The notes under the pieces were generated by a model. That model saw only the letters and a program-made list of their open reading frames with translations, ran no database searches and had not been told where the DNA came from. DNA of 48,461 nt, from the NCBI GenBank assembly GCA_903856295.1, contig CAIOBP010000209.1:1-48461 (forward strand), written 5' to 3'. Both the position numbers and the translations under genes were made by a program. Of the stretch, positions 1 through 48,461 are shown in pieces; within the stretch, counting starts at the first letter, position 1, and every line of letters begins with the position of its first letter. The DNA comes from an uncultured Rhodospirillales bacterium (GTDB taxonomy: Bacteria; Pseudomonadota; Alphaproteobacteria; Azospirillales; Azospirillaceae).

Positions 1-8
1 ATTTCGCC

Positions 9-78
9 GCGCAGCCGGGCCTCCCTCCGTTCTTCGGACGCTTACGCGTCCTCATCACTCCGGGAGGCCCGGCTGCGC
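9..78. repeat. Palindromic repeat, nested stem-loop (REP/MITE-like)
   Basis: Positions 9-25 and 62-78 are a perfect 17-bp inverted repeat. A second hairpin lies inside it (36-41 pairs with 46-51, loop TTAC). This nested shape is typical of short dispersed intergenic elements. It lies 16 nt past the stop codon of the nifH fragment, so it may also act as a transcription terminator for that fragment. It carries no coding capacity. Whether it is dispersed in this genome cannot be seen from one copy. Confidence 0.6.
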
Positions 79-93
79 AGTATCAGCAAGCAA

Positions 94-486
<393 letters not shown>

Positions 487-491
487 TCAAT

Positions 492-504
492 AAAATCGTT
501 GATT
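492..504 (-). promoter_or_regulatory. IHF-like binding site
   Basis: The minus strand reads AATCAA-CGAT-TTT, 12 of 13 positions of WATCAA-N4-TTR (the last base is T instead of A/G). It lies between the sigma-54 promoter and the NifA site, where IHF bends DNA in nifH promoters. The context makes a chance match less likely, but the sequence match alone is weak evidence. Confidence 0.5.
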
Positions 505-543
505 ATCATATAGATACGATAGAACCGACATCGGGGAACGCCG

Positions 544-559
544 TGTCTGGTTTGCGACA
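544..559. promoter_or_regulatory. NifA upstream activating sequence (TGT-N10-ACA)
   Basis: The sequence TGT-CTGGTTTGCG-ACA is an exact TGT-N10-ACA. Its centre lies about 84 bp upstream of the sigma-54 promoter, the usual distance for a NifA enhancer. With the promoter and IHF-like site it makes a complete nif control region, even though the gene below it is truncated. Confidence 0.75.
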
Positions 560-1036
560 AACCCGGACTTTGTCGGACATGGGGCCTTAACCATGGCTGC
601 CGACGGCGCCACCTCGAGCACAAGATCGGCCCCCGAAAATGCTCGATGTGCCCATTTATTAGGCTCCCGACCCATGGCGGGGCAACGCGCCTGATATTCG
701 AACTACATGTAGATTACCGCATTGCTACTGCTCAACATTCTTAAATACTTCACACCGAAGCCCCCGACGCATTAACACGAACGCTTAGATGTCTCATCGA
801 CATTATCCTTTCGGATAACACGCTATAATCAATAATACCTCTCATACAAGATTGACCTGTAAATATAAGATTGTATAATGGGCGAGCGTACCAAGGCAGC
901 CCACCGGAGGCGGAGGCGCGTCGGCATGGCCGGAAGAGTCAACACCAGAGGGAGCGGCCCGGTTGCCCCATGAGCCCGCCAGGAGAAATCAAGCCAGGAA
1001 AATCCCAATAATATTTGTTGAACGGGAGACATAAAG
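560..1036. other. Non-coding stretch between the nif control region and a small ORF
   Basis: No convincing gene was found. It is lower in GC than its surroundings from about 700 to 890. It holds a short palindrome, TTATCC-tttc-GGATAA (803-818), which could be an operator, and a good sigma-70 promoter at 852-879 reading right. Short ORFs crossing it on the minus strand lack ribosome-binding sites and family motifs. Confidence 0.5.
852..879 (+). promoter_or_regulatory. Sigma-70-type promoter
   Basis: TTGACC (852-857), a 16-nt spacer, and TATAAT (874-879). The start point would be near 886, about 150 nt before the ATG at 1037. The -10 is perfect and the -35 has one mismatch. It most likely serves the small ORF and, by read-through, the diguanylate cyclase gene. 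Confidence 0.6.
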
Positions 1037-1303
1037 ATGAGCATCACCGCAGCGAACACAAAAATTCCAAGTTTGCTTGATCTGATCGATGATCCGGTCT
1101 GCTCTCTTTTGATGAAACGCGATGGCGTAACCCGCAACGAAATATTGAGCTTGATGCTGACGGTCAAACCTGTCGTGACCCACGGCCGGCACCGCAGCAC
1201 GGTCAGGGATGGTGTGTGGCGGCCGGATATCAGCCAACGGCCAGGACTGCGCTTCAGAAGCGAAGGGGGGGCGCCATGCCAGGAAAGACGTTCCAATGGT
1301 TAA
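1037..1303 (+). CDS. Small hypothetical protein
   Basis: 88 aa. The ATG follows GGGAG with 8 nt spacing and lies behind the promoter at 852-879. The first half (SLLDLIDDPVCSLLMKRDG then VTRNEILSLML) looks like a real helical peptide with a turn. The second half is Arg/Gly-rich and looks like out-of-frame DNA. The gene may therefore be a truncated or frameshifted small protein, or a leader ORF for the cyclase gene, whose start at 1276 overlaps its last 28 nt. The family was not identified and no function is proposed. Confidence 0.4.
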   Translation: MSITAANTKIPSLLDLIDDPVCSLLMKRDGVTRNEILSLMLTVKPVVTHGRHRSTVRDGVWRPDISQRPGLRFRSEGGAPCQERRSNG

Positions 1304-3087
1304 CCGGATCGGCAAGCGCCCCGCCATCAAGCCAGACGTCACGGATGAAGAGCGATGACCGCCCCCACGGCCTGGAGCGCCGGCTGGTGGCCATCGTCCT
1401 GGCCTGCCTGCTGCTGCCGACGCTCACGGTGGGATGGATCGGCTATAGCGAGGCCTATCACAGCATCACCAGCGAAAAGATACAGAATGTCGGCATCGTC
1501 GCCGACGCCAGACACGACGCGCTGGTAACCATTCTCCAGAGAACACGGGCCAGGGGCGCGGCTTTTCTGTCGGATGTCAACAATTCGTGCCATGGCGGTG
1601 ACGGCGCCCTGTCGGCTGCGTGCCTGACCGACGCCATGCAGTCCTTCACAAAGACCGAAAGAGCGCTTGGGGCCGTTCTGCACATTTCCAAGACCGGCCG
1701 CGACTTGGTCACAGGCGCCTCCGAGGTTCGGTTCGACGACTGGAAGCCGTTCCAATCGGGGCAGCTGGCGCGGTTCTCCGAACCGAATGTCGGCAACGAC
1801 CGGACCTATGACGTCGTCATCGAGGATTATCGTCTCGGCTTGTGGCTGGCGGTAACCTTTCCCGTCAGCCTGATCCAGGGCTTGTTCACGAACTCACCCT
1901 ATCTGGGACAATCGGGCGAGACCTTCCTGTCCGATGCCAGCGGTTTTTTCATTACCAAGGGCCGCTATCCCTCGGCCCAGGGCACCAGCCACCCGATCTC
2001 GGCCCATCCGATGCAGGCCTGCCTCGCCATGGACGACCGGGAAATCCTCGATCAGGATTACCGCGACGTCGCCGTCATCCATGGCTTCCGCTTCGTTCCG
2101 GAAATCGGCGGCGGCTGCATCATGGCCCATATCGATCAGGCCGAGGCGTTCGCGCCGTTGCGAACGCTGCAATGGCGCATGGCGACGCTGACCCTGCTGT
2201 TCATCGCGGTGGCGACCATGGCCTCGCTCGCCATTGGGCACAATATCGCGAAGCCGTTGGTCAACCTCACCCAGGCCATCCGGGAGATCATCAACGGCAA
2301 CTACGATGCCCGCGTCGATGTTACGGGCAGCCGGGAAATCACCAATCTGGCCGAATCCTTCAACCGCATGGCCGCGCGCCTGCAACTGACGCTCGGCGAA
2401 TTGAGGGAGCAGAAGGCCTGCCTTGAAGATCGCGTGAAAGAAAGAACCGCTGAACTGGAGACCGCCAACCGGCGGCTGGCCGCGCTCAGCATGATCGATG
2501 GCTTGACCGGGCTGGCCAACCGCCGCCAGCTTGATGAAGTGCTGGAATCCGAGTGGCGCCGGGCGGCCCGCCAGTGCCTGCCGCTCGCCCTGGTCATGGC
2601 CGACGTCGATCTCTTCAAGGATTTCAACGACCATTACGGGCATCAGGCCGGCGACGAGTGCCTGCGCCGGGTCGCATCGGTTCTGGCCGAGCATACCCAG
2701 CGGGCCGGTGAACTGGCCACACGCTACGGCGGTGAGGAATTTGCGATCATTCTGCCGGGGGTCGATTTGGTCAGCGCGAGCAGTTGGGCGGAAGAGGTGC
2801 GGCAGGCCGTGATTGATCTCGCCATTCCTCATGAACTGTCGAAGACCGGCATCGTCACCCTGTGCCTGGGCGTGTCCTGCCTGATACCCGACGCCTCCTC
2901 GAAGGTTTCCAACCTGATCTCGGAGGCGGACAAGGCGCTCTATCAAGCCAAAAGAGGGGGGCGGAATCAAGTGGTCGGAATGTGCCTCGACCGGTCCTGC
3001 CGGCCCAGACCGGTGCTTGTGCAGAATTCGAACCGGTCAGTCCCGGCGCTGGGGCAACCGTGCAAGCCGAGGTCCTGGTACAGTTGA
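1276..3087 (+). CDS. Membrane diguanylate cyclase (sensor-HAMP-GGDEF)
   Basis: 603 aa. Residues about 36-57 and 303-322 are membrane helices flanking a periplasmic sensor region of some 240 residues. HAMP follows (325-375), then a short coiled coil, then a GGDEF domain from about 405. The domain begins DGLTGLANRR and carries the active-site motif RYGGEEF (GGEEF at 485-489) plus ADVDLF, so it should make cyclic di-GMP from GTP. The inhibitory site five residues upstream reads RAGE, not RxxD, so product feedback may be weak. A 40-residue Cys/Arg/Pro-rich tail follows the domain. The start at 1276 was chosen because a G-rich ribosome-binding site lies just before it; 1345 is an alternative. The ligand is unknown. 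Confidence 0.85.
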   Translation: MPGKTFQWLTGSASAPPSSQTSRMKSDDRPHGLERRLVAIVLACLLLPTLTVGWIGYSEAYHSITSEKIQNVGIVADARHDALVTILQRTRARGAAFLSDVNNSCHGGDGALSAACLTDAMQSFTKTERALGAVLHISKTGRDLVTGASEVRFDDWKPFQSGQLARFSEPNVGNDRTYDVVIEDYRLGLWLAVTFPVSLIQGLFTNSPYLGQSGETFLSDASGFFITKGRYPSAQGTSHPISAHPMQACLAMDDREILDQDYRDVAVIHGFRFVPEIGGGCIMAHIDQAEAFAPLRTLQWRMATLTLLFIAVATMASLAIGHNIAKPLVNLTQAIREIINGNYDARVDVTGSREITNLAESFNRMAARLQLTLGELREQKACLEDRVKERTAELETANRRLAALSMIDGLTGLANRRQLDEVLESEWRRAARQCLPLALVMADVDLFKDFNDHYGHQAGDECLRRVASVLAEHTQRAGELATRYGGEEFAIILPGVDLVSASSWAEEVRQAVIDLAIPHELSKTGIVTLCLGVSCLIPDASSKVSNLISEADKALYQAKRGGRNQVVGMCLDRSCRPRPVLVQNSNRSVPALGQPCKPRSWYS

Positions 3088-3326
3088 TGAGCCGCGCCCT
3101 CAATCGGACGCGGAAGCACGGCCTGAGCGGAGCGGCTGGCGGTGGGGGAAGCGTAGCGCACCGTTTTGCCGCTGGCCGGCCGGCCTCAGCCCGACTTCGA
3201 ACCGGCCGTGGCCTCGGCGCCGGGCAGGCACTGGAAACAGCCCCGCTTGTCCCATTGCTCGGCCGCTGGGCACGGGCCGGAAACACGCTCTAAAATCAAA
3301 TAGCTGGAGCAAGATTCTCGCTCTGG

Positions 3327-6041
3327 TCAGCAGTCGGTTCGATAGTCCCGCAGGTCCACCTGTGTGTCCGCGATCCGCCTTGCCTCGAGGAGGACCATCG
3401 GCAGTTGGTCGGCAACCTCGGCACAAACCGCGCTTGTAAGCCGAAGATCGCCGTCCTCGGCGGCTTTTTGCAGGGCCTCGGCGGCGGCGGCCAGTGATTT
3501 CGCGCCGATATTGGCGGCCACCCCTTTAAGATCATGGGCCTTTTTGGCGATATCGTACAGGGCGCCCCCGGCCAGCAGCTCCGTAAGCACGCCTGCGGCA
3601 TCGCCATAGCTGTTCATGAACTCGACCATGACCAGCTTGAGCAGCTTCTGGTCGCCGATGGTTCTGGTGATGGCGTCCTTGATGTCGATGGCCACAAGGG
3701 CGGGTGCCGACGCCGGATGCTCCCGCCGGTAATGACGGGCGTGGCGGCTGATCGCCGCCGTCATCTGCGCCACGACGAACGGTTTGCCGATATGATCGTT
3801 CATGCCGGCGGCAAGGCATTGCTCGCGATCGGACGCCATGGCGTTGGCGGTCATGGCGATGATCGGCAACGCCGTCAAGCCGAGATCGCGACGGATCGCC
3901 CTGGTCGCATCATAACCATCCATGCCGGGCATCTGGATGTCCATCAACACGGCGTCGAACCGGGTCGGACCGGCGCTCAACACCTCCAGCGCCTTGATGC
4001 CATCGACGGCGATCGTCACCCCCGCCCCGGCGGCTTCCAGAATGCGGCGGGCGACCATCTGGTTGATGCTGTTATCCTCGACCACCAGCAGCGTGAGACC
4101 GGCCAGCGGCGCGCTCGGCGCGACTTGGACCGGCACCGGCGCGACACCGGAGGCCGGGCCGGAGCGGATTTCGCCGACGGCATCGAGCAGGCTCGACGGC
4201 GTCACCGGCTTGGTCAGAACCGCCCGGATCAGCGGTTCATCGCCGGAATCCCGCCGGACCCGGTCATATTCATAGGCCGTGACCACCAGGATCAGCGGAA
4301 TGGTCTCCGGCGGCTGGCGGGCCTTGAGGTGGCGGACGATCTCGCGGCCGCCGATTTCCGGCATCACCCAGTCGAGCAACAGCAGATCGAACGGCACGCC
4401 GCCATGCGCCCGATCGATTTCCTCCAGCGCCTGCGCGCCGGACGCCGCCACCACCACCGTCCAGCCGAAGGACCCGATCATGGCGGCCATGATTTCCCGG
4501 GCGATCGGATTGTCGTCGGCGATCAGCACCTTGAGACCGCGCGGCACGACGGGCGACGCCATCGGCTCTCCGGCGGCATCCTGCGACCGGCCCAGCCGGA
4601 TGGCGACGTGGAACGTGCTGCCCCGCCCCAGTTCGCTCTCGCACCAGATGCGGCCGCCGGCCAATTCGACCAAACGGCGACAAATGGCCAGCCCGAGCCC
4701 GGTGCCGCCGAAGCGGCGGGTGGTGGTGACATCGGCCTGGGAGAAGGCGTCGAAGATCACCTCCCGATGCTCGGACGCGATGCCGATGCCGGTGTCGCGG
4801 ACGCTGAACAGCAAGTCGGCACACTCGTCATCGACCGCCGTCGCCCGCACCGACAGCACCACCTCGCCGCGCTCGGTGAACTTGATGGCGTTGCCGGCAA
4901 GGTTGGTCAGCACCTGCTGCAAACGCAGCGCATCCCCGACCAGGGACAGCGGCGTGCCCGGCCGGATGTCGAACAGAACCTCGATGTCCTTGTCGCGAGC
5001 ATTGGCGGCGGCGATCACCGCCAGCGATTTCATCAGATCATCAAGCCGGAACGGCTCGATGTTCATGTCAAGCTTGCCGGCCTCGACCTTGGAAAGATCG
5101 AGAATGTCATTCAGAAGGCCAAGCAGGGACTGCGCCGAGATCCGGGTCTTCTGAACATAGTCGCGCTGATGCGGGCTGAGCTTGGTCTGCTCCAGCAGAT
5201 AGGCCAATCCGAGAATCGCGTTCATCGGCGTCCGGATCTCGTGGCTCATGTTGGCGAGAAAGGCCGACTTGGTGCGGCTGGCGGATTCGGCGGCATCCCT
5301 GGCCACCACCAGCCTGCCCGTGGTTTCCTGGACCCGGTCGAGCATCCCGTCGAAGGCGCGGGCCAACTGGCCGAACTCGCTTTCGTCGGAGGAGCGCAGG
5401 CGGAACGCGTGATCGCCCGCCGCCACCGTGTGGAGCGCCCCGGTCAGCATCGCGAGCGGTTTCAGCACGGCCCGCCGCACCAGCACGATGGTCACCGCCG
5501 GCAACCCGAGCAGAATCAGGATGGAGGCGACGACGACGAACTCCCTCAACTGGTCAACCTGCCGCGTCCTGGCCAGCAGAGGCTGCGTCAACTCCTCGAC
5601 ACCGGCCGCCAGGGCGGCGCCGCGCATCAGGAACAGGCTGGTCATCTGACGCTCCCGCTCCTGCTGCAAAGGGTTGAGGTTTTTTTGCGCGAACACCGCC
5701 AGCAGCGCCTCGCACTCGCCGAGGCGGTTGAAGGCGTTCCGCCACTGCGCCATCGGCGCATCCGGCTGGAATTCGGGCGAGGCTCGCAGCCGGTCGAACA
5801 GCGGATGCAGCGCCCGCACCATCTTTTCCGCCTGAATCCGGGGCCGCTCCTCGCGATAGAGCGCGAATTCGAAGCCCACCGTCCGCAAATCGCCAACCTT
5901 GCCGCGAATGGCGTAAACGGTCTCGAGTTCGCTGGTGACTTCATCCTGAGCGGTGTTGGCCCACAGAATCAGCGCCGACAACAGCACACTGAGCCCAACG
6001 AACAACCCGGTGATAAGATAGGCGCGCTTCTGAAGAGACAT
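3327..6041 (-). CDS. Hybrid histidine kinase (HAMP-HisKA-HATPase-REC-REC-HPt)
   Basis: 904 aa. Membrane helices lie at about 8-27 and 168-188 with a helical periplasmic region between them, then HAMP. The HisKA motif NMSHEIRTP has the phospho-His at 267. The ATPase N box (NLAGNAIKF), G1 (DTGIGI) and G2 (GGTGLGLAI) follow. REC1 is at about 502-625 (Asp557 in LLLDWVMP), REC2 at about 648-765 (Asp701 in LMDIQMPGMDG), and a C-terminal HPt domain has AHDLKG (His836). The full relay sits in one protein, and no output regulator is encoded beside it. The start at 6041 was chosen because the protein begins naturally there (MSLQKR before the first helix) and it lies 4 nt after the stop of the binding-protein gene. 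No strong ribosome-binding site is visible, so translational coupling is likely. Confidence 0.9.
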   Translation of the reverse strand: MSLQKRAYLITGLFVGLSVLLSALILWANTAQDEVTSELETVYAIRGKVGDLRTVGFEFALYREERPRIQAEKMVRALHPLFDRLRASPEFQPDAPMAQWRNAFNRLGECEALLAVFAQKNLNPLQQERERQMTSLFLMRGAALAAGVEELTQPLLARTRQVDQLREFVVVASILILLGLPAVTIVLVRRAVLKPLAMLTGALHTVAAGDHAFRLRSSDESEFGQLARAFDGMLDRVQETTGRLVVARDAAESASRTKSAFLANMSHEIRTPMNAILGLAYLLEQTKLSPHQRDYVQKTRISAQSLLGLLNDILDLSKVEAGKLDMNIEPFRLDDLMKSLAVIAAANARDKDIEVLFDIRPGTPLSLVGDALRLQQVLTNLAGNAIKFTERGEVVLSVRATAVDDECADLLFSVRDTGIGIASEHREVIFDAFSQADVTTTRRFGGTGLGLAICRRLVELAGGRIWCESELGRGSTFHVAIRLGRSQDAAGEPMASPVVPRGLKVLIADDNPIAREIMAAMIGSFGWTVVVAASGAQALEEIDRAHGGVPFDLLLLDWVMPEIGGREIVRHLKARQPPETIPLILVVTAYEYDRVRRDSGDEPLIRAVLTKPVTPSSLLDAVGEIRSGPASGVAPVPVQVAPSAPLAGLTLLVVEDNSINQMVARRILEAAGAGVTIAVDGIKALEVLSAGPTRFDAVLMDIQMPGMDGYDATRAIRRDLGLTALPIIAMTANAMASDREQCLAAGMNDHIGKPFVVAQMTAAISRHARHYRREHPASAPALVAIDIKDAITRTIGDQKLLKLVMVEFMNSYGDAAGVLTELLAGGALYDIAKKAHDLKGVAANIGAKSLAAAAEALQKAAEDGDLRLTSAVCAEVADQLPMVLLEARRIADTQVDLRDYRTDC

Positions 6042-6045
6042 GACG

Positions 6046-7023
6046 TTACCGAATGATGGTGACGGCCGAGGGCAGCACCACGTCGAGCACCGAGCTATCG
6101 AAATAGTCCAGATAGTTGGGCACCTTCCCTCCGCCACCGATGCCGTTGAGGATTGCCCAGCGGGCTTGGTTCTCCAGCGACACGATCAAGACCTGATCGA
6201 GGCTGAGCGCATGGCGATAATTATCCCACAACGACGCCATGACCGTCTCGTCGATCTTGAGCCGGCGCGCCGCCAGGGCGATCGCCTCGGCACGATGGCC
6301 GTGGATCCACTCGATCGTCCGCTCGGTCGCGCGCAACAGCCGTTGCGCGACGAGCGGGCGCTTTTGCACAAAATCCCGTCCCACAGCGAAATTGAAGGTC
6401 TCCTCATGGCGGTCTTTTTCATAAGGAATGAGCAGCGCCCGGTCCCCCAGCGCGGCCTGGGCGAAGTATCCATGGGGATCGAAGGCGGCGATCGCGTCGA
6501 CGCGGTGATTGACGACGGCGTCGGCGGAGTCTCCAGCCGGCACATCGACCTCGATGATTTCGGACGGCGCCAACCCGAGATCGGCCAGCACCGAGTGCAA
6601 AAAGAACTGCGAGGTCGTCCCGGCCATCACCCCGATCCGATGACCGCGCATGTCCGCCGGGGCGCGAATGCCGTCAAGCCGGTCGGCCACCAGCCGGTAG
6701 GGCGTGTTGTGGGAGAAGGTGGCGATGACCACGAAGTCGCGCCGCTTGAAGCTCTGCATCACGATCGGGGTGTCGGCGACCGTCGCCACATCGACCTCGC
6801 CACGCAGCATGGCTTCGAGCGCCAATTTTCCGGCGGGCCAGGACTTGGTCGCGACATCCAGCCCCTCGTCCCGGTAGAAGCCTTTTTCCAGGGCGATGAG
6901 GGTCGGGATATCGCCAGCGTTCTCGGCGACGCCCAGAATAAGGCGCTCCGCTCCAGGTCCCGCCCAGGCCGCCCCGCCGGAGAGGCCGGCTAATAAGACC
7001 AGCAAACACAATACCGGTTTCAT
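6046..7023 (-). CDS. Periplasmic substrate-binding protein, NMT1/SsuA-like
   Basis: 325 aa with a signal peptide (MKPVLCLLVLLAG, cleavage near AWA at 21). The mature part resembles the NMT1/SsuA/TauA class: LILGVAENAGDIPTLIALEKG at the start, then DVATVADTPIVM and IGVMAGTTSQFFL, as in sulfonate, nitrate and thiamine-precursor binding proteins. GGGAGG stands 7 nt before the ATG. No permease or ATPase gene is nearby. The next gene, 4 nt downstream, is a hybrid histidine kinase with a small periplasmic domain. The protein may therefore present its ligand to the kinase rather than to a transporter (inference). The ligand is unknown. Confidence 0.8.
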   Translation of the reverse strand: MKPVLCLLVLLAGLSGGAAWAGPGAERLILGVAENAGDIPTLIALEKGFYRDEGLDVATKSWPAGKLALEAMLRGEVDVATVADTPIVMQSFKRRDFVVIATFSHNTPYRLVADRLDGIRAPADMRGHRIGVMAGTTSQFFLHSVLADLGLAPSEIIEVDVPAGDSADAVVNHRVDAIAAFDPHGYFAQAALGDRALLIPYEKDRHEETFNFAVGRDFVQKRPLVAQRLLRATERTIEWIHGHRAEAIALAARRLKIDETVMASLWDNYRHALSLDQVLIVSLENQARWAILNGIGGGGKVPNYLDYFDSSVLDVVLPSAVTIIR

Positions 7024-7106
7024 GATGCGACCTCCCTCGTTTCTTGGCCCTATCGATAAAGCTTCTCCCGCCCATCTTCAAGGAAACACGAGAGCAGGAT
7101 GTGAAA

Positions 7107-9002
7107 CTACCCGAGAGAAGGACCCGGAAACCGGAAACGACGACGGGCGAAACTTGCCGAAATCGGTGCCCGGTTCTGCTCCTCGAAGAGTTCCGCCAGC
7201 TTCTCGACCATGGCGCCGCCGAGTTGATCGACATCATTGATGGTGACGGCACGACGATAATAGCGGGTAACGTCGTGACCGATGCCGATGGCCAGCAGTT
7301 CCACCGGCGAATAGCGCTCGATATCCTCGATCACCTGCCGCAAATGCTTCTCCAGGTAATTGCCCGGATTGACCGAAAGCGTCGAATCATCCACCGGCGC
7401 GCCATCCGAGATCACCATCAGAACCCGCCGCTGCTCGGGCCGGGCGTGCAGGCGGCCATGCGCCCACAGCAACGCCTCGCCGTCGATGTTCTCCTTGAGG
7501 ATGCCCTCGCGCAGCATCAGGCCGAGATTCTTGCGGGTCCGGCGCCAGGGAACGTCGGCGCCCTTGTAGATGATGTGGCGCAGATCGTTGAGCCGTCCCG
7601 GCTGGGCCGGCTTGCCGGCGGCCAGCCAGCGGGTGCGCGCCTCGCCGCCCTTCCAGGCCTTGGTGGTGAAGCCGAGGATTTCGACCTTGACGCCGCAGCG
7701 CTCCAGGGTGCGCGCCAGGATATCGGCGCTGAGCGCGGCGATGGTGATCGGCCGGCCGCGCATCGAGCCGGAATTGTCGATCAGCAACGACACCACGGTG
7801 TCGCGGAACTCGGTGTCGCGCTCTTGCTTGAACGACAGCGGCACCATGGGATTGACCACCACCCGCGCCAGCCGTCCGGCATCGAGGATGCCCTCCTCCA
7901 GATCGAAATCCCAGGACCGCTGCTGCTGGGCCATCAGCCGCCGCTGCAAGCGGTTGGCCAGCCGGGCGATCACCCCGTGCAGGTTCTTGAGCTGGGTGTC
8001 GAGCATCGCGCGCAACCGCGACAATTCCTCGGCATCGCACAGCTCGGCGGCGTCGATCTCCTGATCATGCTCGGCGGTGTAGATGCGATACGGATCGCGC
8101 TCCGGCTCCGGCGCACGCTGACCGGCCTGACGCCGCGGGCCGGAGGGCTGGGTTTCATCGGCGCAGCCGGCTTCCCCGCCCTCGCCATCGAGATTTTCGT
8201 CGTCCTCGGCCGAGGTCTCGGCCTTGTCCTCGCCGTCGGCCATCATGCCGGACAACGACTGGGCATCCTGTTCGCCGCTGTCGTCGGCGGCGCTGTCGCC
8301 GTCCTCGCTCTCGTCTTCCTGGCGCTTGGCGTCGTCGTCCTCGTCCGGGTCGGGACGGGGCTCGGGCTCGCCGCCGATCTCGAAGCCCAGATCGACCAGC
8401 AGCCGGCGCACGCCACGGGCATAGGCGTCCTGGTTCTCCAGGCGGGAGGCCAGACCGTGCCAGTCGGCGCCCAGCTTTTCCATCAGCCAGGGCCGCCACA
8501 GCTCCACCGCCGGCCGCGCCGGCTCGGGCACCGGACGACCGTGAAGAACCTCCCAGGACAGCGCCCGGAGAATCTCGGCCAGCGGCGCCTGCTCGCGCTC
8601 GGTGACCTTGTCCAGCCCCTGGCGCTGGCAGCGCTCGACCATCGCGGCGCCGAGATTGGCGGCGACACCGGGCATGTCGCGCGCGCCCAGCGCCTCGCAG
8701 CGCACCTGTTCCAGGGCGTCGAAGACCATGCGCGGCATGTCGCCGGCCGGCATGCGGTTGGCGTGAATCACCGGATCGTGGTGACGCAGCCGCAAGGCCA
8801 CGGCGTCGGCGCTGCCCCGCGCCGCCGCCACCGCCGCTGGATTGAGATCGCGCGGCGGTGGTGGCACCCGCACGCGCAGGCCGATCACCGCCGCCGGCTC
8901 GTTGCTGAACCCGACCTGAATGTCCTCACGCTCGGCCAACGCCCGCACCACCGCCGCCGTCGACCGCTTGAACACATCCAACGGGCTTTCCGTTTCGTTC
9001 AC
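7107..9002 (-). CDS. cobT: Cobaltochelatase subunit CobT
   Basis: 631 aa, the usual size for CobT. It is part of the ATP-dependent cobaltochelatase (CobNST) that inserts cobalt into hydrogenobyrinic acid a,c-diamide in the aerobic B12 pathway. The middle (about 210-300) is a long Asp/Glu-rich linker. The C-terminal von Willebrand A domain has the metal-site motif DNSGSMRG and later SDGAPVDDS, with a conserved region ([21 protein letters not shown]) typical of CobT. The start is GTG at 9002, preceded by GGGGAAGG, and overlaps the stop of the upstream gene as GTGA, so the two are translationally coupled. It is the last gene of the operon that contains cobS. Confidence 0.93.
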
Positions 9003-10150
9003 CGGACCTTCCCCATCTTCCGAGCCTCGACCAGTTCACTCAGTTGCGCCAGCCCGCCCTCGATCCCCGCGACCTCCTGGTCGTAGGTGCGGGCGAGTTG
9101 GTGCCAGCCGCCAATCAGACGCAACAGCTCCGGCGCATCGGCGCGACCGGACGCCGTGGCCAGACTCTCCCCGAACACCCCAGCCAGCCGCCGCCAGTCG
9201 GCGCGGAACACCGCCGCGCCGCCGGCATCGTCCAGCGCCCCGGCGGCGAGCAGCGCCGGCACCACCAGCGTCAGCCGGCCGAGCACATCCTCGGAACCGC
9301 CGGCATTCGACGCCACCCGCTCGCCCAGACAGGCGCAGCAGGCCGAAAAATGACCGAGCAGCGCCTCGGCCACCGGTCCAGACCACCCCTGATCGCGCAA
9401 CATCAGCGCCACCGCGCCATATTGCCGGCCGGCGTGGAGCGCGGTCAGCGGCACCAGATACACCAGTTCCGAACATCCCGCCCCGCCCACCGCCGCCCCG
9501 GAGCGCTCCAGCACCCCGCGCATATCCCCGACCGCCTGGGCGAGACGGCCGGCGGTGGTCTCGGCATCGGCGACGCAGGCGGCAAGCAGAGCGGAACAAT
9601 GCTCGACCACCGCCAAATATTCGAGCACAAAAACCAGGAACGGCCGTCCCAGTGGCACCAGCGTCCGCACCCCCGGAACCTGCCGCCGGGCCTCGGCCAG
9701 CCGCTCGCGGTTGAGCCGTTCCAGAAAGGCCGTCAGGTCGCCATCGCCTCCGAGCAACCCGCCCAGCACCCGAAGCGCGGCGTCGCGCATCCGCCGCTGC
9801 CCGGCCAGCGCCTCCGGGCTCCGGAGCACCTCGTCGAGCAGGGTGTCGGTCGCCCAGGCATCGAGCGCGCCCTGGACCCCGGCCGTGAGCCCGGTGAAGG
9901 CCGAAGCCTCAAGCGCCGCCCACAGACCGGCAAGATCGGCGCGCCGCACCAGCCCCGGAACCGGACGCGGACACAGCAGCAGCACCGGATCATCCGCGGC
10001 CAGCACCGGAGCGAACAGAGCGGTGAACAGCCGTCGCGCCCGCTGGGGCCGCCGCAGGTTGAGATAGTCGACGATGCCCGCACCGCCCCCGGACGGACCG
10101 GAAGCGACCGGCCGCCTGAAACGGCTCAGCAGGTCACCGAAAACTCCCAC
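8999..10150 (-). CDS. Unknown protein encoded between cobS and cobT
   Basis: 383 aa, Ala/Leu/Arg-rich, mostly helical, with no signal peptide or clear membrane helix and no family I recognise. It starts at a GTG (10150) preceded by AAGGAG with 6 nt spacing. It begins 30 nt after cobS stops and overlaps the cobT start by 4 nt. Its fixed place between the two chelatase subunit genes suggests a role in assembling or regulating the CobS-CobT complex, but nothing in the sequence proves it. Several Cys residues ([11 protein letters not shown] near 290) could be a metal or structural site. Confidence 0.7.
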
Positions 10151-10180
10151 GCTCGCTCCTTGCGCTCACACCAGCGGCTC

Positions 10181-11185
10181 TCACACCAGCGTCGCCTTGA
10201 TCCCGGTTTCGGGCAGTTCGGTGCCGAAGCAGCGCTGATAGTATTCCGCGATGGTCGGCCGCTCGGCCTCGTCGCACTTGTTGAGAAAGGTCACCCGGAA
10301 CGCGAAGGCCAGATCCCCGAAAATCATGGCGTTTTCCGCCCAGGTGATCACCGTGCGCGGCGACATCACGGTTGAAATGTCGCCATTGATGAAGCCGGCG
10401 CGGGAGAGATCGGCCAAACGAACCATCGCGGCGATCTGCTCGCGCTTCTTGGGCGTGTCGGCATAACTCGGGACCTTGGCCAGCACGATCCCGACCTCTT
10501 CCTTGTGGGGCAGGTAATTGAGGGTGGCCACGATGTTCCAGCGGTCCATCTGACCCTGATTGATCTGCTGGGTGCCATGATACAGCCCGGTGGTGTCGCC
10601 GAGACCGATGGTGTTGGAAGTGGAGAACAGGCGGAAGGCCGGATGGGGCCGGATCACCTTGTTCTGATCGAGCAGGGTCAGCTTGCCCTCGACCTCTAAC
10701 ACCCGCTGAATCACGAACATCACATCGGGCCGGCCGGCGTCATACTCGTCGAAGACCAGGGCGCAGGGATGCTGAAGCGCCCAGGGCAGAATGCCCTCGC
10801 GGTACTCGGTGACCTGCTTGCCATCCTTCAGAACGATGGCGTCCTTGCCGATCAGATCGATGCGGCTGATGTGGCTGTCGAGATTGACCCGGATGCACGG
10901 CCAGTTGAGCCGCGCCGCCACCTGTTCGATGTGGGTCGACTTGCCGGTGCCGTGATAGCCCTGGATCATCACCCGCCGGTTATAGGCGAAGCCGGCCAGG
11001 ACCGCGAGCGTGGTGTCGCGGTCGAAGCGGTAGGCCTCGTCGAGAACCGGCACATGCTCGGTCGCCTCGCCGAAGGCCGGAACCTCCATGTCGCTGTCGA
11101 TGCCGAAGACCTGACGTACCGAAACCTTGATGTCGGGCACGTGATCGAACTTGGCCGTGCTGCCTTGACTAACCATCGGACTCAT
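10181..11185 (-). CDS. cobS: Cobaltochelatase subunit CobS (AAA+ ATPase)
   Basis: 334 aa, the usual length. It is the AAA+ ATPase that forms a chaperone-like ring with CobT and drives CobN in cobalt insertion. Walker A is GYHGTGKST (76-84) and Walker B is LVFDEYDAG (143-151). A sensor-1-like [12 protein letters not shown] and the [20 protein letters not shown] segment are characteristic of CobS and MoxR-like relatives. The codon at 11188 is a GTG directly before an ATG. I take the ATG at 11185, with AAAGAG before it; ATG 11176 is also possible. It lies 39 nt after the J-domain gene, in one operon. Confidence 0.93.
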
Positions 11186-11224
11186 CACTCTTTCGTCAAA
11201 ATCGCGTTGGTGGAAACCCCTCGC

Positions 11225-11812
11225 CTAGCGGCCATGGCTGGCCTTGAGGGTGGTATAGGCCAGATTGATGCGTTTCAAACGTTCTTCCGCCGCCTTGTCG
11301 CCGCCATTGGCATCGGGATGATTGGCCTTGGCCAGCTCGCGGTAGCGCGCCTTGATCTCCAGGAAGGTCGCGGTGCGCTCCAGACTCAGCACTTGCAGCG
11401 CCTCATCCTCGGGGCTGGGCGGCCCCGCCGGACCATGGGGACCGCCATGACCATCGCCGCCCGCCGATTCGCCGCCGGAACGCCCGAAGGGATAGCCCTG
11501 CTCGGCGAAAACCCGGTCGCGCAACTGCTGATCGAGCCGCCAGCTGCCCAGTGGCCAGGACGGCCGCTGCCACGTGGTGTCCGAGCGCATCTCGGATTCG
11601 ATCTCGGCCATCGACATGCCGGCGTAGTAATCCCAGGCCCGGTTGTATTCGCGGACATGCTCGAGACAAAACCAATAATACTCGCGCAACCGGTCGCGCC
11701 CCTTGGGCGCCGGATAATCGCCCGCGGCCACGCAGCCCGGACATTCGCAGGCGCGCGGTGGCGGCGGTTCCCCGAGAGATCGGGCGAGAAAGGGGGCATC
11801 CGGTCTCGGCAT
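11225..11812 (-). CDS. J-domain protein upstream of cobS
   Basis: 195 aa from the chosen start (MPRPDAPF). The N-terminal part has a Cys pair (ACECPGCV) and an aromatic segment (REYYWFCLEHVREYNRAWDYY). A Gly-rich linker leads to a C-terminal J domain (ALQVLSLERTATFLEIKARY then LAKANHPDANGG) with the HPD motif needed to stimulate an Hsp70. J domains at the C-terminus upstream of cobS are common in alphaproteobacteria. ATGs at 11872 and 11899 would run toward the divergent bolA start and are less likely. It heads the operon with cobS, the unknown gene and cobT, so it may help fold the chelatase (inference). Confidence 0.85.
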   Translation of the reverse strand: MPRPDAPFLARSLGEPPPPRACECPGCVAAGDYPAPKGRDRLREYYWFCLEHVREYNRAWDYYAGMSMAEIESEMRSDTTWQRPSWPLGSWRLDQQLRDRVFAEQGYPFGRSGGESAGGDGHGGPHGPAGPPSPEDEALQVLSLERTATFLEIKARYRELAKANHPDANGGDKAAEERLKRINLAYTTLKASHGR

Positions 11813-11928
11813 CGTGCGATTATCGCTGCTGACGGCAGTCCTGACAAGCACCGGCTGGCTTGACGCGGCCATGCGACAGCCGTCATTTTCATTTCGCACA
11901 CCTCCATCCGCACAGAAAGGCCGGCTCC

Positions 11929-12201
11929 GTGACCGTCGCCGACACCATCCACCGCAAACTCACCGCGGCCCTGAGCCCGTCCCGACTGGAAATCATCGAC
12001 GACTCGGGGCGCCATCAGGGCCATGCCGGAGCCCATCCCGAGGGCGAAAGCCACTTTTCGGTCACCGTGGTCGCCGCTGCCTTCGACGGCCTGGCCCGGG
12101 TCGCCCGGCATCGCCTGGTGTATTCTGTGCTCGCTGAGGAGCTGGAAGCCCGCGTGCACGCCCTGCGCCTGAAGACCCTAACCCCTTCTGAAGACGCCTA
12201 G
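11929..12201 (+). CDS. bolA: BolA family protein
   Basis: 90 aa. It begins at a GTG (VTVADTIHRKL) with AAAGG about 8 nt upstream. Diagnostic BolA features are IHRKLTAALSPSRLEIIDDS, then GHAGAHPEGESHFSVTVV with the conserved histidines, and RHRLVYSVLAEEL. BolA proteins bind [2Fe-2S] clusters together with monothiol glutaredoxins and take part in iron homeostasis and stress responses. It is transcribed divergently from the J-domain gene. The 116 nt between the two starts must hold both promoters. An ATG at 11860 in the same frame would add residues unlike any BolA N-terminus. Confidence 0.9.
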   Translation: MTVADTIHRKLTAALSPSRLEIIDDSGRHQGHAGAHPEGESHFSVTVVAAAFDGLARVARHRLVYSVLAEELEARVHALRLKTLTPSEDA

Positions 12202-12297
12202 AAACAACCACGCCCCGGAGCAGCGAAGTAAAGAGCCGGCATGCATATGTAATAGTTCCGGGAAATACCGCTGTACTCAGTGAGCGGTTGATAATCT

Positions 12298-12307
12298 CGA
12301 AATTTCG
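12298..12307. promoter_or_regulatory. CGAAATTTCG palindrome upstream of the RHH gene
   Basis: A perfect 10-bp palindrome lies 93 nt before the ATG at 12400, next to AT-rich DNA with TTGATA just before it and TTAAAC just after. Ribbon-helix-helix proteins often bind such short palindromes at their own promoters, so this is a candidate autoregulatory site. The evidence is position and symmetry only. Confidence 0.3.
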
Positions 12308-12399
12308 GTTAAACTTGCGGATATGGAGATTGCGAAGCTTGGCTCGCAAGTGGGTCGGCGCGGCCCCGACGGAGCCAACCTTGTCAGGAAAGTTTACGC

Positions 12400-12891
12400 A
12401 TGTCGCAGAACACGCCCTGCCCTTCCGGGAGCGCCATGGCCGGCCCCGAAACTGATGGCGCCGCCGCCGACAAGGCCAAGAGCGAACCCCGCGGGCAACG
12501 CTCTCACAACGTCGTCAAGAACGGCAAGCGGACCAGCATCCGTCTCGACCCGGACTCGCTGCTGGCGCTGCAGGACATCGCCCGCCGTGAGCACGTCAAA
12601 GTGAATGACATCTGCACCCAGGTCGAGGAGCGCCGGCTCGGCAGCGACCTGACCTTTTCCGCCGCGATCCGGACCTTCATGCTGTCCTACTACAAGGCGG
12701 CCGCCACCGAGGAGGGCCACGAGGCGGCCGGACACGGCCAGCCACCCTTGCGCATTCCCCTTTTCAAGCCCCAGAACAGCCCCGGCTCCGCCCCCGACAA
12801 GCCCGGAAAAAAGCGCGGCCGCCGGGCAAAAGCCTCGAAGTCCGCGCTCAAACAGCCGGAGACGGCGACACAGGATTTGTCGGCAGGCTGA
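12400..12891 (+). CDS. Ribbon-helix-helix domain protein
   Basis: 163 aa. A disordered Ala/Lys-rich N-terminus is followed by a core (residues about 40-97) with the beta strand KRTSIRLDPDSLLALQDIA, then EHVKVNDICTQVEER and SAAIRTFMLSYY. This is the RHH_4 type seen in alphaproteobacteria. The tail is Pro/Lys-rich and basic (KKRGRRAKASK). It probably binds DNA as a dimer. AGGAAAG lies 7 nt before the ATG. Its last 44 nt overlap the 3' end of the convergent PAS-kinase gene. Targets are unknown. Confidence 0.8.
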   Translation: MSQNTPCPSGSAMAGPETDGAAADKAKSEPRGQRSHNVVKNGKRTSIRLDPDSLLALQDIARREHVKVNDICTQVEERRLGSDLTFSAAIRTFMLSYYKAAATEEGHEAAGHGQPPLRIPLFKPQNSPGSAPDKPGKKRGRRAKASKSALKQPETATQDLSAG

Positions 12892-14758
12892 CGATCACGG
12901 TGGTGCCGACATTGAGCTTGCTCTCGATGCGCACCCCGCCGCCATGCAGCTTGACCAGGGCGTTGACCAGCGCGAGCCCCAGCCCCGTGCCGCCGGCGCT
13001 GCGGTTGTAGCGGTTGTCGGCCTGCTCGAACGGCTCCAGCACCCTCTCGATCTTATCGTTGGCGATGCCGACCCCGGTATCGGCGACCAAGATCCGCACC
13101 ATCTCCCCTTCGAGCGCGACCCGGATATCGATCCGCCCGCCATCGGACGTGAACTTGACGGCGTTGGACAGCAGGTTGAGCATGATTTGCCGCACCGCCC
13201 GCTCGTCGGCCCACATCATGGTCAGGTCCGGTTCCACCTCCAGCGCCAGCACCAGATTGCGATTGCCCGCCCGGCCGCGCGCCTGACGCACGCAGGTGGC
13301 CAGCAGATAGTGCGGATCGAACGCCACGATATCGAGTTCGAACTTGCCGGCCTCGATCTTCGAAAGATCGAGCACGTCGTTGATCAGTTCCAGCAGATGC
13401 CGGCCGCTCTGGCAGATGTCGCCGGCATACTCGGCGTAATCGGGCACCCCGACCGGCCCGAACAGCTGGTCGCGGATGATTTCGGAAAAGCCCAGGATCG
13501 AGGTCAGCGGCGTGCGCAACTCGTGACTCATGGTGGCCAGGAAACGCGACTTCATGACGCTGGCGTGCTCCGCCGCCGCCTTCGCCGCCCGCAACTCCTC
13601 GTTGGCGCGGCGCCGCTCGGTGACATCCTCGGCGATCCAGATCACCCCGCGCGAGGAGTCGGCGGCACTGACCGCGCGGCCGGTCAGGCTGCACCAAATT
13701 CTCTGACCGTCCTGGCGCTTCATCAGGTGCTCGCCGCGATAGGTGCGCCCCTGGCCCATGACGGCGTAGGCCCGCCGCCCCATATCCTGAAAGTCTTTCT
13801 CATTGGCATAGAGGATACGCGATGAACATCCCGTCAGATCGGCAGCGGAATACCCAAATATTTCGGCGAACATCGTGTTGACGCGCAGGAAAAGACGGTC
13901 CCGCATGAAGGTAATACCAATCGTCGAATGCTCGAAGATCAGCTCCTGCTCTTCCAGCGCCCGACGCATCTTCGCTTCCATGCGATTGCGTTCGGTGATG
14001 TCGCGCACCAGGGACAGCAGATAACTCTGACCATCCAGCTCGATGGTCTCGCACGAGGCCAGGATGGTGAGAATGTCGCCCGAGCGGGTGCGGAACCGGC
14101 TCTCGAAATTGGAAACCCGGCCATCGCACCGCAAACTCGCAATCAGGCGCTCACGGTCCCCCCGATCGGTCCACAGGCCGATCTCGATGGAGGTCCGCCC
14201 GATCACGTCTTCACGGGAAAACCCCAAGGTGCGCTCGAACGCCTCGTTGACGTCGACATAGCGCCCTTCGTCGAGCGAGCTGATGGTGATGATATCGGGG
14301 CTGTTGCGGAAGGCCTTGGTGAATTTCTCCTCGGAAAAGCGCCACAGGCTCTGCCGGCACAAATTGCCCGACGGCATCCCCTCGCGCCAAGCCAATGCCA
14401 ACACGCCGTCGACCGCCACCACGCGCTCGCGCCAAACCCCGGAGTAATCTTCGAAACTGCGCTCGGCCGCCCCCCCGTCGCGCAAAACCCGGCTCAGCAC
14501 CTCAAGCACCTCGACCCGCCAAGTCCGGGGCAACACCGCCGCCAGCGAAACCCCGGTCAGGTCGGCGGCACTCCGCCCCAGCAGCCCGGCAGCGGCCTCG
14601 TTGGCCTCAAGGATCGTGAAGCCAGCCTCGCCGACATCCAGCCCCGCCGCGACCGGACCCACCGCGATCGGGATCACCAGCACCAGCGGATCCATGCCGG
14701 CCGCCAGCACCGCCGCCAGCCGCCGCGTCACCGCCTGCTCCCCCCCGCTCAGGTCCAT
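12848..14758 (-). CDS. Cytoplasmic PAS-domain sensor histidine kinase
   Basis: 636 aa with no membrane helix. There are three PAS-like units at about 35-125, 140-255 and 268-382. The first is degenerate; the latter two show VNEAFERTLGFSREDVIG and VNTMFAEIFGYSAADLTG. The HisKA motif MSHELRTP puts the phospho-His at 412. The ATPase domain has NLLSNAVKF, DTGVGIA and GGTGLGLAL. No receiver is fused and no regulator gene is adjacent, so the partner is unknown. It is probably a redox or small-ligand sensor in the cytoplasm (inference from PAS and lack of transmembrane segments). Its 3' end is convergent with, and overlaps, the RHH gene. Confidence 0.88.
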   Translation of the reverse strand: MDLSGGEQAVTRRLAAVLAAGMDPLVLVIPIAVGPVAAGLDVGEAGFTILEANEAAAGLLGRSAADLTGVSLAAVLPRTWRVEVLEVLSRVLRDGGAAERSFEDYSGVWRERVVAVDGVLALAWREGMPSGNLCRQSLWRFSEEKFTKAFRNSPDIITISSLDEGRYVDVNEAFERTLGFSREDVIGRTSIEIGLWTDRGDRERLIASLRCDGRVSNFESRFRTRSGDILTILASCETIELDGQSYLLSLVRDITERNRMEAKMRRALEEQELIFEHSTIGITFMRDRLFLRVNTMFAEIFGYSAADLTGCSSRILYANEKDFQDMGRRAYAVMGQGRTYRGEHLMKRQDGQRIWCSLTGRAVSAADSSRGVIWIAEDVTERRRANEELRAAKAAAEHASVMKSRFLATMSHELRTPLTSILGFSEIIRDQLFGPVGVPDYAEYAGDICQSGRHLLELINDVLDLSKIEAGKFELDIVAFDPHYLLATCVRQARGRAGNRNLVLALEVEPDLTMMWADERAVRQIMLNLLSNAVKFTSDGGRIDIRVALEGEMVRILVADTGVGIANDKIERVLEPFEQADNRYNRSAGGTGLGLALVNALVKLHGGGVRIESKLNVGTTVIVSLPTNPVSPSPAV

Positions 14759-14845
14759 GCCCGGCCGCCTTTGATTGCCCGATGAAGGTTAACCACCTCA
14801 TGCCGGAGCGGTCAACCCGGATATTCGGTCCCCGCCCCGTCACGC

Positions 14846-15430
14846 TCACGGCGGATTTGGACCGGTGTAGTGATCGGGCCAATGCTCGCGGACATAAGCG
14901 CCGTTGGTGTCGAAGACATGACAGACGTCGAGCAGCACCGGACGCTCGACCGGCCGTTCCTCCGGATGGTCCTTGGTCCGCTCGGCCTGTTCGCGGGCGA
15001 TGACCGGATAGATGGTCTGAAAGGCGGTGGTGGCGATCGGCCCCAGCAACTCGGTCAGGTGGGTGCAGCCCCGAACACCGCCCAGCCGCTCCTTGATCGC
15101 CCGGTTCCAGCCGGCGCCCATGGTCAGGCCGACCAACTGCTTGTAGTCGGCGGCCACCGAGCTGCACACCGCGAAAGGCGACTTCTCGGTCAGTGCCTCG
15201 ATCTCCACCACCTCGAAGGCATCGGTGACCGTGACCCGCATCCACATGCCGTGAACCGGATCGCCGGGCTCGATATCGCCCCGGCACGAGGTGTGAAAAC
15301 AGTAGCTCTTGACGTCGGTGAGGTGGCCCTCGATATCCCACAGCCCGTCATCGCGCCGGTAACCGTTGCAGACCACCCGGCGGGTGTGAATATGGGCACG
15401 AGGCGCGGTGGGCGCGGGAAGAGGCGACAT
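14846..15430 (-). CDS. DUF2889 family protein
   Basis: 194 aa. It has the hallmarks of DUF2889: HTRRVVCNGYRRDDGLWDIEGHL near the start, GDPVHGMWMRVTVTD, CSSVAADYKQLVG and GCTHLTELLGPIATTAFQT. The function of this family is not established. The start at 15430 (MSPLPAP) was chosen because GCGGAG precedes it by 5 nt; an ATG at 15445 adds five residues and has no such site. It lies 61 nt after the CorB/CNNM gene in the same direction. Confidence 0.8.
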   Translation of the reverse strand: MSPLPAPTAPRAHIHTRRVVCNGYRRDDGLWDIEGHLTDVKSYCFHTSCRGDIEPGDPVHGMWMRVTVTDAFEVVEIEALTEKSPFAVCSSVAADYKQLVGLTMGAGWNRAIKERLGGVRGCTHLTELLGPIATTAFQTIYPVIAREQAERTKDHPEERPVERPVLLDVCHVFDTNGAYVREHWPDHYTGPNPP

Positions 15431-15490
15431 CGGAACTCCGCACAAACAAGGATCACACCCCGAAAAGCCACCCGGCTTCCGGTCGGCGGC

Positions 15491-16756
15491 TCACGGCGGG
15501 GTCAGGCGCAACGAGGTGATCTGGTGGCGCTGGCGTCCGAGAATCTCGAATTTGAAGTCATAAAAAACAAAGGTCTGACCGACATCGGGAATCCGCCGTG
15601 CTTCGTTTAGCACGAGACCGGCGATGGTCGATGCGCGTTCATCGGGTAGCCGCCATTCGAATTCGCGGTTGAGATCGCGGATGGTCACCCAACCATCGAC
15701 CACGTAGGAGCCGGAGGGCTCGGCGGTGACCCCCGCCACCTGGGCATCGTGCTCGTCGGCGATGTCGCCGACGATTTCCTCCAGAATGTCCTCGAGGGTG
15801 ACCACGCCCATCAGGCTGCCATACTCGTCGACCACCAGGGCGAAATGCTCGCGGCGCTGCCGGAACGCCTGGAGCTGGTCGAACAGCGTCGTGGTGTCGG
15901 GCGCGAACCAGGGCTTGTGGGCGATGGCCAGAATATCCAGCTCCGCGAGATCGCCGCCATGGGCGTGAACCTCTTTCAGCAACGCCTTGGCATGGAGCAC
16001 GCCGATGATGTTGTCGGGCTCGCCCTGCCACAACGGCACCCGGGTGAAGGCGCTGTCGAGCACGGCGTCGACGATCGCCGAGGGTGGCAGCGCCGCATCG
16101 ATCATCACGACATTGCGCCGGTGGGTCATAATCTCGCCGACTTCGACATTGGTCAGATCGAGGATCGAGCGCAGCATCGCCCGCTCCTCCTTGATCTCCT
16201 CCTCGGTGTCGACGCCCCGGTGCAACTCGATGGCGCCGCGCAACTCCTCCTCGTTGGAGGCCAGCCCCTCGGTATGGACCACGACGCCGAACAAGCCGAG
16301 CAAGTGCCGCACGATCCAGCTCACCGAGGTGGTGACCGGAATCAGCACCGTCACCACCACCTGCACCAGCGGCGCCAGCAGCAGAGCCGAGCGGTCGGCG
16401 TAGTTGATGGCGTAGGTCTTGGGCATGACCTCGGCGAAGATCAGCACCAGCACGGTCATCAGCACCGAGGCGTAGATCACGCCGGGATCGCCGAAGATGC
16501 CGATGGCCAAGCTGGTGGCCAGGGCCGAACTCAGGATGTTGATCAGGGTGTTGCCGAGCAGCAAGGCACCGATCATGTGCTCCTTGTGCTCGCGCAGGCG
16601 GTTGACCAGCCGCGCCCCGCGACTGCCCTCCTGCTCCAACTGGTGCATCCGCGCCCGTGAGGCGCCGGTCAGCGCCGTTTCCGCTCCGGAAAAGAACGCC
16701 CCCAACAGCAGCAGAACCACGATCACCCCGACCGTGATCCACATCACCATGTCCAT
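15491..16756 (-). CDS. CorB/CNNM-type transmembrane protein with CBS domains
   Basis: 421 aa. The N-terminal DUF21/CNNM membrane domain (about 1-190) begins VGVIVVLLLLGAFFSGAET, with the conserved SGAETAL, and has further helices around 60-150 (GNTLINILSSALATSLAIG, FAEVMPKTYAI). A CBS pair follows (MTHRRNVVMID to about 330, with VVDEYGSLMGVVTLEDILEE). A C-terminal CorC_HlyC domain ends it (VDGWVTIRDLNREFEW). Relatives mediate or regulate Mg2+/Co2+ efflux. The older label hemolysin is misleading. A link to cobalt handling beside cobST is possible but unproven. Confidence 0.88.
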   Translation of the reverse strand: MDMVMWITVGVIVVLLLLGAFFSGAETALTGASRARMHQLEQEGSRGARLVNRLREHKEHMIGALLLGNTLINILSSALATSLAIGIFGDPGVIYASVLMTVLVLIFAEVMPKTYAINYADRSALLLAPLVQVVVTVLIPVTTSVSWIVRHLLGLFGVVVHTEGLASNEEELRGAIELHRGVDTEEEIKEERAMLRSILDLTNVEVGEIMTHRRNVVMIDAALPPSAIVDAVLDSAFTRVPLWQGEPDNIIGVLHAKALLKEVHAHGGDLAELDILAIAHKPWFAPDTTTLFDQLQAFRQRREHFALVVDEYGSLMGVVTLEDILEEIVGDIADEHDAQVAGVTAEPSGSYVVDGWVTIRDLNREFEWRLPDERASTIAGLVLNEARRIPDVGQTFVFYDFKFEILGRQRHQITSLRLTPP

Positions 16757-16863
16757 CGTCTTTCAGCCCGCTCCCGGCCCGCCTCTGAACCGAGGCTCAA
16801 GCATAGCGGCCCGGGCCGCGGGGAGCAATGGGCGAGCGCTATTTTACGTATGCACGAAATCTC

Positions 16864-16892
16864 TTGACCCTCCCCATTATTGTACACACAAT
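16864..16892 (+). promoter_or_regulatory. Promoter of brnTA
   Basis: TTGACC (16864-16869), a 17-nt spacer, and CACAAT (16887-16892, 4 of 6 bases of TATAAT). The expected start point falls at about 16899, the A of the brnT ATG, so the transcript may be leaderless. No ribosome-binding site is seen before brnT, which fits. Confidence 0.5.
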
Positions 16893-16897
16893 AATGG
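16874..16897. promoter_or_regulatory. Inverted-repeat operator for BrnA
   Basis: Two perfect 10-bp arms, CCATTATTGT and its complement, are separated by ACAC. The palindrome covers the -10 element and ends 1 nt before the brnT ATG. BrnA antitoxins bind as ribbon-helix-helix dimers to their own promoter and repress it, so this is the expected operator. Confidence 0.7.
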
Positions 16898-16898
16898 C

Positions 16899-17178
16899 AT
16901 GAGGATTACCTTCGACCCGGTGAAACGAGATGCGACGCTGAACGCACGCGGACTGGATATCGCCGATGCCGGCTTGGTGTTCTCCGGCCTCACCGTGGAC
17001 ATCCCGGACGAGCGGCAGGAGTACGGCGAACCCCGGGTGATTTCGGTCGGGGCATCTGCGGGACCGCATGGTGATCGTGGTCTGGACACCGCGTGACGGC
17101 GCGCGGCGCATCATTTCGATGAGGAACGCCAATGAGCGGGAGCAAGCACGATTTGAGCGGCGGCTTGGCACAGGCTGA
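16899..17178 (+). pseudogene. brnT: BrnT-type toxin, frameshifted
   Basis: BrnT is a ribonuclease toxin of about 90 aa. The first frame gives MRITFDPVKRDATLNARGLD and VFSGLTVDIPDERQEYGEPRVISVG, the expected first half. It then turns to unrelated sequence and ends at 17095. Skipping one G of the run GGGG at 17049-17052 restores the second half (HLRDRMVIVVWTPRDGARRI then ISMRNANEREQARFERRL) up to a TGA at 17176-17178. That gives 92 aa, full length. The toxin is therefore inactive as read, through a one-base insertion in a short homopolymer, unless this is a sequencing error or a slippage site. Its 3' end overlaps brnA by 47 nt, the normal arrangement. Confidence 0.85.
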
Positions 17179-17419
17179 CGCCCCCGTCATTCCGCCCGAG
17201 GACTATGACGAGATTCCGGAAGTGACCGAGGAGATGTTCGCCCGCGGACAACTCATGCGCGCCGGCCGCCCGGTTCGGCTGGGCAGACCGCCCAAACCAG
17301 TCGTCAAAAAGCCGACGACGATCCGCCTCGACCCGGATGTGCTCACCTACTTCAAGAGCACGGGGCCTGGATGGCAATCGCGAATCAACGAGACCCTGCG
17401 CAAGGCGGCGGGGCTGTGA
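17132..17419 (+). CDS. brnA: BrnA-type antitoxin
   Basis: 95 aa, intact. The N-terminal part binds and neutralises BrnT. The C-terminal part (VKKPTTIRLDPDVLTYFKST then GPGWQSRINETLRKAA) is the BrnA ribbon-helix-helix DNA-binding domain that represses the operon. The gene overlaps brnT's end and is translated from within it. Its last 35 nt overlap the 3' end of hydE on the other strand. With the toxin frame broken, the antitoxin is the only intact product here. Confidence 0.85.
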   Translation: MSGSKHDLSGGLAQADAPVIPPEDYDEIPEVTEEMFARGQLMRAGRPVRLGRPPKPVVKKPTTIRLDPDVLTYFKSTGPGWQSRINETLRKAAGL

Positions 17420-18512
17420 CCGTACTCCCCGTACGCTTGCCGAAATGGCGAGGATCGCCCCAGCTGTTCCAGCCGACCCGGCGGCCGCAGGCCAGCACGC
17501 TGCGCTCCAGCCCCTCGCGGGACTGGGCGGGGACCTGATCGATGCCGGGCTTGCCCTGATAGAGCTGGTAGTTCTTGCGCATTTCCTGGGGCGTGAGATT
17601 GGGCATGGCGACGTTGGCGCCGAAGGCGATGCCACGCTCCCGGCCATTCTTTGCCAGAGCTTCGAGGGCGGTGGTCGAGGCGATGTTGACATCGCGCAGC
17701 GCGAGCCGGGTCACCGCGATCATCTTGAGCGCCAGTTGCAGCAGCGGTTCGGACTCCATCATGCCGGCATCGAACATGGCGCTGCCCGAGGCGACGATGT
17801 ACGGCCCCATGCCGATCATATCGATATCGCGGCTGGCGAAGAAGCGGATGTCGGCGGCGAGATCGGCCAGGGTCTGGCCCGGCAAACCGATCATCACCCC
17901 GGTGCCGACCTGATAGCCGGCCTCCTTGAGATCGTCGAGCGCCCGCGTCCTGCTCTCGAAGCGCTGGCTGCCGGGATGAATGCGCGCGAACAGCTCGGAG
18001 TTGGCGGACTCGATGCGCAGCAGGTAGCGGTGGGCGCCCGCCGCCTTCCAGCGCCGGTAGGTCTGAAGGCTCTGCTCGCCAAGGGACAGGGTGATGCCCA
18101 GCCCCTGGGGCAGCGCCGGCGAAACCGAGCGCGCCTTGATCTCGGCGACGCACTCCTCGATGAAAGCGATGTATTTTGCGTCGCGCCGCTCGCCCGATTG
18201 CAGCACGCAGGAGCCGAAACCGGCCTGCCCCGACCATAAGGCGGCCTCGACCACCTCCTCTTTGCTCAGACAATAGCGCTCGACCTCGCGATTGCCCTTG
18301 CGAATACCGCAATAATGGCAATCGAGCGCACAGATGTTGGAAACCTCGACCAGCCCACGATAATGGACGGTATCGCCGACCTCGGCGGTGGTCAGGTCGT
18401 AGGCGGCCTGGCGCAGCGCCTCGATCTGCTCGGGATCGGTGAGCGACAGCAGGCGCAGCAGGTCGGTGCCGGAAAAGCTGGTCTGGGCCAGCAGCGACGC
18501 GAGATCATTCAT
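17385..18512 (-). CDS. hydE: [FeFe]-hydrogenase maturase HydE (radical SAM)
   Basis: 375 aa. HydE acts in building the dithiolate-bridged 2Fe subcluster, acting on the HydG product. The radical-SAM cluster motif is CALDCHYC (C61, C65, C68). Other HydE features are VEVSNICALDCHYCGIR, GSCVLQSGER, GITLSLGEQS, RYLLRIES, GTGVMIGLPGQT and GPYIVASGSAMF. The ATG at 18512 overlaps the hydF stop by 8 nt and is preceded by GGAGGG. The family's usual end is near GDPRHFGKR; here about 13 further residues, read antisense to the brnA 3' end, follow before the stop. It is the last gene of the hydrogenase operon. Confidence 0.93.
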   Translation of the reverse strand: MNDLASLLAQTSFSGTDLLRLLSLTDPEQIEALRQAAYDLTTAEVGDTVHYRGLVEVSNICALDCHYCGIRKGNREVERYCLSKEEVVEAALWSGQAGFGSCVLQSGERRDAKYIAFIEECVAEIKARSVSPALPQGLGITLSLGEQSLQTYRRWKAAGAHRYLLRIESANSELFARIHPGSQRFESRTRALDDLKEAGYQVGTGVMIGLPGQTLADLAADIRFFASRDIDMIGMGPYIVASGSAMFDAGMMESEPLLQLALKMIAVTRLALRDVNIASTTALEALAKNGRERGIAFGANVAMPNLTPQEMRKNYQLYQGKPGIDQVPAQSREGLERSVLACGRRVGWNSWGDPRHFGKRTGSTVTAPPPCAGSR

Positions 18513-19770
18513 GCTCCAGCCCTCCGGGCGGCCATGCTCCAGCCCTCCGGGCGGCCATGTACGCCTCGTACGCCGCCGGGAAAGGCTGCAAGGCGCGCTC
18601 GAAAATGCCGAGGCTGAAGGCGATGGTCAGGCCGTAATTGGTGATCGGCACGCCGGCCGCCTTGGCCTTGAGAATGCGGTTGAGCATCTCCTTGCGGTTG
18701 AAGGAGCAGGCGCCGCAATGGATGATCAGCTTGAACTCCGACAGATCGGCCGGATAATCCTTGCCCGCCATCACCGTGATATCGAGCTTACCGCCGACAT
18801 ACTGGGTCAGCCAGCGCGGAATCTTGACCCGGCCGATATCCTCGCCGATCGGATGGTGGGCGCAGGCCTCGGCGATCAGCACCTTGTCGCCGGCCTTGAG
18901 GCTGTCGATGGCCATGGCGCCCAGGGTCTGGCTGACCAGATCGCCCTTGAAGCGCGAAAACAGAATGGAAAAGCTGGTCAGCGGCACCTCGGGCGGGGTG
19001 TCGGCCGCGACCTTGAGGAAGGCCTGGGAGTCGGTGACCACCAGCTTGGGCGGACTTTTCAGCTGGTCGAGCGCCGAGCGCAGCTCCCGCTCCTTGACCA
19101 CCATGCAGTAGGCGTCATTGTCGAGCAGGTCGCGGATCGACTGGACCTGGGGCATGATCAGCCGGCCCTTGGGCGCCTCCTTGTCGATCGGCACCACCAG
19201 CACCGCCATGTTGCCCGGCCCGACCAGATCGCCGACGATATCCGGGCTGGCGATGAAATCGGCCGGGGCGTGATCGACCAGAGCATGGCGCAGATCGAGA
19301 ATCCCCTCCCCGCGCGCCGCCGCCATACGCAGGTATGGCAGCTTGGCATCGGCCAGCGCCGCCAGGATTTCCGCTGGCGGCTCGGCAAGGTCGCACTTGT
19401 TGAGCACCACGATCACCGGGGTCTTGCGCTCGGCCAGGGCCTCCGCGATGGCGCGCTCGTACGCGCCCCAAATGCCATCGGTGACGATGATGCCCAAATC
19501 CGTACGCTCGAAGGCCGTACGCGTCTTGGCTACCCGCAACGCGCCGACCGTGCCCTCGTCGTCGATGCCCGCCGTGTCGATGAACACCACCGGGCCGATG
19601 GGCAGCAATTCCATCGGCTTCTCCACCGGATCGGTGGTGGTGCCGGCGAATTCCGAAACGATGGAAACCTGCTGCCGGGTAATGGCGTTCAGGAGGCTCG
19701 ACTTGCCGACATTGCGCCGGCCGAAGATGCCGATGTGCAGGCGCAGGCTGCGGGGGGCGTTTTGCATCAT
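18505..19770 (-). CDS. hydF: [FeFe]-hydrogenase maturase HydF (GTPase scaffold)
   Basis: 421 aa. HydF is the GTPase and scaffold that carries the 2Fe subcluster and delivers it to HydA. The P-loop is GRRNVGKSS (17-25), with DTAG at 65-68 and NKCD further on. The C-terminal [4Fe-4S] site has the family pattern: C303-A-H305, then HCGAC with C352 and C355. The start at 19770 overlaps the aspA stop as ATGA. The last nine residues come from a second copy of a 23-bp duplication (18511-18556) read in another frame. Without it the protein would end MAARRAGA. Confidence 0.94.
   Translation of the reverse strand: MMQNAPRSLRLHIGIFGRRNVGKSSLLNAITRQQVSIVSEFAGTTTDPVEKPMELLPIGPVVFIDTAGIDDEGTVGALRVAKTRTAFERTDLGIIVTDGIWGAYERAIAEALAERKTPVIVVLNKCDLAEPPAEILAALADAKLPYLRMAAARGEGILDLRHALVDHAPADFIASPDIVGDLVGPGNMAVLVVPIDKEAPKGRLIMPQVQSIRDLLDNDAYCMVVKERELRSALDQLKSPPKLVVTDSQAFLKVAADTPPEVPLTSFSILFSRFKGDLVSQTLGAMAIDSLKAGDKVLIAEACAHHPIGEDIGRVKIPRWLTQYVGGKLDITVMAGKDYPADLSEFKLIIHCGACSFNRKEMLNRILKAKAAGVPITNYGLTIAFSLGIFERALQPFPAAYEAYMAARRAGAWPPGGLEHE
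18511..18556. repeat. 23-bp tandem duplication at the hydF/hydE junction
   Basis: Two exact copies (18511-18533 and 18534-18556). Each contains, on the minus strand, the Shine-Dalgarno GGAGGG followed by an ATG. Because 23 is not a multiple of three, it shifted the hydF frame. The stop that overlapped the hydE ATG was replaced by one a few bases further on. Confidence 0.95.
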
Positions 19771-21224
19771 GGTTTGACTTCCGGACTGCCAAGGCGGCAC
19801 ACCGCCTCGGGAGAGATAAGGGCCTCGAAGGCGCCGTCGTCAAGCAGGCCGCCCTCGATGACGAGAGAACGGATCGAACGGCCCGTACGTGCCGCCTCGG
19901 CGGCCACCCGCCCGGCCGCCTGATAGCCAAGGGCGGGCAGCAGCGCCGTGGCCACCGCCGTCGCGCCCTCGACCGTACGCTTGCAGCGTTCGGCATCGGG
20001 CTCAAGGCCGTCGACGCACAGCCGGGCGAGTATGTCACAAGCATTCGCGAGTAAGTCGACGCTGGTCAGCAGTGCGTCGGCGATCAACGGCAGGAAGGGG
20101 TTGAGTTCCAGCGAGCCCATGGACGCGGCCGAGGCAATCGCCTGATCGTGGGCGCAGACCATCAGCGCCGCCTGGGTCACCGCCTCGGGGATCACCGGAT
20201 TGACCTTGCCCGGCATGATGCTGGAGCCGGCCTGCCGCGCTGGCAGGCGGATTTCACCGAACCCGGCATCCGGCCCCGAAGACAACAGGCGCAAATCCCC
20301 GGATATTTTTATGAGATTGACCGCGCAGGCTTTCAGAATTCCCGACACTTCCACGAACACGTCGGCGTTCTGGGTCGCCTCGACCAGATTTTCCGCCCGC
20401 GCCAGCCCGACCCCGGAAATCTCGCGCAAGGTATCGACCACCCGGAAGATGTACTGGCGCGGCGCCGCCAGCCCGGTGCCGATGGCGGTGCCACCGAGAT
20501 TGACCACCCGCAACCGCTCGACGCATTTGTAAACCCGCCAGCGGTCACGGTTGACCGCCTCGGCGTACGCCCCCATTTCGCGGCCGAGGGTGGTGAGGAC
20601 GGCATCCTGGTACTGTGTACGCCCAACCTTGACCACCCCTTCCAGCCGCTTTTCCTGGGCCTGAAAACTCTCCTGGAGCCGGACCAACCGTTCCTCGAGC
20701 CGGCCGATGCCCTTGATCGCCGCCAGCTTCAGCGCCGTCGGATAGGTGTCGTTGGTCGACTGATAGCGGTTGACGTCGTCGAGGGGCGAAATCAACTCGT
20801 ACCGCCCCGGCGCCTCGCCGAGCAGCAGCAGCGCCCGGTTGGCGATCACCTCGTTGACATTCATATTGAGGCTGGTACCGGCACCGCCTTGCAGGGCGTC
20901 GACACCAATGTGCCGGTCGAGCAGTCCCTCGGACAGCTCGAGGCAGGCGCGCTCCATGGCCTCGGCGCGCTCCGGGGCATCCCGCCAGCCGCCAAGGCCG
21001 CGAATGGTCCGCAGCGCCGCCAGCTTGACTTGGCCGAAGGCGCGGATCAACCCGCCATGGACCGGCCGCCCCGAGAGCGGGAAATTCTCCAGCGCCCTCA
21101 GGGTATGAATGCCGTGGAGGCAATCAGCCGGCAGGGCACGCGCCCCGAGTTGGTCGCTCTCGGTGCGCGTGCCGATCCCCGTCAAGGCCCCGGCCTCAAC
21201 GCCGGCCTCAACGGTAGACGTCAC
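19767..21224 (-). CDS. aspA: Aspartate ammonia-lyase (aspartase) in the maturase operon
   Basis: 485 aa from the GTG at 21224. The reaction is L-aspartate to fumarate plus ammonia. Aspartase/fumarase-class features are GIHTLRALENFPLSG near the start, NMNVNEVIANRA, STNDTYPTALKLA, GRTQYQDAVLTTLG and the lyase signature GSSIMPGKVNP. The GTG overlaps the hydG 3' end by 17 nt and has AAGG upstream; a TTG at 21185 is another option. Its stop overlaps hydF. aspA genes recur in [FeFe]-hydrogenase maturation operons elsewhere. One suggested role is to supply ammonia for the bridging amine of the H-cluster, but this is not shown here. Confidence 0.88.
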   Translation of the reverse strand: MTSTVEAGVEAGALTGIGTRTESDQLGARALPADCLHGIHTLRALENFPLSGRPVHGGLIRAFGQVKLAALRTIRGLGGWRDAPERAEAMERACLELSEGLLDRHIGVDALQGGAGTSLNMNVNEVIANRALLLLGEAPGRYELISPLDDVNRYQSTNDTYPTALKLAAIKGIGRLEERLVRLQESFQAQEKRLEGVVKVGRTQYQDAVLTTLGREMGAYAEAVNRDRWRVYKCVERLRVVNLGGTAIGTGLAAPRQYIFRVVDTLREISGVGLARAENLVEATQNADVFVEVSGILKACAVNLIKISGDLRLLSSGPDAGFGEIRLPARQAGSSIMPGKVNPVIPEAVTQAALMVCAHDQAIASAASMGSLELNPFLPLIADALLTSVDLLANACDILARLCVDGLEPDAERCKRTVEGATAVATALLPALGYQAAGRVAAEAARTGRSIRSLVIEGGLLDDGAFEALISPEAVCRLGSPEVKP

Positions 21225-22602
21225 GCTTGCCTTCTTTGACCTTGCCGACCATGATTCTGGAATGCTTGGCCGGAGTCTCGGCCATATCATTGATGAAGGT
21301 CTCGATGGCCTTCTCGCCGATCGCCCGTGACTCGTCGGTGCCGTAATCCATCAGATATTCCTGGAAGGTCGAGGCGGCGTTGGGGTCGCAATGGGCCTTG
21401 ATGTCGCCGGGCTTGGCCATATCCATGAAATCGGCGCCGGTCCGGCCCAGGCGATAGCAACCGGTGCAGAAGGACGGCACGTAGCCGAGGCTGGCCACGT
21501 CGCAGATCACCTCGTCGAGATTGCGGTGATCGCCGAGGGAGAACTGGCTGGCGTCCTCGCGGGCGCTCTCGGCATAGCCGCCGGGATTGGTGCGGCTGCC
21601 CGCGGAAATCTGCGACACGCCCAAGGCAAAGGTCTCGCGGCGCAGATTGGCGGTCTCGCGGGTCGACATGATGATGCCGGTGTAGGGCACGGCGATGCGC
21701 AGGATGGCCACGATCTTGCGGAAATCCATGTCGCCCACCGGATGGGGCGGGTGCTCGGCGATCGAAGCGCCGGTCGCCGGCTCCAGACGCGGCACCGAGA
21801 TGGTGTGAGGGCCGACGCCGAACGCCGCCTCCAGGTGGCGAATGTGCTGCATCAGCGCCAGCATCTCGAAGCGCCAGTCGGCCAGACCGAACAGCACCCC
21901 AATGCCGCAATCATCGATGCCGGCAGTCATGGCGCGGTCGATCGCCCGCAAACGCCAATGATAATCAGCCTTCTTACCAGCAATATGGACATTGCCATAG
22001 GTCTCGTGATGGTACGTTTCCTGGAACAGCTGATAGGTTCCGATCTTCGCCGCCTTGAGCTGGGCGAACTCTTCGGTTTTCAGCGGCGCGATGTTGACAT
22101 TGACCCGACGAATTTCGCCATTGCCATGCTTGACCGAATAGACCGTGTCGATGGCGTCGAGAATATACTGGAAGCCCTTGACCGGATAGGATTCGCCAGC
22201 CACCAGCAACACCCGCTTATGCCCCTGGTCGATCAGAATCCGGGTCTCGCGGGCGATTTCCTCCGAGGTCAGCGCCCGGCGCTCGACTTCCTTGTTGCGA
22301 GCGCGGAAGGCGCAATACAGGCACTCGTTGGCACACAAATTGGACACATAGAGCGGCGCGAAGATCACCAGCCGGCGACCATAAATGGTGTCCTTGATGT
22401 GGCGGGCGACTTCGAACAACTCCGAGATCAGGGTCGGATCGCTGAGCGCCATCAGCGGCGCGATCTCTTCGGCATCCAGCCCCTTCATCTCGCGGCCCTT
22501 GGCCAGAATCTCGCGGATACGGCCGCTATCGCACGCGGAAGCCGCAGCCAGAGTGTTCCAGATCACGGATTCATCGATGTCGAAACTATTGGAATCGGTC
22601 AC
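21208..22602 (-). CDS. hydG: [FeFe]-hydrogenase maturase HydG (tyrosine lyase, radical SAM)
   Basis: 464 aa. HydG cleaves tyrosine to p-cresol and supplies CO and cyanide on an Fe-cysteine synthon. The radical-SAM cluster motif is CANECLYC (C90, C94, C97). The auxiliary cluster ligands are in the C-terminal SFCTGCYRLGRTG and the later HCDPNAAST, giving the expected three Cys. GEIRRVNVNIAPLKTEEF, LFQETYHHETY and GIGVLFGLADWRFE are typical HydG. The start is GTG at 22602, preceded by GAGG with 7 nt spacing, 9 nt after the upstream kinase gene stops. Confidence 0.95.
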   Translation of the reverse strand: MTDSNSFDIDESVIWNTLAAASACDSGRIREILAKGREMKGLDAEEIAPLMALSDPTLISELFEVARHIKDTIYGRRLVIFAPLYVSNLCANECLYCAFRARNKEVERRALTSEEIARETRILIDQGHKRVLLVAGESYPVKGFQYILDAIDTVYSVKHGNGEIRRVNVNIAPLKTEEFAQLKAAKIGTYQLFQETYHHETYGNVHIAGKKADYHWRLRAIDRAMTAGIDDCGIGVLFGLADWRFEMLALMQHIRHLEAAFGVGPHTISVPRLEPATGASIAEHPPHPVGDMDFRKIVAILRIAVPYTGIIMSTRETANLRRETFALGVSQISAGSRTNPGGYAESAREDASQFSLGDHRNLDEVICDVASLGYVPSFCTGCYRLGRTGADFMDMAKPGDIKAHCDPNAASTFQEYLMDYGTDESRAIGEKAIETFINDMAETPAKHSRIMVGKVKEGKRDVYR

Positions 22603-22611
22603 GATTGCGCC

Positions 22612-23922
22612 TCAAACTGACTGGAGTGACGGGGTGCCGACGGTCGCCGCGACCGACAGTCCCACGGGAATGCTGAAGGAAAACAGGGCCCAGGAGCCCA
22701 GTTCGGAGTCCGCCCAAATCCGGCCCTCATGGAGTTGGACGATTTTCCAGCAGGTATACAACCCAAGACCGGTGCCCTTGCGCCGGATCAACTCGGGGGT
22801 GTTCTGGCGAACGAAACGCTGGAACAGGTTGGACCGCTTCTCGGGCGGAAAACCGGGGCCTTCGTTCCAGACCGAAACCTCGCCCTGCCCGCCCTCGACC
22901 GTGAGGGCGATGCGAATCCGGCCAAGCTCGCGGCCATACTTCAGGGCGTTGCCGAGCAGATTGACCAGCACCACCCGCAGCAACTCGGAGTTTCCCGAAG
23001 CGGACACCGGTTCCTCGGGCACCACGACCTCAAGCTTCATGCGTCGTCCCTCGATCTGACCGTGCAGCAGGTCGATGGCGGGCCGGATCACCTCGTCGGC
23101 CAGGCTGGGGATGTCCAGCATGGTCGGCGCGGCCTCGGCATTTTCGACCTTCGCCAGATCAAGATAGGTCTCGATGAAGCCGATCAAGTACTGACCGTTA
23201 TAAGCGATGCGCTCAATTTTCTGCCGCTGTTGGGGCGTGATCTCGCCGACATAGCCGTCGCACAGCAGGCGGGCGTTGGTAACCATTGATGCGACTGGGT
23301 TTTTTAGCTCGTGCGCGACGAAGCCCAGCACTTCCTGGTAGGCCCGGTTGACGGTCTCGAGCTGCTCGATGCGATAGGCTTTTTCGGCCGCCTGGGAGAG
23401 CCGCTCGGCGATCGCCTGCTGCAAACCGACGTGATGCCCCTCATAGGCGTTGGCCTCGGCGGCATTGAAGAACAGCGCGCCGATCGGGCGGTCGTCGACC
23501 ACCAGCGGACAGGTCATCGAAGACTTCAGACCCTCGCGCAAAATCATCGCGGTGGAAGCGCTGTGAGGATGCCCGGCGTGATAGGCCTCAAGATCGTTGA
23601 TCACCCGGGGCCGGCCTTGACGGATCACCGCTTCCAGTGAGCTGCCTTTGAGGTCCTGGGCGAACCCCTTGTTCAGATAAACCTGGGGACACCGGCTGAC
23701 CGCATGATAGCTGACCAGCCGCCGCCCCTTCTCTTCGATAAAGGCGAGACCGATGCGGTCGCAAGGCAAGCAGGGAGAAAGCGACTGGAGCAAAAAATCT
23801 ATCAGTTCAACAATCGAATTGTGCGATGCCGCGCGCCGGTTGATCTCATCAATAACCTGACACTCAATCTGACTAAACTCCGCCCCCGACTCAGCAGGTA
23901 TGATGTAATTCAGGACAACCAT
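22612..23922 (-). CDS. GAF-domain sensor histidine kinase within the hydrogenase operon
   Basis: 436 aa, no membrane helix. A GAF domain spans about 28-180, starting INRRAASHNSIVELIDFLLQ and ending IGALFFNAAEANAY. It contains a CxxC pair (C51 and C54 in SPCLPC) that could make it redox- or metal-sensitive (inference). The HisKA motif is FVAHELKNPV with the phospho-His at 204. The ATPase domain has NLLGNALKYG, NEGPGFP and GTGLGLYTCW. It lies between hydA and hydG on the same strand with 9 nt to hydG, so it is made with the hydrogenase. The receiver protein at 27839-28210 is the obvious partner. A poor ribosome-binding site and the stem-loops upstream may keep its level low. Confidence 0.88.
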   Translation of the reverse strand: MVVLNYIIPAESGAEFSQIECQVIDEINRRAASHNSIVELIDFLLQSLSPCLPCDRIGLAFIEEKGRRLVSYHAVSRCPQVYLNKGFAQDLKGSSLEAVIRQGRPRVINDLEAYHAGHPHSASTAMILREGLKSSMTCPLVVDDRPIGALFFNAAEANAYEGHHVGLQQAIAERLSQAAEKAYRIEQLETVNRAYQEVLGFVAHELKNPVASMVTNARLLCDGYVGEITPQQRQKIERIAYNGQYLIGFIETYLDLAKVENAEAAPTMLDIPSLADEVIRPAIDLLHGQIEGRRMKLEVVVPEEPVSASGNSELLRVVLVNLLGNALKYGRELGRIRIALTVEGGQGEVSVWNEGPGFPPEKRSNLFQRFVRQNTPELIRRKGTGLGLYTCWKIVQLHEGRIWADSELGSWALFSFSIPVGLSVAATVGTPSLQSV

Positions 23923-23960
23923 TTTTCACGAATGCTGTTTTCCGGGAAGAAGCGCCCCCG

Positions 23961-24027
23961 ATCCCGCAAGACCGGGATGCGCTCGATCCTTCAGTTATGA
24001 AATCCCCCCTCGCCGAAACGAGGGGGG
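23961..24027 (-). terminator. Stem-loops between hydA and the kinase gene (attenuator or partial terminator)
   Basis: A 9-bp stem CCCCCCTCG / CGAGGGGGG (24004-24012 with 24019-24027) lies just past the hydA stop. On the minus strand it is followed by ATTTCAT, a weak U tract. A second stem (23961-23966 with 23973-23978) follows. They may stop part of the transcripts or protect the hydBA message, lowering expression of the downstream genes. Confidence 0.55.
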
Positions 24028-24048
24028 AAGGCGCAGATCAGGACCCGC

Positions 24049-25977
24049 TCAGGCGATAAACTTGCCGCGCGGGGTATAGGTGGTATGCAGCAACTTGTGA
24101 GACTTGTGGCTGCACGGTCCCTCAGGCAGGAAGTCTTTGTAAACCTCCCAGACCTGCGGGTTTTCATGGGACTTGCGGACGGCGTAGCCCGCATCTTCGT
24201 CGTAGATCGCCTTGGCCCGCTTGGCGCGGATTTCCGGGCTGGTCGGGATCGGCTGGCCGCCGCCACCGAGACAGCCGCCGGGGCAAGCCATGATCTCGAT
24301 GAAGTGGCAGGTGCTGAACGGTCCGCCGGCCTTGATGTCTTCCATGATCTTGCGAGCATTCGCAGTGCCATGGCCGACACCGACGCGCAGGGTGGCGCCC
24401 TTCAGCCAGTTCCAGTCGGTCAGCAGATGCTTGAGAATGTCGGGCACCGGGCCGACTTCGGTGATCGGCAATTCGACGATGCGCACACCCTCGAAGCCGC
24501 GAACCGGGATGATGTCGGCATGGTCGTAGAAATTCTCGACCTTCTTGCCGGTGACCAGTTCGATCACCGTGCGCAGCGCCGCTTCCATCACGCCGCCGGT
24601 GGCGCCGAAGATGACGCCGGAGCCGGTGGCGGTGCCGAACGGGTCGTCGAAGTCGGTCTTGGAGAGCTTGGGCAGATCGATGCCGGCCTCCTGGACCATC
24701 TTGGCGAGTTCGCGGGCGGTCAGACCGAAATCGACGTCCTTGAAACCACTGTCGCACATTTCGGGGCGGTTGCACTCGAACTTCTTGGCGGCACACGGCA
24801 TCAGCGCGACCGACACGATGTCCTTGGGATCAATACCCTTGCGCGCGGCGTAATGGGTCTTGATCAGGGCGCCGAACATCTGCTGCGGGCTCTTGGCCGT
24901 CGACAGATGACCCAGCATATCGGGATAGAAATGCTCGATATACTTGATCCAGCCCGGTGAGCAACTGGTGATCTGGGGCAGCATCACCGACTTGTCACCA
25001 CCGACCAGCGCCTTGTAAAGACGCAGGATCAGTTCGGTGCCTTCCTCGATGATCGTGAGGTCGGCGGTGAAGTTGGCGTCGAACACAGCGTCGAAGCCGA
25101 TGCGCTTGATCGCGGTGTTCATCTGGAAGGTGACCGGCGTGCCGGGCTCCAGGCCGAAAGCCTCACCGATCGAAGCGCGCGGCGCCGGCGCGGTCTGGAT
25201 CACCACATGCTTGGTCGGATCGTCGAGCATCGCCCAAACGTCGTCGGTCTGGTCGAGTTCGCTCAGCGCGCCGGTCGGGCAGCGGTTGATGCACTGGCCG
25301 CAATTAATGCACACCACCGAAGCCAGCGGCTTGTCGGCGAAGGTCGTGACCTGGGACTCCGCACCCCGGCCCTCGACGGCGAGACAGCCGACTTCCTGAA
25401 CGTCGGTGCAGGTCCGCACGCAGCGGCGGCACAGCACGCACTTGTTCATATCGCGAACGATCGAGCTGCTGGTGCGGTCGATCTCATACCTCGGCTTATC
25501 GGGATGACCGAAGCGGAAGTAATCGACACCATATTCCTTGGCCAGCGACTGCAATTCGCAATTGTTATTACGCTTGCAGGTGTAGCACTCGCCATAGTGA
25601 TTGGCGAGATGCAGATCGATGATATGCCGGCGCGCCTTGCGCACCGCCGGAGTCGTGGTGTGAATCTTGATCGGCTGGCTGATCGGATAGGCGCAGGACG
25701 CCTGAAGGTTGCGCTGCCCCTCGACCTCGACCACGCAAATCCGGCAGACGCCGGCGGTGCAGAGATCGGGGTGCGAACACAGGGTCGGGATACGCAACCC
25801 GATCTTCTTGGCGGCATCGAGAATGGTGGTCCCGAGTGGAACCTTCACATCGTTGCCGTCGATGTTAACGGTGACGGAAGCGCCGATGGCGTCGGCGGTG
25901 GTGTCGATGTCGATACGGTGTCCCCTCTCGCTGACCGGGGCACGACTGGTATCGGAGCTGAAAGGCTTGGTGCACAT
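24049..25977 (-). CDS. hydA: [FeFe]-hydrogenase catalytic subunit HydA (group A3-like)
   Basis: 642 aa. It reduces protons or oxidises H2 at the H-cluster. From the N-terminus: a [2Fe-2S] domain (C67, C78, C81, C95), a His/Cys [4Fe-4S] motif (NHYGECYTCKRNNNC, about 127-140), and two [4Fe-4S] ferredoxin motifs (CVLCRRCVRTC at 180-190, CINCGQCINRC at 223-233). The H-cluster loops are L1 TSCSPGW (C339), L2 MPCAAKKFE (C394) and L3 MACPGGC (C565, C569). L1 with CSP, and the NuoF-like partner, point to the NAD-linked multimeric A3 group. The start at 25977 was chosen because GAGG lies 9 nt before it; 25998 is an alternative. It follows hydB by 40 nt. Confidence 0.95.
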   Translation of the reverse strand: MCTKPFSSDTSRAPVSERGHRIDIDTTADAIGASVTVNIDGNDVKVPLGTTILDAAKKIGLRIPTLCSHPDLCTAGVCRICVVEVEGQRNLQASCAYPISQPIKIHTTTPAVRKARRHIIDLHLANHYGECYTCKRNNNCELQSLAKEYGVDYFRFGHPDKPRYEIDRTSSSIVRDMNKCVLCRRCVRTCTDVQEVGCLAVEGRGAESQVTTFADKPLASVVCINCGQCINRCPTGALSELDQTDDVWAMLDDPTKHVVIQTAPAPRASIGEAFGLEPGTPVTFQMNTAIKRIGFDAVFDANFTADLTIIEEGTELILRLYKALVGGDKSVMLPQITSCSPGWIKYIEHFYPDMLGHLSTAKSPQQMFGALIKTHYAARKGIDPKDIVSVALMPCAAKKFECNRPEMCDSGFKDVDFGLTARELAKMVQEAGIDLPKLSKTDFDDPFGTATGSGVIFGATGGVMEAALRTVIELVTGKKVENFYDHADIIPVRGFEGVRIVELPITEVGPVPDILKHLLTDWNWLKGATLRVGVGHGTANARKIMEDIKAGGPFSTCHFIEIMACPGGCLGGGGQPIPTSPEIRAKRAKAIYDEDAGYAVRKSHENPQVWEVYKDFLPEGPCSHKSHKLLHTTYTPRGKFIA

Positions 25978-26017
25978 TCGAATAATACCTCGAAGCATTG
26001 GAGCGATCTCGCTAAGG

Positions 26018-27718
26018 TCAGTGGGACGCCTCGATCGGGCGGGCCATAATCTCGTCCCGGAAGTGCTTGTTGATCGCCAACAAAATCTTCGGGCTTGACT
26101 GGCCAAGGCCGCACTTGGACGCCAACTTGATGGTCTCGCCGAGGCCGATCAGTTCGTTCAGGTAACGGGTTGAGCATTTTCCTTTGAGCAGCAACTGGAT
26201 GCCTTCCAGCATCTTGACATTGCCGTCGCGGCAGGGGGTGCACTGGCCGCAGGATTCTTCGACGAAGAACTCCAGATAGTTTTCCGCGATCTCGAGCAAG
26301 TCGCGCTCCTGACCGTAGACGATCACCGAGCCGCCGATGCCCAGATCCTCGTAACCGAGGACGCGGCCGAACTCGCTGGCCGGGACCAGTTCGCCCGAAT
26401 AGCCGCCGGCCTGAATCGCCTTGGCGCCCTCACCGCCGACCAGGGCCAGCAGTTGCTCAAGGGTGGTGCCCCAGGGCAGTTCGTAGACACCGGGACGGGT
26501 GCAGTCGCCCGAAACCGAGAACAGCTTGAAGCCCTTCGAGCGCTCGGTGCCGATCGCCCCGAACCACTTGGAGCCGCGATCGAGGATGACGCTGATGGTG
26601 GCCAGGGTCTCGACGTTGTTGACCACGGTCGGCTTGCCGTTGAAGCCGGTGTCGACCGGATAGGGCGGCCGGTTGCGCGGCTCGCCGCGATGCCCTTCCA
26701 GCGACTCGATGAGCGCGGTTTCCTCGCCGCAGATGTAGGCGCCAGCACCCATGCGGATGCGGATGTCGAAATTGAAGCCTTCCTTGCCGAGAATGTTGCT
26801 GCCGAGCAGGCCGGCCTTGCGCCGCGCCTCGATCACCTCTTCCAGATGCGCCCGGACATAGGTGTACTCACCACGCAGATAAATGATGCCCTCGCGCGCG
26901 CCCACCGCATAAGCGGCGATGGTCATGCCCTCGAACACCAGATCCGCGTACTGGGTCAGGATGACGCGGTCCTTGAAGGTGCCGGGTTCGCCTTCATCGG
27001 CGTTGCAAATAATGTACTTGGTGTCGGCCTTGGCCGACGCCGCCAGATTCCATTTGGTGCCGGTGGGGAAGCCGGCGCCGCCGCGACCACGAACGCCGGA
27101 CGCGGTGACTTCGCCGATGACCTCGCTGCGGCTCCGGGCCAGCGCCTTCTTCAGGCCGGAATTGGCCTGATGGCTGGCATAGGTCAACGTATTGGTGAAG
27201 GTGTCGCCAACCTTGCCGATGGTCGGACGGTGGGAGCGAAACTCCTCGCCGCAATCCTCGATGATCCGGTGCACGCGCTGGGGGGTCAAGTTCGAGAAAA
27301 TCTCGTTATTGACCATCATCGCCGGCGCTTGATAATTCATGCCGATGCAATTGGTCCATTCGAGCGTGAACATGCCGTCCGGAGTGGTTTCTCCGAACTT
27401 GATGCCCAGGTCGTTTTCCAGCTGCCGGGCCACAACCTTGGCGCCCTTCATGATCGAGGACATGTCGCGGCTGAGACGAATGATGAACTTGCCCTTGGGC
27501 TTGGTATTGATGAACTGGTAGAAGGTCGCGACGCTGTAAACCTCGGCCGCATGAATTCCCAGCAAATCGGCGACATGCTGCATGGCGAACTCGGAAACAT
27601 AACCGTAGTCCGCCTGTACCGCCTGGAGAATTGGAATCAGCGCCGAGCGCTGGTGGGCGTGCTTCTCCGTAAGCTGGGAGATGAGCGCCTTCTCCTTTTC
27701 CTGTTCAGTCAGCAACAT
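26018..27718 (-). CDS. hydB: Hydrogenase diaphorase subunit HydB (degenerate NuoE fused to NuoF)
   Basis: 566 aa. Residues 1 to about 150 form a NuoE-like thioredoxin fold (ADYGYVSEFAMQHVADLLGI, VATFYQFI, GETTPDGMFTLE). The four [2Fe-2S] ligand positions read Ser83, Ser88, Cys124 and Asn128, so the cluster cannot bind in the usual way. The NuoF part (about 165-560) looks intact: FMN/NAD site GRGGAGFPTGTKW, NADEGEPGTFKDR and GAGAYICGEETALIESLEG, and the [4Fe-4S] ligands in SCGQCTPC and SKCG. It should move electrons between NAD(H) and HydA. There is no separate HydC gene here and no C-terminal ferredoxin extension. GGAAGGA precedes the ATG. Confidence 0.92.
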   Translation of the reverse strand: MLLTEQEKEKALISQLTEKHAHQRSALIPILQAVQADYGYVSEFAMQHVADLLGIHAAEVYSVATFYQFINTKPKGKFIIRLSRDMSSIMKGAKVVARQLENDLGIKFGETTPDGMFTLEWTNCIGMNYQAPAMMVNNEIFSNLTPQRVHRIIEDCGEEFRSHRPTIGKVGDTFTNTLTYASHQANSGLKKALARSRSEVIGEVTASGVRGRGGAGFPTGTKWNLAASAKADTKYIICNADEGEPGTFKDRVILTQYADLVFEGMTIAAYAVGAREGIIYLRGEYTYVRAHLEEVIEARRKAGLLGSNILGKEGFNFDIRIRMGAGAYICGEETALIESLEGHRGEPRNRPPYPVDTGFNGKPTVVNNVETLATISVILDRGSKWFGAIGTERSKGFKLFSVSGDCTRPGVYELPWGTTLEQLLALVGGEGAKAIQAGGYSGELVPASEFGRVLGYEDLGIGGSVIVYGQERDLLEIAENYLEFFVEESCGQCTPCRDGNVKMLEGIQLLLKGKCSTRYLNELIGLGETIKLASKCGLGQSSPKILLAINKHFRDEIMARPIEASH

Positions 27719-27838
27719 TCTTTATTTCCTTCCCCTGCACCCGTCGCTTCACGTTTACCGCTCACTAATAAGCACGCGTCGACGGTTCGTGACTCTCAAT
27801 ATATCCTGTGATTCCGGCCCGGATGGCCCTGATCCGCC

Positions 27839-28210
27839 TCAGCTTCCCAGCAGCTTCTTGACCTTTTCGATAAGAACGGCCGGATACACGGGCTTGGATA
27901 CGAAATCATTGACCGGGAGCATTTCCCCGTCCTTGTCATATTCCCGCCCGGTAACCTTGCCAATGCTGGACAAGGCGATAATCGGGAACGTGTGCCCGGC
28001 CTTGCGCAACTCGCGGGCGAGAACGATGCCGTCGTCCGGACCATCCATCATGATGTCGAGCACCAACAGATCCGGCGCTGCCCGGTTGATCTCGGCGAGA
28101 CCACGGTCGGCATTGTTCGCAACCCGAACCGTATGCCCTTCCCTTTCCAGAACCAGTTTGCCGGCGTCGGTGACATCCGGATCATCATCAACAAGCAAGA
28201 TATTGGCCAT
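27839..28210 (-). CDS. Single-domain response regulator heading the hydrogenase operon
   Basis: 123 aa, receiver domain only. The acidic pocket is at VDDD (8-10), the phospho-acceptor is Asp52 in LVLDIMMDG, the switch Ser is in ALSS and Lys106 is in VSKPV. There is no DNA-binding domain, so it must act through another protein, either as a CheY-like effector or a phosphorelay carrier. AGGAG lies 6 nt before the ATG. It is first in the hydrogenase transcription unit, 120 nt before hydB. The histidine kinase at 22612-23922 is its likely partner. What it controls (hydrogenase activity, a downstream regulator, or the MCP across the gap) is unknown. Confidence 0.88.
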   Translation of the reverse strand: MANILLVDDDPDVTDAGKLVLEREGHTVRVANNADRGLAEINRAAPDLLVLDIMMDGPDDGIVLARELRKAGHTFPIIALSSIGKVTGREYDKDGEMLPVNDFVSKPVYPAVLIEKVKKLLGS

Positions 28211-28459
28211 GAACTACTCCTGTGGTGGAACACCCCTCCCCACCTGGACGGGGCTGCCATCAGCCCGCCAAGCGCGGCTTCCGAGTCAAAACCATCAGGG
28301 GAGGCGCGACGGCCGAAACAGCGCCGCAGCTTGGCTCGTCCGAAAACGACCCAATCACTCGGCCGGAATTTCCATCGAAATCCCGATCACCGAATCCCAC
28401 CAGAAACGCTCCCCCCATTCGAACCGGCGTTTGTCTTTAATTCTTCCCACCGCCCGATC

Positions 28460-28476
28460 TGCGACAATTTGTCTCA
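28460..28476. promoter_or_regulatory. Palindromic regulatory site, hydrogenase side
   Basis: TGCGACAATTTGTCTCA: 8-bp arms around a central T, with one mismatch. It can be read as GCGAC-N5-GTCTC, close to the RegA/PrrA/RegR-type pattern GCGNC-N5-GNCGC of redox response regulators. It lies about 250 nt upstream of the receiver gene start. The same pattern recurs at 28850-28866. Confidence 0.4.
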
Positions 28477-28849
28477 AGTAGAGATTGAAACAAACCTGCG
28501 ACAGCGCCGGAGATGAGTGCCAGTCCGAAATGCTCCTTAGTACGAACCCATATTTCTCACGATTCTGTCAAGTAGAATTATATTTAGCAGCTGCAGCAAT
28601 TCTTGTTGTGCACTGCCGAAGCTCGCTATTGCTGCATTGGTTCAATTGGTTTTGGCTCTCCAAGCCAATCAGCAGGACAGTCTCAGCCCCCAATTGCCCC
28701 CATGCCTGATCATGGCTGCGCACACTGTGAAGCCCCATCTCCTCAGAGGCTTCGGGCTCCATACCCCGAGGGAAAACTCATTAAATGACTCAGGATTCCT
28801 CCTACGCGGAAGCCCCCCAAAAAAACCGCACCGTCCGCCCGAGTTCGCC

Positions 28850-28866
28850 TGCGACAGATTGTCACA
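28850..28866. promoter_or_regulatory. Palindromic regulatory site, chemotaxis side
   Basis: TGCGACAGATTGTCACA matches the site at 28460-28476 in 14 of 17 positions, also GCGAC-N5-GTCAC. It lies about 246 nt before the ATG at 29113, nearly the same distance as its partner has from the hydrogenase operon. Confidence 0.4.
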
Positions 28867-29036
28867 CCAACGGTAGTTTAGTAAAATTTTAGAGGTTTCA
28901 ATGGAAACTCCGGCCCGTCGCGAGAGGCCACCTCTTCCTGGCGGCAACGCTACGCTCAACGGATGCGCAAGACGCCCCGAGACCTGAGCCACTGATTATA
29001 AATAGAGCGGATCGCAACAATGCCTGACAAATAATA

Positions 29037-29064
29037 TTGCCCACCAGAAAAATATAACTATCAT
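29037..29064 (+). promoter_or_regulatory. Possible promoter of the PAS-MCP unit
   Basis: TTGCCC (29037-29042), a 16-nt spacer, and TATCAT (29059-29064), in AT-rich DNA about 50 nt before the ATG at 29113. The match is moderate. No flagellar (sigma-28) pattern was seen. Confidence 0.35.
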
Positions 29065-29112
29065 TACCTAACCCACACATCACATCCAATCACGGATCAG
29101 GAAAAGAAGAGA

Positions 29113-29641
29113 ATGGCCCCAACCAGCCCCCCCCTGACTGGAATCCAAAGAACATTTCCGCTCAGATGAGATTATTGTCTCAAAAACCGACAAGTCCGGA
29201 ATCATCACCTATGCGAATGATGTGTTCCTGGATATCTCTGGGTTTTCCGAGGATGAGCTGATTGGAAAGCCCCACAACATCGTCCGCCACCCAGGAATGC
29301 CCAGGGCGGTCTACAAGCTACTTTGGGATACCATCCTCTCTGGCAACGAAATATTTGCCTATGTGATCAACCGGGCGAAGAGTGGGGATGAATACTGGGT
29401 TTTTGCCCACGTCACCCCCAATGTCAATGCGCAGGGTGAGATTATCGGCTTTCACTCCAATCGTCGCTCGCCACGCCCTGCGGCCGTCACAAAAATACAC
29501 GAAATATACAATCAGATTCTTGTCGAAGAGAACAAACATAGCGACCGGGCCTCCGGCCTTGAGTCGTCATACAGACTGATGGTCGATCTGGTGCGACGCG
29601 CTGGATTTGATGGATATGATCGTTTTGTTTTGAGCCTGTGA
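29113..29641 (+). pseudogene. PAS-domain protein (Aer-like sensor), frameshifted near its start
   Basis: The frame from ATG 29113 (preceded by AGAAGAGA) gives MAPTSPPLTGIQRTF and then stops at TGA 29167-29169. One base further on, the frame reads RSDEIIVSKTDKSGIITYAND and FLDISGFSEDELIGKPHNIV to the end at 29641. That is the PAS fold of Aer-type redox sensors (RHPGMPRAVYKLLWDTI, YVINRAKSGDEYWVFAHVTP), followed by a C-terminal helical part. One extra base at about 29155-29160 explains this. With it removed the protein would be about 175 aa. Translation from GTG 29222 would lose the first PAS strand. It lies 19 nt before the MCP gene and was probably its cytoplasmic sensor partner. Confidence 0.75.
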
Positions 29642-29660
29642 CACAGACAACGTCAGGAAC

Positions 29661-31481
29661 ATGGAAATGTTAGCACTCAATGTCAGAACGATTCAGGGTC
29701 AGGCCATGTTCATTGGCGTGACCCTGGTGGGAATTGTCGTTGTCATGCTCCTGGCCTCAGGCGCTCTTGGTCTGTCGGCACTGCAATCCATATCCTCCAT
29801 GTCCTTGAGCATCGCCCGCTCCGGAGAGTTGGTGGTCCCCCTCCAGCGAGCCGTCCTCAATGTCCGTTTTGATGCCGTTCAGGTTCAGCAATTCTTGAGC
29901 GACGTTTCGGCGACCCGGGCCCAGGATGGTCTTGATGATGGCTTCAAGAGTGCCGAAGAATTCGCCGTCCGTTTTGCCACCGACATCGATACCGCGATCG
30001 AGTTGTCGCGCAAACTTGACCGGCAGGACATGGTCAAAATTTTGACGAGTGCGAAAACTCAGTTTCCGGAGTTCTATGGTCTTGGCAAGAAAATGGCCGC
30101 GACTTATGTTTCCGGTGGCCCCACGCTCGGCAACCAATTGATGCCGGCCTTTGACAAGGCTACCGACACCTTTACAGAAGAGCTTGAAGGAGCCGTGCGA
30201 GGTCTTGGCTCCATCATTTCCAAGGATCGCATAAGAGCCGATGCGCTCGCCGAGTCGTCCAGGTCTGTCATTCAAACCGTCCTGACGGCCGTGCTCGCCC
30301 TGGCGATCTGCGGGGTTTTGGTGGCCGTGCTGGTCACCCGCCGCTTGCTTGCCGCCTCCACCCTGATGCGCCGGGCGGCCGAGGTCATGAAGGCCGCCTC
30401 CGACGGCGATCTCAACGCCCGAATTATCCGGATCAACCGTAAGGACGAGATCGGCGACTTGCTGCGCCATGTCAACCGCCTGCTCGACCTGACCGAGGCG
30501 TTCGCCAAAGAAGCGGGAACCGCGGTGCTGTATGCCAGTAAAAAGAAGTATTTCCGCCTGATCGTCGAAGACGGTATGCGCGGGGAATTTACCACCTACG
30601 TCCGCCGTATCAACAATGTCATTGCCGGCATGGAAGTGCGCGACGCTGAAACCATCAAGTTTTCCGAAGAAAAAGTATTGCCGGTGATCGATGCCACCAC
30701 CCACAACACCCATGACTTGAGTAGGACTGCGGAAACTCTTAATTTTATCGCCCATCAGACCATCGAAAGTTCGATGCTGGTCGCCAGCGCCGCCGAACAG
30801 GCCACCGTCAATGTTCAGTCGGTCGCCTCCGCCGCCGTCGAATTGTCGGCCTCCATCGGCGAAATCAACCGTCAGGTGACGGTCTCGTCCCAGTTGGCCG
30901 ACGATGCCGTTGGTGAGGCGCGCCACACCAACGAGACCGTCTCCGGTCTCAACACCGCGGCCCAGAAGATCGGCGATGTGGTGAAATTCATTCGCGACAT
31001 CGCCGCGAAAACCAATCTGCTGGCCCTCAACGCCACGATCGAAGCCGCGCGAGCGGGTGATGCCGGAAAGGGCTTTGCCGTGGTCGCCGGCGAGGTCAAG
31101 ACTCTGGCCAACCAAACCGCCCGCGCCACCGAAGATATCACCCAGCAAGTCAACGAGATGCAGCGGATCGCCATCGACACCGTCAAGGCGATTGAAAGTA
31201 TCGGCCACATCATAACCCACATCAACGACAATATCGGTTCGGTGGCCGACGCCGTGCATGCTCAGGGCGAAGCGACCGCGGAAATTTCCCGCAATGTCCA
31301 GGAGGCGGCGATCGGCACTGGAGAAGTCGCGAAAACCATCGTCGCGGTGACCGAAGGAGCCCGTGAAACGGAATCGATGGCGGCGGCGGTGCTGACGGCG
31401 GCCGGTGAACTGGCGAGACAGTCTGGGACCTTGCAACAGGGCATGACCGAATTCATCGAGAAGGTGCGCACCGCCGCCTGA
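29661..31481 (+). CDS. Methyl-accepting chemotaxis protein
   Basis: 606 aa. Membrane helices lie at about 15-40 and 205-228 around a periplasmic four-helix region of some 165 residues. HAMP follows (LMRRAAEVMKAASDGDLNAR). The cytoplasmic signalling hairpin has the invariant core FIRDIAAKTNLLALNATIEA and GDAGKGFAVVAGEVKTLANQ. No C-terminal pentapeptide for CheR/CheB is seen. It transmits ligand or redox signals to CheA-CheW. AGGAA lies just before; the ATG at 29667 has the better spacing than 29661. It is in one unit with the frameshifted PAS gene and next to the hydrogenase operon. A role in taxis toward electron donors or away from oxidants is an inference. Confidence 0.92.
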   Translation: MEMLALNVRTIQGQAMFIGVTLVGIVVVMLLASGALGLSALQSISSMSLSIARSGELVVPLQRAVLNVRFDAVQVQQFLSDVSATRAQDGLDDGFKSAEEFAVRFATDIDTAIELSRKLDRQDMVKILTSAKTQFPEFYGLGKKMAATYVSGGPTLGNQLMPAFDKATDTFTEELEGAVRGLGSIISKDRIRADALAESSRSVIQTVLTAVLALAICGVLVAVLVTRRLLAASTLMRRAAEVMKAASDGDLNARIIRINRKDEIGDLLRHVNRLLDLTEAFAKEAGTAVLYASKKKYFRLIVEDGMRGEFTTYVRRINNVIAGMEVRDAETIKFSEEKVLPVIDATTHNTHDLSRTAETLNFIAHQTIESSMLVASAAEQATVNVQSVASAAVELSASIGEINRQVTVSSQLADDAVGEARHTNETVSGLNTAAQKIGDVVKFIRDIAAKTNLLALNATIEAARAGDAGKGFAVVAGEVKTLANQTARATEDITQQVNEMQRIAIDTVKAIESIGHIITHINDNIGSVADAVHAQGEATAEISRNVQEAAIGTGEVAKTIVAVTEGARETESMAAAVLTAAGELARQSGTLQQGMTEFIEKVRTAA

Positions 31482-31608
31482 CGATCCGGTGTGCGATACC
31501 GACGCACACCCGAAGGTGATCCACTCGCGCTCCGCACCACGCCCAGTCGGCACATGCCCCGGCCAGGGAAGCGTCGCGGTGTCATAATGGTTGAGAGTAG
31601 AGACCAAA

Positions 31609-31642
31609 AAACCCCTCCCCCGCCATCGCGGGGGAGGGGTTT
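31609..31642. terminator. Bidirectional intrinsic terminator between the MCP and protease genes
   Basis: A perfect 15-bp stem (31609-31623 with 31628-31642), loop CATC. It is flanked by A-rich sequence on the left and T-rich on the right, so it can stop transcripts from both convergent genes. Confidence 0.9.
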
Positions 31643-31669
31643 GTTTGTGGGGCTACCGCTTCGCCGGAC

Positions 31670-33325
31670 CTACTTGTCCGTCTTGGGCTGATCCTTGCCC
31701 GGAGCTTTCGGCGCATCCTCGCTGAAGCCCAGGGCCACGAAGCGCAGATCGCCCTGGCGATCGACCAGCAGCAACACCGACTTGCGCCCCTCGTTCCGGG
31801 CCTTCTGAACCAGAGAGGCGACATCGGCCGGGCTGGCCACCTCCTGCTGACTGACCTCGATGACCATGTCCCCGGGGCGGATGCCTTTCTCGGCGGCCGG
31901 ACTGCCGGCCTGAACCTCGGTCACCACCACGCCCTTGGCCTCGCCGCTCAGCTCGAATTGCTGGCGCAACTCGGCGGTGACACCGGACAGCTTGAGCCCG
32001 AGCTTGTCGAACGCCTTGGCCGGAGTCGGAGGCTGCTGCTGCTTGCCGGGTTCGTCACTGGTATTGGCCAGCAACCCCGACTCCTCGGCCGCCTCGAGTT
32101 CGCCAACCTTGACCTGGAACGACAACTGCTTGCCCTTGCGCCACACCACCACCGGCGCGACCTTCTTGATCGGGGTATCGGCGACGATGCGCGGCAACCG
32201 GCGCATTTCGCTGACTTCCTTGCCATCGAACAGGGTAACGACGTCCCCGGGCTGAATGCCCGCCGCCGCAGCCGGACCGTTGGCGGTCACCGAGGCGACC
32301 AGCGCACCATGGGGCTTGGGCAAACCGAGACTCTCGGCGATTTCCGGGGTCACGCCCTGGATGCGCACGCCGAGCCAGCCCCGCCGTGTGTGGCCGAACT
32401 CCTCGAGCTGGGCGACCACGGTTCTGGCCAGCGCCGAGGGAATCGCGAAGCCGATCCCCACCGAGCCGCCCGACGGCGAAAAGATCGCGGTGTTGATGCC
32501 GATCACCTCGCCGGCCAGATTGAACATCGGCCCGCCCGAATTGCCGCGATTGATCGAAGCGTCGGTCTGAAGGAAGTCGTCGTAGGGACCGGCGTTGATG
32601 TCGCGAGCGCGGGCCGAGAGAATGCCCGCCGTCACCGTGCCGCCGAGACCGAAGGGATTGCCGATGGCCAGCACCCAGTCGCCGACCCGCATGTGATCGC
32701 TGTCGCCGAACGGCACCGCCACCAACCCGTGATCCACCGCCACCTTGAGCAGCGCGATATCGGTCTTGGTATCCCGCCCGACCACCTCGGCCTTGAGGTT
32801 GGTGTCGTCATGCAGAATGACGGTGATCTCGTCGGCGTCCTGGATCACGTGGTTGTTGGTGACCACGAAGCCCTTCTTGGCGTCGATGATGAAGCCCGAG
32901 CCCAGCGAGGTGGCGCGCCGGGCCGGGGCATTGGGCTCCTTGCCCTGCTTGTCGAAAAAGTCCTTGAAGAACTCCTCGAAGGGCGAGCCCGGCGGAAACT
33001 GCGGCATCTCCGGCGCTTCGTTGGGCTTGGCCCCGGGTTTGCCGCCGGGCCCTCCGCCCGGACCGGGGCCGGGGCCATGACGCTGAGCCATGCTCTGTGA
33101 GGTCGAGATGTTGACCACCGCCGGCAGCAGCCGCTCGGCGAGATCCGCGAACCCCTGGGCCGGCGCCCCCGGACGCGGGGCGACCTGAGCCAGCGCCGCG
33201 GTCTGTGCCGGTGCCGGAGTCTGCAAAGCCTCGGCCCAAGCATCGGAAGCACCAACGCCGACCGCCCCCCCGAACAGCAGGACGGCGGCGGACACAATGA
33301 CGCATGAACGAACTCGATCTGTCAC
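31670..33325 (-). CDS. degP: Periplasmic Do-type serine protease (DegP/DegQ family)
   Basis: 551 aa with an N-terminal signal sequence (VSAAVLLFGGAVGVGASDAWA). The trypsin-like domain has His159 (VVTNNHVI), Asp189 (KTDIALL) and Ser263 (GNSGGP). Two PDZ domains follow (WLGVRIQGVTPEIAESLGL from about 305 and LGLKLSGVTAELRQQFEL from about 435). A Gly/Pro-rich insert (about 84-113) precedes the protease domain. It degrades or refolds misfolded periplasmic proteins. The start is a GTG at 33325 with AGGAG 9 nt upstream. It lies 94 nt downstream of hflC, and the order hflK-hflC-degP is common in proteobacteria. Confidence 0.93.
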   Translation of the reverse strand: MTDRVRSCVIVSAAVLLFGGAVGVGASDAWAEALQTPAPAQTAALAQVAPRPGAPAQGFADLAERLLPAVVNISTSQSMAQRHGPGPGPGGGPGGKPGAKPNEAPEMPQFPPGSPFEEFFKDFFDKQGKEPNAPARRATSLGSGFIIDAKKGFVVTNNHVIQDADEITVILHDDTNLKAEVVGRDTKTDIALLKVAVDHGLVAVPFGDSDHMRVGDWVLAIGNPFGLGGTVTAGILSARARDINAGPYDDFLQTDASINRGNSGGPMFNLAGEVIGINTAIFSPSGGSVGIGFAIPSALARTVVAQLEEFGHTRRGWLGVRIQGVTPEIAESLGLPKPHGALVASVTANGPAAAAGIQPGDVVTLFDGKEVSEMRRLPRIVADTPIKKVAPVVVWRKGKQLSFQVKVGELEAAEESGLLANTSDEPGKQQQPPTPAKAFDKLGLKLSGVTAELRQQFELSGEAKGVVVTEVQAGSPAAEKGIRPGDMVIEVSQQEVASPADVASLVQKARNEGRKSVLLLVDRQGDLRFVALGFSEDAPKAPGKDQPKTDK

Positions 33326-33419
33326 GGAAACGGTCTCCTAAGCTCTGAACTCACAAACTCTCCGCCCGCGCGGCCGCCTCACGTCTCCGACAGGCCGCGG
33401 GGAGCGGAAAACCGGCGGC

Positions 33420-34307
33420 CTATTGCCCGCCCATGCCGTTGATGCTGCCAAAATAGCGGAAGAAATCGCCGCTGGGCGAGAGCACCAGCGTGGTGTCCTC
33501 GGTCCTGAGGGCGTTGCGATAAGCTTCGAGCGACCGGTAAAAGCCGTAAAACTTGGCATCCTGGGCGGTGGCGTCGGAGATGATCTTCAGCGCCTGCTTG
33601 TCGCCCTCGCCCCTGGCCTTCTGGGCATCGCGCTGGGCCTCGGCCAAAATCACCGTGCGTTCACGGTCGGCACGCGAGCGGATCTGCTGGGACTGCTCCT
33701 GACCTTGCGCCCGCGCCTCGGCGGCGTCGCGTTCGCGTTCGGAGCGCATGCGCGCGAAGATCGACTGGCTGGTCTCCTCCGGCAGGTCGGCGCGGCGAAT
33801 CCGGACATCGACGATCTCGACGCCGAAATCCTTGGCCTCGTTGTTGACCTCGCCCTTGATGTCGGCCATCACCTTGGCCCGCTCCTGGGAGAGCACCGCC
33901 AGCAGGGTGACATTGCCGAGCACCCGGCGCAGCGCCGAGTTGACCACCGAGGCGAGACGCTGCTCGACGATATGTTCGCTGCCCACCGACTGATAGAACT
34001 TGAGCGGGTTGGTGATGCGATAGCGGGCGAAGGCGTCGACATCGAGTCGCTTCTGATCCGAGAGGATCACCTGCTCCACCGGCGGATCCACGTCGAGAAT
34101 CCGACGGTCGATCAGCACCACGTTCTGGATGAAGGGAATCTTGGCCTTGAGCCCCGGCGTCTGGATCACCCGCATCGGCTCGCCGAACTGGAGCACCAGC
34201 GCCTGCTGCATCTCGGTGACCGTGTAGAGCGAGGCCGAAAGCAGGAACGAGCCGAGGACCACGACGATCCCGGCGATGACCAGGGCTCGATTGTTGATGG
34301 CGTTCAT
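33420..34307 (-). CDS. hflC: HflC, membrane protease regulator (SPFH family)
   Basis: 295 aa. An N-terminal membrane anchor (ALVIAGIVVVLGSFLLSASLY) is followed by an SPFH/band-7 domain (VLQFGEPMRVIQTPGLKAKI, VDAFARYRITNPLKFYQSVG) and a long charged helix (ARMRSERERDAAEARAQGQE). HflC forms a large ring complex with HflK that surrounds and restrains the FtsH protease in the inner membrane. It lies 7 nt after hflK. Confidence 0.94.
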   Translation of the reverse strand: MNAINNRALVIAGIVVVLGSFLLSASLYTVTEMQQALVLQFGEPMRVIQTPGLKAKIPFIQNVVLIDRRILDVDPPVEQVILSDQKRLDVDAFARYRITNPLKFYQSVGSEHIVEQRLASVVNSALRRVLGNVTLLAVLSQERAKVMADIKGEVNNEAKDFGVEIVDVRIRRADLPEETSQSIFARMRSERERDAAEARAQGQEQSQQIRSRADRERTVILAEAQRDAQKARGEGDKQALKIISDATAQDAKFYGFYRSLEAYRNALRTEDTTLVLSPSGDFFRYFGSINGMGGQ

Positions 34308-34314
34308 CTGGCCC

Positions 34315-35517
34315 TCACCGGCGCTGCTGTTGCGAGATGGTCGGCGCCGTCGTCGACGGAGCCGTATGCGTCAGGTTCGGCAGTTGCAGAAAGGGAACCA
34401 CGCTCTGGGCACCGGGCGTGGTATCGACGATCACCTTGTTGGTGCCTTTGAGCACCTGCTCCATGGTTTCGAGATACATCCGCCGGCTGACCACGTCCTT
34501 GGACTGGGTATAGGCGTTGTAGATCGCGGTATAGCGCGAGGCGTCACCCTGGGCGAGACTGACCACCTGCTCGCGATAGGCCTGGGCCTCCTGGCTCAGC
34601 CGCTCGGCATCGCCGCGGGCGCGGGGAATGATGTCGTTGCGGTAGGCCTCGGCCTCGTTGCGCAGCCGCTCGCGGTCGGCGCGGGCGCGCTGAACGTCGT
34701 TGAAGGCATCGACCACCGGCGCCGGCGGATCCGCCTTCTGGAGCTGCACCTGGGTGACCTGAATGCCGGTCTGGTACTCGTCGAGCATGTGCTGGAGCAA
34801 CTGGCCGGTGCCGGTCTCGATCTGCTGCCGCGCCTCGGTCAGGGCCGGTTGCAGCTCGGTGCGGCCGATGATCTCGCGCATCGCGCTCTCGGCGGCCTTC
34901 TTGACCGTGGCCTCGGGATCGCGAACCTTGAACAGATACTTGCCGGCGTCCTTGATCACCCAGAACACCGTGAAATCGACGTCGATGATGTTCTCGTCGC
35001 CGGTCAGCATCAGGCTTTCGTCAGGAACGTCGCGGTCGGCCGTGGTGCCGCGCCGCACTTCGGCGGCGCCGCCGTTGGAGCGATAGCCGATCTCGATCCG
35101 GCTGACCCGGGTGACCTTGGGCGTGAACACGGCCTCGATGGGATTGGGCCAGTGATAGCGCAGGCCGGGCGGTTCGGTGCGCACCCACTCGCCGAAGCGC
35201 AGAACCACGCCCTGCTCGTCGGGAAGCACGCGATAAAAGCCCGAGGCCAGCCACAGCAGCGCCACCGCCACCGCGACCAGCACCACGCCCTTGCCGCTGC
35301 CGGCTCCTCCCGGAAACAGCTGACGCAGCTTGTCCTGGCCCTTGCGCAACAACTCCTCGATGTCGGGAGTCTGCGGACCGCCGCCGCCACCACCACCGCC
35401 ACCGCCGGAAGGACGCCCCCACGGGCTCGGGCCACCGCCACCGCCGTTACCGCCACCACCGGAGGGCGGACCCCAGGGGCCGCCACCGCCACCCCCACCC
35501 TGATTGCTCCACGGCAT
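34315..35517 (-). CDS. hflK: HflK, membrane protease regulator (SPFH family)
   Basis: 400 aa. The N-terminal 65 residues are almost all Gly/Pro with a few Trp (PWGPPSGGGGN type), longer in Gly than most HflK proteins. A membrane helix follows (GVVLVAVAVALLWLASGFY), then the SPFH domain (VLPDEQGVVLRFGEWVRTEP, PGLRYHWPNPIE, NIIDVDFTVFWVIKDA) and an Ala/Glu/Arg-rich helix. It pairs with HflC. The start at 35517 (MPWSNQ) was chosen because AGGGGAA precedes it and this is how HflK begins; the longer reading frame to 35586 has no support. Confidence 0.93.
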   Translation of the reverse strand: MPWSNQGGGGGGGPWGPPSGGGGNGGGGGPSPWGRPSGGGGGGGGGGPQTPDIEELLRKGQDKLRQLFPGGAGSGKGVVLVAVAVALLWLASGFYRVLPDEQGVVLRFGEWVRTEPPGLRYHWPNPIEAVFTPKVTRVSRIEIGYRSNGGAAEVRRGTTADRDVPDESLMLTGDENIIDVDFTVFWVIKDAGKYLFKVRDPEATVKKAAESAMREIIGRTELQPALTEARQQIETGTGQLLQHMLDEYQTGIQVTQVQLQKADPPAPVVDAFNDVQRARADRERLRNEAEAYRNDIIPRARGDAERLSQEAQAYREQVVSLAQGDASRYTAIYNAYTQSKDVVSRRMYLETMEQVLKGTNKVIVDTTPGAQSVVPFLQLPNLTHTAPSTTAPTISQQQRR

Positions 35518-35737
35518 TCGCCCGGTTCCCCTGATCTGTGACTCAAGCTCCGTCTTTAGGTCACAACCCGGCGCGCTTTTCAACACGTCGCTGGTGCCCT
35601 ATAGTCGGCCTTACGCGAAACGCCGGCCGGGCTGGCCCGAACGGCGACTTTCCCGCCCTCAAGATGGCCCGCCGACCGCGCCACCGCAAGCCGCAAAGCG
35701 TAACAGGACGTCGTTTCCGCCGCCAAGGACCCTCGCG

Positions 35738-36094
35738 ATGATCGAAAATATGTTCGGAGTCTCGGCGCCGGTGTTCTTCGGCCTGACCGTGGTGCTGGTC
35801 GGCGGTTGCGCCTTCATGGCCGGTCAGGCCGCCGCCACCGCCTGGAAACCCGCCCCGGTCGCCCTGCTCCACGCCCTTTTGCTCGGCGGCGCCGACCGCT
35901 TCCTGGTTTATGCCCTGTTCGGCGGCCGGTTATGGTCGCTCTCGGGATACCTCAGCCACACCCTCGTGCTTGCCCTGATCGCGCTCGCCGCCCACCGGCT
36001 GACCCTGGCCCGGCGCATGGTCAGCCAATATCCCTGGCTCTACCGCCGCGCCGGCCTGTTCAGCTGGAAGGAACGGGGCGCGGCAGGGCTTTGA
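35738..36094 (+). CDS. Small integral membrane protein, DUF6867-like
   Basis: 118 aa with three or four helices: VFFGLTVVLVGGCAFMAGQAA, PVALLHALLLGGADRFLVYAL and HTLVLALIALAAHRL. The conserved-looking tail is RRMVSQYPWLYRRAGLFSWKE. It resembles the DUF6867 proteins found next to branched-chain amino-acid ABC transporter genes, and such a binding protein is encoded at 36673. AAGGA lies 9 nt before the ATG. The function is not known. The family name is from memory and should be treated as probable. Confidence 0.75.
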   Translation: MIENMFGVSAPVFFGLTVVLVGGCAFMAGQAAATAWKPAPVALLHALLLGGADRFLVYALFGGRLWSLSGYLSHTLVLALIALAAHRLTLARRMVSQYPWLYRRAGLFSWKERGAAGL

Positions 36095-36123
36095 ACGCCC
36101 CCCAACCGAGGAGACCACGACCG

Positions 36124-36522
36124 ATGACCGAGACACCGTCCGCCGCCACCCTCTGCTGGTTTGAGATTCCCGTCCTCGACCTCGACCGCGCCGAGCGCTT
36201 CTATCGGGCGCTGCTCGGTTGCTCCTTCACCCGCGAGGCTTCGGCGACCGGCGACCCGAACGTTGCCCTGTCGATGTTCGACTCCGCGGACGGTGCGCGC
36301 CCGCCGGTCTGCGGCTGCCTGATCCAGGGCACGCCGTTGAAGCCGGCCACCGCAGGGGTGACGGTCTATTTCGACACCCCCGACCTCGCCGGGAGTCTCG
36401 AACGAGCGGTGGCGGCCGGCGGTTCGGTTTTGCTGCCCAGGACCGCGATCGGCCCCTACGGCTTCTTCGCTCACATTCAAGATTGCGAGGGCAACCGGAT
36501 CGGGCTCCATTCCCGCGCCTGA
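36124..36522 (+). CDS. VOC (glyoxalase/bleomycin-resistance fold) protein
   Basis: 132 aa, a two-repeat VOC fold: WFEIPVLDLDRAERFYRALL at the start, then VYFDTPDLAGSLERAVAAGG and IGPYGFFAHIQDCEGNRIGL at the end, typical of the YdcJ/PhnB-like VOC subgroup. The substrate cannot be inferred. GGAG lies 11 nt before the ATG, 29 nt after the membrane-protein gene, so the two may be cotranscribed. Confidence 0.85.
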   Translation: MTETPSAATLCWFEIPVLDLDRAERFYRALLGCSFTREASATGDPNVALSMFDSADGARPPVCGCLIQGTPLKPATAGVTVYFDTPDLAGSLERAVAAGGSVLLPRTAIGPYGFFAHIQDCEGNRIGLHSRA

Positions 36523-36672
36523 TCCACCACCCCCGGGGGGTCTGCCCAAATATTACGCAACCTTTTCCGAAGGATACCGCTCCGCCAAAACCGCGAACGC
36601 CGTGGCGTGGCACCCGACAATCGCTTATAACGTCCCTGACTCTGATCCCTGACCGCCGGAGGACCGTTACCC

Positions 36673-37782
36673 ATGACACTGAGACTGGCTCTTGTCGCCG
36701 CCGCTGCCCTCACCGTTTTCGGGGGAACAGCCGCTCGTGCCGACGACTCCATCAAGATCGCCGTCGCCGGGCCGTTCACCGGGTCCACCGCCTCGTTCGG
36801 CGAGCAGATGCGCCATGGCGCCGAACGCGCGGTCGCCGACCTCAACGCCGCGGGCGGCGTCCTCGGCAAGAAAGTGGAACTGCTCTACGGCGACGACGCC
36901 TGTGATCCCAAGCAGGCGGTGGCGGCGGCCAACCAGATCGCCAAGAGCGAAGCCAAGTTCGTGGCCGGTCATTTCTGTTCCGGCTCGTCGATTCCCGCCT
37001 CGGCGGTCTACAATGAGGAAGGCATCCTCCAGATTTCTCCGGGCTCGACCAATCCGAAGTTCACCGAGCAGGGCTTCAAGAACGTCTTCCGGGTCTGCGG
37101 TCGCGACGACCAGCAGGGCGCCGTGGCCGGCGCCTATCTCGCCGCCCACTACAAAAGCGGCAACGTCGCGATCCTCAACGACAAATCGGCCTATGGCCGC
37201 GGCCTTGCCGACGACACCAAACGCACCCTCAACGCCGCCGGAGTCGTGGAAGTGCTGTTCGAGGCCTATTCGGCCGGAGAAAAGGACTTCTCGGCGCTGG
37301 TCAGCAAGCTCAAGCAGGCCCAGATCGACGCCGTCTTCGTCGGCGGCTACCACACCGAGGCCGGACTGATCGCCCGTCAGATGCGCGACCAGGGCCTTCA
37401 GGCGCCGGTGATCGGTGGCGACGCCCTGATGACCAGCGAATATTGGGGCATCACCGGCGCCGCCGGCGAGGGCACGCTGATGACCTTCGGCCCCGATCCG
37501 CGCAACAAGCCCGAAGCCAAGGCGGTGGCCGACGCCTTCCGCAAGGGCGGCTACGAGCCCGAGGGGTACACCCTCTATACCTACGCCGCGATTCAGACCT
37601 GGGCCCAGGCGGCGGAGAAAGCCCACAGCACCGATCTCGAGAAGGTGGTCAAGCAGTTGCACGCCAACCAATTCGACACCGTGATCGGCTCCTTCGGCTT
37701 CAACGACAAGGGCGACGTCACCAGCCCGGCCTATGTGGTCTATCAGTGGCACGAGGGCAAATACGCCGAACTCAAGCCCTGA
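36673..37782 (+). CDS. Branched-chain amino-acid ABC transporter binding protein (LivJ/LivK type)
   Basis: 369 aa. A signal peptide (LRLALVAAAALTVFGGTAARA) is followed by a type I periplasmic binding fold: DSIKIAVAGPFTGSTASFGE, the hallmark of LivJ/K, then GKKVELLYGDDACDPKQAV, FVAGHFCSGSSIPASAVYNE and DKSAYGRGLADD. It binds Leu/Ile/Val or a related ligand. The permease and ATPase genes (livHMGF) are not next to it here. GGAGG precedes the ATG. A terminator follows at 37836-37861. Confidence 0.92.
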   Translation: MTLRLALVAAAALTVFGGTAARADDSIKIAVAGPFTGSTASFGEQMRHGAERAVADLNAAGGVLGKKVELLYGDDACDPKQAVAAANQIAKSEAKFVAGHFCSGSSIPASAVYNEEGILQISPGSTNPKFTEQGFKNVFRVCGRDDQQGAVAGAYLAAHYKSGNVAILNDKSAYGRGLADDTKRTLNAAGVVEVLFEAYSAGEKDFSALVSKLKQAQIDAVFVGGYHTEAGLIARQMRDQGLQAPVIGGDALMTSEYWGITGAAGEGTLMTFGPDPRNKPEAKAVADAFRKGGYEPEGYTLYTYAAIQTWAQAAEKAHSTDLEKVVKQLHANQFDTVIGSFGFNDKGDVTSPAYVVYQWHEGKYAELKP

Positions 37783-38118
37783 TTCGCTTCACGTCTCCGG
37801 CCCGCGTCGACCAAACCCTCGGGCCGACAGTCAAGACCCGGCGGCCTCCCGCCGGGTTTTTCTTGGCAGCCGAACATCCTGAAACTTCATAGCGAAACTT
37901 AAACTCTCCTGAAAATTGATCTTTCCGCACAAGATCGGTACAGAATGGCGAATTCGTGGTATGCCGGCCACAGACAAACCCGCCATTCTGCCACAGGGGT
38001 ACCAAGATGTCAAAAACTCCCGTAATATCGTTCACAGGCGGTCAGAGACGGTGAGAGCGCAGCCGGGGCATCGGGACCGCCAAGCCCCCGGCAATAATTC
38101 GGTCAATGGAGTGGACGG
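37783..38118. other. Non-coding stretch after the binding-protein gene
   Basis: It holds the terminator at 37836-37861. It also has an inverted repeat CAGAATGGCG (37942-37951) / CGCCATTCTG (37981-37990) with a 29-nt loop, which could be an RNA structure or operator. Otherwise nothing recognisable. Confidence 0.5.
37836..37861 (+). terminator. Intrinsic terminator of the binding-protein gene
   Basis: Stem ACCCGGCGG / CCGCCGGGT (37836-37844 with 37849-37857), loop CCTC, followed by a run of five T. It lies about 55 nt after the stop codon. Confidence 0.9.
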
Positions 38119-38328
38119 ATGTCCCGCACACGCGATATCACGGAAGGTCAGTATTTCCGCAGGTTGGGGCCGGGTGGCGGCGTCTGGCAGGTGGTGACCG
38201 TTCGCCGGGACGCCATCGGGATGTCTCACGCGCAGATGAAGCGCGCGGATGACCCCAAGACCTTGAAAACACTGGCCCTGGCAGCCCTTCAGGATCACAC
38301 CCAGTTCGAACGGATGGGTGATCCCTGA
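38119..38328 (+). CDS. Small hypothetical protein
   Basis: 69 aa: MSRTRDITEGQYFRRLGPGG, then VWQVVTVRRDAIGMSHAQMK and TLALAALQDHTQFERM. The composition is normal for a small soluble protein and reminiscent of short conserved proteins of this group that begin with a YFRR-x-G-x(2-4)-VWQV pattern. It has no signal peptide. GTGGACGG lies just before the ATG as a weak ribosome-binding site. The family was not identified. Confidence 0.55.
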   Translation: MSRTRDITEGQYFRRLGPGGGVWQVVTVRRDAIGMSHAQMKRADDPKTLKTLALAALQDHTQFERMGDP

Positions 38329-38362
38329 GAAAAAAGGGTGGGGGCTGGGGCCGTTGGAAAGA

Positions 38363-38408
38363 CCAGGGGCTCTGCCCCTGGACCCCGCCAAAGGCCGGCG
38401 GCCTTTGG
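38363..38408. repeat. Double-hairpin intergenic repeat
   Basis: Two adjacent perfect hairpins: CCAGGGGC-tct-GCCCCTGG (38363-38381) and CCAAAGGCC-ggc-GGCCTTTGG (38388-38408). They lie between the convergent small ORF and purC. The sequence is of the kind dispersed between genes in many Rhodospirillaceae. It may act as a transcription end or RNA stabiliser, and the T-poor flanks argue against a simple terminator. Confidence 0.65.
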
Positions 38409-38420
38409 AAACCGGGGAGG

Positions 38421-39422
38421 TTACGAGGGGATGAAACCCGCCAGGGCTGTGCGGATGCGCGCGAGAATCGGGGTGTTCATGTCCGGCACCGCGAACCCCT
38501 GCCCGGTCACCGTCTCGTAGAGGCGGATGTAGCGAGTGGCGAAATCGACCAGGACATCCTCGGGGATCTCGGGAATCGGATCGCTGTAGGGGTTGCAGCG
38601 CGCCCGCAGCCATAGCCGCAGGAACTCCTTGTCCAGGCTTTCGGGCTCTTCCCCGGCGGCGTGACGTTCGGCATAGCTCGCGGCGAACCAGTAGCGCGAA
38701 CTGTCGGGCGTGTGAATTTCGTCGGCCAGGGTCACCCGCCCCTCGTGATCCAGACCGAACTCATACTTGGTGTCGACCAAAATCAGGCCGTTGGCCGCCG
38801 CGATCTCCCGGCCACGCGCAAACAGGCGCAAGGAAACCTCCGCCAGTTCCGCCCATTGCTCGGGAGTGACATAGCCGCCCTCGATCAACGCATCCGGACT
38901 CATGGAAACGTCGTGAGAGCCGTCAGTGGGCTTGGTGCTGGGGGTGAGAATGGTCTCGGGCAGTTTGGCGTTCTTGGCCATGCCCTCCGGCAACGGATTG
39001 CCGCAGAAGAGTCGCGCTCCCTTGGCATAGGCGGTCCAGACGCTGGTGTCGGTGCTGCCGGTGAGATAGTCCCGCACCACCACTTCGACCGGCAGCATGG
39101 TCAGTTCCCGGGCCAACAGGACATTGGGATCGGGATAGCCGATGACGTGATTGGCGCAGATGTCGGCGGTGCGCTCGAACCAGAAGCGCGCGATTCCGGT
39201 CAACACCTGCCCCTTGAACGGCACCGCCGCCAACACCTGATCGAAAGCGCTCTGGCGATCGGTGGCCACCAGGATGCGCCGGCCGTCGGGCAGGCTGTAA
39301 TTATCCCGGACCTTGCCACGATAATGATTGGGCAGACCGGGCAGATCGACCTCGGTCAACCGATAGCAAAGGGCCCGGCGCAAAAGCTCCGGGCCGATCG
39401 CAGAACTGGACAAAGAGGACAT
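38421..39422 (-). CDS. purC: SAICAR synthetase (long form)
   Basis: 333 aa. It joins aspartate to CAIR with ATP in purine synthesis. Motifs: GKVRDNY near the start, DRQSAFD, LTGIARFWFERT, VEVVVRDYLTGS (the substrate-binding segment), LILVDTKYEFG and LADEIHTPDSSRYW. The length and the LPNHYRGKVRDNY start resemble the roughly 300-aa form (yeast Ade1-like) rather than the roughly 240-255-aa bacterial form, so this could be one of two purC genes in the genome. The start at 39422 (MSSLSSS) is chosen; the longer frame overlaps the neighbouring gene. Confidence 0.93.
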   Translation of the reverse strand: MSSLSSSAIGPELLRRALCYRLTEVDLPGLPNHYRGKVRDNYSLPDGRRILVATDRQSAFDQVLAAVPFKGQVLTGIARFWFERTADICANHVIGYPDPNVLLARELTMLPVEVVVRDYLTGSTDTSVWTAYAKGARLFCGNPLPEGMAKNAKLPETILTPSTKPTDGSHDVSMSPDALIEGGYVTPEQWAELAEVSLRLFARGREIAAANGLILVDTKYEFGLDHEGRVTLADEIHTPDSSRYWFAASYAERHAAGEEPESLDKEFLRLWLRARCNPYSDPIPEIPEDVLVDFATRYIRLYETVTGQGFAVPDMNTPILARIRTALAGFIPS

Positions 39423-39445
39423 CGGGGTTCCCGCGAAGGCCCCGC

Positions 39446-40207
39446 TCACCGATCGAGCATCGGCGCCAACACGGCACCAACGGCGCAACCGGACACCAGC
39501 GCCCCGGCAATCACCGTTCCGACCAAGCGCGCGGTCGCCGGCAGGGCGACGGCGGCACCGGTGGTGAACGCGGCAACCTGGCTGGGTCCGAGCACCAGGG
39601 TGGCGCCGAGGCCGGTGGCGCCGCCAATGACGCAGCCCTTCTGCGTCACCGTCCAGGGACCACCGGAGCTGAGCACCTCGGGACCGGTGGACGCTTCGGC
39701 CTGAGCGGTGGGGGCGGCCGGAGCAACCGGCGCCGGCTTGACAACCGGGGCGATCGCCGCGGCAACCGGCGCCACGACGGGAGCCGGAGCGGGTTCAGGA
39801 GCCTTCGCCACCGGAGCCGGGGCGGCGACCTTGGCCACCTGGACCGGAGCGGGAGCGGGTGCGACAGGCTTGACGGCGACCACGGCGGGCGCCGGAGCGG
39901 CAGCGCCACCACCGGAGACCCACGCGACCACATCATTGACCATCTTGTTCAGATCAAGCTTCGACAGGTCGATCTTGGGCAGCGTCGGGGACTGATCGGC
40001 GATCTGCTTCGCCAACTCCGGAATATCCTTAACGGCGCCGCCGCTGATCCAGACGTAGGTGGAGGCGGCGATTTCCGCCGTGGAATGCTTGGTCAAATCC
40101 GGGGACGTGTCAGCGGGATGGGTTTCCTGCCAGCCGCGGAACGCGACGCCGGCCGAGCCCAGCCCAAGCAGAGCAACGGAAAGAACAACCATCAAAAACT
40201 TGCTCAT
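39446..40207 (-). CDS. Pro/Ala-rich membrane-anchored protein of unknown function
   Basis: 253 aa. It has an N-terminal helix (FLMVVLSVALLGLGSAGVAF), a globular stretch to about 100 (YVWISGGAVKDIPELAKQIA), a long low-complexity PAPAPV linker (about 103-172), then a Gly/Ala-rich hydrophobic end (GCVIGGATGLGATLVLG, LVGTVIAGALVSGCAVGAVL) that looks like two small helices. The layout suggests an anchor at each end with an extended periplasmic spacer. The stop lies 23 nt before the purC start. No family was recognised. Confidence 0.7.
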   Translation of the reverse strand: MSKFLMVVLSVALLGLGSAGVAFRGWQETHPADTSPDLTKHSTAEIAASTYVWISGGAVKDIPELAKQIADQSPTLPKIDLSKLDLNKMVNDVVAWVSGGGAAAPAPAVVAVKPVAPAPAPVQVAKVAAPAPVAKAPEPAPAPVVAPVAAAIAPVVKPAPVAPAAPTAQAEASTGPEVLSSGGPWTVTQKGCVIGGATGLGATLVLGPSQVAAFTTGAAVALPATARLVGTVIAGALVSGCAVGAVLAPMLDR

Positions 40208-40794
40208 ATTCGTCTCCGGTCGCGGGGCGATGACTCTCTTGCGTATCCCAGGCGAAACTCCGGCATCGCCTTCTGGGGAAGCGGTGCATTCTGTCCAGCG
40301 GACAAGCCAGCGTCAACCCCATCTCAGGGAAATCGCGAAATATTTCTTCGAATGTGTCTGCATCCCCTGACCCGGTGCGATACTCGGAGCCGCCACCGTC
40401 CGACTGACAAGCGCGGCTGGGGAGGGCGCCGTTGCTTTCCTCCACGGCGGCAGCCGCGCTCTTCTCCTTGGAAAGGCCGGTGAAAGGGGCGGTTTTGCAT
40501 GAATCTCGTTACCGATTCCTCCCGGCCGCCCACGACCGGAGGCCGCTTTTCCCTTGCATTCACAAGGAAGCGACCTGATGCCCCGGGATTTCACGGTTCA
40601 TGCCGGAGCGCCACGCCCGCCCGCCCCCCGGCCCCTGCCCCGGCCACCGCCCTCCCCGCGCCGGGAGGCCGGGGACCGAATCGGCGCCGTCCCTCAAGCA
40701 GACGATCCGACGCCTCGCCGCCGAAGGATTCCGAGGCCAAACACCCCGACTCGACACCCTCCGAACCGGAGCGCCCCCGTCATGAAGATCGCAC
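40208..40794. other. 587-nt stretch without a recognisable gene
   Basis: ORFs here are Pro/Arg-rich and change frame without family motifs. One (ATG 40578, AAGGAAG upstream) might encode a small protein, but its Arg/Pro-rich composition looks like translated GC-rich DNA. The main structure is the stem-loop at 40410-40460. The promoter of the Pro/Ala-rich gene should lie near 40210-40300. Confidence 0.4.
40410..40460. other. Long imperfect stem-loop
   Basis: A 10-bp perfect outer stem AGCGCGGCTG / CAGCCGCGCT (40410-40419 with 40451-40460) encloses an inner stem CGCCG / CGGCG (40427-40431 with 40445-40449). On the plus strand it is followed by CTTCTCC, not a clean T run. It could be a terminator, a structured RNA or part of a repeat. 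Confidence 0.45.
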
Positions 40795-42093
40795 TCAAAA
40801 GGTGATGCTATTCTTCCACAGGACCATGCTGGCGCCGCCGCTGCCATATCCGGTCCCTCCCGCCGAAGCCGGCAAGCCCAGGGCGTCGTTACCGAACGGA
40901 TCCTTGAGGTAGCCAGGCTCGTTGGTGGTCAGGCTGCGCAAATATTCGAGAGAGGTGGCCAAGCCCGGCGCCAGATTATAAGTCACCCCAAGCGCGTAGA
41001 GATCGGCGCTCCGCTTGCCGGCCACGGTGACGTCGCCGGCGTCCTGGCCGTGCGCGTAGCTGAAGCCGACGACCACCGGCCCGGTTTCGTAGGAAATACC
41101 GGCGGTGACCGCCTTCTGGTCCTCCAGAAAATAGCCCTGGTTGCGGGCATAGGAGGACTTGCCAGCATCGTTGAAGCTGCCACCGAGCAGAAAACCGGCA
41201 TAACCAAGGGACAAGCCAACCTGATAGACCGACAGCGGATAGTAGCTCACCCCTGTGGCGTCGCCGGGCGTCTCGCCGCGCTCGAAGCTGGCGCTGGCCG
41301 CGACGCTGACATCGCCGAACTTGCCGTCGTAGCGCAGATCGCCCTCGACGACATTCTTGTAGGCGCAGCCTGACAGCGCGGACGCCGCCCGCGGCTGAGT
41401 GGCGGCGCAGAAGCTCTGACCGGTTCGCGAGACATGCCGCCCCCGGCGAACATCGGTCCCGACACTGAGATTCTGCGGCAGAAACGACACCATGGCCATC
41501 GCGCCGGTTTCCGGGTCCTCCGGCGCCGATCTCCCGTGCTCCTGGGCAAAGAAGCGCGGGGTGAAATAACTGAGCCGGGTCGCACTGTTGGTGTCGGTGA
41601 TGCTGTTGAAGTCACCATCGAACACCGACCCCAAATATGTGGTCTGATTCTGGACCCAGCCACTGCCGGTGCCCCAGTCCCCGGCGACGCCGCCAGTGCC
41701 GAAGCCCGTGGGAGCGTTCACGCCGTAGCGGCTGTTCGGACTGCCGCTGACTCCGGCCTCAACCCGGCCGTAGCGGCTAACGGCGAAAATATAGGCCATC
41801 TGGGAATCGAGAATGCCCGTGGGCTGGTAGGCGCGAAGACGCAGGCTGGCGCCATACTCCAGGCCATTGTCGGCCTTGGCGAGCGGCGTCACCTCCAGAT
41901 TGAAGCGATTGGCGAAATCGTGGCGCTGCACGCCTATGTTGGCGCCGTCATTGCTCTGGCCGACATAGCCCGCCGTGAAATAGGCGTCCCCACCGATCTT
42001 GACATCGAAAGAGGCCGCCGCCGCATCACCACACCAAGCGATGACGATGGCGGCTCCGGTCTCGACCAGCAGAGAGCGCCTTATGACACACAT
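40795..42093 (-). CDS. Outer-membrane porin (general diffusion type)
   Basis: 432 aa. The signal peptide ends near AAAA at about 27. The mature part starts SFDVKIGGDAYFTAGYVGQ, with alternating polar and hydrophobic beta strands throughout, and ends WKNSITF with the C-terminal Phe required for outer-membrane insertion. Porin-like segments include DNGLEYGASLRLRAYQPTG, GRVEAGVSGSPNSRYGVNAP (the L3-like region) and the strands from YALGVTYNLAPGLATSLEYL. It forms a diffusion channel, probably trimeric. A pair of Cys (FCAATQ, SGCAYK) is unusual for a porin and may form a disulfide in a loop. AGGA lies upstream of the ATG. Confidence 0.88.
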   Translation of the reverse strand: MCVIRRSLLVETGAAIVIAWCGDAAAASFDVKIGGDAYFTAGYVGQSNDGANIGVQRHDFANRFNLEVTPLAKADNGLEYGASLRLRAYQPTGILDSQMAYIFAVSRYGRVEAGVSGSPNSRYGVNAPTGFGTGGVAGDWGTGSGWVQNQTTYLGSVFDGDFNSITDTNSATRLSYFTPRFFAQEHGRSAPEDPETGAMAMVSFLPQNLSVGTDVRRGRHVSRTGQSFCAATQPRAASALSGCAYKNVVEGDLRYDGKFGDVSVAASASFERGETPGDATGVSYYPLSVYQVGLSLGYAGFLLGGSFNDAGKSSYARNQGYFLEDQKAVTAGISYETGPVVVGFSYAHGQDAGDVTVAGKRSADLYALGVTYNLAPGLATSLEYLRSLTTNEPGYLKDPFGNDALGLPASAGGTGYGSGGASMVLWKNSITF

Positions 42094-42147
42094 CTTCCCG
42101 ATCCTGTCAGAGGATGCAAGAACAGACAGATGGCCGCGTCAGACCAC

Positions 42148-42483
42148 CTATTGAAACAGGTCCCACTTACGGGTCTGAGTATTGAAGCGAAGCTTATAGG
42201 TCTTATCCAAATCAAGCTTGTATTTCACCGGGTGGCGGCCATCGGTCCTGATTTCGAAATTGAAGCTCACACAGCCGGAGCATTTGATGCGGGTATGGTG
42301 ATTGGCTCCCAAATGCCAAAGCTGCCATTTGGTGGCGGCGCCACTCGAGGTGACACCCTGGGTGAAAAACTTGAGACTGGTGCCGGCGGTGTTCTGAATC
42401 GACACCCCTCCGGCCGCAGCGTCCGCAATACCGAGGAACAGGGAAACGACAAGCGCCCCCCCGAAAAGAAACAAGCCACGCAT
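42148..42483 (-). CDS. Small secreted protein of unknown function
   Basis: 111 aa. A signal peptide (LFLFGGALVVSLFLGIADAAA) leaves a mature part of about 88 residues, rich in aromatic and basic residues, with one CSGC motif (IKCSGCVSFNFEIR) that may form a disulfide or bind metal. It ends YKLRFNTQTRKWDLFQ and is probably all-beta. AGGGGG lies before the ATG. It is 54 nt upstream of the porin gene on the same strand. The family was not recognised. Confidence 0.7.
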   Translation of the reverse strand: MRGLFLFGGALVVSLFLGIADAAAGGVSIQNTAGTSLKFFTQGVTSSGAATKWQLWHLGANHHTRIKCSGCVSFNFEIRTDGRHPVKYKLDLDKTYKLRFNTQTRKWDLFQ

Positions 42484-42618
42484 GGAGCCCCCTGAGTCGA
42501 CAATGCTACCGATAATCCCTAAATGGCAGACTCGCTCTCAAGCGGTCAACCCTCTTCGGAAAAATCGGGCACACCCCCTCCCAGGGACGAAACCACCGTG
42601 TGATCGGCGCACATTTAT

Positions 42619-43701
42619 CTATCTGGCCGCCGCCCCCGGAACCGGGGCCGCCTCTTGGGGTAGAATCGGAGTCGGAGACGCTGCTGGCGCTGGTGGCGCC
42701 GATGCCGCCGCGTGCTCGTGCTGAAACTGGCGCCAGCGGGCAACGTTATGGTTGTGGTCGGGGAGCGTCTTCGCGAAGGCATGACCGCCGCTGCCATCGG
42801 CGACGAAATACAGGAAGTCGTGACGCTCGGGATTGAGCGCCGCCGCCAGACTGGCCCGGCCGGGATTGCCGATCGGCTTGGGCGGCAGTCCTTCGACCTG
42901 ATAGGTGTTGAACGGCGACTCGACATGCCAGTCGGCCTGGGTCAGCGGCCGCCCCAGCGCCCCCCTGCCGCCGGTCAGGGCATAGATCACCGTCGGGTCC
43001 GATTGCAGGCGCATGCCGGTGGCCAAACGGTTGTAGAACACCCCGGCGATGCGGGCGCGCTCGCCCGGTTGGGCGGTTTCCTTCTCGACGATCGAGGCCA
43101 GCACCACCGCCGCGCCCTGAGTCGCCAGTGGCAAACCGTTCGCCCGGCCCGGCCACAACTCGGTCAGGACCGCCGCCATCGCCGCGCGCATCCGTTGCAG
43201 CAGCGCCGCCCGGCCGTCGCCCAGCGAGAAATAATAGGTGTCGGGCAGCAGCGTCCCGTCCTCGGGCACATCGGCGATCTCGCCGGCCAGCGCCGGTTCG
43301 GCCCGCAGCGCCGCCACCACCTGGGCCGCCGTCGTGCCCTCGACGACTCCGAAGCGGTGAACCACCGTCCGGCCATGACGCATCTGCTCGAGCACCTCAA
43401 GCATGCTGAGGCCTTTGGCGAACAGATACTCGCCCGCCCGCACCTCGTGCTCACCCTTGAAACGCGCCAGCCCGGCCGCCGCCTCGAACAGCAGCGCCCC
43501 GCGAACCACCCCGGCATCGGCCAGGGCGTGAGCGATCGGCCCGACCCCGAGACCGCGCGCGATCACCAGAGTCTTGTCCTCGGCAAGCGGCCCCGGCCGA
43601 TGCAGTTCGGAGGTGAACCACACCGCGATGACCGCCAGCACGAGAGCAAAAGAAAATGCTCCGGCCAGTAACCGGAGCATTGTCTTCAACGCGGAGCCCA
43701 T
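42619..43701 (-). CDS. mltG: Endolytic murein transglycosylase MltG (YceG-like)
   Basis: 360 aa. One N-terminal membrane helix (LLAGAFSFALVLAVIAVWF) is followed by a LysM-like subdomain (about 45-110) and the YceG catalytic domain with EDGTLLPDTYYF, SIVEKET (catalytic Glu206), RLQSDPTVIYAL, SPFNTYQVEGLPPKPIGNPG and LYFVADGSGGHAFAKT. It cuts nascent peptidoglycan strands and sets glycan length. A Pro/Ala-rich tail (about 335-360) is disordered. It lies 21 nt after fabF and is the last gene of the fab operon, a common alphaproteobacterial order. Confidence 0.95.
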   Translation of the reverse strand: MGSALKTMLRLLAGAFSFALVLAVIAVWFTSELHRPGPLAEDKTLVIARGLGVGPIAHALADAGVVRGALLFEAAAGLARFKGEHEVRAGEYLFAKGLSMLEVLEQMRHGRTVVHRFGVVEGTTAAQVVAALRAEPALAGEIADVPEDGTLLPDTYYFSLGDGRAALLQRMRAAMAAVLTELWPGRANGLPLATQGAAVVLASIVEKETAQPGERARIAGVFYNRLATGMRLQSDPTVIYALTGGRGALGRPLTQADWHVESPFNTYQVEGLPPKPIGNPGRASLAAALNPERHDFLYFVADGSGGHAFAKTLPDHNHNVARWRQFQHEHAAASAPPAPAASPTPILPQEAAPVPGAAAR

Positions 43702-43722
43702 CTCAGCCGCTCATCCCGCAGG

Positions 43723-44988
43723 TTACGAGAAGGCCTTGAACACCACCGATGCGTTGGTGCCGCCGAAACCGAAGGAATTGGACAACGCCGCCCGCACCTT
43801 CTTCTCCTTGGCCACCCTCGGCACCAGATCAATCCCCTTGCAGCTCTCCGACGGATTTTCCAGATTGAGCGTCGGCGGCAGCACGCCCTCGGTGATCGCC
43901 TTGATCGAATAGATCGCCTCGACCGCCCCGGCCGCGCCCAGCAGATGACCGATGGCCGACTTGGTGGAGGACATCGACACCGTTTCGATCGCCGAACCGA
44001 ACAGACGCTTGACCGCCCCCAGCTCGATCTCGTCGCCGACCGGAGTCGACGTGCCGTGGGCATTGATGTAATCAATGTCGGAGGGGTTGAGTCCCGCCCG
44101 CTTCAGTGCCATCTGCATCGAGCGGAAGCCGCCATTGCCGTTTTCCGGCGGCGAGGTGATGTGGTAGGCGTCGCCTGACATGCCATAGCCAACGACTTCG
44201 GCGTAAATCTTGGCGCCACGCTTCTTGGCGTGCTCCAGTTCCTCCAGCACCACGATGCCGGCGCCCTCGCCCATTACGAAACCGTCGCGCCCCTGATCAT
44301 AGGGCCGGGACGCCTTCTCGGGCGTGTCGTTGTAACCGGTGGACAGCGCCTTGGCCGCCGCGAATCCGGCGAGACCGAGCCGGCACAGCGCGCTTTCGGC
44401 ACCACCCGCGAACATCACGTCGGCGTCGTCGAACTGAATCAGCCGGGCGGCGTCGCCAATGGCGTGGGCTCCCGAGGAGCAAGCGGTGACCACCGCGTGA
44501 TTCGGACCCTTGAAACCATACTTGATCGAGACCTGCCCCGAAGCCAGATTGATCAGGCACGAGGGAATGAAGAACGGCGACACCCGCCGCGCCCCCTTCT
44601 CCTTGAGCAGCAGCGCGCCCTCGGCGATGCCCGGCAAACCGCCGATGCCCGAACCGATCATCACGCCGGTGCGCTCCTGATCCTCCAACTCCTGAGGATG
44701 CCAGCCGGAATCGACCACCGCCTCGGCCGCCGCCCCCATCGCATAGAGGATGAAGTCATCGATCTTGCGCTGATCCTTGGGCGGCACGTACTCGTCGGCG
44801 TTGAACAGCCCCAGGGCGGTTTCGCCACGCGGAACATGCCCGGCGACCTTCGACGCAATGTCCGACACGTCGAACCGGGTGATCTGACTGATACCCGACT
44901 CGGAGTTGGTCAGCCGCGACCAGTTGTTCTTGTGCCCGATTCCGAGAGGCGTCACCATCCCGAGACCGGTAACCACGACACGTCTCAT
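43723..44988 (-). CDS. fabF: 3-oxoacyl-ACP synthase II (FabF)
   Basis: 421 aa. It elongates fatty acids by condensing malonyl-ACP with acyl-ACP. The catalytic triad is Cys in TACSSGAHAIG, His in NAHGTSTPVGD and His in IGHLLGAAG. The start is MRRVVVTGLGMVTPLG and the end is NSFGFGGTNASVVF, both standard. It follows acpP by 103 nt in the fab operon. Confidence 0.97.
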   Translation of the reverse strand: MRRVVVTGLGMVTPLGIGHKNNWSRLTNSESGISQITRFDVSDIASKVAGHVPRGETALGLFNADEYVPPKDQRKIDDFILYAMGAAAEAVVDSGWHPQELEDQERTGVMIGSGIGGLPGIAEGALLLKEKGARRVSPFFIPSCLINLASGQVSIKYGFKGPNHAVVTACSSGAHAIGDAARLIQFDDADVMFAGGAESALCRLGLAGFAAAKALSTGYNDTPEKASRPYDQGRDGFVMGEGAGIVVLEELEHAKKRGAKIYAEVVGYGMSGDAYHITSPPENGNGGFRSMQMALKRAGLNPSDIDYINAHGTSTPVGDEIELGAVKRLFGSAIETVSMSSTKSAIGHLLGAAGAVEAIYSIKAITEGVLPPTLNLENPSESCKGIDLVPRVAKEKKVRAALSNSFGFGGTNASVVFKAFS

Positions 44989-45091
44989 GGCAGTTCCCGA
45001 TGTTCTTCCCGTGAATCCCCACCACGGCGGGGCCCGGCGCGCTAAACGCCGAGGCCCGCGACCCGCAGCTATTCGAACGTCCCCGAACCGG

Positions 45092-45334
45092 TCAGGACTG
45101 GGCGTGCGCCGAAATGAAGGTAATGGCGTCCTTGACCGTCAAAATCTTCTCTGCGGCGTCGTCGGGAATCTCGCAACCGAACTCTTCCTCGAACGCCATC
45201 ACCAGCTCGACGGTATCCAGGCTGTCAGCGCCCAGATCGTCGATAAAGCTGGCATTCTCGACCACCTTCGACTCCTCGACGCCGAGATGCTCGACGACGA
45301 TCTTCTTCACGCGCTCGGCAATATCACCGCTCAT
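45092..45334 (-). CDS. acpP: Acyl carrier protein
   Basis: 80 aa, acidic. The phosphopantetheine attachment site is the Ser in [12 protein letters not shown]. It carries growing acyl chains for FabD, FabG and FabF, its operon neighbours. AGGAAAAGG lies 8 nt before the ATG, a strong site that fits its high demand. The 186 nt after fabG hold a stem-loop and may carry an extra promoter. Confidence 0.97.
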
Positions 45335-45486
45335 GTTGTTTTACCTTTTCCTGTTCCATCAAGAAAGAGCCGGTTTCCCGACGACGAAGCGGCGCGACCT
45401 GCACCGCCACGGTTCCATTATCGACGTGCCCGGTCGCCCGAAAAAAGTCACGTTCGATACCACAGATCATCACGATTGACCAGTAT

Positions 45487-45511
45487 TCGCGATGAGCCCC
45501 GCTCATCGCGA
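45487..45511. other. Stem-loop between fabG and acpP
   Basis: A perfect 11-bp stem TCGCGATGAGC / GCTCATCGCGA with loop CCC, just past the fabG stop. No T run follows on the minus strand, so it is more likely a processing or stability element separating the fabG and acpP parts of the message than a terminator. Confidence 0.6.
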
Positions 45512-45520
45512 TGTCCCGGG

Positions 45521-46279
45521 TCAGATCATGGCCATGCCACCATTGATGTGCAGCGTCTGCCCGGTGACATAGGCCGCCTCCTCGCTGGCGAGATAGAGCA
45601 CGCCGGCCGCGATGTCGGCCGGATCGCCCAGCCGTCCCGCCGGCACCGCGACGGTCAGCTTGTCCTTCTGGGCCTGATCGAGCGCGTCGGTCATCGGCGT
45701 CGTGATGAAGCCGGGCGCGACGCAATTGACCGTGATCCCCCGCGACGCCACCTCGGCGGCCAGCGCCTTCGACATGCCGATCATCCCGGCCTTGGAGGCG
45801 GCGTAATTGGCCTGCCCCGGATTGCCGGTGACCCCGACGATCGAGGTGATGCCGATGATCCGGCCCCAGCGCCGCTTCATCATGCCGCGCAGGGCCGCCC
45901 GCGCCAACCGGAAGCCGGAGGTGAGGTTGACCTCGAGCACGGTGTGCCAATCCTCGTCCTTCATGCGCATGGCCAGACCGTCGCGGGTCAGGCCGGCATT
46001 GTTGACCAGAATATCGACCTTGCCGCCCAGCGCCTTCTCGGCCTCCTTGAACAGCGCCTCGGTGGCGGCGGCCTCGGCGAGATTTCCCGGCACGATCTTG
46101 AGCCGCTCACCGCCGCCGAGCGCCGCCGCCAGCTTTTCCAGCGCCTCGACCCGGGTGCCCGAGAGCGCCACCGTCGCCCCCTGATCGAACAGGGCTTTGG
46201 CGATGGCGGCGCCAATGCCGCCCGAAGCTCCGGTCACCAGTGCCGTTTTTCCGCCGAGATCGAACATGGCCGTACTCAT
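45521..46279 (-). CDS. fabG: 3-oxoacyl-ACP reductase (FabG)
   Basis: 252 aa, a short-chain dehydrogenase. The NADP-binding motif is TGASGGIG, with NNAG and the catalytic Ser (ITSIVG), Tyr and Lys (NYAASKAG). The family end HINGGMAM is present. It reduces 3-oxoacyl-ACP in fatty-acid elongation. AGGA lies before the ATG. It follows fabD by 29 nt. Confidence 0.96.
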   Translation of the reverse strand: MSTAMFDLGGKTALVTGASGGIGAAIAKALFDQGATVALSGTRVEALEKLAAALGGGERLKIVPGNLAEAAATEALFKEAEKALGGKVDILVNNAGLTRDGLAMRMKDEDWHTVLEVNLTSGFRLARAALRGMMKRRWGRIIGITSIVGVTGNPGQANYAASKAGMIGMSKALAAEVASRGITVNCVAPGFITTPMTDALDQAQKDKLTVAVPAGRLGDPADIAAGVLYLASEEAAYVTGQTLHINGGMAMI

Positions 46280-46308
46280 TCCATCCTAAAGGACAAGAGG
46301 AGAGAAAA

Positions 46309-47256
46309 TCACAGGGTCTTCAGGAAAGACTCGATGTCCGCCGGGGTCTGCACCGAAACGCCGGCCAGTTCCTTGTCGATTCGCTTGGCCAGACCGGTCA
46401 GGACCTTGCCGCTGCCCAACTCGACCAGGGTGTCGACACCCTCGGCCTTGACATAAAGCATGCTTTCCCGCCAGCGCACCACGCCGCACACCTGCTCGAC
46501 CAACCGGGCGCGGATTTCATCGGGATCGCTGATCGCCCGGGCGATGACGTTGGCCACCAGCGGCACCACCGGCGCGCTCATGGCCACCCCGGCCAGCGCC
46601 TCGGCCATGGCGTCGGCGGCCGGTTGCATCAGCGGACAATGGAACGGCGCGCTCACCGGCAGCTTGACCGCGCGCTTGAAGCCCTTGGCGGCGGCGATGG
46701 CGATCGCCCGGTCGACAGCGACCGCGTCGCCGCTGATCACCACCTGCCCCGGGGCGTTGTCGTTGGCGGCGGCGCAGACCTTGCCGGTCTCGGCGGCGGC
46801 CTCGGCGGCGATCGCCTGGGCGGCCTCGAGATCGGCACCCATCAGCGCCGCCATGGCGCCCTGCCCCACCGGCACCGCCTTCTGCATCGAACGGCCGCGC
46901 AGCTTGAGCAAGCGCGCGGTGTCGGCGAGGCTGAAGGTCCCGGCGGCGCACAGCGCCGAATATTCACCCAGCGAGTGGCCGGCGACGAAGCGCGCCGCCT
47001 TGGCGATCTCGAGTCCGCCCTGCTTCTTCAGCACCGCGACCACCGCCAGCGACACCGCCATCAGCGCCGGCTGGGCGTTTTCCGTGAGCGTGAGATCGGA
47101 CTCCGGCCCCTCGCACATCAGCTTCGAGAGCTTCTGGTCCAGCGCGTCATCAACCTCGTCGAACACCAGCCGCGCGTCGGCGAACGCCTCGGCAAGTTCG
47201 CGCCCCATGCCCACCGCCTGGCTGCCCTGCCCAGGAAAAACCAACGCCCGTGCCAT
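46309..47256 (-). CDS. fabD: Malonyl-CoA:ACP transacylase (FabD)
   Basis: 315 aa. It loads malonate onto ACP. The start MARALVFPGQGSQAVGMG is diagnostic, the nucleophile elbow is GHSLGEYSA, the Arg site is in LKLRGRSMQ, and PVSAPFHCPLM holds the catalytic His. The start at 47256 was chosen because GGAG lies 6 nt before it and the family begins there; the frame to 47316 is an artefact. It is the first gene of the fab operon, behind the promoter at 47341-47368. Confidence 0.96.
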   Translation of the reverse strand: MARALVFPGQGSQAVGMGRELAEAFADARLVFDEVDDALDQKLSKLMCEGPESDLTLTENAQPALMAVSLAVVAVLKKQGGLEIAKAARFVAGHSLGEYSALCAAGTFSLADTARLLKLRGRSMQKAVPVGQGAMAALMGADLEAAQAIAAEAAAETGKVCAAANDNAPGQVVISGDAVAVDRAIAIAAAKGFKRAVKLPVSAPFHCPLMQPAADAMAEALAGVAMSAPVVPLVANVIARAISDPDEIRARLVEQVCGVVRWRESMLYVKAEGVDTLVELGSGKVLTGLAKRIDKELAGVSVQTPADIESFLKTL

Positions 47257-47340
47257 GATCTCCATCCGCTCCCTGGCTGCCCGCTCTCCGACCGTACCCC
47301 GAATTCGCCCGCGCACCCGACCGCACCTGCGAAGACGCGA

Positions 47341-47368
47341 GTCATACCGCGTTGCGGCCGCAAGTCAA
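47341..47368 (-). promoter_or_regulatory. Promoter of the fabD-fabG-acpP-fabF-mltG operon
   Basis: On the minus strand: TTGACT (47363-47368), a 16-nt spacer, TATGAC (47341-47346). The start point would be near 47334, 78 nt before the fabD ATG. Confidence 0.6.
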
Positions 47369-47406
47369 GGGGTCCCAAGTCTCGAACGGCAGCGACGGAC
47401 GAACAC

Positions 47407-47877
47407 TCACGGCAGCGCGGAAATCTTGCGGGCGACGGTGAGCGCGAGACCGACCACCTCGTGAAAGCGCCGTTCGACAACCCCGATGTCGCCGGCCAGC
47501 CCCTCGACCAGGGGGCGAAACGGCGCTTCCACCATATCCTCGAGCGCCGCGCAGAGGGCGTCGAGCGAGGATGGCACCGCCTCCTCCCCCAGTGTCACGA
47601 TGTCGCGCACCAGGGGCGACAGCCGCCACAGGCGGGAATCATCCTCGATCAGGGAGAAAATCACCGTTGCCGCCAGCCGGTGGGCCAACGCCGCCGCCCC
47701 GGCTCCCGGCCGATGCCAGATGCCCTCCGCCAACTCGATATGAGCCTCGGCGATCTCCCGTTCCGCGAAACGGGTGGACAGGGTCTCCGAAGCATCCCCG
47801 GCCCCGGCCCCGCTCTCGGCCTCCAGGATATGCCAGTGATGACCCAAACTCGGTCCGGCTTCGTTGGCATCGCTCAT
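47407..47877 (-). CDS. Hypothetical helical protein
   Basis: 156 aa from MSDANEAGPSLG (the ATG at 47877 has AGGGGA just before it; 47895 is less likely). It is mostly helical and acidic: STRFAEREIAEAHIELAEGI, LAHRLAATVIFSLIEDDSRL and VVERRFHEVVGLALTVARKI. No signal peptide or membrane helix. The family is not recognised. It lies between fabD and the rpsF promoter region and is read away from rpsF. Confidence 0.65.
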   Translation of the reverse strand: MSDANEAGPSLGHHWHILEAESGAGAGDASETLSTRFAEREIAEAHIELAEGIWHRPGAGAAALAHRLAATVIFSLIEDDSRLWRLSPLVRDIVTLGEEAVPSSLDALCAALEDMVEAPFRPLVEGLAGDIGVVERRFHEVVGLALTVARKISALP

Positions 47878-48061
47878 GACGGTCCCCTGTGTCAATTTGG
47901 CCTCGTGGTGACTCCGGCCTCGTGGTCAATTCGGCAACGGCGCGGGCGGACTCCGGCCGGCGCGCCGCGCACGCGTCACCGGCCACGTCCGATTATAGCG
48001 CCCGAGTGTACACGACGGCCCGCCATCCGACAGTGCGGCAAAGGTAGTAGCTGCTCACTCA

Positions 48062-48163
48062 CCTCGAATAAAGTGGCACCTCGAATAAAGTGGCACCTCG
48101 AATAAAGTGGCGCCCCGAAAAAAGTGGCGCCCCGAAAAAAGTGGCGCCCCGAAAAAAGTGGCG
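48062..48163. repeat. Six tandem 17-bp repeats
   Basis: Three copies of CCTCGAATAAAGTGGCA (the third ending in G) are followed by three of CCCCGAAAAAAGTGGCG. Each half of the array is nearly homogeneous. There are no spacers, so it is not a CRISPR. The AAAGTGGC core resembles the multiple repeats at the ends of some IS21-family elements. The unit size also fits iterons or an array of protein-binding sites. Confidence 0.9.
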
Positions 48164-48231
48164 TCTTTCGGAACGCCGCGCCAACCCGGCCGTTTCCCTC
48201 GAAGATTCCCGAACATGGCCGGCGGCGGACC

Positions 48232-48259
48232 TTGCAATCCGGTCAAGCCCGTGTATAGT
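48232..48259 (+). promoter_or_regulatory. Promoter of rpsF
   Basis: TTGCAA (48232-48237), a 16-nt spacer, TATAGT (48254-48259). The start point would be near 48266, leaving a leader of about 145 nt before the ATG, long enough for S6/S18-type autoregulation. Confidence 0.55.
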
Positions 48260-48411
48260 GCCGCGCTCCGTAACTCCTTGCCGGCGCCAGCGCGTCGGCT
48301 AGGCGCGGGCGGCTGGCCGTGTTTCTCTTCGAAAGCCGGGAACTTCCCCCGGCCACGTCGCGAGAGGACCCAGGAACAGCGCCGAGCCACGTAACAGCCA
48401 TGGGGAGTCCT

Positions 48412-48461
48412 ATGCCTTTTTATGAAAGCGTGTTCATCGCACGCCAGGATATCTCGGCCGC
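48412..48461 (+). CDS. rpsF: Ribosomal protein S6, N-terminal end only
   Basis: The window ends after 16 complete codons (MPFYESVFIARQDISA). This start is characteristic of bS6 in alphaproteobacteria. GGGGAG lies 5 nt before the ATG. The rest of the gene, and probably rpsR and rplI, should follow outside the window. Confidence 0.85.
   Translation, partial: MPFYESVFIARQDISA

Follow-up and report, generated by a model that had tools for sequence, protein, structure and literature searches.

Complex I carries its N1a-type [2Fe-2S] cluster off the main electron chain (PMC6560083; PMC3898324), about 14 Å from FMN and 19.8 Å from N3, with C86, C91, C127, and C131 as the ligands in NuoE of A. aeolicus (PMC6560083). 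The role of N1a in complex I is disputed, with assembly or stability (PMC3898324) proposed on one side and gating of NAD+ release on the other (PMC6560083; PMC5562879); mutation of the N1a ligands destabilizes complex I of E. coli and Yarrowia, and does not yield a stable, functional enzyme (PMC3898324). Already known are NuoE–NuoF fusions without N1a (HoxF), a NuoE-type domain with three cysteines (Nyctotherus), and a fused HydB in non-bifurcating HydAB. HoxF of soluble [NiFe] hydrogenases (Ralstonia eutropha; Hydrogenophilus thermoluteolus, 5XF9) is reported to lack an N1a-type cluster (PMC3189943; PMC8880783; PMC11647496), and turns over NAD(H) despite the missing cluster (PMC3189943). In the [FeFe]-hydrogenase of Nyctotherus ovalis, a single polypeptide that includes the hydrogenase, the 24-kDa (NuoE-type) domain has lost one ligand (Cys to Trp) (PMC2216082). 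HydAB of Syntrophus aciditrophicus is dimeric, with a HydB that fuses the gamma and beta subunits, and is biochemically non-bifurcating and NADH-dependent; two [2Fe-2S] clusters are predicted to be kept (PMC7311640), so that its NuoE-type site is presumably intact.

The window analyzed here, a stretch of 48,461 nucleotides from an uncultured Rhodospirillales bacterium, encodes a HydB that shares an incomplete ligand set with N. ovalis, although three ligands are lost rather than one; this also sets it apart from S. aciditrophicus HydB. As in H. thermoluteolus HoxF (Val/Asp/Cys/Ser), only the third Cys is kept, but the partner is HydA rather than a [NiFe] hydrogenase plus HoxU. In the open-licence literature, we found no report of a three-ligand loss in an [FeFe] HydB, of its fixation across a clade, or of its independence from HoxF. 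We regard it as probable that HydAB is a non-bifurcating enzyme that has lost N1a in a single, separate event and has kept its NuoE-like domain as a structural cap. The relevant features of hydB are as follows:

26018..27718, minus strand: hydB, 566 aa, fused NuoE/HydC-like and NuoF-like NADH/FMN subunit (ORF, Pfam, AlphaFold)
27251..27679, minus strand: NuoE-like domain, residues 14–156 (Pfam PF01257 and AlphaFold)
27470..27472, minus strand: Ser83, first N1a ligand position (Ala in L089) (profile alignment, phmmer)
27455..27457, minus strand: Ser88, second N1a ligand position (profile alignment, phmmer)
27347..27349, minus strand: Cys124, third N1a ligand position, the only ligand kept (profile alignment, phmmer)
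27335..27337, minus strand: Asn128, fourth N1a ligand position (profile alignment, phmmer)
26042..27109, minus strand: NuoF-like part, residues 204–559, FMN/NADH fold and SLBB (Pfam, alignment)

The NuoE-like domain, which consists of an N-terminal helical part and a thioredoxin-fold part with an incomplete cluster site, was identified by a match to PF01257 (2Fe-2S thioredoxin-like, NuoE; 155.2 bits, cut-off 24.8). An earlier note on this DNA had placed the domain at 27259-27718 (residues 1–153), and its extent is amended here to that of the Pfam match. The note's assignment of the ligand positions to Ser83, Ser88, Cys124, and Asn128 is upheld by profile alignment, in which the four-Cys pattern (C-x4-C ... 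C-x3-C) is unmatched, and by phmmer, which aligns HydB residues 19–143 with residues 22–146 of A. aeolicus NuoE (6hl2_A) at equal lengths, such that positions 83, 88, 124, and 128 correspond one-to-one to 86, 91, 127, and 131. Because this equal-length match hits the published A. aeolicus ligands, the motif register is sound, and a wrong alignment of the motif, which the note had flagged for checking, is ruled out. The absence of three of the four cluster ligands from the NuoE-type domain is thereby confirmed at the level of sequence. The sole Cys in the domain besides Cys124 is C156, which is also carried by the fused four-Cys relatives, and hence is no substitute for a lost ligand. Sequencing error or a pseudogene is ruled out by the occurrence of the same state in five further genomes and by strong purifying selection. 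We infer that the HydB protein lacks an N1a-type [2Fe-2S] cluster.

Relatives were gathered in one scan of GTDB contigs and from 317 genomes of the order that includes M. molischianum, and the resulting census is a sample. Six alphaproteobacterial [FeFe] HydBs were found, with identities to the HydB of the window of 93% (a congener), 79% (G673), and 74–75% (M. molischianum and two near it). The ligand loss is fixed in all six: five have the state SSCN and one (L089) has ASCN, with Ser88, Cys124, and Asn128 invariant. The presence of Ala83 in L089 indicates that Ser83 is not a needed ligand. Cys124 is invariant more widely, in all 31 aligned HydB/HoxF rows. The remaining HydB and HydC proteins of the same [FeFe] clade have four Cys, except for one Omnitrophota HydC (SNCC); the close four-Cys relatives belong to Marinimicrobia, Ignavibacteria, Planctomycetota, and Acidobacteriota. 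Fused HydBs of Marinimicrobia (L006, L007) retain all four ligands, unlike the HydB of the window, and four ligands are likewise present in Ignavibacteria and others, in which HydC and HydB are separate. hydA follows hydB in most loci of these relatives. The Omnitrophota HydC (L033:4414-4902, plus strand), a NuoE-type [FeFe] partner, has lost two ligands (Ser, Asn, Cys, Cys); it is encoded by a separate gene and lies outside the alphaproteobacterial HydB clade. It appears to be a further loss. No other NuoE domain was found in the L033 genome.

The invariance of Ser88, Cys124, and Asn128 in the six HydBs, together with the hyper-conservation of the surrounding loops, would suit a domain that still binds metal, either a [2Fe-2S] cluster or a mononuclear site, through these three residues and perhaps a residue of HydA or of a second HydB; retention of the cluster has been suggested for the three-Cys domain of Nyctotherus (PMC2216082). 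We consider such a site unlikely, given that only one of the four Cys is left, that L089 has Ala83, that the domain has acquired no new Cys, and that the structural look-alike HoxF (Val/Asp/Cys/Ser) has been reported to be cluster-free at this position (PMC8880783).

For the preferred reading, in which N1a was lost, the phylogeny points to a single event. A 68-row tree built from the NuoF part splits the [FeFe] HydBs (21 rows; 98/97) from the HoxFs (98/89), so that the HydB of the window groups outside the HoxF clade; the six alphaproteobacterial HydBs (100/100) nest within the [FeFe] side, where the four-Cys sisters group with them (ten-row set; 96/89). A tree of the NuoE domain with the ligand columns masked also separates the HoxF clade (99/93) from the six HydBs, although its deep forks are weak; a swap of the NuoE domain from HoxF is therefore unsupported. 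The ligands were most likely lost once, at the base (stem) of the alphaproteobacterial HydB clade, and because the trees place this loss on a branch of its own, it looks separate from, and convergent with, the losses in HoxF. The HoxF-like relatives adjoin [NiFe] genes in all five loci tested, and have many degraded ligand states (CDCC, CDCS, SDCC, SDCG, NACS, and NSCS), with the third Cys always kept. Three loci of Flavobacteria (L035, L036, L038) each contain two HoxF-like genes whose ligand sites are degraded (NSCS/NSCN); those of L036 lie in tandem (4483-6228 and 6483-8234), ahead of genes for a HoxU-like protein and a [NiFe] subunit.

The partner subunit is encoded directly after hydB:

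24049..25998, minus strand: hydA, group A6 [FeFe] hydrogenase large subunit (NF040763; start approximate, ATG 25998 or 25977)

HydA matches the NCBIfam model NF040763 ("NADH-dependent [FeFe] hydrogenase, group A6") with 790.8 bits against a cut-off of 765, and the A3 label of the earlier note is replaced by A6. HydA contains the motifs for a [2Fe-2S] cluster, HxxxCxxCxxxxxC, and two [4Fe-4S] clusters, as well as the H-cluster motifs L1 (TSCSPGW), L2 (MPCAAKK), and L3 (MACPGGC). L1 lies at residues 380–386 of ORF 24049-26106, and reads TSCSPGW rather than TSCCPGW; this is ordinary, as it is found in all readable relatives of the [FeFe] clade and in A. woodii HydA1. Non-bifurcating beta subunits are marked by an NADH site with Thr/Ser and Lys/Ser/Ala, by a Tyr close to FMN, and by the lack of GGPSG, and they also lack the C-terminal two-[4Fe-4S] domain (PMC7311640). 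HydB has T247, K249, Y328, and GGYSG (438–442), the corresponding residues of A. woodii HydB being A, M, F, and GGPSG; Y328, in GAGAY, is taken as the Tyr near FMN by comparison with GAGAF of A. woodii HydB. The Pfam layout of HydB also lacks the extra N-terminal thioredoxin [2Fe-2S] domain of bifurcating HydB and the C-terminal two-[4Fe-4S] domain, the protein ending 7 residues past the NADH_4Fe-4S domain. HydAB is best read as a dimeric, NADH-linked enzyme of group A6 that would be non-bifurcating, on the basis of the HydA family match, the signature residues of the beta subunit, and the missing C-terminal ferredoxin domain, rather than of the lost ligands. The earlier note had arrived at a possibly non-bifurcating enzyme by way of the lost cluster; the conclusion stands, but the route does not. 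The fused four-Cys relatives carry the same non-bifurcating signature, as does S. aciditrophicus HydB, which is predicted to keep the N1a-type cluster, and the lost ligands are thus not diagnostic of coupling mode. This serves as a caution that coupling mode is not readable from an N1a-type cluster alone.

The closest solved relative of HydA is HydA1 of the bifurcating HydABC of A. woodii, and the genome contains two four-Cys NuoE domains, from which an A3-like bifurcating HydAB could conceivably borrow the [2Fe-2S] function. These are, however, the complex I NuoE (CCCC) and an FdsB-like NuoE–NuoF fusion (CCCC) of the formate-dehydrogenase type (L003:1387-3090, plus strand, genome contig C56), both parts of other proteins, and they are the only NuoE domains in the genome besides that of HydB. 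With a NuoE domain already correctly positioned in the HydB model, both extra domains of bifurcating HydB missing, and the non-bifurcating residues present, we view borrowing as quite improbable. A NuoE-domain search found no hydC in the window or in the whole genome, in accordance with the earlier note, which had also raised the possibility of a hydC with intact Cys elsewhere. hydC is absent also from the genomes of M. molischianum, G673, G606, and G607; M. molischianum and three further HydB-bearing genomes have one other NuoE domain each, which is four-Cys in the three that were checked. The FdsB-like fusion retains all four ligands, and thus fusion by itself is not tied to ligand loss. HydAB is the sole [FeFe] hydrogenase found in the genome.

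The AlphaFold model of HydB is confident (pLDDT 87.4, pTM 0.89), with pLDDT of at least 73 for every ten-residue block of residues 1–160. The top full-length match among solved structures is HoxF (5xfa/5xf9; TM 0.88, ~547 columns), compared with TM ~0.65 for bifurcating HydB; VIA-align matches for HydB mostly cover the NuoF part only, and so carry little information on the NuoE domain. The model places the NuoE domain correctly, in a predicted HoxF-like arrangement. The domain is followed by the NuoF FMN domain, a short SLBB match, and the NuoF [4Fe-4S] domain (Pfam), in which all ligands of the N3 [4Fe-4S] cluster are retained (C490, C493, C496, C536). A soluble, dimeric HydAB would interconvert NADH/NAD+ and H2, with electrons passing between NADH, the FMN of HydB, the N3-type [4Fe-4S] cluster of HydB, the clusters of HydA, and the H-cluster. 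The NuoE-like domain, without the off-pathway N1a-type cluster, would be retained for a structural purpose, capping the flavin domain. Because N1a is off-pathway in complex I and the main-chain ligand motifs of HydB and HydA are all intact, no new electron route is required, contrary to the different electron path that had been proposed in the earlier note.

The retention of Cys124 may relate to the NADH site. In A. aeolicus, C127 of NuoE forms a hydrogen bond via water to the NuoF peptide E95–S96, and NAD+ release is reportedly controlled by a flip of this peptide (PMC6560083). Cys124 aligns with this water-linked residue, and the corresponding peptide of HydB would be Glu242–Gly243 (E242/G243 matched to E95/S96 by counting from the alignment start, with one gap). 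By analogy with complex I, Cys124 may have an NADH-gating role, and the retention of the third Cys in both HydB and HoxF would fit a function at the NADH site that needs no cluster. Once the cluster was lost, any redox-dependent control that N1a exerts over NAD(H) release would be gone, whereas the packing would be retained; as ligand mutants of complex I are destabilized, the cluster-less HydB domain must have compensated somehow. A more specific version, which we advance tentatively and at somewhat less than even chance, is an [FeFe]-hydrogenase that is N1a-null across its clade, in which the old cluster loop would have settled into a new, hyper-conserved form (RDMSSIMKG ... CIGMN), with Cys124 as a redox-independent part of the NADH switch, convergent with HoxF. 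If true, the N1a-null clade would be a natural test of N1a function: an [FeFe] clade with natural ligand loss stands beside four-Cys relatives, providing matched pairs for the role of N1a in NAD(H) turnover and stability.

The HydB NuoE-like domain is under strong purifying selection and is not a decaying relic. For residues 76–160, dN/dS (Nei–Gojobori) is 0.004–0.064 in the four computable pairs, below that of the NuoF part in each, although the ratios are rough, since the more divergent pairs have almost saturated synonymous sites. Between the window and L004, its congener, identity is 98.8% in residues 76–160, versus 90.6% in the NuoF part. The loss of three ligands might suggest a site decaying under relaxed constraint, which is highly improbable given that conservation is higher in the thioredoxin part than in the catalytic NuoF part and that the ligand state is maintained across genera. 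Fixed ligand loss together with purifying selection supports the proposal of the earlier note that selection maintains the domain, though for something other than a normal [2Fe-2S] cluster.

Downstream of hydA, on the same strand, the locus continues in the following order:

22612..23922, minus strand: histidine kinase between hydA and hydG
21208..22602, minus strand: hydG, H-cluster maturase (TIGR03955, 520 bits)
19767..21290, minus strand: aspartate ammonia-lyase family gene within the maturation cluster (NF008909, 581 bits)
18505..19800, minus strand: hydF, maturation GTPase (TIGR03918, 545 bits)
17385..18512, minus strand: hydE, H-cluster maturase (TIGR03956, 299 bits)

All three H-cluster maturases are thus present (hydG, hydF, hydE). 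The aspartate ammonia-lyase family gene overlaps both hydG and hydF, which suggests that it is co-expressed with the hydrogenase maturases. A single-domain response regulator (27839-28210, minus strand) lies just upstream of hydB, and may form a regulatory pair for the hydrogenase with the histidine kinase. In a survey of alphaproteobacterial [FeFe] hydrogenases, a NuoE-like protein of P. molischianum was named HoxS (PMC4967309); this is probably the HydB described here.
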